A DNA stretch of 36,479 nt. Source: Pseudomonadota bacterium. GTDB taxonomy: Bacteria; Pseudomonadota; Gammaproteobacteria; Xanthomonadales; Xanthomonadaceae. Every line of letters starts with the position of its first letter. Position 1 is the first letter of the stretch. A program made the position numbers and the translations under genes. Shown piece after piece: positions 1-36,479 of the stretch. The stretch is from the NCBI GenBank assembly GCA_023423605.1, contig JAFAFF010000202.1:1-36479 (forward strand), read 5' to 3'. The notes under the pieces are model-generated. The model was given only the letters and a program-made list of their open reading frames with translations, was not told the DNA's origin and did no database searches.

Positions 1-10
1 CGCTGCCGGA

Positions 11-1012
11 CTACCGGGGAACCACGAGCGTTGCCGCCGGATCTCGCGTGGCGCAGCCGCTGCCATCGCCATTGCCGGCCCCGCAGCGGAATACCCGCAC
101 ATAATCCACCTGCATCGTCTGCGGAAACGCCGAAGCGTCGATGCCGCTGGCGTTGACCTTGCCCGCCCAGTCGCCGCCCACGGCCAAGTTCAACAACAGG
201 TGATACTTCGACGCGGCATCGAACGGCGCGCCGGCCGGCGCCGCGATCCAGTTGCCCTGTGCATCCTGTCGCTGCGAATACCAGTGCCGGGCCTGCTGGG
301 TGGCGTAATGCACGCCGTCGACATACCAGCGGATCTCGCCTTCTTCCCATTCCAGCGCGTAGACATGGAAATCGTCGGCCGGGCTGGCGCCGCCGGGCAG
401 CGTGAACCAGGTGCCTGCATGTACGTTCCCCGGTGGCGGGCGACCGTAATGCAGCGTGCCGTGCACGCGCGTTTCCCGCTGCCCCTGTACGGCGCCCGGC
501 ATGTCCGATGGCGCGCCCAGGTTCACCGCTTCCATGATGTCGATCTCGCCCGACGCCGCCCACCGCCCGTGCGGTGAATCGGTCGGCAGCATCCAGATCG
601 CCGGCCACGTGCCCTGCCCGGCCGGCAACCTGGCGCGGATCTCAAAACGACCGAATGTCCATTCCTGGCGGTGCCGCGTGCGCAGCCGCGCCGAGGTATA
701 CGGCAAGGTGGCGGTCGCCGCGCCACCGCCGTCCGGCAACGCCGATCCGCTCCAGCGTTCGGGCCGGGCGACGATATGCAGCACGCCATCGCGCACGTAG
801 GCGTTCGCGCCCGGCTGTGCATCCGCACGGGGGGTGTAGCACTGTTGTTCGTGGTTGCCGCCACCCCAGCAGTTGTCTTCCAGTTCCCACTTCGCTGCGT
901 CGATGGATGCGCCGTCGAACTCGTCCTGCCAGACCAGCTGCCAGCCTGCCGGCGACGACGTCCCCGCGTCGTCGCCAGACAGCAGCAGCGCCACCAGCAG
1001 CAGGGGCAGCAT
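11..1012 (-). CDS. GH16 family endo-beta-glucanase (laminarinase-like), secreted
   Basis: Predicted secreted glycoside hydrolase of family 16 that would cut beta-1,3 or mixed beta-1,3/1,4-glucans. The 333-residue product has a short hydrophobic leader (residues 1-12), then a typical GH16 beta-sandwich opening (WQLVWQDEFDG). The catalytic signature GEIDIME lies at residues 155-161: by family knowledge Glu156 is the nucleophile, Asp158 the helper and Glu161 the acid/base. I chose the ATG at 1012 because it overlaps the stop of the upstream GH3 gene (TGATG, one base shared), which suggests translational coupling. The frame is open to 1246, but that upstream part lies inside GH3 and has no signal peptide. 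It is the last gene of the receptor-GH3-GH16 operon: it would make oligomers outside the cell for the receptor to import and GH3 to finish. Exact substrate is inferred. Confidence 0.9.
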   Translation of the reverse strand: MLPLLLVALLLSGDDAGTSSPAGWQLVWQDEFDGASIDAAKWELEDNCWGGGNHEQQCYTPRADAQPGANAYVRDGVLHIVARPERWSGSALPDGGGAATATLPYTSARLRTRHRQEWTFGRFEIRARLPAGQGTWPAIWMLPTDSPHGRWAASGEIDIMEAVNLGAPSDMPGAVQGQRETRVHGTLHYGRPPPGNVHAGTWFTLPGGASPADDFHVYALEWEEGEIRWYVDGVHYATQQARHWYSQRQDAQGNWIAAPAGAPFDAASKYHLLLNLAVGGDWAGKVNASGIDASAFPQTMQVDYVRVFRCGAGNGDGSGCATRDPAATLVVPR

Positions 1013-3594
1013 CACGGCGTGGGGCACTCCACCTTCTGGTCGAAATCGGTGCCGATGCTGACCTTCGCCAGCGACAGCTTCACTCCATCGGCGCCACGCA
1101 GGCCGAACGGCATGCTGGTCTTCGAGGTATCCACGCCCGCGCCACGCAGGCATTTCAGCGGAACAGCCAGGCGCGTCCACTGTCCGTGCGGCGCCTTCGC
1201 CAGCGCCGCGCCAATATCCACGCTGCCACCACAGCCTTCGCCACATGCGGCGAGGTAGCTCACCCTGGCGTTGGAAGGCAGGGCGTCCACCCGCAGTTCG
1301 GCGATCGCAAACACATCGCCATTGGTCTCGCGGGTCAGGTCCAGCGGCATGTTGGAACGCAGCTCGACCACCCCAAGCCCCTTGAAGGCGAACTCACGCG
1401 CGCCTTCCTGCACGTCGGTGTTGACCGCGGTCATGACGATCGAACCATCCTGGGTGGTCACGTTGGGGTGCACGATATCCATTGCCTCGCCGTCGGCACC
1501 GGTCAGGCGCAGAGTCAGCCCGGTGGTGGCGGCGCCACGATCGAACCAGGTACTGGTGCGCGACGCGTTCGGATCGATGCCCGGATCTTCGGACAGCTTC
1601 GCCAGGTCCCCCTTGTCCTTGTAGGTCAGGCCATGGCCGAACCTGAACTGCGGGTCGTACCCTTTCTGGCCCACGTTGTTGGCGTACTGGTCCGCGCGGC
1701 GTGGCCAGGAGAAGCTGAGCTTTCCATGGAAATCATGCTGCACGCTGCCATCGGCCTTGCGCAGCAGCACGTCGGCGATGCCAGCGCCTTCCGAACCCGG
1801 CAGCCATGCGGCCACGAACGCGTCGGCGGCGTTGATCTCGCGGTTCATCCACAGCGGACGCCCGCTGATGAATACCGCCACCACCGGAATGCCCTGCGCC
1901 TTCAGCTTCCGGATCATCTCCAGTTCGCCGGATCTGCCGCCCTTGAACATGAGGTCCGGCAGGTCGCCCTGGAACTCCGCGTACGGGTCTTCGCCGAACA
2001 CCACCACGGCCACGTCCGGCTTGGCCTGGTAGCTGCCGTCCACGGACAGCTCGGCCTTGCCACCGGCCGCTTCCACCTGTGATTTCAGGCCTTCCCAGAT
2101 GGTATCGGCATTGGGGAAATCCTCGCGCCGGGTGCCGTCGCCCTGCCAGGTCAGCGTCCAGCCACCGGTCTGCTTGGTCATGTTGTCGGCGCCGTCACCG
2201 GCCACCAGCACGCGCTGCTTCGGCGAAAGTGGCAGCACGCCGCCCTGGTTCTTCAGCAGCACCAGCGATTCGCGCACCGCCTGGCGCGCCACCGCACGGT
2301 GTTCCGGCGAACCCAGCAGTTCGAACCTGCCGCCCAGGGCGCGCTCGGACGGCCGCGGCTTCTCGAACAGCCCCATGCGGAACTTCGCCAGCAGGATGCG
2401 GCGCACGGCGTCGTCCACGCGCGCGATCGGCAGCGTGCCATCCTTGACGTGCTTCACCGTGCTTTCGTACAACCCCTTCCAACTGTCCGGCGCCATCGCC
2501 ATGTCCATGCCGGCGATGTAGGTCTGCGCGCAGTCCGTGTTGGTGCAGCCCTTGACCTGGCCATGGCCGTTCCAGTCGCCGACCACGAAGCCACCGAAGT
2601 TCATGCGCTCCTTCAGCACGTCGGTGAGCAGCGGCTTGTAACCGTGCATCTTCTCGCCATGGAAGCTGTTGAACGAGGCCATCACCGACTGTGCGCCGGC
2701 GGCGATCGCCGGCACATAGCCGGCCGCGTGGATGTCGCGCAGCTGTGCTTCGCTGACCGTCGTGTCGCCCTGGTCCTTGCCGTTGGTGGTGCCACCATCG
2801 CCCAGGAAGTGCTTGACCGTGGTCATCACGTGGTGGTCGTCCAGGAAATCGGCAGCACCGGCCTTGCCCTGCAGGCCTTCGACAAACACGCCGGCAAAGC
2901 TGGCCACCAGCGCGGGATCTTCCGAATAGCCTTCGTACGCGCGGCCCCAGCGATCATCCTGCGGCACCGCCACGGTCGGTGCGAACGTCCACTCCATGCC
3001 GGTGGTACGGGTTTCGGCCGCGGTGATGCGCGCGATCTCGCGCAGCAGTTCCGGGTTGCGGGTCGCGCCCAGGCCGATGTTGTGCGGGAACAGCGTGGCG
3101 CCGACCACGTTGCTCTGCCCGTGCATGGCGTCGATGCCCCAGATGATCGGAATGGCCTTGCCGCCGCCGCGGGTATCCATCGATGCTTCCCAGAAAGCAT
3201 CGGCCAGTGCCAGCCATTCGGCGGGCGCGGCATTGTAGCGGCCGCCCGGATCGGAGCCACCGCCGGCCAGGATCGAACCGAGTCGATACTTGCGCACATC
3301 GTCCGGGGTGATGCTGCCGATGTCGCCCTGCACGATCTGGCCGACCTTCTCTTCCAGCGTCATGCTGGCCAGCAGTTCGTCCACGCGGCGCTGCAGCGCC
3401 GGATCCGTGGCCAGTGGCCAGGCGGGCTGCGGCCAGTTCGCTGGGTTGACCTGCGCGTTGCCGGCGTCCGCGGCAGCCGCCGCAGCGATGGCAAGCGACG
3501 GAGCACAGGCCAGCGCCAGCGCAGCGCTCAGCAGCAACGGCTTCAGGCGGCGCGCGCCGGCAGACGGACGAGGATGCGGGAGACGGGAGTTCAT
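1012..3594 (-). CDS. GH3 family exo-beta-glucosidase, periplasmic or secreted
   Basis: Family 3 glycoside hydrolase of 860 residues that would release glucose from beta-gluco-oligosaccharides. A signal peptide covers about residues 17-38. The GH3 N-terminal domain shows a KHFLGDGG stretch at 261-268 and a VVGDWNGHG stretch at 337-345 whose Asp340 is the probable nucleophile. The GH3 C-terminal domain follows, and the last roughly 170 residues match the extra ExoP-type beta-sandwich seen in marine and xanthomonad glucan exo-glucosidases. The start ATG at 3594 is chosen because an AAGGAAG ribosome site lies 11 bases upstream and the signal peptide begins directly after it; a longer open frame to 3717 adds no plausible sequence. 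It lies 94 bases after the receptor gene and overlaps GH16 by one base. Cellobiose, gentiobiose or laminaribiose specificity cannot be read from the sequence. Confidence 0.93.
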   Translation of the reverse strand: MNSRLPHPRPSAGARRLKPLLLSAALALACAPSLAIAAAAAADAGNAQVNPANWPQPAWPLATDPALQRRVDELLASMTLEEKVGQIVQGDIGSITPDDVRKYRLGSILAGGGSDPGGRYNAAPAEWLALADAFWEASMDTRGGGKAIPIIWGIDAMHGQSNVVGATLFPHNIGLGATRNPELLREIARITAAETRTTGMEWTFAPTVAVPQDDRWGRAYEGYSEDPALVASFAGVFVEGLQGKAGAADFLDDHHVMTTVKHFLGDGGTTNGKDQGDTTVSEAQLRDIHAAGYVPAIAAGAQSVMASFNSFHGEKMHGYKPLLTDVLKERMNFGGFVVGDWNGHGQVKGCTNTDCAQTYIAGMDMAMAPDSWKGLYESTVKHVKDGTLPIARVDDAVRRILLAKFRMGLFEKPRPSERALGGRFELLGSPEHRAVARQAVRESLVLLKNQGGVLPLSPKQRVLVAGDGADNMTKQTGGWTLTWQGDGTRREDFPNADTIWEGLKSQVEAAGGKAELSVDGSYQAKPDVAVVVFGEDPYAEFQGDLPDLMFKGGRSGELEMIRKLKAQGIPVVAVFISGRPLWMNREINAADAFVAAWLPGSEGAGIADVLLRKADGSVQHDFHGKLSFSWPRRADQYANNVGQKGYDPQFRFGHGLTYKDKGDLAKLSEDPGIDPNASRTSTWFDRGAATTGLTLRLTGADGEAMDIVHPNVTTQDGSIVMTAVNTDVQEGAREFAFKGLGVVELRSNMPLDLTRETNGDVFAIAELRVDALPSNARVSYLAACGEGCGGSVDIGAALAKAPHGQWTRLAVPLKCLRGAGVDTSKTSMPFGLRGADGVKLSLAKVSIGTDFDQKVECPTP

Positions 3595-3688
3595 GGGCGG
3601 CGGGCTTCCTTGTAAGAATGTACGGAATGGCGGGCGGTGACGGCGGGAAGGAGCCGACGCAGGGCCGGCCAGCCTCCGGTGGCCACCA

Positions 3689-6346
3689 TCAGAACTGGTA
3701 CCGCAGACGCAGGCCATAGCTGCGCGGATCGTTGAGGAACCGCACGTTGATGCCCGATCCTACCAGCGCCTTCTGCGAAACATCGTTGTCGAGCAGGTTG
3801 TTGCCCCAGGCTTCCACGCGCCAGTGGCCATCCAGCGAGGTCAGCCCGATGCCGGCATTCACCGTGGTTTCGCCGCGCTGGCGGTCCGGGAAGCCGGCCT
3901 GCGCGGCGCTCTCGGTGCGGTCGGGCACCAGCGCGCCGGTGCCGGGGTCGGCACGGATGAATTCCACGTCGCGGTTGTTGTACTGGGTCAGGTAGAACGC
4001 CGAGCGGTACGAGGCCAGCACCTGCCAGTCCAGGGTGCCGAACGGCAGTTCCAGGGTGTGCTGCAGGCGCAGGTTGACATGCAGTTTCGACGCCAGTGGC
4101 AGCTCGTTGCCGGACAGATCGATCAGCGATGTCGCCCCGCCGGCGTCGAAGTTCTGGCTGCGTACGTCGGCCACTGTGCCCTGCTTGATCTCGCTGTCCA
4201 TCCACAGCGCGTTGAAGCTGAGCATGACGTTGCGTGGCAGGCGCAGCACGCTCTCGGCCTCGATGCCGTACACCGCGGACCTGCCGACATTGCGGTTGAC
4301 CAGCGCATAGCCGGTGGCTTCGCCGGTGGACGGGTTGGTCGCGATCACCGCCAGGTCCTGGAACACCTGGTCGCGGTAGTCGTAGTAGAACCCGCTGAGA
4401 TTGAACGTGGAGGTGCGGCCGAACAGCGGGAAGGACTGTTTGCTGCCCAGCTCGTAGGCGATGATCGATTCCGGCTTGAAGGTTTCCGGGATATCGTCCG
4501 GGTCGAAGGTATCGTTGAAGCCGCCGGCCTTGTGGCCGCTGGAAACCAGCCCGTACAGCAGGTGGTCGTCGTCCAGGTCGTATTCGAAGCCACCGCGCCA
4601 GTCGGTGAAGTTGAACTTGCTGCGGCCGAACTGCTGGGCCGGGATGCCGCTGACCTGCACCCAGCTTTCGTACGGGCAGTCGATGGAATCGCCGCCGATG
4701 TCCGGGCGGTCCACGCAGCCGAAATCACCGCCGTTGGGCACGTTGCCGATCTGCTGCTGGAGGGTGTCGTTCCGCCCATGGCGGCGGATGCCCTCCAGCA
4801 GGAAGCGCGCCATGTCGGCCTGCGAGGTGAGGTCGCGGACATCGAAGTTGGGACGGTTCATGAACGATGGCGCGAAGCCTTCAGTGCCCAGGCGCGTGGA
4901 GAAATCGCCACCGATGCCAGGCAGGCCCAGCGCCCAGTTGCCGCCGATGCCGTAACGCGATTTCTCTTCTTCGGTGTAGCGCAGGCCGCCCTTCAGGCGC
5001 AGGCGGTCGTTGAGGTCGAAGGTGCCGTCGGCGAATATCGCGGTGGAGCGCCCGTTGACCCTGGGCATGGTGAATTCCGTGCCCGAATACCAGCGGCCCT
5101 TGTCCACCAGCGAAAGGTAACCCACCTGCTGGTCTTCGTTGAAGTGGAAGGCGCCGGTGGTCCAGCGCAGGCGGCTGTCATCGGCGGACGAAAGACGCAG
5201 CTCGTGTGTATACGCCTGCGACTGTGTCAGCCAGTACTGGGTGGAATAGTTGTCGTAGTCCACGCCACCGGGGTTGCTGCCGGACAGTTGGCCGATAGTG
5301 CGGTCCGGCCACAGGATGCCTTCGCTCTGCGCATTGGTCTGCCGGTAGTCCACGTCGCGGTAGCTGCCGTTGTATTCCAGCGTCGCGCCGCCGAAATCGT
5401 AGGAAACGCTGGTCTGCGCACTCCAGGTGCGGCTGTCCAGGGTGCCCTGTGCGCCACGGTAGATGATCTTCCGCAGGTCCACGTCGTCGGGCAGGTAACC
5501 TGCGCGGGCGGCAGTGTAGACATTCGCGCCCGGGTAGCCGGTGCCGCCTTCCCTGCCCATGTCGGCCATGGCGAACACCGACAGCTTGTCGTCGGGCTGG
5601 TACAGGAAGGAGACACGCGCACCATGTTCGTCCTGGATGCCGGCCGGATCCAGGTGCTGCGCCTCGCCGGCGTTCTGGAACGGCGAATCCTTTTCCACGG
5701 TGTAGCCGGCCACGCGGAGCGCGGCCCATCCGCCCAGCGGCATGTTCAGCGCGAACTCGCCGCCACGGTGGTCGCGGTTGCCGGCCTCGGCCTGCACATA
5801 GCCTTCGAATGCATCCAGGTTCGGCCGTTTCGTGATGATGTTGAGCGAGCCGGCCAGCGCGTTGCGCCCGCGCAGCGTACCCTGCGGGCCCTTGTTGATC
5901 TCCACCCGCTCCACGTCGTAGAACAGGCCGCCGAGCCCGCGCGGGCGGGCGATGTAGGCACCGTTGATGTGCGGCGCGGCACCGGGATCGCCCAGTTCGG
6001 TGTTGTTCGATGAGCCCACGCCACGGATGAAGATTTCCAGGTTGCCCTCCTGGTTGGCCATGCTCATGCCCGGCACCAGCGCCTGGATGTTGCGCAGTTC
6101 GTTGTTGATGCCCAGTGCGCGCGTGTCGTCGGCGGAGATCGCCTGGGCGGTGCCGGCGTACTTCTGCAGGTCCTGTTCGCGGCGCTCCACGGTGACGATC
6201 ACCGCATCGAGCGTGGTGGCATCGCGCCCGCGTGCCGGCGGCTGTTCTTCCGTCACCGTCTGCGCGGTGGCCGGCACGGCGGTGGTCGCGATGAGCGATG
6301 CAAGGATCGCGCTCGCAAGCGCATGCTGCCGACGGTGGCTGGCCAT
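3689..6346 (-). CDS. TonB-dependent outer-membrane receptor for beta-glucan oligosaccharides (inferred substrate)
   Basis: Outer-membrane beta-barrel receptor of 885 residues with a plug domain. A signal peptide occupies roughly residues 9-29 (cleavage near PATAQT), followed by a TonB-box-like TLDAVIVTVERREQ at 46-59. Plug motifs include IFIRGVG and VERVEINKGPQGTLRGRNALAGSLNIIT (given here only as a landmark, residues about 115-175). The chain ends in ...LRLRYQF, with the C-terminal aromatic typical of outer-membrane barrels. The ATG at 6346 is preceded by GGAGAA and gives a clean signal peptide. The gene heads an operon with GH3 and GH16 hydrolases, so oligosaccharide import is the likely role, rather than siderophore uptake. 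A promoter and a LacI-type palindrome lie 64-93 bases upstream. Confidence 0.92.
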   Translation of the reverse strand: MASHRRQHALASAILASLIATTAVPATAQTVTEEQPPARGRDATTLDAVIVTVERREQDLQKYAGTAQAISADDTRALGINNELRNIQALVPGMSMANQEGNLEIFIRGVGSSNNTELGDPGAAPHINGAYIARPRGLGGLFYDVERVEINKGPQGTLRGRNALAGSLNIITKRPNLDAFEGYVQAEAGNRDHRGGEFALNMPLGGWAALRVAGYTVEKDSPFQNAGEAQHLDPAGIQDEHGARVSFLYQPDDKLSVFAMADMGREGGTGYPGANVYTAARAGYLPDDVDLRKIIYRGAQGTLDSRTWSAQTSVSYDFGGATLEYNGSYRDVDYRQTNAQSEGILWPDRTIGQLSGSNPGGVDYDNYSTQYWLTQSQAYTHELRLSSADDSRLRWTTGAFHFNEDQQVGYLSLVDKGRWYSGTEFTMPRVNGRSTAIFADGTFDLNDRLRLKGGLRYTEEEKSRYGIGGNWALGLPGIGGDFSTRLGTEGFAPSFMNRPNFDVRDLTSQADMARFLLEGIRRHGRNDTLQQQIGNVPNGGDFGCVDRPDIGGDSIDCPYESWVQVSGIPAQQFGRSKFNFTDWRGGFEYDLDDDHLLYGLVSSGHKAGGFNDTFDPDDIPETFKPESIIAYELGSKQSFPLFGRTSTFNLSGFYYDYRDQVFQDLAVIATNPSTGEATGYALVNRNVGRSAVYGIEAESVLRLPRNVMLSFNALWMDSEIKQGTVADVRSQNFDAGGATSLIDLSGNELPLASKLHVNLRLQHTLELPFGTLDWQVLASYRSAFYLTQYNNRDVEFIRADPGTGALVPDRTESAAQAGFPDRQRGETTVNAGIGLTSLDGHWRVEAWGNNLLDNDVSQKALVGSGINVRFLNDPRSYGLRLRYQF

Positions 6347-6409
6347 CTGGTGTCTTTCTCCCCAACGTGATCGAAACGAATCCCACGGCTCCCGCTCCGT
6401 GTACCGAAG

Positions 6410-6439
6410 GTTGTAAGCGGCGGCTGACAGCGCTGTCAA
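6410..6439 (-). promoter_or_regulatory. Probable sigma-70 promoter of the receptor-GH3-GH16 operon
   Basis: Read on the minus strand there is a perfect -35 hexamer TTGACA (6439-6434), an 18-base spacer and a -10 candidate TACAAC (6415-6410, four of six consensus bases). It points at the receptor start at 6346 and overlaps the palindrome at 6425-6438. The -10 is imperfect, so the exact start site is uncertain. Confidence 0.6.
6425..6438. promoter_or_regulatory. LacI-type operator palindrome
   Basis: TGACAGCGCTGTCA is a perfect 14-base palindrome with the central CG common in LacI-family operators. It covers most of the -35 hexamer of the receptor operon, a position expected for repression. 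No LacI-family gene is in the window, so the regulator must lie elsewhere. Confidence 0.65.
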
Positions 6440-6589
6440 TCGTTATCCGCCGCGTCGCCGGGAGATGGGGCTTCCGGGTGCGGAAACGCTGGAAAGCAGC
6501 TGTTTTTCGTTGCGCTGCAGCACCCTTCTTGCAGGCCCCGGGCCGCTCACGCACCATCGTCGCGAACAATTCGCATTTTCATCGGAACC

Positions 6590-7330
6590 ATGGGCATGGA
6601 AGTACGCCCCAGCATTCTCATCGTCGACGATCATGCGGATATCCGCGATCCGCTCGCCACGTATCTGCGTCGATTCAATCTCGACGTGGAAGCCGTGGCC
6701 GACGGCAAGGCCATGCGGCAGCGCCTGCTGCAACGGACGTTCAACCTGATCGTGCTCGACGTGATGTTGCCCGGCGAGAATGGCCTGTCGCTGTGCCGGC
6801 ACGCCTCCGAACACGTCGGCACCCCGGTCGTGCTGCTTACCGCCGTTGCCGAACAGGCCGACAAGATCGCCGGCCTGGAAGTGGGCGCGGACGACTATGT
6901 GGTCAAGCCCTTCGACCCCCGTGAGCTGGTCGCCAGGATCCGCAGCGTCCTGCGCCGTGTCCACGGCGGATCGGCGCCGGAACCGGACGAAATCCGTGCC
7001 GACAGGAAGCGTTTCATGTTCAACGGCTGGACCCTGGACACCGAAGCCCGCGAACTGCGCAATCCCCAACACCAGCCGGTGGCGCGGGGAACCGCCGAGT
7101 TCCACCTGCTCCGCACCCTGCTGGAACACCCCTGCCGGGTGCTCAGCCGCAGCCAGCCGCTGGACCTCACCCAGCGTACCCAGTCGGAAGTATTCGACCG
7201 CAGCATCGACAGCCAGATCAGTCGCCTGCGCAAGCAGCTGGAACCGGATCCGCGCAATCCCGGCATGCTGAAGACCGCGCGTGGCGATGGTTACCTGCTG
7301 GCGGCCACCGTCACCACGGCAAGCGCATGA
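6590..7330 (+). CDS. OmpR/PhoB-family response regulator
   Basis: Response regulator of 246 residues. The receiver domain (residues about 7-120) has the acidic pair Asp13-Asp14, phosphoacceptor Asp57 in VLDVMLP, Thr84 and Lys106 (VVKPFDP). A winged-helix DNA-binding domain follows (about 145-240), with the RSIDSQISRLRKQLE recognition helix and the terminal GDGYLL wing. The ATG at 6590 was used; MEVR two codons later is possible. Its stop overlaps the start of the kinase gene by ATGA, so the two form a pair, but that kinase is broken. The gene is divergent from the glucan operon and followed by iron-uptake genes. Whether it controls either set is unknown. Confidence 0.9.
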   Translation: MGMEVRPSILIVDDHADIRDPLATYLRRFNLDVEAVADGKAMRQRLLQRTFNLIVLDVMLPGENGLSLCRHASEHVGTPVVLLTAVAEQADKIAGLEVGADDYVVKPFDPRELVARIRSVLRRVHGGSAPEPDEIRADRKRFMFNGWTLDTEARELRNPQHQPVARGTAEFHLLRTLLEHPCRVLSRSQPLDLTQRTQSEVFDRSIDSQISRLRKQLEPDPRNPGMLKTARGDGYLLAATVTTASA

Positions 7331-8460
7331 AGCCCTGGCCGAAGAGCATTTCCGGCCAGTTGCTGGGGTTGTGGATACTGGCCATCCTCGGCGCGCACCT
7401 GCTGGCCGTGCTGCTGCTTTCGCTGTGGCGCACCGACCATGCCACGCTGCACCCGTCGTCGGTCAGGACCATCGAAACCCGTGTCGTGTCGGCATACCGT
7501 GCCGTGTCCCATGCGGCCAATACCGAAGAACTGCTGCAGGACATCAGCCTGCCGGAATCGCGGTTCGATATCGCCCCCGCGCCGACCACGCAGGCAGGGA
7601 TGGATGCCCAGGAACTGGCGGTGGCCCACAGCCTGCGCCAGCGCCTGCGATTGCCGGACGAACTGCCGGTCCACGTCCATCTGCTGCAGGTGGACGCACC
7701 GCCCGGAGATGCCGGCGTCGCCGTGGCCGGCGGCAACGCCCTTCCCCGGCAACCGGCGACCCGTCCCAGGACCTGGGCACTGGACATCGGCGTCGGCTAC
7801 CCCGACGGGCGCTGGCTGGTAGCCGCCAGTGGCCGACCATGATGCCGGCGCACTGGAAGCGTGTGCTGAGCTTCTCGCTGCTGGTCGGGCATCATTCCCA
7901 GTGCGATCATCGCGGTGCTGTTCGGACATCGCCTCATGCGCCCGCTGCGCAGGCTGACCGAGGCATCGCGACGGGTCAGTCGCGGCGAGCACGTCGTGCT
8001 TCCCGACGTGCCCGGTCCCGAAGACGTCCGCCAGATCACCCGGGCCTTCAACGAAATGCAGGACAGCCTGCACCGTTTCGTCACCGGGCGTACGCAGATG
8101 ATCGCCGCCATCGGCCATGACCTGCGCACCCCGCTCACCTCGCTGCGCATCCGCGCGGAGCTGATCGACGATGATGCATTGCGCGAGGACATGATCCGCA
8201 CGCTGAAGGACATGAGCATCATCGTCGAAGAGACCCTGCAGTTTGCCCGCGACGATGCACTGCACGAGCCGACGCAGGAGGTGGCGATCGATGCCCTCGG
8301 CCGTGAAACGGCCGAAGCCCAGCGCATGCAGGACCACGACGTCGCCTGGGAATGCCGGATCGATCCGTCGTTCCATTACCGCTGCAGGCCGGTCCTGCTG
8401 AAGCGTGCGTTGAACAACCTCATCGACAACGCCGCACGTTATGGCGCCGTGCAGGTCAGC
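7327..8460 (+). pseudogene. Sensor histidine kinase, frameshifted and truncated in its ATPase domain
   Basis: Partner kinase of the preceding regulator. The first frame from ATG 7327 gives one membrane helix and a periplasmic domain, then stops at 7840-7842. The second membrane helix reads on in two other registers: WKRVLSFSLLVG from 7839 in the next frame, then IIPSAIIAVLFGHRL back in the original frame. This fits two compensating single-base changes, one C lost near 7833 and one G gained near 7887. HAMP, the phosphoacceptor motif IGHDLRTPLTSLRI (near 8110-8150) and the N-box NNLIDNAARYG (8415-8447) follow. The sequence then changes without a break in frame into a TonB-receptor C-terminus near 8455-8470, so the G-boxes of the ATPase are absent. 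The protein cannot be a working kinase as written. Confidence 0.88.
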
Positions 8461-8958
8461 AGCGATGCCAGCTTCTGGAACTACCAGGCTGGCGTGGTCT
8501 ACAAGCCGGCCAGCAACGGCAGCATCTACGCCTCCTGGGGCACCTCTTCCAATCCGCCGGGCGTGGATGCCGGTGATGGCGCGGACGGGTGGCGCTCACC
8601 AACAACGACCTCAAGCCCGAACGCAGCAGGGGCCTCGCGGGGCAACCGGTTCCCGAAAACGCCGGAGCACAGTGCCTCGCTGTGGAGCAGCTATGCCCTC
8701 ACCCCTCGCCTGAGCATCGGCGGTGGCGCGTATTACCAGGACAAGGTCCATGGCGATGCCAACAACCTGAAGTGGGTTCCAGGCTATACCCGCCTGGACG
8801 CCATGGGGTCGTACACCGTGAACCGCAACCTGAGCCTGCAGCTGAACGTGCAGAACCTGACCGACAAGTATTACTTCGACAAGGCCTACGCGGCCCATTA
8901 CGTCACCGTCGCACCCGGGCGCTCGGCCACGCTGTCGCTGAATTTCAACTTCGACTGA
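8461..8958 (+). pseudogene. C-terminal remnant of a catecholate siderophore TonB receptor (Fiu/PiuA-like)
   Basis: Only the end of the barrel remains. [38 protein letters not shown] and the terminal LSLNFNFD are typical of Fiu/PiuA-like receptors. The plug and most of the barrel are missing: the start of this piece is fused in frame to the broken kinase. Two more lesions are visible. Around 8587 the frame shifts (a missing G before [11 protein letters not shown], which reads in the next register), and around 8630-8645 it returns to the original frame at [15 protein letters not shown]. The expected stretch between those two motifs, roughly 80 residues in relatives as I recall, is absent. The downstream piuC-type gene fits the usual receptor-hydroxylase pairing, so this was once the iron-receptor gene of the locus. 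Confidence 0.87.
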
Positions 8959-9026
8959 CACGACGCGCAGGGCCGCATGCCCCGTCCATGGACCATGGCG
9001 GGGCATGCGCACACAGGAACCGGATC

Positions 9027-9716
9027 ATGTTATTGCACATCCCCGACATCCTCAGCGCCGAACAGGTGGCGCATGCACGGTCGCGCCTCCAGGAGGCCGG
9101 CTGGGCCGACGGCCGCATCACCGCCGGTTACCAGTCGGCCCGGGAAAAGCGCAACCTGCAGCTGCCCGAAGACGATGCGGTGGCGCAGGAGCTCGGCACG
9201 CTCATCCTTGATGCAATGGGGCGCGATTCCACCTTCTTCTCCGCCGCCCTGCCCCGGCGCATCTATCCACCGTTGTTCAACTGCTACCAGGGCGGGCAGT
9301 CGTTCGGCTTCCATATCGACAACGCGGTGCGCTATGACCGCAGCGGTCCGGGCCTGCCGCAGCCGGTACGCACCGACCTGTCGGCCACGCTGTTCCTGAG
9401 CGCGCCGGAAGACTACGACGGCGGCGAACTGGTCATCGAAGACACGTTCGGCACCCAGCGCGTGAAACTTCCGGCCGGACACATGGTGCTGTATCCCGGA
9501 ACCAGCCTGCACCAGGTAACACCGGTCACGCGCGGCGTGCGCATGGCCTCGTTCTTCTGGATACAGAGCATGGTCCGCGAAGATTCGCAGCGACGGCTGA
9601 TGTTCGAGCTGGACGCCTCGATCCGCCGCCTTGCCCATGACGTGCCCGAACATCCCTCGCTGGTCCACCTTACCGGCGTCTACCACAACCTGCTGCGGCA
9701 GTGGACCGATGTCTGA
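9027..9716 (+). CDS. piuC: Fe(II)/2-oxoglutarate-dependent PKHD-type hydroxylase, PiuC/YbiX family
   Basis: Non-haem iron dioxygenase of 229 residues, full length for the PiuC/YbiX family. The iron ligands are His96 and Asp98 in FGFHIDN and His162 in GTSLHQV, and Arg169/Arg172 lie where the 2-oxoglutarate-binding arginine is expected. AGGAA upstream of ATG 9027 serves as ribosome site. In relatives this gene follows a catecholate siderophore receptor and is iron-regulated; here the receptor is a remnant ending 68 bases upstream, so piuC may have lost its native promoter or its purpose. The stop overlaps the start of the Sel1-repeat gene. Its physiological substrate is not known to me. Confidence 0.93.
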
Positions 9717-10431
9717 GGACGCTGCTTCGCTGCACATCGAGCTGCTGGCCACGCAGCTCCAGCAGTCTCCCCGAGCAGGCCTTCGCCAGTGCAACCGCCG
9801 CTGCACACGGTGGCCACCTCGCCGCGCAGCTGCTGCTGGCGCAGGTGCACATGGAAGGCAAGGGAACCCGCGTCGACCCGGAGACTGCGGTGCTGTGGTA
9901 CTCGGTCGCCGCCAACCAGGGAAGCGCGACAGCGATGAACCTGCTCGGCCGCTGCCATGAGCTGGGCCAGGGAACACCGCCCTCACCCGCATTGGCGGTC
10001 GTATGGTATCGACGCGCGGCCGACGCCGGCCTGGACTGGGCATGTACAACCTGGCCAACATGACCGCGACCGGTCGCGGCATCGCGCAGGATCGCGCTGC
10101 GGCGCTGGCGCTGTACCGGCGCGCCGCACTGCTGGGACATGCGCGGTCGATGAACCTGCTCGCCCGGCACCTGGAAGAAGGCTGGGACACTCCGCGCGAT
10201 CCCGCCGCCGCGCTGGAGTGGTACCGGCGCTCGGCGCAGGCCGGCGATTTCCGCGGCCAGGCCAGCTACGTGTCCATCCTGCTGCAACAGGGCGACATCG
10301 AGCAGGCCGTGCACTGGCTGCGCAGGGCATTGGCCCAGGGCAGCCCTGCATTCATGGCGGTCACCGTACCGGCTTTGGCTGCCTCCCCGCATGCCCCGGT
10401 ACGCGCGCCGGTATCAGGGCCTGCGGCATGA
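9709..10431 (+). pseudogene. Sel1-repeat (TPR-like) protein with two compensating frameshifts
   Basis: Sel1-type repeats (for example AVLWYSVAANQGSATAMNLLG and ALALYRRAALLGHARSMNLLA, each part of a roughly 36-residue unit) run through the region but in two registers. From ATG 9709 the frame gives [20 protein letters not shown]; the homologous continuation PEQAFASATAAAHGGHLAAQ is in the next frame, as if one C had been gained in the CCCC run near 9766-9769. Around 10038-10042 the frame returns at GMYNLANMTATGRG, as if one G had been lost from a GGGG run. The stop at 10429-10431 overlaps the ATG of the Fur-family gene. The gene was the third member of the receptor-piuC-Sel1 set. If both indels are sequencing errors, the gene is intact. 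Confidence 0.82.
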
Positions 10432-10907
10432 ACGATCCGGTACGCGCCGGCGCCACGGCCGGCGATGCAGCGGCGTCGCCGGCCGGGATGCTGCGAAGGG
10501 CGAAGCTGCGCGTGACGCGCAGCCGGGTCGTGGTGCTGGAAGCCATCCTTAGCGCCCCCGGCCATCTTTGGGATGTGGACAGGGTAGTACGCGCCTTCAT
10601 GCAACGCGGCTGGATATTCAATCCAGGCAGCGCCTACAGGATACTGCGCGAACTGGAAACGGCAGGCCTGCTGCGCCGCGAGTGGCGTCCGGGCCATTCG
10701 GGCATGAAATCGGGCTATCGCCTCCTGCAGGCGAACCCTCATGCCGGCGGCGGTCACGAAATGACCTGCCGCATCTGTGGACGCAGCATCGCGATCGATG
10801 ACGCTGTGGTACTGGAGCATCTGCTGCGTTTTGCGGAACGTCACCAGATGGATGCCTGCAACCTGCCGGTCACCCTGCTGTCGGTCTGCCACGCGCATGC
10901 GCAATGA
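10428..10907 (+). CDS. Fur-family metal-responsive transcriptional regulator
   Basis: A 159-residue Fur-family protein. The winged-helix domain covers about residues 25-100 (RVTRSRVVVLEAILSAPGHLWDVDRVV, with FNPGSAYRILRELETAGLLRR as recognition region). The dimerisation part has a His-rich GGGHEMTCRICG with Cys114 and Cys117. Fur proteins usually carry a second CxxC; here only isolated Cys144 and Cys154 occur, followed by HAHAQ, so metal binding may be atypical. It starts with ATG overlapping the stop of the Sel1 gene (ATGA), so it belongs to the iron-uptake transcription unit and probably reports on a metal relevant to it. Whether it senses iron or zinc cannot be decided from sequence. Confidence 0.85.
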   Translation: MNDPVRAGATAGDAAASPAGMLRRAKLRVTRSRVVVLEAILSAPGHLWDVDRVVRAFMQRGWIFNPGSAYRILRELETAGLLRREWRPGHSGMKSGYRLLQANPHAGGGHEMTCRICGRSIAIDDAVVLEHLLRFAERHQMDACNLPVTLLSVCHAHAQ

Positions 10908-10935
10908 AGGTCGCGTACTGCAATCCCGCTGCGGA

Positions 10936-11637
10936 CTAGGCCTGCGTTCCCGCCTCGTCGGTCCGCGGCGTGGCAATGCGATAACCCACGCGCGGCAGCG
11001 TCTGGATCAGCTTGGTTTCAAACGGCCCGTCCACGCTGCGACGCAGTTCGTAGACATGCGAGCGCAGCAGGTCGGCGTCCGGGGGTTCCTCTCCCCACAG
11101 CGCATATTCCAGCTGCTGGCGGGTGACCGCCGCCGGGCTGGCCCGCATCAGCACTTCCAGCAGCTTCCGGCAGGCCGGGTACAGGTGCAGCGTCTGTCCT
11201 TGCCGGGTTGCTTCCAGCGTGGCCAGGTCCAGGGCAAGATCGCCCACCACCAGCCGCTTCTGCGCGGTGCGGCCCTGCGCCCTGGCCATCAGGGCTTCCA
11301 GCCGGACCTCCAGCTCGGCAAGCGCGAATGGCTTGGTCAGGTAATCGTCGGCACCGGAACGGAAACCGATGATCTTGTCGGGAAGTTCGTCGCGCGCGGT
11401 GAGCATCAACACCGGAACCGCACTGCCGTGCTCTTCGCGCAGCCGCTTCAGCACGTCCGGCCCATCCATCCGCGGCAGCATCCAGTCCAGCACCACCGCG
11501 TCATAGCTGTTGGAAACCGCAAGATGCAATCCTGTCGCCCCATCCGGTGCGACATCCAGGCTGTGTCCCCGCTCCTCGAAATACTGGAAAAGGGTGGATA
11601 CCAGCTGTCGATTGTCCTCGATGACCAGAATGCGCAT
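10936..11637 (-). CDS. OmpR-family response regulator, probable controller of the eptA locus
   Basis: Response regulator of 233 residues with receiver (Glu7-Asp8, phosphoacceptor Asp51 in VVLDWMLP, Thr80, Lys102) and an OmpR-type winged helix at about 130-225, ending with LIQTLPRVGYRIATP. It is transcribed away from eptA across a 203-base gap. The sensor kinase encoded after eptA (13708-15024) has no regulator beside it, so the two probably form a split two-component pair. Three direct repeats of the kind bound by OmpR/PhoB proteins precede eptA, the kinase and dgkA. By context it resembles regulators such as ColR or PmrA that control lipid A phosphoethanolamine transfer; I cannot assign either name. 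Confidence 0.88.
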   Translation of the reverse strand: MRILVIEDNRQLVSTLFQYFEERGHSLDVAPDGATGLHLAVSNSYDAVVLDWMLPRMDGPDVLKRLREEHGSAVPVLMLTARDELPDKIIGFRSGADDYLTKPFALAELEVRLEALMARAQGRTAQKRLVVGDLALDLATLEATRQGQTLHLYPACRKLLEVLMRASPAAVTRQQLEYALWGEEPPDADLLRSHVYELRRSVDGPFETKLIQTLPRVGYRIATPRTDEAGTQA

Positions 11638-11774
11638 CCGCTATTTTCCACCCGTGGTCTGTCGGAAAAATGTCGTGTATTCCAGCGCATCCGCGCACGC
11701 ATGACGGGCGACATGGCCCTCGATGCCCGGACACCGGCATGCAGCCCGCAGCGTTAACGAAAGCATAGCCAGTC

Positions 11775-11792
11775 TCCGACCGAAATCCGACC
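11775..11792 (+). promoter_or_regulatory. Direct-repeat operator upstream of eptA (site 1)
   Basis: TCCGACC-GAAA-TCCGACC: two identical 7-mers at an 11-base period, 49 bases before the eptA start. The 11-base period places both half-sites on one helix face, as for OmpR/PhoB-family regulators. The 9-mer GTCTCCGAC at 11772-11780 recurs at 13641 and 15051. Confidence 0.65.
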
Positions 11793-11840
11793 CCGGCGTC
11801 AACAGAATCGCAGCCCTTCCTTACAGCCTGGCATGCGATC

Positions 11841-13544
11841 GTGGCACCTCCGAATACCCTGCAGACAACGGCTGGCTTCCATGCGCCGCCTTCCCCGGCC
11901 ACCCTCGCCACGCCCGCCGGCATCATCGACCGTGTCCGCAACTGGCGCCCGGCGGTCAGCCAGGAAGGGCTGATCATCGCCTGCAGCCTGTTCTTCGTGG
12001 CAATGAGCAACGGACCGTTCTGGAAGGCCGCGCTTACCTTGCATCCGCACAGCGTGCCGTTTTCCCTCTCGCTGTTCGGCCTGCTTTTTTCCATCACCGG
12101 CGTGCTGCTGTCGCTGCTCGTCTGGCGCTGGAGCGCGCGCCCCGTGTTGACGGTGCTGTTCTTCACCACCGCGATGGCCGTGCATTACATGACCACCTAT
12201 GGCGTGTACCTGGATGCGGACATGGTACGCAACGTACTGCACACCGACGCCCGGGAATCACGCGAGCTGCTTACTCCCTACATGCTTCCTTCCCTGCTGC
12301 TGCACGCGGCGCTGCCGTCGCTGCTGCTGTGGCGCGTGCGCATCAGCAAGCGCAGCGCGCTGCGCACGCTGTGGGTACGGCCGGCCTTCATGGTGCTGTT
12401 GATGATGTTCGGCGCTGCCACCACGCTGCTGTCTTCGGCCGATGTCGCCGCCATGCTGCGCAACCATCGGGAGATCAAGTACCTGGCTACGCCCCTCAAC
12501 TACCTGGTGGGGCTGCAGCAGAACCTGCGCGCCAGCGCTCCCATCAGGAAACTGCCCAAGACCCCGATCGCCCTGGACGCCGCGGCATTGCCGCGCGCGC
12601 CTGGCGCCAGGCCCCGGTTGCTGGTGCTGGTGGTCGGGGAAACGGTGCGTGCGCAGAACTGGGGGCTGAACGGCTACGCGCGGCAGACCACGCCAGAGCT
12701 GGCACGGATCGGCGTCATCAACTTTCCGGACATGCACTCCTGCGGCACCAGCACCGAAGTGTCGCTGCCCTGCATGTTCTCGCCACTGGGCAGGCGGCAT
12801 TACGATGAAAAGACGATCCGCCAGCAGCAGTCGCTGCTCGATGTGCTGGAGCGCGTAGGCATCGGCACGCTGTGGCGCGACAATCAGTCCGGCTGCAAGG
12901 GCGTCTGCGATGGCACGCCGTTCGAATCGCTGGCCGATGCGAACGAACCCGGCGTGTGCGCCAAGGGCCGCTGCATGGACGGCATCCTGCTCAGCCGCCT
13001 GGCCGAACGTGTCCGCGAAAGGACCGGAGACCGGGTGGTCGTGCTGCACCAGCTGGGCAATCACGGCCCCAGTTACTACCAGCGCTATCCGGACAGCTTC
13101 CGCAGGTTCGTGCCCCCCTGCGAGAACGCCGAGCTGGGCAACTGCCCGCGCGAGCAGATCGTCAACGCCTACGACAATGCGGTGCTTCATACCGACCACT
13201 TCCTTGCCCAGGCCATCCACCAACTGCAGGCCATGGACGACTACGACACCGCGCTGGTGTATGTCTCCGACCATGGCGAATCGCTGGGCGAGAAAGGCCT
13301 GTACCTGCATGGCATGCCGTACGCCATCGCCCCCGCGGAACAGACCTCGGTGCCGATGGTCATGTGGTTCTCCAGCCGCTTCGCCGCCGGCAGGGGACTG
13401 GATACCCGCTGCGTGGAACGGCGCGCTGCGCAGAAGACCGACCACGACGTACTGTTCTCGTCGGTCCTCGGGCTGATGCAGGTGCGCACCAGCGCGTATG
13501 ACCCCGACCAGGACGTCTTTGCCGCCTGCGTCGCCGCCACGTAG
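11841..13544 (+). CDS. eptA: Lipid A phosphoethanolamine transferase (EptA/PmrC/MCR family)
   Basis: Inner-membrane enzyme that moves phosphoethanolamine from phosphatidylethanolamine to lipid A, lowering surface charge and polymyxin binding, and leaving diacylglycerol. The 567-residue chain has five N-terminal membrane helices (about 45-220) and a periplasmic sulfatase-like domain. Predicted metal and catalytic residues are Glu267 (VVGETVR), nucleophile Thr305 in CGTSTEVSLPC, Asp477-His478 in SDHGESLGE, and probably His408 and His490. Cysteine pairs 301/311, 352/356, 373/378 and 427/435 match the family disulfides. The start is uncertain: GTG 11841 is the best available, as no ATG lies in frame before the first helix. 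The stop TAG is part of the GTAG repeat that follows. No mobile elements flank it, so it looks chromosomal rather than an acquired mcr gene. Confidence 0.92.
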   Translation: MAPPNTLQTTAGFHAPPSPATLATPAGIIDRVRNWRPAVSQEGLIIACSLFFVAMSNGPFWKAALTLHPHSVPFSLSLFGLLFSITGVLLSLLVWRWSARPVLTVLFFTTAMAVHYMTTYGVYLDADMVRNVLHTDARESRELLTPYMLPSLLLHAALPSLLLWRVRISKRSALRTLWVRPAFMVLLMMFGAATTLLSSADVAAMLRNHREIKYLATPLNYLVGLQQNLRASAPIRKLPKTPIALDAAALPRAPGARPRLLVLVVGETVRAQNWGLNGYARQTTPELARIGVINFPDMHSCGTSTEVSLPCMFSPLGRRHYDEKTIRQQQSLLDVLERVGIGTLWRDNQSGCKGVCDGTPFESLADANEPGVCAKGRCMDGILLSRLAERVRERTGDRVVVLHQLGNHGPSYYQRYPDSFRRFVPPCENAELGNCPREQIVNAYDNAVLHTDHFLAQAIHQLQAMDDYDTALVYVSDHGESLGEKGLYLHGMPYAIAPAEQTSVPMVMWFSSRFAAGRGLDTRCVERRAAQKTDHDVLFSSVLGLMQVRTSAYDPDQDVFAACVAAT

Positions 13545-13615
13545 AGCGGGGCTCTGCCCCGCTGCGCGATAGCCGGGCAGAGCCCGGCTCTACCCGACCC
13601 CGCAAAGCCGGGGTC
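13541..13615. repeat. GTAG palindromic (SMAG/REP-type) repeats between eptA and the kinase gene
   Basis: Two inverted hairpin units face each other: GTAG followed by AGCGGGGC/GCCCCGCT arms (13541-13567), then AGCCGGGC/GCCCGGCT arms closing with CTAC at 13593. A third, unrelated-looking hairpin GACCCC/GGGGTC lies at 13596-13615. Bases 13542-13544 of the first unit form the eptA stop codon. The hairpins could stabilise or end the eptA transcript. Confidence 0.85.
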
Positions 13616-13632
13616 TGTCCTGGAGCCTGCGC

Positions 13633-13650
13633 TGCGACATGTCTCCGACA
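13633..13650 (+). promoter_or_regulatory. Direct-repeat operator upstream of the sensor kinase (site 2)
   Basis: TGCGACA-TGTC-TCCGACA: two near-identical 7-mers at an 11-base period, 57 bases before the kinase start. Same spacing and core as sites 1 and 3, including the shared 9-mer GTCTCCGAC at 13641-13649. Confidence 0.6.
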
Positions 13651-13707
13651 CGTTGACGGGTATGATTCCGTTCTTTGGGCTGCCCGGCCGGGAGCGCGGC
13701 GAAGACG

Positions 13708-15024
13708 ATGAATCCGAAGTCCTCCCAGCGCAGGGCAGACCGTTCCCGCACCAGCCTCCGGACCCGTGTCACCCGCTGGTTGATCCTCTATGCGGCGCTG
13801 CTGTCGGTCGCCGTGTTCGTGCATGGCCAGATCGTCAACTCCGAAGCCGAGTACCTGACCTGGCGATCGCTGCTGCAGTCCGAGCTTGAACATTTCATCA
13901 AGCGTGGCGAGGAGGATCCCAACTATCACTGGACCGATACCGAGACCGTGCAGCTGTTCGGCGACGACGACCAGTCGCCCATTCCCGCCGAGTACGCCAC
14001 GTACGCTCCCGGCGTGCACGATGGCGTGCGCGTCGGCAGCCAGGACAAGGTGCTGCTGGTGAGGGAGGTGCGCGGCCGCAAGCTGGTCCTGGTGCTGGAC
14101 ATCACCGAACTGCAGCGTCACGAGGACAACGTCGGCCTGTGGATGCTGGGCTCCAACGTGCTGGCCATCGTACTGCTCGGGCTGCTGGTCGGCTGGGGCC
14201 TGGGGCGGGTGCTGAAGCCGCTGACCGACCTGTCCAACCGGATCCGCAGGCTCACGCCTGAAAGGCCGGGGCAGACCATCGACGTGGACCCGCAGGCAAG
14301 CTCCGAACAGGCGGTGATCACCGATTCTCTCAACGATTACATCCGTCGCAACGAGCAGTTCGTGGAACGCGAAAAGCAGTTCGTCAACAGCGTGAGCCAT
14401 GAACTGCGCACCCCGGTGGCGATCATCGGCGGCGCGGCCGCGCTTGCCGCCGACCCGGCCGCATCGCCGGCGGCCATCCAGGACCAGCTGGCGCGCATCA
14501 GGGAAGTCACCGCCTCGGTGGAAGAGCTGATCTCCATCCTGCTGGTGCTGGCCAAGAGTCCGGAGCGCCTGGAGGATGCCAGTGAGCTGGTGGCGATGGG
14601 CGAGCTGGTAGCGGGGCTGGTCGAAGACCATCGCCACCTGTGTGGCGACAAGCGCCTGACCATCGAGGTTGTCGGCGCGGCGGATCCGGTGATCCTGGCG
14701 CCGGGGGCGGTGGTCTCGGTCGTCATCAGCAACCTGATCCGCAACGCCATCGAGAACAGCGACAAGGGCGCGATCCACGTCAGCCTCAGCCCGGGCGCAG
14801 AGGTCATCATCGACGACCCCGGCCATGGCATGAGTCCGGAAGAAATCAGCCTGCTGTACGCCAAGCTGGCGCGCGGTGGCTCACGTGATGGGCAAGGCAT
14901 CGGCCTGGAGCTGATCGCACGGCTTTGCGGCCACCTCGGCTGGACGCTGCACTTCGAGGCAAAGCCGGATGGGCGCGGCACGCGTGCCATCGTGGACCTG
15001 TCGGCCAGCCTCGCACGCGCGTAA
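13708..15024 (+). CDS. Sensor histidine kinase, probable partner of the regulator at 10936-11637
   Basis: Membrane sensor kinase of 438 residues. TM1 spans about 22-39, a roughly 100-residue periplasmic sensor region 40-142, and TM2 about 143-163, followed by a HAMP-like linker. The phosphoacceptor is His231 in SVSHELRTPVA. The ATPase shows the N-box NLIRNAIENS (342-351), DPGHGMS (370-376) and GQGIGLEL (395-402). The periplasmic part is rich in acidic residues and His (NSEAEYLTWRSLLQSELEH), as in kinases that sense metal ions or cationic peptides; the ligand is inferred only. ATG 13708 is preferred over a start at 13675 because the extra residues are not membrane-like or conserved in type. 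It lies within the lipid A locus, 163 bases after eptA, and has its own upstream direct repeat. Confidence 0.9.
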   Translation: MNPKSSQRRADRSRTSLRTRVTRWLILYAALLSVAVFVHGQIVNSEAEYLTWRSLLQSELEHFIKRGEEDPNYHWTDTETVQLFGDDDQSPIPAEYATYAPGVHDGVRVGSQDKVLLVREVRGRKLVLVLDITELQRHEDNVGLWMLGSNVLAIVLLGLLVGWGLGRVLKPLTDLSNRIRRLTPERPGQTIDVDPQASSEQAVITDSLNDYIRRNEQFVEREKQFVNSVSHELRTPVAIIGGAAALAADPAASPAAIQDQLARIREVTASVEELISILLVLAKSPERLEDASELVAMGELVAGLVEDHRHLCGDKRLTIEVVGAADPVILAPGAVVSVVISNLIRNAIENSDKGAIHVSLSPGAEVIIDDPGHGMSPEEISLLYAKLARGGSRDGQGIGLELIARLCGHLGWTLHFEAKPDGRGTRAIVDLSASLARA

Positions 15025-15042
15025 GGCCGGGGCGGACCCCGT

Positions 15043-15060
15043 TCCGACCGGTCTCCGACT
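15043..15060 (+). promoter_or_regulatory. Direct-repeat operator upstream of dgkA (site 3)
   Basis: TCCGACC-GGTC-TCCGACT: 7-mers at an 11-base period, 66 bases before dgkA. It shares the GTC-TCCGAC core with site 2 and the TCCGACC half-site with site 1. Confidence 0.65.
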
Positions 15061-15126
15061 TCCCGGCCCGCAGAATCGAAGGCACACCGCCAACAGCGTG
15101 TGCCCTTCCCTTCCTGCCCTGATCCC

Positions 15127-15495
15127 ATGCCTGGACAATTCGGACATCTTCCCCGCGGCCCGGTCCGCACCTTCAACGCTTTGCGCTGGTCCCTGCTGGG
15201 GCTGAAGGCCGCCTGGCTCCATGAGTCCTCCTTCCGCCTGGAGGTGGTGCTGGCAGCGGCGATGATTCCGGTGGCACTGGTCATCGGCGATACCCGCATC
15301 GAACGCGTACTGCTCATCCTGCCGATACTGCTGGTGCTGGCGCTGGAACTTCTGAACTCGGCGGTCGAGGCGGTCATCGAACGCTACGGCCCGGAGCATC
15401 ACGAACTGGCCGGCCGTGCAAAGGACATGGGCTCGGCGGCCGTGTTCATGGGCCTGGCGTCGGTGGCGGCCAGCTGGTCGCTGATCCTGTGCTGA
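15127..15495 (+). CDS. dgkA: Diacylglycerol kinase, DgkA family
   Basis: Small inner-membrane kinase of 122 residues, the same length as E. coli DgkA. It phosphorylates diacylglycerol to phosphatidic acid. The family signature LELLNSAVEAVIER (residues 77-90) is followed by AKDMGSAAVF, and three membrane helices can be seen at about 35-55, 58-75 and 100-120. Its role fits the neighbours: EptA releases diacylglycerol when it uses phosphatidylethanolamine, and DgkA would return it to phospholipid synthesis. The ATG at 15127 is chosen over an upstream GTG-type extension because it gives the normal family length. The gene ends two bases before the next start. Confidence 0.94.
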   Translation: MPGQFGHLPRGPVRTFNALRWSLLGLKAAWLHESSFRLEVVLAAAMIPVALVIGDTRIERVLLILPILLVLALELLNSAVEAVIERYGPEHHELAGRAKDMGSAAVFMGLASVAASWSLILC

Positions 15496-15497
15496 GC

Positions 15498-17234
15498 ATG
15501 TCCACGATCATGGTGGCCCGGCCTCCTGCACGGGCAGCGGTGACGAAAGGAATGCTGCGGCGGCATTGGCCGGCCGGCCTGCTGGTGCTGATGATGGTGT
15601 TCTGCCTGGCCGCGGGAATCGGCATGCGGGCGCCTTCGCCGCCGGATGAACCACGATTCGTGCTTGCCGCCAGAGCCATGGTGGAAACCGGCAACTGGCT
15701 GATACCGCATCGTGGCGTTGAGATCTATGCGGAGAAGCCGCCGGTCTTCATGTGGTTGCAGGCAGCGGCGCATGCACTGACCGGGAACTGGGACGTCGCT
15801 TTCCTGTTGCCATCGTTGCTGGCCGCCGTGCTGACCCTGTGGATGACCTTCCGCATCGGCGGCCTGCTATGGAACCGGCGTGTCGGCTGGTATGCCGTGC
15901 TGGCACTGTTTGCCACGCTGCAGTTCGGCCTGATGGCCAAACGCGCGCAGATCGACATGGTGCTGGTGGCGATGATGACCGCGTCGCTGTGGGGGCTGCT
16001 GAAGCACCTGCTGCGTGGTCCGGACAGGGTCGCGCTGTTCTTCGCCGGCGCCACGGCGGGGCTGGGAACCATCACCAAGGGAGTTGGCTTCCTGCCGTTG
16101 CTGCTGCTGTTGCCCTGGGCGGCGTTGCGTCTTCGCGGCAAGCTGCCGCCGCCGCCCGGATCGCGCTGGCAGTGGCTGCTGTTGCCGGCCGGCTTCGTCG
16201 CAGGCGCGGCGGTGTGGTTGCTGCCGCTGGGCATCGCCCTGTGGCAGCCGCATGACCCCGGTCTGGACGCCTATGTCCGGGAGATCTTGTTCCGGCAGAC
16301 CGCCACCCGCTATGTTGGCGCGTGGCATCACGTGCAGCCTGCCTGGTATTACCTGCAGGTGATCCTGACGCTGTGGCTGCCGGGCTGCCTGCTGCTGCCC
16401 AGGCTCGTTCCGGGCTGGGCGCGGCGGCTGGCCCGCAACGATGCCCGCTATGGGCTGCTGATCGGCTGGGCCTTGCTGGCACTCGTATTCTTCAGTGCCA
16501 GTCCCGGCAAACGTGAAGTCTATATCCTGCCGATGCTGCCCGCGCTGTGTCTTGCCGCGGCTCCGTTGCTGCCGGGGCTGCTGCGGCAGCGTCATGCGCG
16601 TGTGGTGCTGGCGGGCTTTTCCGCACTGCTGGGGGCGGCCGCCCTGGTAATGGCGGTGGCGATGGCCACGCATGCCGGCTGGTTGCAGCCGAAGCTGACC
16701 GGCCGTGATCTGGATCCCGCTGCCGTAAAGGCCATTGCAGGCTGGCTGGCCGCGCTGGGCGCCGTGCTGTTGGCGCTGGTGGCGGCGCTGGGGCGGCGTC
16801 GCCCGGGGCGGTTGACCGTGCTCACCATGATCGCCATCTGGACGGCCTACGGCTTCGGCTTCATGCCGGCGCTGGACCCGTCCGCGTCCGCCAGCCAGGT
16901 GATGCAGCGGGTGCAGCAGTCCATCGGACCGCAAGGTCAGCTGGGACTGGTCGACTGGCGCGAACAGAACTACCTGCAGGCCCGCTCGCGGCCTGTCGAT
17001 TTCGGCTTCAAGCAGCCGTGGGACGTGCAATGGCATCGGGCCCGAGCCTGGGTGCAGGCACTGCCTGGCCAGCGCTGGATACTGGTCACCGACAAGGCGC
17101 TTGGCGACTGCGTGGACCGCGGCAAGGTCGTGGCCGTGGGCCAGGCAAACCGCAATACTTGGCTGCTGGTGCCGGCGACCGCGCTGGTGCCCGGATGCGA
17201 AGAGAAGATCAGCTGGGTGGAAGATGAGGAGTGA
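15498..17234 (+). CDS. ArnT/PMT-like membrane glycosyltransferase (GT83 type)
   Basis: Polytopic membrane glycosyltransferase of 578 residues that resembles ArnT and protein-mannosyltransferase-like enzymes, which use undecaprenyl-phosphate sugars on the periplasmic face. The first loop carries the acidic motif PPDEPRFVLAARAMVETGNWLIP-like region (residues about 43-65; Asp-Glu is the catalytic site in the family) and EKPPVFMWLQA. About a dozen hydrophobic helices follow, and a soluble periplasmic tail of about 130 residues. Two starts are possible: GTG 15489, overlapping dgkA, and ATG 15498, which I used. The context (eptA, dgkA, PAP2) suggests sugar modification of lipid A or another envelope glycan. 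No arnABC genes for aminoarabinose synthesis are in the window, so the sugar is unknown. Confidence 0.85.
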   Translation: MSTIMVARPPARAAVTKGMLRRHWPAGLLVLMMVFCLAAGIGMRAPSPPDEPRFVLAARAMVETGNWLIPHRGVEIYAEKPPVFMWLQAAAHALTGNWDVAFLLPSLLAAVLTLWMTFRIGGLLWNRRVGWYAVLALFATLQFGLMAKRAQIDMVLVAMMTASLWGLLKHLLRGPDRVALFFAGATAGLGTITKGVGFLPLLLLLPWAALRLRGKLPPPPGSRWQWLLLPAGFVAGAAVWLLPLGIALWQPHDPGLDAYVREILFRQTATRYVGAWHHVQPAWYYLQVILTLWLPGCLLLPRLVPGWARRLARNDARYGLLIGWALLALVFFSASPGKREVYILPMLPALCLAAAPLLPGLLRQRHARVVLAGFSALLGAAALVMAVAMATHAGWLQPKLTGRDLDPAAVKAIAGWLAALGAVLLALVAALGRRRPGRLTVLTMIAIWTAYGFGFMPALDPSASASQVMQRVQQSIGPQGQLGLVDWREQNYLQARSRPVDFGFKQPWDVQWHRARAWVQALPGQRWILVTDKALGDCVDRGKVVAVGQANRNTWLLVPATALVPGCEEKISWVEDEE

Positions 17235-17988
17235 CGCTCCGCAGCAGGGCAGCATCATCACCGCAGGGCAAGGGCGCGGCGGCGGCATCGACCTTCGCCG
17301 CCATGTGCTGCTGCCGCTGGCCGGCCTTGCCCTGGGGAGCTGGCTGCTGGTCGGGCTGCGCGGCGACCAGGCATTGGCAGCGTGGCTGTATGCGTGGCAG
17401 GGCCATGCCTGGGTGCTGAAGGACCATTGGCTGACCGAAGGACTCATCCACCGCATGGGACGCAATCTGTCGATCATCGCCGGCGTCTGCGTACTTGCCC
17501 TTGCCGTGGTGTCCGAGTGGAAGCCGGCATGGCGGCGGTTCCGCCGGCCGTTGCTGCGCCTGTTCGTTTCGCTGCTGGTTTCCACGCTGGTGGTCTCGCT
17601 GCTGAAGAAAACCACCGGCATGGACTGCCCCTGGGATCTCGTTGCGTTCGGTGGCAGCCGTGAGTTCCATGGGCTCTTCGAGCTGCGGCCTGCGGGCTTC
17701 AGGGCAAGCGGCTGTTTTCCCGCCGGCCACGCCAGCGCCGGGTATGGATGGCTTGCGCTGTACTTTTTGGCGCTGGAAGTGAAACCCGCAGCCAGGCATG
17801 TCGCGCTGGCTACCGGCACGGCGCTGGGCCTGCTGTTCGGCATCTCGCAGCAACTGCGCGGCGCACACTTCCTATCGCACGATCTGTGGACCGCCGCCAT
17901 CTGCTGGAGCGTGTCGCTGCTGTTGTTCCTGGCCTGGCCGCCGCAACCGGAAAATCGTAGAGCGGGGCTCTGCCCCGCTGCGCGGTAG
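17224..17988 (+). CDS. PAP2 family phosphatase, membrane-bound
   Basis: Integral membrane phosphatase of 254 residues of the PAP2 (lipid phosphatase / acid phosphatase) superfamily. Recognisable parts are LLKKTTGMDCPWDL in the place of the first phosphatase motif, CFPAGHASAG (a PSGH-like motif with the catalytic His) and RGAHFLSHDLWTA (third motif with His and Asp). Such enzymes handle undecaprenyl pyrophosphate, phosphatidic acid or lipid A phosphates. It overlaps the preceding gene by 11 bases and is likely co-expressed. A PAP2 gene also accompanies the mcr-1 gene on plasmids, an echo of the eptA pairing here. The last eleven residues are encoded by a GTAG repeat, which also supplies the stop. 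Confidence 0.87.
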   Translation: MRSDAPQQGSIITAGQGRGGGIDLRRHVLLPLAGLALGSWLLVGLRGDQALAAWLYAWQGHAWVLKDHWLTEGLIHRMGRNLSIIAGVCVLALAVVSEWKPAWRRFRRPLLRLFVSLLVSTLVVSLLKKTTGMDCPWDLVAFGGSREFHGLFELRPAGFRASGCFPAGHASAGYGWLALYFLALEVKPAARHVALATGTALGLLFGISQQLRGAHFLSHDLWTAAICWSVSLLLFLAWPPQPENRRAGLCPAAR

Positions 17989-18061
17989 TCCCCCAGCCGC
18001 GTAGAGCGGGGCTCTGCCCCGCTGCGTGGAAATGGCCCAGCCGGGCAGAGCCCGGCTCTAC
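17957..18061. repeat. Three GTAG palindromic (SMAG/REP-type) units
   Basis: Two direct copies beginning GTAGAGCGGGGCTC (17957 and 18001), each with AGCGGGGC/GCCCCGCT arms, and one inverted copy with AGCCGGGC/GCCCGGCT arms ending in CTAC at 18061. The first copy is read in frame as the tail of the PAP2 gene. The cluster may end the eptA-locus transcript. Confidence 0.88.
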
Positions 18062-18158
18062 AGAATGCCCGGTGCTGCATGCATGCCCTTCACCCTTGCC
18101 CACCCTGTGCTCACATGCCTGCCGCCTAGACTTGTCCAAGCCCGAAGACCAAGCCCCC

Positions 18159-18467
18159 ATGCCAGACACCGGCCTGTTCCATGTCGTCGCTTTCGACGCC
18201 GACCACCGCGAAGACCATTCCATCTCGCGGGTAAACGCGTTGACCATCCGTTGCCACCAGTGCGGCAAGCTCACCGCCTGGAATGCCGACAACCTGCAGC
18301 GTCTGGAAGGCGGCACCATCCTGGCCTGCCGCCACTGCCAGAACCGCCAAGCGATCAGCAATGCGCGCCTCAACGAGGGCCGCGTCACCGGCCACTCCGG
18401 CAGCGACCGACCCGCCAGCGGCGCGAGCCGCGGAATGCCGTGGCCGCGTCATCGCCCCAGCCCGTGA
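18159..18467 (+). CDS. Small zinc-ribbon-like protein of unknown function
   Basis: A 102-residue protein with two CxxC knuckles, CHQCGK (residues about 33-38) and CRHCQN (about 58-63), spaced as in a zinc ribbon. The C-terminal third is rich in Ser, Arg and Pro and looks disordered. There is no signal peptide or membrane helix, so it is probably cytoplasmic. The ATG at 18159 follows a short C-rich leader; a longer frame from 18072 is open but unsupported. I do not recognise a named family and infer no function. It stands alone between the repeat cluster and two other small genes. Confidence 0.65.
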   Translation: MPDTGLFHVVAFDADHREDHSISRVNALTIRCHQCGKLTAWNADNLQRLEGGTILACRHCQNRQAISNARLNEGRVTGHSGSDRPASGASRGMPWPRHRPSP

Positions 18468-18595
18468 GGTGGTTTCGTTGAAGCGGCAGGGACGCGAGGA
18501 ACATCTCCGTCGCGTGAAATGAACCTCACCGCATTCACACGCGTTGCGCGGCAGCATGGTGGACAGCTCCCGTCCAATGCTCTGAAGGAAAACCC

Positions 18596-18808
18596 GTGAG
18601 AGTCTTCAATATCGCCACCATGGCCCTGGTCATTGCCGGTGCGATCATCTTCGGCCTGGCGGGGCTGTTCCAGTTCGACCTCATCGCCCACATATGCGGA
18701 AACAGTGATACCGCGATGGGAAGAACACTTTACTCGCTGATCGGCCTGTCAGGCCTGTGGCAGCTGGCTTGGCTTGCCACCCACAAACCCACCGCACAGA
18801 TGGTTTGA
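18596..18808 (+). CDS. DUF378-like small membrane protein
   Basis: A 70-residue membrane protein with two helices (about 8-28 and 46-62) and the pattern ALVIAGAIIFGLAGLFQFDLIAHI...LYSLIGLSGLWQL, which matches DUF378 as I know it. The start is GTG at 18596, preceded by GAAGGAAAACCC with an AAGGA ribosome site. It ends eight bases before the DUF3247 gene and may be co-transcribed with it. Function is not known for the family. Confidence 0.8.
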   Translation: MRVFNIATMALVIAGAIIFGLAGLFQFDLIAHICGNSDTAMGRTLYSLIGLSGLWQLAWLATHKPTAQMV

Positions 18809-18815
18809 CCGCACC

Positions 18816-19097
18816 ATGACCGACATCATTGAACGAGTACACCGGGACCAGGAAACGATCGACCGCCTGAAGTCACTTCAGAAAGAGCTGGATGCAGAGC
18901 TCATCGTCGAACTTCATATGGAGGACGGCCGCGTCGTGCGCGGCACCGTGGTCGAACGGCCGGCACTGATGCAGTTCGTCGACCGCGAAGGCAATGAAGG
19001 CACGAACGGCGTGCTGCGTCTAGATTCCGGCGACGGCGCTGGGGAGCTGATGCTGATCGACGATATCGTACGCGTGGTGCGTGTCGGCAGAGCCTGA
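18816..19097 (+). CDS. DUF3247-like protein
   Basis: A 93-residue soluble protein. After a short N-terminal helix it has ELIVELHMEDGRVVRGTVVERPALMQFVDREGNEG-type beta strands (residues about 31-65) and ends with ELMLIDDIVRVVRVGRA. This fits DUF3247, a small beta-rich family I know from Xanthomonas. ATG 18816 (MTDIIERV) is preferred because it gives the family's normal length; the frame is open from 18774. No function can be assigned. Confidence 0.75.
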   Translation: MTDIIERVHRDQETIDRLKSLQKELDAELIVELHMEDGRVVRGTVVERPALMQFVDREGNEGTNGVLRLDSGDGAGELMLIDDIVRVVRVGRA

Positions 19098-19123
19098 AGC
19101 CCTTCCCCCGCCTCATCAGGGCA

Positions 19124-19965
19124 TTACAGCGTCTGCATCAGCGCATGGTGGACAGCAATGCCCGCCAGCGCGCCCTCCCCGACTGCCAGCGCGATGTTCC
19201 CCGATTTCCGGGCGCTGTCGCCACACGCAAAGACACCCTCTACGGTTGTCTGTTTCGCCGAATCGGTACTGATGCAGCCGGGATCCTCCAGTTCGCAGCC
19301 CAGTTGCTCCGCCAGTGGGCTGGCAAGGCGTCCCGCTGGCGGCACGAAGATCGCGTCCAGCTCTATGCGCCGCCCGTCTTCCAGCTCTACGGTCGCAATA
19401 TCGATTACGCGGCGGATGGGCGTCGACTCAACCGATACTTCGGCCGCTGCCAGACGCTCACGCACCTCAGCATCGTCGTGAGGCTCACAGAACAATGTGA
19501 CGTCGCCCCAGTCGGACAACACCACGGCCTGGACACCGGTCTCATCGTCGGCGCAGCTCAATGCACCGATCCGACCCTGCTGCAGTTCATATCCGTGGCA
19601 GTAGGGACAATGAAAGACACTGCGTCCCCAGCGTTCCTGCAGTCCGTCTATCTGCGGCAGTTCGTCCACCACCCCGTGGGCGAGCACCAGATACCGCCCC
19701 GTCCAGCACCCGCCCGAACGGCAGCGGACCGCGAAACAACCCTGCGGCAGTCGTGCGGCGTCGGCGATGTCGGCGGGTGGCTGGCCATCATGACCGATGA
19801 AGCCATGAGCATGACGTGCGCCCAGGTTGCGTGGACGGCCGCTGTCGATCACCAGAACCTGGCGGCGCGCGCGTGACAGCTGCAATGCGGCAGACATGCC
19901 TGCAAGCTGCCGCCGACGATGATGGCGTCGAAGCAGCGGATGGAAGGTTCAACAACCTGGGACAT
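19124..19965 (-). pseudogene. Thioredoxin-reductase-like FAD/NAD(P) oxidoreductase, frameshifted and with an internal deletion
   Basis: The gene starts at ATG 19965 with MSQVVEPSIRCFDAIIVGGSL (FAD-binding glycine motif), then shifts frame near 19903. Adding one C on the plus strand restores GGSLAGMSAALQLSRARR. The rest reads in the other register to the stop at 19124 and keeps the redox site FHCPYCHGYEL, a second-nucleotide-binding region, and the closing VEGVFACGDSARKSGNIALAVGEGALAG. Between PPADI and CFAVRC (near 19765) only nine residues remain where relatives have about 34, an apparent in-frame deletion of some 25 codons. The enzyme would have been a TrxB-like disulfide reductase of the short xanthomonad type. 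With both lesions it is probably not functional. Confidence 0.8.
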
Positions 19966-20155
19966 GGACGCGCGCCTTTTCGAGGGGAAAACGCTCAATG
20001 CGCCTGATCCAGAAGGAGGCGCAGCGGATCGCCTCAGACTGCGTGACGCGGCGTGGCGCAGTCGTGAATCCCTGCGGTTTCTGCGTCCTGCCATGGGGAC
20101 ACTGTGTTGATCTCACAGGTTGCATGCTGTTGATCCATACCTTCGGGAAGCTCGC

Positions 20156-20812
20156 GTGCGCCCTCGTTCGCCGTCATCGCCCCCTTCTCCGCCCCTCCAT
20201 CCCGCATCACAGCGCCGCGCTCGGCGGCTGTCAGCGGCATGGCGACTGCGCCGCTGGCTGCTGGGACTGTTCGGGTGGTTGGTGCTGACGGTGATGATCG
20301 GCGCACTGTGGAACAGCCCTTGGGCAGCGGCTCCGCGCATGATGTGGACACTGTCGCGGATGCCGCCACCGACAGCCTTACCGGTTCCGGTTGACGGCGT
20401 ATCCGCCCGCCAGGTCGCCGATACCTTCGGTGCAGCGCGTGGCAGCAGCCGCACTCATGCCGGAGTGGACATCTTCGCAAAGCGTGGCACGCCGGTGCGC
20501 AGCGCCACGCCCGGCATCGTTTCCAGCCTGCGCGAGGGCGGCCTCGGCGGGCGGCAGGTGTGGATCCAGGGTCCGGCGGGCCAACGCTACTACCACGCGC
20601 ACCTGGAGGCCTGGCGCGAAGATCTTTCGCGTGGTGAGGTGGTGGAGGCAGGCACCCTGCTGGGCTACGTCGGCGATACCGGCAACGCCAAGGGCACCCC
20701 GCCGCACCTGCATTGGGGCATCTACGGTGCCGACGGCGCCTACGACCCCTTGCCGCTGCTGCACGCCTGGGAGAACGAAAGATCCACCGCGCCCGCCAGG
20801 CCGGTGCGCTGA
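20156..20812 (+). CDS. M23 family metallopeptidase, membrane-anchored
   Basis: Peptidoglycan endopeptidase-like protein of 218 residues. After an Arg/Pro-rich cytoplasmic tail there is one membrane anchor (WLLGLFGWLVLTVMIGALW), then a periplasmic LytM/M23 domain. The zinc-site motifs are THAGVDIF (H...D), YYHAHLE and PPHLHWGIY, all present, so it should be an active enzyme. I chose GTG 20156 because GGGAAG lies seven bases upstream; a TTG at 20120 is the only longer option. It would cut cross-links in peptidoglycan during wall growth or cell separation. The cupin gene follows after 31 bases, and the broken oxidoreductase diverges 190 bases away. Confidence 0.87.
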   Translation: MRPRSPSSPPSPPLHPASQRRARRLSAAWRLRRWLLGLFGWLVLTVMIGALWNSPWAAAPRMMWTLSRMPPPTALPVPVDGVSARQVADTFGAARGSSRTHAGVDIFAKRGTPVRSATPGIVSSLREGGLGGRQVWIQGPAGQRYYHAHLEAWREDLSRGEVVEAGTLLGYVGDTGNAKGTPPHLHWGIYGADGAYDPLPLLHAWENERSTAPARPVR

Positions 20813-20843
20813 TCCGCACGCTGACATCGCCAGGAGACCTGCC

Positions 20844-21374
20844 ATGCATCACGAACGCCCTTCCCCTGCCACGGAGCCGGTGGCTCTGCTGCTGAAGGCC
20901 AATGACTGGGTACCCAACAATCCAGCGCTGCCGATACTGCACTACCGAGCCGCATTCGAAGCCGCGACCGCCGAAGACATGGCTGCCGCGATGGAGACGC
21001 GGTTCAACGACAATGGCTGGCCACCACAATGGCGCGATGGCATCCATGCCTACCATCACTACCACACCGCCGGGCACGAAGTGCTGGGCATCGCAGGTGG
21101 CCATGCCCGCGTGATGCTCGGCGGACCGGGGGGCGAAACGCTCGAGGTAATGCCCGGCGATGTCCTGCTGCTACCTGCTGGCACCGGTCACTGCCGGCTT
21201 GCCGCGTCCGCGGATTTTCTGGTGGTTGGCGCCTATCCGCCCGGGCAGCAGGGAGACATCTGCACGCAGTCCGCCTCGCCGGCCATGCTCGCTCATATCA
21301 GTGCGCTGGACCACCCGGAAACCGATCCGGTAGAGGGGCTGCATGGGCCATTGGCCCGCCGCTGGTCTCGATGA
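20844..21374 (+). CDS. Cupin domain protein, YjlB-like
   Basis: A 176-residue single-domain cupin. The first cupin motif lies in YHHYHTAGHEVLGIAGGHARVMLGG (residues about 70-95, with several His as metal ligands) and the second in PGDVLLLPAGTGHCRL (about 113-128). YjlB-type cupins are of unknown function. ATG 20844 follows AGGAGA at good spacing. It lies 31 bases after the M23 gene, so shared transcription is possible, and 169 bases before the molybdenum oxidase operon. I see no strong promoter in that last gap. Confidence 0.82.
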   Translation: MHHERPSPATEPVALLLKANDWVPNNPALPILHYRAAFEAATAEDMAAAMETRFNDNGWPPQWRDGIHAYHHYHTAGHEVLGIAGGHARVMLGGPGGETLEVMPGDVLLLPAGTGHCRLAASADFLVVGAYPPGQQGDICTQSASPAMLAHISALDHPETDPVEGLHGPLARRWSR

Positions 21375-21543
21375 ATCCGCCATCTGGCCCGCCGCGCCGT
21401 GCCGGTCACTGCTTGATTCACCTCCTCACCACCGCTGCACGCCCATGCTTGGAGTGTCGGTGTGCGCTACCACGTCACGCGCGGCCATCGATACCCGGAT
21501 CGCCAGTCCCCTCAGCCATGACAGCCAAAGAGGAACTGCATGC

Positions 21544-22188
21544 ATGAGCACTACCCCCGATTTCGCGCTCAGCCGGCGCGATCTGCTGAAGCTGAGCGCG
21601 GGCTCGGCGTCCGTCCTGGCGCTGCCCACCGCCATGGCTGACGCGCCGGGCACCCCGGAACCCGCACGCGCTCCGGTCATGGCCGATGTGTCCTTGAAGG
21701 TCAACGGCAGGCGCCATCGGCTGCATCTGGATACCCGTGTATCGCTGCTCGACGCCCTGCGCGAGCACCTGCAGCTGACCGGTACCAAGAAGGGCTGCGA
21801 CCATGGCCAGTGCGGTGCCTGCACGGTGCTGCTGGACGGTCGCCGCATCAATGCCTGCCTGACCCTTGCAGTGATGCATGACGGCGCCGAGATCACCACC
21901 ATCGAAGGGCTCGGCTCACCGGAAAAGCTGCACCCGATGCAGGCGGCCTTCGTTCACCATGATAGTTACCAGTGCGGTTACTGCACGCCCGGCCAGATCT
22001 GTTCGGCGGTGGCCGTTCTGCAGGAAATCAAGGATGGCATTCCCAGCCACGTGACGGCGGACCTGTCCGCGGCGACGCCGCTTTCAGGCGAAGAGATCCG
22101 CGAACGCATGAGCGGAAACCTGTGCCGCTGCGGCGCCTACTCGAACATCATCGAAGCCATCGAAGACGTGGGAGGCCATCGCGCATGA
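21544..22188 (+). CDS. paoA: Periplasmic aldehyde oxidoreductase, [2Fe-2S] subunit PaoA
   Basis: Small iron-sulfur subunit (214 residues) of a xanthine-oxidase-family enzyme that oxidises aldehydes to acids. The N-terminus carries a twin-arginine signal, [11 protein letters not shown] (residues 10-20), so the assembled complex is exported folded. The plant-type cluster ligands are Cys85, Cys90, Cys93 and Cys105; the second cluster uses Cys144, Cys147, Cys194 and Cys196. AGAGGA precedes ATG 21544. The stop overlaps the paoB start by ATGA. Electrons would pass from the molybdenum centre in PaoC through these clusters to FAD in PaoB. Confidence 0.95.
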
Positions 22189-23141
22189 GAGCCTTCACCT
22201 ACGAAAAGGCCGGAACTCCGGCCGAGGCCGTAGCCGCCGCAGCGCGGCACCGTGGCGCGCGTTTCATCGCTGGCGGCACCAACCTGCTGGACCTGATGAA
22301 GCTGGAGATCGAAGCGCCGCTGCATCTGGTCGATGTCAACGGCCTCAAGCTGGACACCATCGAATCCATCGGCGATGGTGGCCTGCGCATCGGCGCGCTG
22401 GTGCGCAATACCGACCTGGCAGCCGATGCGCGCGTGCGCCGCGATCATGCGCTGCTGACGCGTGCCTTGGTGGCCGGCGCTTCGGGCCAGCTGCGCAACA
22501 AGGCCACGACCGCCGGGAACCTGCTGCAGCGTACGCGCTGTCCGTATTTCTACGACACCGCGCAACCGTGCAACAAGCGCCTGCCCGCCAGCGGCTGCGC
22601 GGCCATCGGCGGCGTCAGTCGCCAGCTGGCAGTCATCGGCACCAGCCCGACCTGCATCGCCACCCATCCCAGCGACATGGCGGTGGCGATGATGGCACTC
22701 GATGCGCAGGTGGAAACGCTGCGTCCGGATGGCAGCTCGCGCACCCTTCCGCTTGGCGGGCTGTACCGCCCGCCCGGCTCCACGCCCCACATTGAAACGG
22801 TGCTCGACGCTGGCGAGCTGATTTCCGCCGTCGTCCTGCCACGGCCGCTCGGCGGCACCCATATCTACCGCAAAGTGCGTGACCGCGCGTCCTATGCGTT
22901 CGCGCTGGTATCGGTGGCCGCTGTGATCCGCGCCGATGGCACTGGCCGTGTCGCGCTCGGTGGGGTGGCCTACAAGCCCTGGCGCAGCGACGCCGCCGAC
23001 GCGCTGTTGCCGCAGGGCGCAGGCGCGGTCATGGCCAGCCTGCTGCAAGGAGCCACGCCGACGTCGGACAACCACTTCAAGGTCCAGCTTGCCGAACGCA
23101 CGCTGGCCTCGGTGCTGCTGCAGGCGAGGAACACAGCATGA
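22185..23141 (+). CDS. paoB: Aldehyde oxidoreductase FAD-binding subunit PaoB
   Basis: Middle subunit of 318 residues with the FAD-binding fold: [13 protein letters not shown] (27-39) and [13 protein letters not shown] (107-119). Four cysteines, 119, 129, 138 and 157, sit where E. coli PaoB binds its extra [4Fe-4S] cluster, which sets it apart from ordinary xanthine dehydrogenase medium subunits. It has no signal of its own and would be carried out by the Tat signal of PaoA. Both ends overlap the neighbouring genes by ATGA. Confidence 0.95.
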
Positions 23142-25336
23142 AATTCGACACACCCGCGGACCGCAATCCCATCGACCAGTTGAAGGTGGTCGGCCAGCCG
23201 CACGACCGCATCGACGGCCCGCTGAAGACCACCGGTCACGCGCCCTATGCCTACGAACGCCACGATATCGCGGCAGGCGCGGCCTACGGTCAGGTGGTGG
23301 GCGCAGGCATCGGCAAGGGCCGCGTGGCCGCCATGGACCTGGACGCTGCACGACGCTCCCCGGGCGTGCTGGGGATCGTCACCGCTGACAACGCCGGCAC
23401 GCTGCACAACTCTGAGCGCAACGCCGCGCCACTGCTGGGCGGGCCGGAGATCCATCACTATCACCAGGCGCTGGCGCTGGTGGTGGCCGAGACCTTCGAA
23501 CAGGCACGCGCCGCCGCCGATCGGGTGAAGATCCGCTATGCGCCCAGCAAGGGAGCTTTCGACCTTGAAGCGACCAGGGACGCAGGCGGCACGCTGCAGG
23601 ACACCGACCCGGATGCGCGGGTCGGCAACTTCGAAAAAGCCTTCGGCGAGGCCCCGGTCACCCTGGATGCCACATACCACACGCCTGACCAGTCGCACGC
23701 GATGATGGAGCCGCATGCATCGCTGGCCATGTGGGAAGGCGACCAGCTGACTGTGTGGACCTCCAACCAGATGGTGGCGTGGGGCCGCAAGGACCTGGCG
23801 ACCACGCTCGGCATCGCGGAGGACAACGTGCGCCTGGTGTCGCCGTACATCGGCGGTGGCTTCGGCGGAAAACTGTTCATCCGCGCCGACGTGCTGCTCG
23901 CCGCGCTGGGCGCGCGCGCGACCGGGCGCCCGGTCAAGGTGGCGTTGGCCCGCCCGCTGATCGCCAACAACACCACCCATCGCCCTGCCACGCTGCAGCG
24001 CATCCGCCTCGGCGCCACCGCCGAAGGCACCCTGACGGCCATCGGCCATGAGTCCTGGTCGGGCAACCTGCCCGGCGGTTCGCCGGAAGAAGCGGTACAG
24101 CAGACCAAGCTGCTGTATGCCGGCGAGAACCGCCTGGCCGGCCTGCGTCTGACCCATCTGGACCTGCCCGAGGGCAATGCAATGCGCGCACCGGGCGAGA
24201 CGCCCGGATTGATGGCGCTTGAAATCGCGATGGACGAAATGGCCGAGAAACTGGGGCTGGACCCGGTCGAGTTCCGCATCCGCAATGACATCCAGGTTGA
24301 TCCCGGCAACCCCGAGCGTCCGTTCTCGCAGCGGCAACTGGTGGAATGTCTGCGTTCGGGCGCCGAGCGGTTCGGCTGGGACAAGCGGTCGGCCACGCCC
24401 GCGCTGCAGCGCGACGGCCGTTGGCTGGTCGGCATGGGCATGGCCGCCGGATTCCGCAACAACCTGGTGATGAAGTCCGGTGCCCGCGTGCGGCTGGATG
24501 CCGACGGGCATATGACGGTAGAGACCGACATGACCGACATCGGCACCGGCAGCTACACCATCATCGCGCAGACTGCGGCAGAAATGCTCGGCGTCGAACT
24601 GGACAGCGTAACGGTGAAACTGGGCGATTCCCGCTTTCCGGTATCCGCCGGCTCCGGTGGGCAATGGGGGGCCAACAGCTCCACTGCCGGCGTCTATGCG
24701 GCCTGCATGGCACTTCGCGCTTCGGTGGCGCGCAAGCTCGGCCTGGACCCGGAAACAGCGCAGTTCAGCGACGGCCGCGTCATCGCGGACGGCCAATCGG
24801 TGAGGTTGGGCAAGGCGGCCGCCGATGGCGAACTGGTGGCCGAAGACAGCATCGAATTCGCGGAACTGCAGGAGAAATACCAGCAGTCCACCTTCGCCGC
24901 GCACTTCGTCGAAGTCGGTGTGGACATTGCCACCGGCGAGAGCCGCATCCGCCGCATGCTCGCGGTATGCGCGGCCGGGCGCATCCTCAACCCGAAGACC
25001 GCGCGCAGCCAGGTGATCGGCGCGATGACGATGGGGATCGGCGCGGCGTTGTCCGAGGAACTGGCTGTCGATACCCGGCTTGGCTTCTTCGTGAACCACG
25101 ACCTGGCCGGCTACGAAGTGCCCGTGCATGCCGATGTACCGCACCAGGAGGTGATGTTCCTGGAGAAAGCGGATGCGGTGTCTTCGCCGATGAAGGCCAA
25201 GGGCGTGGGCGAACTGGGCCTGTGCGGCGTCAGCGCGGCGGTCGCCAACGCGGTATACAACGCGACCGGCGTACGCGTACGCGACTATCCCCTGACGTTG
25301 GACAAGCTCCTGGCCGGCCTGCCCGACGTGGCATGA
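23138..25336 (+). CDS. paoC: Aldehyde oxidoreductase molybdenum-binding subunit PaoC
   Basis: Catalytic subunit of 732 residues that binds the molybdenum cofactor as the cytosine dinucleotide form. Molybdopterin-binding segments can be seen in [10 protein letters not shown] and [11 protein letters not shown], and the catalytic glutamate is Glu692 in [12 protein letters not shown], the same number as in E. coli PaoC. Length and gene order match the E. coli paoABC set. The substrate range is likely aromatic and aliphatic aldehydes. It overlaps paoB and the XdhC-family gene by ATGA at each end. Confidence 0.95.
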
Positions 25337-26415
25337 ACCGGCAGCCATCGACCGCAATAGTCCAGGTGCACGACGCTGGCCTGGCCCGTGTGCTCGAAGC
25401 GGCCATGGACATCATCGCCGCAACGCCCGGCGATGCTCGCCCGGCACGGAAACCTCACGTAGAGCCGGGCTCTGCCCGGCTGTCGAACGAATCCCACGTG
25501 GAGCCGGGCTGGTGCACACTGGCCGTCGTGCTGGAGACCGCAGGATCAACCTATGCACGCGCTGGCGGGTCTGTCCTGTTCAGCGCTGATCGACACGTTG
25601 GATGGCTCAGTGGTGGCTGCCTCGAACCAGAGCTGCAACGCCGTGCATGCGTTGCAGCAACCACGTCGCGGCTCGACTGGCTCGATATCGATACCCGCGA
25701 CGATTCCGCCCTGTTTTCCGGAAGCGCGGTCGGCTGCCGCGGCCACCAATACATAGCACTGGTACCGCTTGCCGCAGTGCCCGGCTGTGCGGAGGTGTTC
25801 GCAGCGTGGCTGGACGGACGTGGCCCCCTGCAGCTGATGCTCGGCATCGACGGCGCGGTTCGTTTCTCCTGCGCCACCCAGGTGGCTGCGTGTTTGCTGG
25901 CTACGGAGCCGCCCGCCTGGCCAGCGGGCCGTCGGCAGTGGACATTGGAATGGACACCGCCGCCGCGTGCCTTGCTGCTGGGCGCCGGGCCTGAAGCCGC
26001 GCCGTTGGTTGCCCATCTGCAGGGTCTGGGCTGGCAGGTGCGCGTACTGGAACCGCGCACCGCCTGGCGCGCACGCTGCCCGGTCAAGGCCGAGGACGCG
26101 CTTTCCGAGGATGTCCTGTCCGGCACGCCGGTTCCCGATGCCGTGCTTGTGATGCATCACAATTTCGAGCTTGACCTCGACGCGCTGGTCCGGCTCACGA
26201 CAACCACCACGCCATTCATTGGCCTGCTCGGCCCGACGCGTCGTCGCGAGGATCTGTTCCTGCTGCTTTCCCAACCCCAGCGCGAATCGCTTGCCGTACG
26301 CCTGCACTCTCCGGTCGGCCTGCAGCTGGGAGGTCGCGGACCGGAGGCGATCGCGCTGAGCATCGCTGCCGAACTGCAGGCGTGGCTTCACGATCCTTCA
26401 CTGCGACGCACATGA
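25333..26415 (+). CDS. XdhC-family (PaoD-like) molybdenum cofactor insertion chaperone
   Basis: Cytoplasmic chaperone of 360 residues that would protect and insert the cofactor into PaoC before export. The XdhC/CoxI domain has TAGSTYARAGGSVLF and GWLSGGCLEPEL; the C-terminal Rossmann-like domain has RALLLGAGPEAAPL and VMHHNFELD, then FIGLLGPTRRRE. An oddity lies at residues 40-62: the stretch KPHVEPGSARLSNESHVEPG is encoded by a GTAG palindromic repeat (25459-25483) and a partial second copy (25498-25510), read in frame without a stop. The insertion falls between the N-terminal helix and the first conserved strand, a place where extra residues may be tolerated. ATG 25333 overlaps the paoC stop. 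Confidence 0.9.
   Translation: MNRQPSTAIVQVHDAGLARVLEAAMDIIAATPGDARPARKPHVEPGSARLSNESHVEPGWCTLAVVLETAGSTYARAGGSVLFSADRHVGWLSGGCLEPELQRRACVAATTSRLDWLDIDTRDDSALFSGSAVGCRGHQYIALVPLAAVPGCAEVFAAWLDGRGPLQLMLGIDGAVRFSCATQVAACLLATEPPAWPAGRRQWTLEWTPPPRALLLGAGPEAAPLVAHLQGLGWQVRVLEPRTAWRARCPVKAEDALSEDVLSGTPVPDAVLVMHHNFELDLDALVRLTTTTTPFIGLLGPTRRREDLFLLLSQPQRESLAVRLHSPVGLQLGGRGPEAIALSIAAELQAWLHDPSLRRT
25459..25510. repeat. GTAG palindromic repeat inside the XdhC-family coding sequence
   Basis: GTAG followed by AGCCGGGC/GCCCGGCT arms with a 3-base loop at 25459-25483, then GTGGAGCCGGGCT at 25498-25510 as a partial second copy. Same element type as at 13541, 17957 and 30175, but here within an open reading frame and in phase with it. 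Confidence 0.85.
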
Positions 26416-27017
26416 ATCGGTCGGCGCGACATGCCGTGGTCGTGCTGGCCGCGGGCGGCAGCCGTCGGCTGGGTCAGCCCAAGCAACTGCTTGCGCGACA
26501 AGGAGAAACCCTGATCCATCGCGCTGCCCGCCTCGCTCTGGACACCGTACCGGACCGACTGGTCGTGGTGCTCGACAGCGAATGCGGGCCGCTCGCCGAT
26601 GCACTGGCGGATCTTCCGCATCACATTGCCATCAATGCCGATCCCTCTACTGGACTTGCCGGCAGCCTGCGTGCCGCTGGGCCGCAGGTTGCCGCATCCG
26701 CCTACGTGCTGGTGCTGGTCTGCGACCAGCCAGCGTTGTCGACCGCACACCTTGAAGCCCTGCTTCGCGGCGCGCGCATGGCCTCGTCCGGCTGCGCGGC
26801 AACGGCGCTCGACGGCCTGCCCAGCGTACCCGCGATCGTCCCGGGGCACTGGTTCACCACGATTGGCACCGCGCACCGCGACGCAGGTTTCCGTGCCCGT
26901 CTCCGGCAGCTGGATCCAACCGAGTTGTTCCTGCTGCAGGGCGACACTCTGGCGCAGGACATCGATACGCCCGCAGCGCTGATGCGCGCCCGCACCGATG
27001 GGCTGATCGACATCTGA
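26412..27017 (+). CDS. mocA: Molybdenum cofactor cytidylyltransferase
   Basis: Nucleotidyltransferase of 201 residues that adds CMP to molybdopterin to make the cytosine dinucleotide cofactor needed by PaoC. The N-terminal signature LAAGGSRRLGQPKQLL (residues 12-27) is that of MobA/MocA-type enzymes; TGLAGSLRAA and LVLVCDQPALS follow. The xanthine-oxidase-family context decides for MocA over MobA. Its ATG overlaps the chaperone stop, so all five genes of the set are chained by ATGA overlaps. It converges on the next gene with a 19-base gap. Confidence 0.93.
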   Translation: MNRSARHAVVVLAAGGSRRLGQPKQLLARQGETLIHRAARLALDTVPDRLVVVLDSECGPLADALADLPHHIAINADPSTGLAGSLRAAGPQVAASAYVLVLVCDQPALSTAHLEALLRGARMASSGCAATALDGLPSVPAIVPGHWFTTIGTAHRDAGFRARLRQLDPTELFLLQGDTLAQDIDTPAALMRARTDGLIDI

Positions 27018-27036
27018 GAGAGACACCTGAGCGATG

Positions 27037-27653
27037 TCAGGGCAACGGCTCGGCGGCCCTTTCCCTGAAATCGCGGACCAGTACTCCGGAGCGCCACGAC
27101 CAGCGCCATCTGTGCCTTCCGGCGGGTGGGCACGCAGGACCGCGCGCCGCCGATGTTTCCTCGAAACAGAGCGCTGAACCCGGCCGCCCACGAACGTCGC
27201 CTCGATTTCCCCGTCGATGATCTCCAGCCGCTCCAGCGCTCCCGGCAGGTGAACCGAGTCCTGGGCCGCATAACCCGAGGCACGTACCGCAGCATGATCC
27301 TCATCATCGACCCGGTTGGTGCCGGGGTACGCCGGCAGGCCCCGCCGGTAGCCAGGGCCCAGCGCGGTCATGACCACCAGCTCATTCTTCTGCACCGAGG
27401 TGCCGCCGGTCCAGGTGGACGTGTAGACGTAGATGATCTCCGCTGTTCCATCGCCATCGAGATCGGTCACGCTAATCTGTACAGGTCGGTAATCGTGCTC
27501 GATGTCGTGGGCTGGAATCAGCGTCAGTGTCGCCTGCCCCGCCTTCAGAGCGGCCGCAGGAGACGGCGCTGACGCCGTTGCCGACCCGTCGGCGCTCACC
27601 CCGGACGCCAGCACCATCTGCAGGAAGATGGCTGCGCACATTCTGCACACCAT
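27037..27653 (-). pseudogene. Secreted protein of unknown function with a C-terminal frameshift
   Basis: From ATG 27653 the product begins with a signal peptide (cleavage near SGVSA-DG). It continues with VQISVTDLDGDGTAEIIYVYTSTWTGGTS, a calcium-binding or FG-GAP-like strand pattern, up to EIEATFVGG. There the frame runs on through unlike sequence into mocA antisense. In the other register one finds PGSALCFEETSAARGPACPP and then a plausible end, RHRWRWSWRSGVLVRDF, with a stop at 27037-27039. A single missing base near 27183 (CCGG instead of CCGGG on the plus strand) explains this. I do not recognise the family with certainty. If the base is a sequencing error, it is an intact gene of about 205 codons. 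Confidence 0.6.
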
Positions 27654-27750
27654 GCCTGCAAGGAACACGCGTCCTCTCCAACAAGGGACCGGCCCTGATC
27701 GTGCCCCCCTGCCCCGATGTCCCGCCATCGGTAAACCGGGGTGCTGGCGA

Positions 27751-30102
27751 TCAGGTTGTTCCAGCGGCCCCTGGCACGGACATCGAATACGGCTGCTCAG
27801 CGCCCTGCCCCGGCCAGGCCATGTTGGCCTCGGCCTGCATCACGAAACGCAGTTCGCCGCCGGCCATGATCTCGTCATGGCGCAGGAAGGCCCGCTGCAG
27901 CGGTTTGCCGTTGAGCAGCACCGAACCGATGTAGCCGTGGCCGGCATCCAGTCCTTCGGCCACGATGCGCAGGCGCTTGCCGTTGGGCAGGTTCAGGGTC
28001 GCCTTGGGCAGGAACGGACGGCCAATGATGTATTCACCGCTTCCGGGCGCCACGGGATAGAAGCCCAGGGCGGTGAACAGATACCACGCCGACATCTGGC
28101 CGAGATCGTCATTGCCGGCCAGTCCATCGGGACGGTCGGCGTACTGGGTATCCATGATCTGCTTCAGGCGTGCCTGGGTACGCCACGGCTGGCCGGCGTG
28201 GGCATACAGGTAGGCCACGTGGTGGCTGGGTTCGTTGCCATGCGCATACCAGCCGATCAGCCCGGTGATGTCCTCCATGTGCTCGAACACGGCCGGGTCC
28301 ACTTTGGCCTCGAAGACCTGGTCCAGCCGCGCCAGCAGCGCATCGTTGCCGCCGTGCGCCGTCGCCAGCCCGGCAACATCCTGCGGCACATACCACGAAT
28401 ACTGCCAGGCATTGCCTTCGGTGTAATCGGTCCCGTAGCCGCTGGCATCGGGATCGAACGGCGTGCGGAAACTGCCATCGCGGTTGCGCGCGCGCATGAA
28501 GCCGGTATCGGCATCGAAGGCATGGCGCCAGTTGCCGGCACGCTTGTCGAATGCCTGCTGCACGTCGCTGCGGCCCAGCGCCTGCGCCATGCGCGCGATG
28601 GTCCAGTCGTCGTAGGCGTATTCCAGCGTCTTGCTGGCCGCCTCGCCCTCCTCGTCGATCGGCACCCAGCCCAGCTCGCGATATTGTGCGATGCCATCGT
28701 AAGGTCCGTAGTTGGCCGTGGCGACCATCGCATCCAGGGCTTTGTCGGCGTCGAAACCGCGAATGCCCTTCAGGTACGCATCGGCGATCACCGGCACGGC
28801 GTGGTAGCCGATCATGCACCACGTTTCCTGGCCGTGGAATGCCCATACCGGAAGCATGCCGTAGGCGCTGTGCTGCTGGTGCGCGATCAGCGAATTGATG
28901 AAATCGCTGTTGCGCTTCTCCGGCTGTACCAGGGTCAGCAGCGGATGCAGGGCGCGGTAGGTATCCCACAACGAGAACGTCGAGTAGTTGGTGAAGCCTT
29001 CGGCACGGTGCACGGCATTGTCCGAACCACGGTACTGGCCATCGGCGTCCATGAACAGTGTCGGGCCCAGAAGGGTGTGGTAGAGCGCGGTATAGGCGCT
29101 GCGGCGGTCATGCTCGGGCGCTTCGATGTCCAGCACCGCCAGCGCATCAGACCACTGCCGGCGAGCATCGGCGCGCACCTTGTCGAAATCGAATCCCGGC
29201 ACTTCCGCTTCCAGGTTCGCGATGGCGCCCGCCTCGCTCACCGGCGACAGCGCGACGGTGATCACCAGCGGGGCATCCAGCATGCCGAAATCGAAGGTGC
29301 CGACCAGTTGCCGGCCCTCGATCTGCGCGCGCTGCTTCGGCGACTGGTGGCCCGGCGGCGGAAAGCCCTTGTAGGCGATATCGGTTTCGGTGTTGTGCAG
29401 TTCGTGGGCCTTTACCGGGCGCGAAAAACGCATCGCGAAATACAACTGCCGTCCCGGCGCCCAGCCGCGGGTTTCCCGGAAGCCGGTCAGCGTTCCATCC
29501 TCGCGCAGGCGCAGGCGCGACCACAGGATCTTGCCTGGATAATCGTAGAGGCTGGTGCGCAGGTCCAGCAGCACCCTGGCCGGCGTACCGGCGGGATAGG
29601 TGTAACGGTGCACGCCCACACGGCTGCTGGCGGTCAGCTCCGCGCGTACATGGGCATCGTCGAGGGTGACCGCGTAATACCCCGGTTCGGCACGCTCATC
29701 GTCGTGGCGGAACCGCGATGCGTAACCGCTGGTGGGCACTTCGGGATCGCCGCGTTCCAGGCCGCGGTCGCCGGTGTAGGGCATCAGCAGCACATCGCCG
29801 AGATCGGAATGGCCGCTGCCGGAAAAATGCGTGTGCGAGAAGCCGACGATGCTGGAATCGTCATGCCGGTAGCCGGCGGCCCAGTCATACGCTTTTTCGC
29901 GCGGCTGGATGCGCGTATCCGGGCTCAGCTGGACCATGCCGAACGGCACCGTGGCACCCGGATAGGTGTGCCCCTCGCCCGCCGTGCCGATGAACGGATC
30001 GACGGCGGCGAAGGCACGCTCTCCGACGCTGGCGGCGTGCGCGTTGGCAAGACCGGCCATCATGCCCACCACGGTGGCGGCGACTCTCCAGCGGTTCAAC
30101 AT
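27751..30102 (-). CDS. GH92 family alpha-mannosidase, secreted
   Basis: Exo-acting alpha-mannosidase (mostly alpha-1,2) of 783 residues. A signal peptide covers residues 1-24. The family 92 opening VDPFIGTAGEGHTYPGATVPFGMVQLSPDTR is at residues 34-64, TEGNAWQYSW (561-570) carries the probable acid Glu562, and GNDDLGQMSAWYLFTALGFYP (663-683) carries the aspartate pair that acts as base. Enzymes of this family need calcium. It probably trims mannose from eukaryotic N-glycans or yeast mannan. ATG 30102 gives a clean signal peptide. The only other gene on the same transcript might be the secreted protein 98 bases downstream. Confidence 0.94.
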   Translation of the reverse strand: MLNRWRVAATVVGMMAGLANAHAASVGERAFAAVDPFIGTAGEGHTYPGATVPFGMVQLSPDTRIQPREKAYDWAAGYRHDDSSIVGFSHTHFSGSGHSDLGDVLLMPYTGDRGLERGDPEVPTSGYASRFRHDDERAEPGYYAVTLDDAHVRAELTASSRVGVHRYTYPAGTPARVLLDLRTSLYDYPGKILWSRLRLREDGTLTGFRETRGWAPGRQLYFAMRFSRPVKAHELHNTETDIAYKGFPPPGHQSPKQRAQIEGRQLVGTFDFGMLDAPLVITVALSPVSEAGAIANLEAEVPGFDFDKVRADARRQWSDALAVLDIEAPEHDRRSAYTALYHTLLGPTLFMDADGQYRGSDNAVHRAEGFTNYSTFSLWDTYRALHPLLTLVQPEKRNSDFINSLIAHQQHSAYGMLPVWAFHGQETWCMIGYHAVPVIADAYLKGIRGFDADKALDAMVATANYGPYDGIAQYRELGWVPIDEEGEAASKTLEYAYDDWTIARMAQALGRSDVQQAFDKRAGNWRHAFDADTGFMRARNRDGSFRTPFDPDASGYGTDYTEGNAWQYSWYVPQDVAGLATAHGGNDALLARLDQVFEAKVDPAVFEHMEDITGLIGWYAHGNEPSHHVAYLYAHAGQPWRTQARLKQIMDTQYADRPDGLAGNDDLGQMSAWYLFTALGFYPVAPGSGEYIIGRPFLPKATLNLPNGKRLRIVAEGLDAGHGYIGSVLLNGKPLQRAFLRHDEIMAGGELRFVMQAEANMAWPGQGAEQPYSMSVPGAAGTT

Positions 30103-30121
30103 CGACAGGCTCCCCGGTGAA

Positions 30122-30137
30122 TTTGGATCGATATAAA
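30122..30137. promoter_or_regulatory. Possible operator upstream of the GH92 gene
   Basis: TTTGGATCGATATAAA is an imperfect palindrome centred on ATCGAT, 20-35 bases before the GH92 start. A second inverted pair, GGATCG (30125-30130) and CGATCC (30140-30145), overlaps it. Such sites often bind LacI-family sugar regulators; no regulator is nearby. Confidence 0.3.
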
Positions 30138-30174
30138 GCCGATCCTAGCACCGCCGAACCTGCCGGACCACCAC

Positions 30175-30235
30175 GTAAAGCGGGGCTCCGCCCCCGCTGC
30201 TCGGTGAACATCAGCCGGGCAAAGCCCGGCTCTAC
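30175..30235. repeat. Inverted pair of GTAG-type palindromic repeats, diverged
   Basis: GTAAAGCGGGGC with GCCCCCGCT arm (30175-30200) and an inverted AGCCGGGC/GCCCGGCT unit ending CTAC at 30235. The first copy differs from the GTAG consensus by one base in the head. It lies between GH92 and the thioredoxin-like gene. Confidence 0.8.
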
Positions 30236-30274
30236 GAAACATGCGGCCGGCCGATCGGCGATTACCCGACGATG

Positions 30275-30604
30275 TCAGACCAGCGCGGTGGCGAGTGGCT
30301 GCAGGTCATCCGGCGTACGAGGCCGCACCACGCGCGCCACTTCCACGCCATCGCGCAGCAGCACCAGGGTCGGCCACAGCTTTACCGCGAAGGAACGGCC
30401 CAGCGGCCGCCCCTTGCCGTCCTCCACCCAGCGCTCCGCCAGTCCGGCATGCTGTTGCAGGAACGCCTGCACCGCCGGCCGGGCGGCCTGGCAATGCCCG
30501 CACCACGTCGCACCGAACTGCAGCAGCAGCCAGCCGCGTGACTGATCGATGTCCGCGCGCAGTGGCTCTTCGCCTTGCGCACCCTGTCCGTCCACCGTGG
30601 ACAT
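30275..30604 (-). CDS. Thioredoxin-family protein
   Basis: A 109-residue thioredoxin fold protein with the active site WCGHC (Cys35 and Cys38), FGATWCGHCQAARP, and the cis-proline loop KLWPTLVLLRDG. It lacks a signal peptide, so it should act in the cytoplasm as a reductant or disulfide exchanger. The ATG at 30604 shares one base with the stop of the host-attachment gene (TGATG), so the two are translationally coupled. Confidence 0.9.
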   Translation of the reverse strand: MSTVDGQGAQGEEPLRADIDQSRGWLLLQFGATWCGHCQAARPAVQAFLQQHAGLAERWVEDGKGRPLGRSFAVKLWPTLVLLRDGVEVARVVRPRTPDDLQPLATALV

Positions 30605-31017
30605 CAGGAAAGCGCCCGCTCGATGTCTTCCAGCGGTGCATTGATGAAATCCTTGGCGAGATCCTTCACCAGGCGTGCCTGCGCCTCCTTGTGCAGCTGC
30701 GGACGAATCCTGCCCAGCGTCTGCGGATCGGCCACCAGCACCAGATGGGCATAGCGGTTGTTGAGCGCGTCCTCGTTGAGCTGTCCCGCCAGTTGCTTGG
30801 CGAACGTCGCCTCGTTGAGCTGGGTGATGCTCATGTCGTTGGGCATGGAACCGGACGGTCCCTGGCCGGAAACGCCCTGTTCGCTGACATCGCGCAGTTT
30901 CAGCTCATCCTCCTGTTTCAGCTTCAGGGCGGCACCACTGCCGATGCTGGTGAACACACGCGCCGAAGCACCATCGGCCACCACCACCAGCGTGCCTTCG
31001 GGAATGCTCTGGGTCAT
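30604..31017 (-). CDS. Host attachment family protein
   Basis: A 137-residue cytoplasmic protein matching the host-attachment (Host_attach / baeRF-like) family: GTLVVVADGASARVFTS at residues 8-24, FAKQLAGQL and LVLVADPQTLGRIRPQL. The family has an eRF1-like fold; the name comes from plant-microbe work and the biochemical role is unclear. AAGGAG lies upstream of ATG 31017. The frame is open further, to 31323, but the extra part has no ribosome site and runs across a degraded repeat. Confidence 0.82.
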   Translation of the reverse strand: MTQSIPEGTLVVVADGASARVFTSIGSGAALKLKQEDELKLRDVSEQGVSGQGPSGSMPNDMSITQLNEATFAKQLAGQLNEDALNNRYAHLVLVADPQTLGRIRPQLHKEAQARLVKDLAKDFINAPLEDIERALS

Positions 31018-31132
31018 CAATCTGCTCCTTCGCGTCGTACGCGATTGCGGTATCCAGCTCCAGCGTAAGCAGAATGGCGTAAGGATGACGCGTGCCCGGT
31101 GTATGCATTGCGTGCAACGTGAAGAACGCCCC

Positions 31133-31155
31133 AGCGGGACAGAGCCCTGCTCCAC
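31133..31155. repeat. Degraded GTAG-type palindromic half-unit
   Basis: AGCGGGACAGAGCCCTGCT followed by CCAC resembles one inverted half of the repeats at 13541 and 17957 with several substitutions, in the gap between two divergent genes. Confidence 0.5.
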
Positions 31156-31203
31156 GACGCCAGGATCGGGTACGCTGCGTTTTCCGCCGAGATTCCGGAG
31201 TGC

Positions 31204-31449
31204 ATGATGGAAAGGACCAGGCTCTTTCGTGGTATGGCGTTGTGCGGGCTGCTCTGCGGGCTGGCCGCCTGTGCCACCTACGATGATTCGGCCATGTATG
31301 GCCATTGCACCGAGCCGGCGCACGTCAAGGACCTGCCGCCGCAGGTGGCCAGGCGCGAAAGCCGCTGCGACCGGCTGGAATGGAACACCGGAAAGGACGC
31401 CGAAGGCGCACGCCCGCTGGATTTCAGCGGACGCCGAAAGGACGACTGA
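31204..31449 (+). CDS. Small lipoprotein of unknown function
   Basis: An 81-residue protein with a lipoprotein signal: charged start, hydrophobic run GMALCGLLCGL and lipobox LAAC with Cys23. The mature part is short, polar and has no recognised domain. ATG 31204 and ATG 31207 are both possible. Its last 26 bases overlap, on the opposite strand, the end of the yjjG gene, an uncommon but tolerated convergent layout. Confidence 0.7.
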   Translation: MMERTRLFRGMALCGLLCGLAACATYDDSAMYGHCTEPAHVKDLPPQVARRESRCDRLEWNTGKDAEGARPLDFSGRRKDD

Positions 31450-32185
31450 GCGTTCCCTGCCCTGCGGCGTCGTCCACTACGGCGACCGTACCACCGCCCA
31501 GCAGGCCATGGATGCTGTCCAGCCGTGCCGCTTCATAGGTGGGCAGCGCATCGCTTTCATTGCTTGCGCCGTGCGGATTGAACCAGCAGCTGTCGATGCC
31601 GAAGCGGTTGCCACCCAGCACGTCCGCTTCCAGGCGGTCGCCGATGATGAGGGTCTGTCGCTTCACGAATGCCGTGGCCATGCGCGTGGTGTAATCGAAG
31701 AAGCGTTCGTCCGGTTTGGCATGCCCGCAGGCCTCGGACGTGGCCACGAAACCGATCAGGTCCTGCAGGCCGGAACAGGCGATGCGCCGGCGTTGTACCT
31801 GTTCGATGCCATTGGTGATGATGCCGATCTGTCCGTGCGCCGACAGCGCCTCGCACAGCGCCCGGGCACCCTTCACCAGCACCACGGTCTGCGGCAGCCA
31901 CTCCAGGTAGGCGTGGCTGGCGGCGACCGGATCGATATCGATGCGGTGCTGGCCGAGCACGCGGCGGAAGCGCTCCACCTTCAGGAATTCCTTGTCCACC
32001 CGTCCGCCTTCCAGCTCCTGCCACAGCTGCCGGTTCACCGCCTGGTAATCGGCAAACAGCGAATCGGCGTGCTGCGTTATCCCGAAGCCATGCAGCGTAC
32101 GTTCGAACGACAGCCTTTCCGACGCGCGGAAATCCAGCAGGGTGTCATCCAGATCGAGCAGGAACAGGCGGTAATGCATGGCCAT
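31424..32185 (-). CDS. yjjG: YjjG-like pyrimidine 5'-nucleotidase (HAD superfamily)
   Basis: Haloacid-dehalogenase phosphatase of 253 residues that resembles E. coli YjjG, a nucleotidase that removes non-canonical pyrimidine nucleotides. Motif I is LDLDDTLLDF with Asp11 and Asp13, motif II IGIITNG, motif III AKPDERFFDY, and motif IV GDRLEADVLGG. The helical cap region shows DYQAVNRQLWQELEGG as in YjjG. ATG 32185 is used; ATG 32179 two codons later is equally possible. The C-terminal 30 residues run past the usual end and overlap the lipoprotein gene. The tmRNA terminator ends 55 bases upstream. Confidence 0.85.
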   Translation of the reverse strand: MAMHYRLFLLDLDDTLLDFRASERLSFERTLHGFGITQHADSLFADYQAVNRQLWQELEGGRVDKEFLKVERFRRVLGQHRIDIDPVAASHAYLEWLPQTVVLVKGARALCEALSAHGQIGIITNGIEQVQRRRIACSGLQDLIGFVATSEACGHAKPDERFFDYTTRMATAFVKRQTLIIGDRLEADVLGGNRFGIDSCWFNPHGASNESDALPTYEAARLDSIHGLLGGGTVAVVDDAAGQGTLSRPFGVR

Positions 32186-32240
32186 GCAGTGTAGCGGTCC
32201 CGCGCGCCCGTCACCACCGCCGGACAGGCTGCGCCCCCGG

Positions 32241-32273
32241 TAAAGAACCACCCCGCCGTTTCCGGCGGGGTGG
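32241..32273 (-). terminator. Rho-independent terminator of the tmRNA gene
   Basis: On the minus strand CCACCCCGCCG, a 4-base GAAA loop and CGGCGGGGTGG form a perfect 11-bp stem, followed by TTCTTT. It lies directly after the tag-bearing half of the tmRNA and before yjjG. Confidence 0.9.
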
Positions 32274-32580
32274 CTGCGCGTTCGATGACCACGTGCGCTT
32301 GCGTGGATCAGGCCGCGAAACGGACCTGATGATAATCGTCCTGATTGGCGATTATGGTTGTTGCGCCGATTACGTCGGTCGCCTCTCGGGCTGTCCACGC
32401 AGATTGCTCGCCACGTCGAAACCAGTACAGCCCCTTCACCTGGGTATTGGCCCCCCAACAGCCAGGTGGTGGAGCTGGCGGGACTCGAACCCGCGTCCGC
32501 AACGCATCCTCCTTGCTTCATACAGCCATATCCCGTTGCCAACGACTGCATTCCGGGTGCGCCCGTGTAGCGGCGCAGGC
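32274..32580 (-). ncRNA. ssrA: tmRNA (ssrA) in circularly permuted, two-piece form
   Basis: tmRNA rescues stalled ribosomes: it enters as an alanyl-tRNA mimic, then serves as template for a degradation tag. Transcribed here leftward. The acceptor half comes first and ends at 32467 with the T-arm GCGGGTTCGAGTCCCGC and the 3' strand CAGCTCC-ACCA. A 32-base spacer follows (32466-32435), then the coding half starts at 32434 with GGGGCTG and the D-region CTGGTTTCGACG. GGGGCUG pairs with CAGCUCC over seven pairs, including the G3-U wobble that marks alanine tRNAs. Helix P2 can form between halves (GCAAT/GTTGC and ACAGCC/GGCTGT). The tag frame is at 32349-32308. The spacer itself folds (CACCTGG/CCAGGTG), so it would be cut out of a precursor. 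The 5' end is approximate; a weak promoter may lie near 32619-32591. Confidence 0.9.
32308..32349 (-). other. tmRNA tag-peptide reading frame (ANQDDYHQVRFAA)
   Basis: The resume codon is GCC at 32349-32347. The six bases before it read AUAAUC, against AUAGUC in E. coli as I recall it, so the U(-5) and A(-4) needed for frame setting are kept. Thirteen codons follow, giving ANQDDYHQVRFAA, and TGA at 32310-32308. The start AN-x-D-D and the end AA are typical of proteolysis tags; Phe before AA replaces the commoner Leu, Val or Ile. Confidence 0.88.
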
Positions 32581-32657
32581 GTATTGGGCCATCATCAGGA
32601 CACGCCGGCTTTCAGAAAACGATCTTCATGCACATGGGCATCGCCGTCGTCCTCGCG

Positions 32658-33347
32658 TCAGGCCGCATTGCCCAGCAGGCCGACGGCTACGTCCAGGCTC
32701 CGCTCCAGCGCCAACAGATGGGCGGCAAAGCCGTCCGGTGCGCGTCCGCTGCGGCGGGCGCTGGTCATGACGCACGGGCTGCCGCCCCAGTGGATACGCG
32801 CGCCGCCGGCATGCAGCCGTGCCACGAGCGCTACATCCTCGTGGCAGGGCATCGCCGCGAATCCACCAGCAGCCGCATACGCCCGCGCACATACACCCAG
32901 ATTGGCGCCGTGGATACGGCCGTGCCCGTCGCCCCAGCGTTCGGTGAGGTGCAGATGCCTGCGCAGTACCTGCTCGTCCTCGCTGCCGGCCAGCAGGTCC
33001 ACCACCCCGCAGAAGACATCGTGTCCGCAGGCCAGCTGTGCAGCCAGCCAGTCGGCGGGCACGCGGCTGTCGGCGTCGGTGCTGGCCAGCCAGCGCGCGC
33101 CCTGCGCAACCAGATGGGCGGCAGCGGCCGCACGCGCGGCGCCGACACAGCGCACCTGCAGTTCCAGGGTCTCCACGCCGGCCAGCCGACACTGCCAGCC
33201 GGTGCTGTCGATGCACGCATCCAGCGCAACCATCACCCGCACGTCCTCGCCGCGAAGCGCAGGATGGCGCGCCGCGGCCTGCACCGAGGCCAGGCATGCG
33301 CCGATGCTCTCCGCTTCATCATGGGCGGGTATCAACACCCCGATCAT
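32658..33347 (-). CDS. Family 2 glycosyltransferase
   Basis: A 229-residue GT-A fold enzyme without membrane helices. The N-terminal strand is VLIPAHDEAESIGACLASV, and the nucleotide-sugar and metal site is STDADSRVP with Asp91 and Asp93. HEDVALVARLHAGGARI in the later part holds the probable catalytic acidic pair (CHEDVALV). It is the last gene of a four-gene cassette and its ATG overlaps the methyltransferase stop. Donor and acceptor are unknown. It ends just upstream of the tmRNA leader. Confidence 0.86.
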   Translation of the reverse strand: MIGVLIPAHDEAESIGACLASVQAAARHPALRGEDVRVMVALDACIDSTGWQCRLAGVETLELQVRCVGAARAAAAAHLVAQGARWLASTDADSRVPADWLAAQLACGHDVFCGVVDLLAGSEDEQVLRRHLHLTERWGDGHGRIHGANLGVCARAYAAAGGFAAMPCHEDVALVARLHAGGARIHWGGSPCVMTSARRSGRAPDGFAAHLLALERSLDVAVGLLGNAA

Positions 33348-33931
33348 CGCCGTCCCTCCGCAGCCGCGACCGATGCCGGTGCGCGCGCCCAGCCCTGCAG
33401 CAGGAAGTCATCGTCACGATAAGCGAACACCGTCGCCAGGTGCTCACCAAGGGCTGCATGTACCGCCTCGGCGCTGCAGCGTGCCTGTGCGAACGGCACG
33501 CGCCAGTGGCACGCCACCAGCAACCCATTGGGCGCAAGCGCGGCATGCAGGCCGTCGCGCAGCGCCGGCAGTTCGGCGGCCGACAGGTAATAGCCCATCT
33601 CGCTGCACACGATCAGATCGAAGTGGCCTTCCGGCCACTGTTCCGGATGACGTGCCTGCTGCAGCCGCACATGCGGCAGGTGGCGCGTGGACTGTCGCGC
33701 CTGTTGCAGGGCGGCGGCGCTCAGGTCGGTGGCCAGCAGCCAGTCGCAGCGGCTGGCCAGTTCACGGGTAAGCACGCCGTTGGAGCACCCCGCCTCCCAG
33801 CCGCGCGGATAACGCGCGTGTGGCAGGCTCGCCAGCAGCAATGCACGCTTGCGTGCCTCATACCAGGAACGGTGATAACCGAACGGGTCAGCACGGGCGT
33901 GCAGTTCATCGAAGTAGGCGCTCATGTTCAT
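33344..33931 (-). CDS. SAM-dependent methyltransferase (NodS-like class I)
   Basis: Class I methyltransferase of 195 residues. The SAM site motif is GWEAGCSNGVLTRELA (44-59) with LLATDLSAAAL (66-76) supplying the acidic ribose contact, and FDLIVCSEMGYYLS is motif IV. The start of the protein, YFDELHARADPFGYHRSWYEARKRALLLASLP, matches the NodS-like methyltransferases that act on amino-sugar-linked substrates. Start 33931 is chosen because it makes an ATGA overlap with the deacetylase gene. A PIG-L de-N-acetylase next to an N-methyltransferase suggests successive steps: free an amine, then methylate it. This is inference from context. Confidence 0.85.
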   Translation of the reverse strand: MNMSAYFDELHARADPFGYHRSWYEARKRALLLASLPHARYPRGWEAGCSNGVLTRELASRCDWLLATDLSAAALQQARQSTRHLPHVRLQQARHPEQWPEGHFDLIVCSEMGYYLSAAELPALRDGLHAALAPNGLLVACHWRVPFAQARCSAEAVHAALGEHLATVFAYRDDDFLLQGWARAPASVAAAEGRR

Positions 33932-34680
33932 GCAAGAAAGACCTCGCGGCTGCGGCCAAATCGCGCCAGCACGTGCGCCGGAAGGATCGGCGGGCTTTGC
34001 AGCCGCTCCACGGCGCCGGTCTGGGTACGGAAACAGGCGATGGCGGCCTGCTTGGCCATCGCATGGGAACGTACGTCCAGCAGCCGGGGATGCGCCCAGG
34101 CGTGTTGCGCAACACACGGATCCAGCCAGTGCCAGCCCCATACCGGATATTCCAGAAGCCTGGCGGTGGCGTGGCGCACCGCTTGCCGGGCGGCGCGGAA
34201 ACTCGCTTCATGATCCGGGTGCCCGTCATGACGCCAGGGAGCAAGCACCAGGTCATCGTGCCGCACCTCGCCACACAGCGCGTCGCCCAGGGCTTCTTCG
34301 GCGGCGCTGACGCCGCCGTCGTCGATGGCCAGATGGGTGATGCCCGTGCGCGCCAGACCAAGCGCATGCAATGCGTCGCGCAGTTCCTGGCGTCGCTGCC
34401 TGCGCAGGCGGTCGGGCGTCCACCAGGGATCATCCGGGTAACACGCTTCGCCATCGGTCACCGCCACCACATGGACGTCCACGCCGGCATCTGCCGCCAG
34501 GCGCATCAGTCCGGCGCAGGCAAGCACTTCGTCATCCGGATGCGGGGCAACCACCAGCAGGCGCCGGGCAGCGCCCACCAGCTGCGGCAATGGCGTGTCC
34601 GCTCGTTGCCACAGCCATGCGCAGCGCGCCCACGAGGATTCACCCGTCCCATGACCGTCCAGCCTGCCTACAGCCTCCAC
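33928..34680 (-). CDS. PIG-L family zinc deacetylase
   Basis: LmbE/PIG-L de-N-acetylase of 250 residues. The zinc motif is VVAPHPDDEVLACAGL (44-59: His47, Asp49 or Asp50, Glu51 region) and the third zinc ligand HDGHPDHEAS lies further on. Enzymes of this family remove acetyl groups from N-acetylglucosamine-type sugars. The start is a GTG at 34680, 13 bases inside the upstream gene; no ATG is in frame before the conserved part. Its stop overlaps the methyltransferase start. Confidence 0.88.
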   Translation of the reverse strand: MEAVGRLDGHGTGESSWARCAWLWQRADTPLPQLVGAARRLLVVAPHPDDEVLACAGLMRLAADAGVDVHVVAVTDGEACYPDDPWWTPDRLRRQRRQELRDALHALGLARTGITHLAIDDGGVSAAEEALGDALCGEVRHDDLVLAPWRHDGHPDHEASFRAARQAVRHATARLLEYPVWGWHWLDPCVAQHAWAHPRLLDVRSHAMAKQAAIACFRTQTGAVERLQSPPILPAHVLARFGRSREVFLA

Positions 34681-35612
34681 GGCGCGTCCCCCTGCTTCAT
34701 GGCTGCGCCAAGCGTGGCCCAGTCTCGATCAGCGTGACTCTGGCGGATGAAGACGGTGAGATCCGCCCAGCGCCGGGCATGCTCGCCATCCAGGCACATC
34801 GGTGCGGGGCCAAGCGCGCGCCCGGCCAGATCCAGCACCTCCACGCAGGCGCGTTCCACCACGCTGCGCGCCAGCACCACGGCTTGCTGGTGGGTACTGC
34901 CGGGTTCGGCGTCGATGGCGCTGGCCAGCTCGCGCAGGCTGGCCGCCGCCGGGCCCAGCGCCATGCCGATGCAGCCCAGCAGCCGCTCCCGCAGTTCTCC
35001 GCCGGCACTTCCGCGCACGCTTTCCGCCAACTGCGCGGCGGCCCCGAACCAAACCGCCGCGATGCCTGCGCCGCCATGCCAAAACCCCGGGCGCTGCAGA
35101 TAGGCATCCACGGTGCCGACCGGAACCGCTGGCGTGGCGTTGAAACGCGCCGTCGCCGAGCGCACCGAGGCCATGCCCGGTGCCGCCCATGCGGATTGCT
35201 GCATGGTCACGCTTTCATCGATATCCACCTTCAGCAGCCAGTCGCCCGCTTCATCGCGCACGGTGACCAGAGCGGCATCGACGAGATCGGCACCGGAACA
35301 CCACGCTTTCTCGCCGCTCACCGTGCCGCGCCGTGCATCGAAGGCCAGCACGCTGCCGGGCGCATGCGCCGCCCACACCGCCATCAGGCCACCTTCGGGC
35401 GCTGGCGGATGATGCAGCCCGGCCAGGATGGCCACCGCATCATGGTGCGCTTCCAGCACCTTGGCCAGGCACAGGTCGTGTGCGCCCATCCGCGCAAGCG
35501 CGCGCCAACGCTGCAGCGTCTGGCCGTGGCCGGGCAAGGGCAATGCCGGCTCATCGCGCAGCCAGGCATCAGCCTGTACCCGCACTTCGCCCTGCTCGCG
35601 TTTGCCGACCAT
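34668..35612 (-). CDS. Acyl-CoA dehydrogenase-like protein, short form
   Basis: A 314-residue relative of acyl-CoA dehydrogenases, shorter than the usual 380-400. Recognisable parts are GGLMAVWAAHAPGSVLAFDARRGTVSGEKAWCSGADLVDAALVTVRDE (central beta domain) and the C-terminal helical domain with ACVEVLDLAGRALGPAPMCLDGEHARRWADLTVFIRQSHADRD, where the first gene of similar cassettes ends. The catalytic glutamate of true dehydrogenases is not clearly present, so it may act in another way. It is the first gene of the cassette, 85 bases downstream of the DUF421 gene. ATG 35612 was used. Confidence 0.75.
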   Translation of the reverse strand: MVGKREQGEVRVQADAWLRDEPALPLPGHGQTLQRWRALARMGAHDLCLAKVLEAHHDAVAILAGLHHPPAPEGGLMAVWAAHAPGSVLAFDARRGTVSGEKAWCSGADLVDAALVTVRDEAGDWLLKVDIDESVTMQQSAWAAPGMASVRSATARFNATPAVPVGTVDAYLQRPGFWHGGAGIAAVWFGAAAQLAESVRGSAGGELRERLLGCIGMALGPAAASLRELASAIDAEPGSTHQQAVVLARSVVERACVEVLDLAGRALGPAPMCLDGEHARRWADLTVFIRQSHADRDWATLGAAMKQGDAPWRL

Positions 35613-35697
35613 GCTGCCTCACCGTGGATGACGTGACAGCCACGATACGCAGGCCGATGTCTTCGGCGTGTCGGCGCAATGTGCAGTCCGCGCCACG

Positions 35698-36174
35698 TCA
35701 ATCGCGGCGTTTCTGCACGGTGATCGAGCCGGAGGTTTCCAGCATCGCCAGATCGATCTCGGCATGGTCGCGACAGTCGTTGGTACGCATGGCCACGTCC
35801 AGGTCGGCCGGTGAAACGTTGCAGCGCCGGAGTTCGTTCCAGTACACCTCGCCCTTGCGCACCAGCACCACCGGCGTGCCTTCCACCATCCGGTCGAAGC
35901 GCTTCCAGCGCGCGGTCACATAACCGACCAGCCAGTTCAACGCCAGCAGCGTCGCCGCCAGGATGAGCCCGCCGAGCAGTGAGGTATCCTCGCCGATCAG
36001 CGAGTTCTGTACCGCAGTGCCGAGCAGCACGATAACCAACACGTCAAAAGGCGTGGTCTGGCCGATTGATCGCTTGCCGCTCAGGCGGGTCATCAGCAGC
36101 ACCACCACATATACCGCAACGGCACGCAGCACGAACTCGTACCATGGCATGCCCAGTTCCCACAACTCGCTCAT
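35698..36174 (-). CDS. DUF421 (YetF/YcaP-like) membrane protein
   Basis: A 158-residue protein with three N-terminal membrane helices (about 12-30, 44-60, 65-85) and a small soluble C-terminal domain that matches DUF421: TRLSGKRSIGQTTPFDVLVIVLLGTAVQNSLIG and TPVVLVRKGEVYWNELRRCNVSPADLDVAMR. It is found widely in bacteria and linked in some to envelope or spore functions; the activity is unknown. ATG 36174. Confidence 0.85.
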   Translation of the reverse strand: MSELWELGMPWYEFVLRAVAVYVVVLLMTRLSGKRSIGQTTPFDVLVIVLLGTAVQNSLIGEDTSLLGGLILAATLLALNWLVGYVTARWKRFDRMVEGTPVVLVRKGEVYWNELRRCNVSPADLDVAMRTNDCRDHAEIDLAMLETSGSITVQKRRD

Positions 36175-36254
36175 TGCGCCTCCGCGGCGTCATCCATCAA
36201 CGCGTGAGTTGTAGGCCAATGCATGTGGCGGACCGGTGAGTGCCCGTGCCGGCA

Positions 36255-36479
36255 TCACGGCTGCACGCGACCTTCGGCCAGCCGGACCACCTGCTGCCCG
36301 AATACTGCTACGTCCTGCGGGTCATGGCTGATCAGCAGCATGGGAATGCCGCTCTCTTCGAGCACCCGTTGCAGTTCGCGCCGAAGGTGCGCGCGCAGGT
36401 CGTGGTCAAGCGCCGCGAAAGGTTCGTCGAGCAGCAACGCGTCCGGCCGTGTGGCCAGTGCCCGCGCCAGCGCGGTCCG
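36255..36479 (-). CDS. ABC transporter ATP-binding protein, partial (possibly ModC-like)
   Basis: Only the last 74 codons are in the window and the gene continues past 36479. The Walker B box LLLDEPFAALD, the D-loop and the H-loop switch ISHDPQDVAVFGQQVVRLAEGRVQP are present. The protein ends shortly after the H-loop, without a TOBE domain. The sequence resembles molybdate or sulfate importer ATPases. A molybdate role would suit the nearby molybdenum oxidase genes, but this is only suggestive. Confidence 0.8.
   Translation of the reverse strand, partial: RTALARALATRPDALLLDEPFAALDHDLRAHLRRELQRVLEESGIPMLLISHDPQDVAVFGQQVVRLAEGRVQP

Follow-up and report, generated by a model that had tools for sequence, protein, structure and literature searches.

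A circularly permuted ssrA gene in a Stenotrophomonas-like chromosome and its probable phage origin

Introduction

The origin and spread of permuted ssrA genes over separate bacterial lineages are unsettled. The window analysed here, a stretch of 36,479 nucleotides (contig JAFAFF010000202.1 of assembly GCA_023423605.1, positions 1 to 36,479), brings this question into the Xanthomonadaceae. An earlier note, made from the letters alone, had read its minus strand as carrying a circularly permuted, two-piece tmRNA gene in a Xanthomonadaceae-like chromosome, had taken the Xanthomonas tmRNA to be one-piece, and had concluded that, if the host was Xanthomonadaceae, either a new origin of permutation or a transfer was at hand. 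The locus raises the questions of whether the gene is complete, whether it stands in place of a one-piece ssrA or beside one, where it came from, and whether it is still at work.

Results

Structure of the permuted gene

A complete circularly permuted tmRNA (ssrA) gene was found on the minus strand at about 32559-32241 by ARAGORN, by Rfam and in the sequence itself. The Rfam model RF04321 (tmRNA_permuted) was matched over its whole length (model positions 1-213) with 144.1 bits against a cut-off of 47 (E 1.3e-28), and RF01850 (beta_tmRNA) gave 111.9 bits, above its cut-off of 84. These searches with permuted models bear out the reading of the earlier note, as does ARAGORN, which called a permuted tmRNA at 32217-32559 with the tag ANQDDYHQVRFAA. 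An overlapping ARAGORN call of a 'standard' tmRNA at 32467-32712, with the tag AHPECSRWQRDMAV, was taken as spurious.

Every feature that the note had named is present on the minus strand. The halves stand in permuted order, the T arm and the CCA (32467) lying upstream of GGGGCTG (32434) and of the tag (32349-32308). The acceptor, or 3' tRNA-like, half was delimited to 32467..32559 by the RF04321/RF01850 alignment, ARAGORN and the fold, and its start at 32559 is a predicted boundary. Within this half lie a 5' hairpin, CGTTGGCAACG, the 5' strand of P2, GGCTGT (32527-32522), the T arm GGACGCGGGTTCGAGTCCCGCC, and the acceptor 3' strand CAGCTCC with an encoded CCA whose last base is 32467. An intervening spacer of 32 nt (32435..32466) is predicted to be removed. 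The coding half (32308..32434), recognised from the sequence, ARAGORN and Rfam, comprises the acceptor 5' strand GGGGCTG, the D region CTGGTTTCGACG, the P2 3' strand ACAGCC (32394-32389), the PK1 region, the resume codon and the tag. The resume context ATAATC precedes GCC at 32349, and the tag reading frame called by ARAGORN (32308..32349) has 13 codons, encodes ANQDDYHQVRFAA, and closes with a TGA ending at 32308.

The acceptor stem has seven base pairs, GGGGCUG/CAGCUCC, formed across the spacer, and in sequence and fold its third pair is the G-U wobble (G3-U70). The G3-U70 pair sets alanine identity. In the predicted precursor fold the acceptor stem is closed over the spacer, which forms a hairpin of its own that prolongs the stem, as had been claimed; the fold had a z score of -3.37, and none of 100 shuffled sequences was equally stable.

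Beyond the tag, still on the minus strand, the post-tag region (32273..32307) holds a conserved hairpin, CCACG...CGTGG, and is 83% identical between the two sublineages described below, compared with about 50% for the outer flanks. It is followed by an intrinsic-terminator-like stem, CACCCCGCCGG AAA CGGCGGGGTG, with an interrupted T tract (32241..32273), which was seen in sequence and fold and is conserved at both chromosomal sites. The strong terminator of the earlier note is upheld in part: a terminator-type stem at 32273-32248 is followed by a T-rich stretch, but a simple scan of 32150-32750 found no terminator, the T run being interrupted. On the 5' side of the gene a promoter-like block, CTGAAAGC, separated by about 22 nt from CAATAC (32581..32615), is conserved in carriers at both sites; a simple scan of 32150-32750 returned no sigma-70 promoter, and the upstream block has no match to the sigma-70 consensus.

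The downstream neighbour, also on the minus strand, is a YjjG-family pyrimidine nucleotidase (31424..32191; NCBIfam TIGR02254, 190 bits), and upstream on the same strand lies a glycosyltransferase resembling TIGR04283 (32658..33347; 34 bits, below cut-off). The immediate neighbours that have a family match are metabolic, transport, sensor or regulator genes.

A second ssrA in Stenotrophomonas

A pattern scan of one genome per species, 84,980 species in all, gave a single exact match, Stenotrophomonas chelatiphaga DSM 21508. Its tmRNA is 92% identical to that of the window and two flanking stretches are 78-80% identical; when more of the flanks is compared, identity is 71-84%. This synteny agrees with the Xanthomonadaceae host that had been proposed, and we take the window's host to be Stenotrophomonas-like.

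The permuted gene exceeded the RF04321 cut-off in 8 of 91 Stenotrophomonas genomes, and BLAST with the window gene returned the same eight. All eight carriers also have a one-piece ssrA (187-194 bits), whose tag is open and of the ANDDNY type: ANDDNYAPVALAA, ANDDNYALAA or ANDDNYASDFAVAA. Each carrier has a single copy of smpB; no more than about 1 kb separates it from the one-piece ssrA in seven of them, and in G001 the two are on different contigs. A search of 12 genomes found no second smpB in the eight carriers (the non-carrier G002 gave no smpB match at all). The permuted gene is thus a second ssrA in these relatives, from which the presence of a one-piece ssrA in the window's own strain may be expected. 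The relatives carry both forms, and the permuted gene was added without replacing the other, a finding that goes beyond the earlier note, as does the phage connection described below. Contamination or misassembly is an unlikely source of this pairing, for G006, G058 and G070 each hold both genes on a single contig of more than 4.1 Mb. No match was obtained among 72,556 plasmid records at E 1e-5.

In wider samples the permuted gene was matched in only 5 of 395 genomes drawn from the family, all of them known Stenotrophomonas carriers, and in 2 of 369 genomes of the class, namely S. chelatiphaga and G476; among 299 genomes of the phylum there were 87 with a match. As a control we searched 80 of the 94 permuted-gene genomes then known outside Stenotrophomonas, and only 2 of these 80 had a one-piece gene at E <= 1e-25.

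Several loci met in these searches are recorded here in their own right. G476, from the class to which Stenotrophomonas belongs, has a permuted tmRNA with a GGGCGGTACCC T loop (C1:605801-605991) and no one-piece match at E <= 1e-25. Both tmRNA forms were found in G1238. G1257, which belongs to the same taxonomic order as the beta-type carrier G1069, holds an alpha-type permuted and a standard tmRNA together on contig C37, and two genomes of the phylum, G1000 and G1084, gave two permuted matches over the cut-off each. In G006 a partial second one-piece match (C1:1658172-1658354, 63.8 bits) lies about 5 kb from the intact gene and may be a remnant fragment from an integrated island.

Phage relatives of the chromosomal gene

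Permuted tmRNAs in the phages DLP_6, Rb1 and QDWS359 matched the chromosomal genes. Further permuted tmRNAs were found in Menderavirus phages such as Moby, Yut2 and Marzo and in X1 and XacN1, and more distant permuted matches in Bordetella phage PHB04 and Tunturiibacter phage Tunturi_4; the tmRNAs matched in Mycobacterium phage PegLeg and in phage Phass-1 have the standard form. The matching phages share a host group but differ in taxonomy, and their genomes range from 62 to 385 kb. The permuted gene is unannotated in the records of QDWS359 (ON331942.1, 2472-2889), DLP_6 (2441-2784) and Rb1 (2474-2902), as it is in two other phage records (L114 and L115); in QDWS359 a hypothetical CDS on the opposite strand covers most of the tmRNA gene.

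Such similar genes, in phages of one host group but of varied taxonomy and size, are also what might be seen if the chromosomal gene were a phage-related control element, that is, a captured phage tool in phage-host conflict whose RNA, once a phage infects, vies with the host tmRNA or takes its place, either by titrating SmpB or by giving a differently recognised tag. The chromosomal copies, however, keep a full coding part and open tag frames, so the RNA is not a bare decoy, and the neighbours with a family match are of the metabolic, transport, sensor and regulator kinds given above. We regard a control element of this sort as distinctly unlikely.

In IMG/VR, 246 viral contigs (L131-L376) matched the permuted order with the canonical T loop and a spacer between 20 and 142 nt long, in a set picked by relaxed sequence patterns (15 + 110 + 92 + 29) that favour this T loop. 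A script re-read 232 of them, and 147 distinct ones entered the tree described below; a strict pattern found no chromosomal-type sequence among the viral contigs. There is apparently a large pool of phage permuted tmRNAs.

Identities were taken from one alignment of a conserved core of about 140 nt and averaged over the eight intact chromosomal copies. The phage genes QDWS359 (0.774), Rb1 (0.753), DLP_6 (0.726), and Moby and Yut2 (both 0.712) stood highest, followed by seven beta-type genes from 0.708 down to 0.584, the gammaproteobacterial gene of G476 (0.638) and five alphaproteobacterial genes (0.531-0.615). X1 (0.572) and XacN1 (0.542) fell below most betas, and the one-piece ssrA of the genus reached 0.505-0.520. 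On a laxer pairwise measure seven Stenotrophomonas and Xanthomonas phages scored 0.757-0.864 against 0.747 for the best beta, and 65 of the 232 viral contigs, which were pattern-selected, exceeded the best beta. QDWS359 and Rb1 rank first on both measures, with DLP_6 third among named genes.

These values bear directly on an independent new permutation of the Stenotrophomonas one-piece ssrA. Both forms do occur in the same genus, and the laxer measure lifts the one-piece core to 0.70-0.72, level with several betas. On the stricter measure, however, identity between the core and the one-piece gene is only 51-52%, lower than with QDWS359, Rb1, DLP_6, Moby, all seven betas and most alphas; the phages are well ahead on the laxer measure too (0.76-0.86), and an intact one-piece gene persists elsewhere in each of the eight carriers. 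A new permutation thus appears highly improbable. Of the two origins that the earlier note had offered, transfer fits and new permutation is unsupported.

The donor is less sharply marked. Direct acquisition from a betaproteobacterium with a permuted tmRNA, with phages taking the gene from either, would agree with the 112 bits given by RF01850 and with the best beta core, which at 0.708 on average is near Moby (0.712) and DLP_6 (0.726), so that the margin over the betas is small. But the one clear betaproteobacterial gene scored on RF01850 (L086) reached 251.5 bits against 96-116 for the genes studied here, and QDWS359 and Rb1 are closer in the core. In a FastTree analysis of 181 sequences and 138 positions the chromosomal genes formed a clade (support 0.96) that grouped with Rb1, QDWS359 and three viral contigs (support 0.65), with the betas outside; two smaller IQ-TREE runs, one of them omitting alpha L102 and rows that failed the extraction pattern, did not resolve the deeper order. 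A direct betaproteobacterial source seems unlikely to us. An alphaproteobacterial source is disfavoured by a different T loop and D region. We infer a phage source, and we read the direction of transfer as running from phage to chromosome because permuted genes are spread more widely in phages.

Two chromosomal sites, loss and decay

The chromosomal genes occupy two unrelated sites. At site A, near the YjjG nucleotidase, are the genes of the window, G001, G070 and G090; this nucleotidase was found at E <= 1e-50 in 4 of the 91 Stenotrophomonas genomes, which are the three site-A carriers and G023. At site B, adjoining a convergent TonB receptor, are those of G005, G006, G007, G029 and G058. Likeness between the two sites is confined to about 320 bp of the gene itself and to short promoter-like blocks upstream, where two short conserved blocks flank a diverged spacer; this region is degenerate but visible in G028 and G023, both of which are without the gene.

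A one-gene host tree of the TonB receptor in 18 genomes, which omits G090 (receptor absent) and the window (not covered), separated the carriers into two clades. G028 is nested in clade B, with support of 99 for the clade and 52 for its position there, and G023 is placed next to S. chelatiphaga (support 100). Neither has a permuted tmRNA, and the sisters of clade A, G027 and G075, are without one too. At the G028 site the upstream block is joined directly to the terminator, and in G023 a degenerate upstream block remains; these remnants point to loss rather than to a gene that was never present. The G090 copy has decayed, with the CCA and the tag stop gone and the T loop changed. Taken together, this suggests that the permuted gene was passed on over some time, with a move or a second gain and no fewer than two losses. 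The apparent loss in two species together with decay in a third shows that the gene is dispensable over evolution.

In G029 an insertion of about 4.5 kb (about 10190-14690) lies directly 3' of the permuted tmRNA and contains degenerate repeats of two 3' ends, that of the tmRNA (near 10620-10686) and that of the TonB receptor, which suggests a duplicated, decayed copy or recombination at this spot.

Constraint on the intact copies

The eight intact copies, those of the window and seven genomes, were compared by segment and by core with the decayed G090 copy left out, and the near-identical pair G005/G006 was left out of the comparison within B. Over 15 pairs between the sublineages, the tRNA-like 3' piece was 94% identical and the 5' piece with PK1 87%, whereas the spacer reached 57%, the tag 53% and the outer flanks about 50%; for scale, DNA identity between A and B was 85% for the TonB receptor (G001 and G070 against five B genomes) and 82% for the one-piece ssrA. 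The acceptor stem, T arm, G3-U70 pair, CCA and an open tag frame are kept in all eight copies. The tags, of which those of G005 and G006 were taken from the alignment (ARAGORN proposed another frame there), start with AN and end in AA or VA, and some of the ends (KAA, RVA, LVA) differ from the usual LAA; the peptide predicted for S. chelatiphaga DSM 21508 is ANQVDYHQARIAA.

In the spacer hairpin three pairs are preserved by two-sided changes. Such changes were seen in 6 of 69 predicted pairs overall and the RNAalifold covariation term was near zero (0.02), in a prediction that includes several implausible long-range pairs and misses the GGCUGU/ACAGCC helix. The paired changes therefore lend modest support to a conserved fold.

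A fading relic, a permuted gene taken up from a phage or some other bacterium that now drifts and does little or nothing beside the one-piece ssrA, would account for the G090 copy without CCA and tag stop, for the absence of the gene from G028 and G023, where remnants mark the site, and for the patchy spread (8 of 91 genomes). Drift would not, however, be expected to spare the tRNA-like domain. Identity of spacer, tag and flanks has fallen to about 50-57%, yet the acceptor stem, T arm, G3-U70, CCA and tag frame are preserved in the intact copies; the three compensated spacer pairs speak against a relic as well, even with the covariation term of the whole alignment near zero. A relic is in our judgement unlikely. 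A conserved tRNA-like domain beside a diverging tag and spacer is probably the mark of a second ribosome-rescue RNA that is working.

Discussion

The explanation that we favour, and consider reasonably probable, is that a phage-type permuted ssrA was acquired as a second copy from a phage by an ancestor of some Stenotrophomonas and is a predicted two-piece ribosome-rescue tmRNA with its own tag. Transcription would start at the conserved upstream block, and the precursor is predicted to fold so that the acceptor stem forms over the 32-nt spacer hairpin. By analogy with known two-piece tmRNAs, the spacer would be released by RNase P and a 3'-tRNA processing enzyme, and the acceptor and coding halves would be kept together by the acceptor stem and P2. 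The G3-U70 pair and the encoded CCA, both present in the sequence, would direct charging with alanine. The one SmpB encoded in each carrier presumably serves the permuted tmRNA, and stalled products may be tagged with ANQDDYHQVRFAA-type peptides, whose sequences differ from the ANDDNY... tags that the one-piece gene encodes.

More tentatively, phages may be the vehicles that spread permuted two-piece tmRNAs among bacterial lineages, a viral pool seeding chromosomes, with the Stenotrophomonas clade caught midway, two trans-translation systems with different tags sharing one SmpB, until the incoming gene is retained, takes over or disappears. This wider proposal is possible but doubtful; if it were true, the betaproteobacterial two-piece lineage could share such a beginning. 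Genomes that carry both forms, the permuted one resembling phage genes, serve as a living intermediate: the gain of the gene, its relocation, its decay and its loss are all legible in them, and they allow a direct test of how a single SmpB copes with two tmRNAs whose tags differ. A large set of phage tmRNAs, several of which have gone unannotated in the records read, also comes into view.

Permuted phage tmRNAs were known already; on our best reading of the sequences, the gene described here is a permuted tmRNA of phage type that has established itself as a second ssrA of the chromosome. We found no description of a permuted second ssrA in Stenotrophomonas in the openly available literature searched. 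The 2025 database paper PMC11915505 reports 11,946 permuted sequences, and its set may well include Stenotrophomonas entries.

Comparison with known systems

The closest known systems are the two-piece tmRNAs borne by phages, for which PMC9004378 gives a count of 53 proposed by ARAGORN, all but three from marine or aquatic samples (50 of 53). Phage permuted tmRNAs, such as that of OM43 phage Melnitz (PMC9004378), have the permuted order in common with the chromosomal gene. Those of the Stenotrophomonas and Xanthomonas phages (DLP_6, QDWS359, Moby/Yut2/Marzo, Rb1, X1 and XacN1) share its canonical TTCGAnTCC T loop. Phage tags contain AN and end in AA or A, like the chromosomal tags, and seven phage tmRNAs that were scored gave 77-137 bits with RF04321. 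Unlike the phage genes, the chromosomal gene sits among ordinary genes, is inherited with losses, and stands beside a one-piece ssrA; its spacer measures 29-32 nt, compared with about 31-154 nt in the phage records.

The betaproteobacterial permuted tmRNA (RF01850) has the same TTCGA T loop and GGCGA in PK1, but its tags are ANDE.FALAA-like and differ from those of the chromosomal permuted genes, and in 7 of 9 beta and gamma permuted genomes tested no one-piece ssrA was found, unlike in the Stenotrophomonas carriers. The alphaproteobacterial form (RF01849) shares the permuted order with a spacer, whereas in the alphas sampled the T loop is of the GGGCGGTACCC or GGGCAGTACCC type and the D region is mostly GGATCGACG, unlike in the chromosomal gene. 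The one-piece ssrA of Stenotrophomonas, finally, is found in the same genomes with the same expected function and an acceptor stem that also carries a G-U wobble, but it has the standard order, ANDDNY-type tags, a position close to smpB in seven of eight carriers, and a core 51-52% identical to that of the permuted gene.
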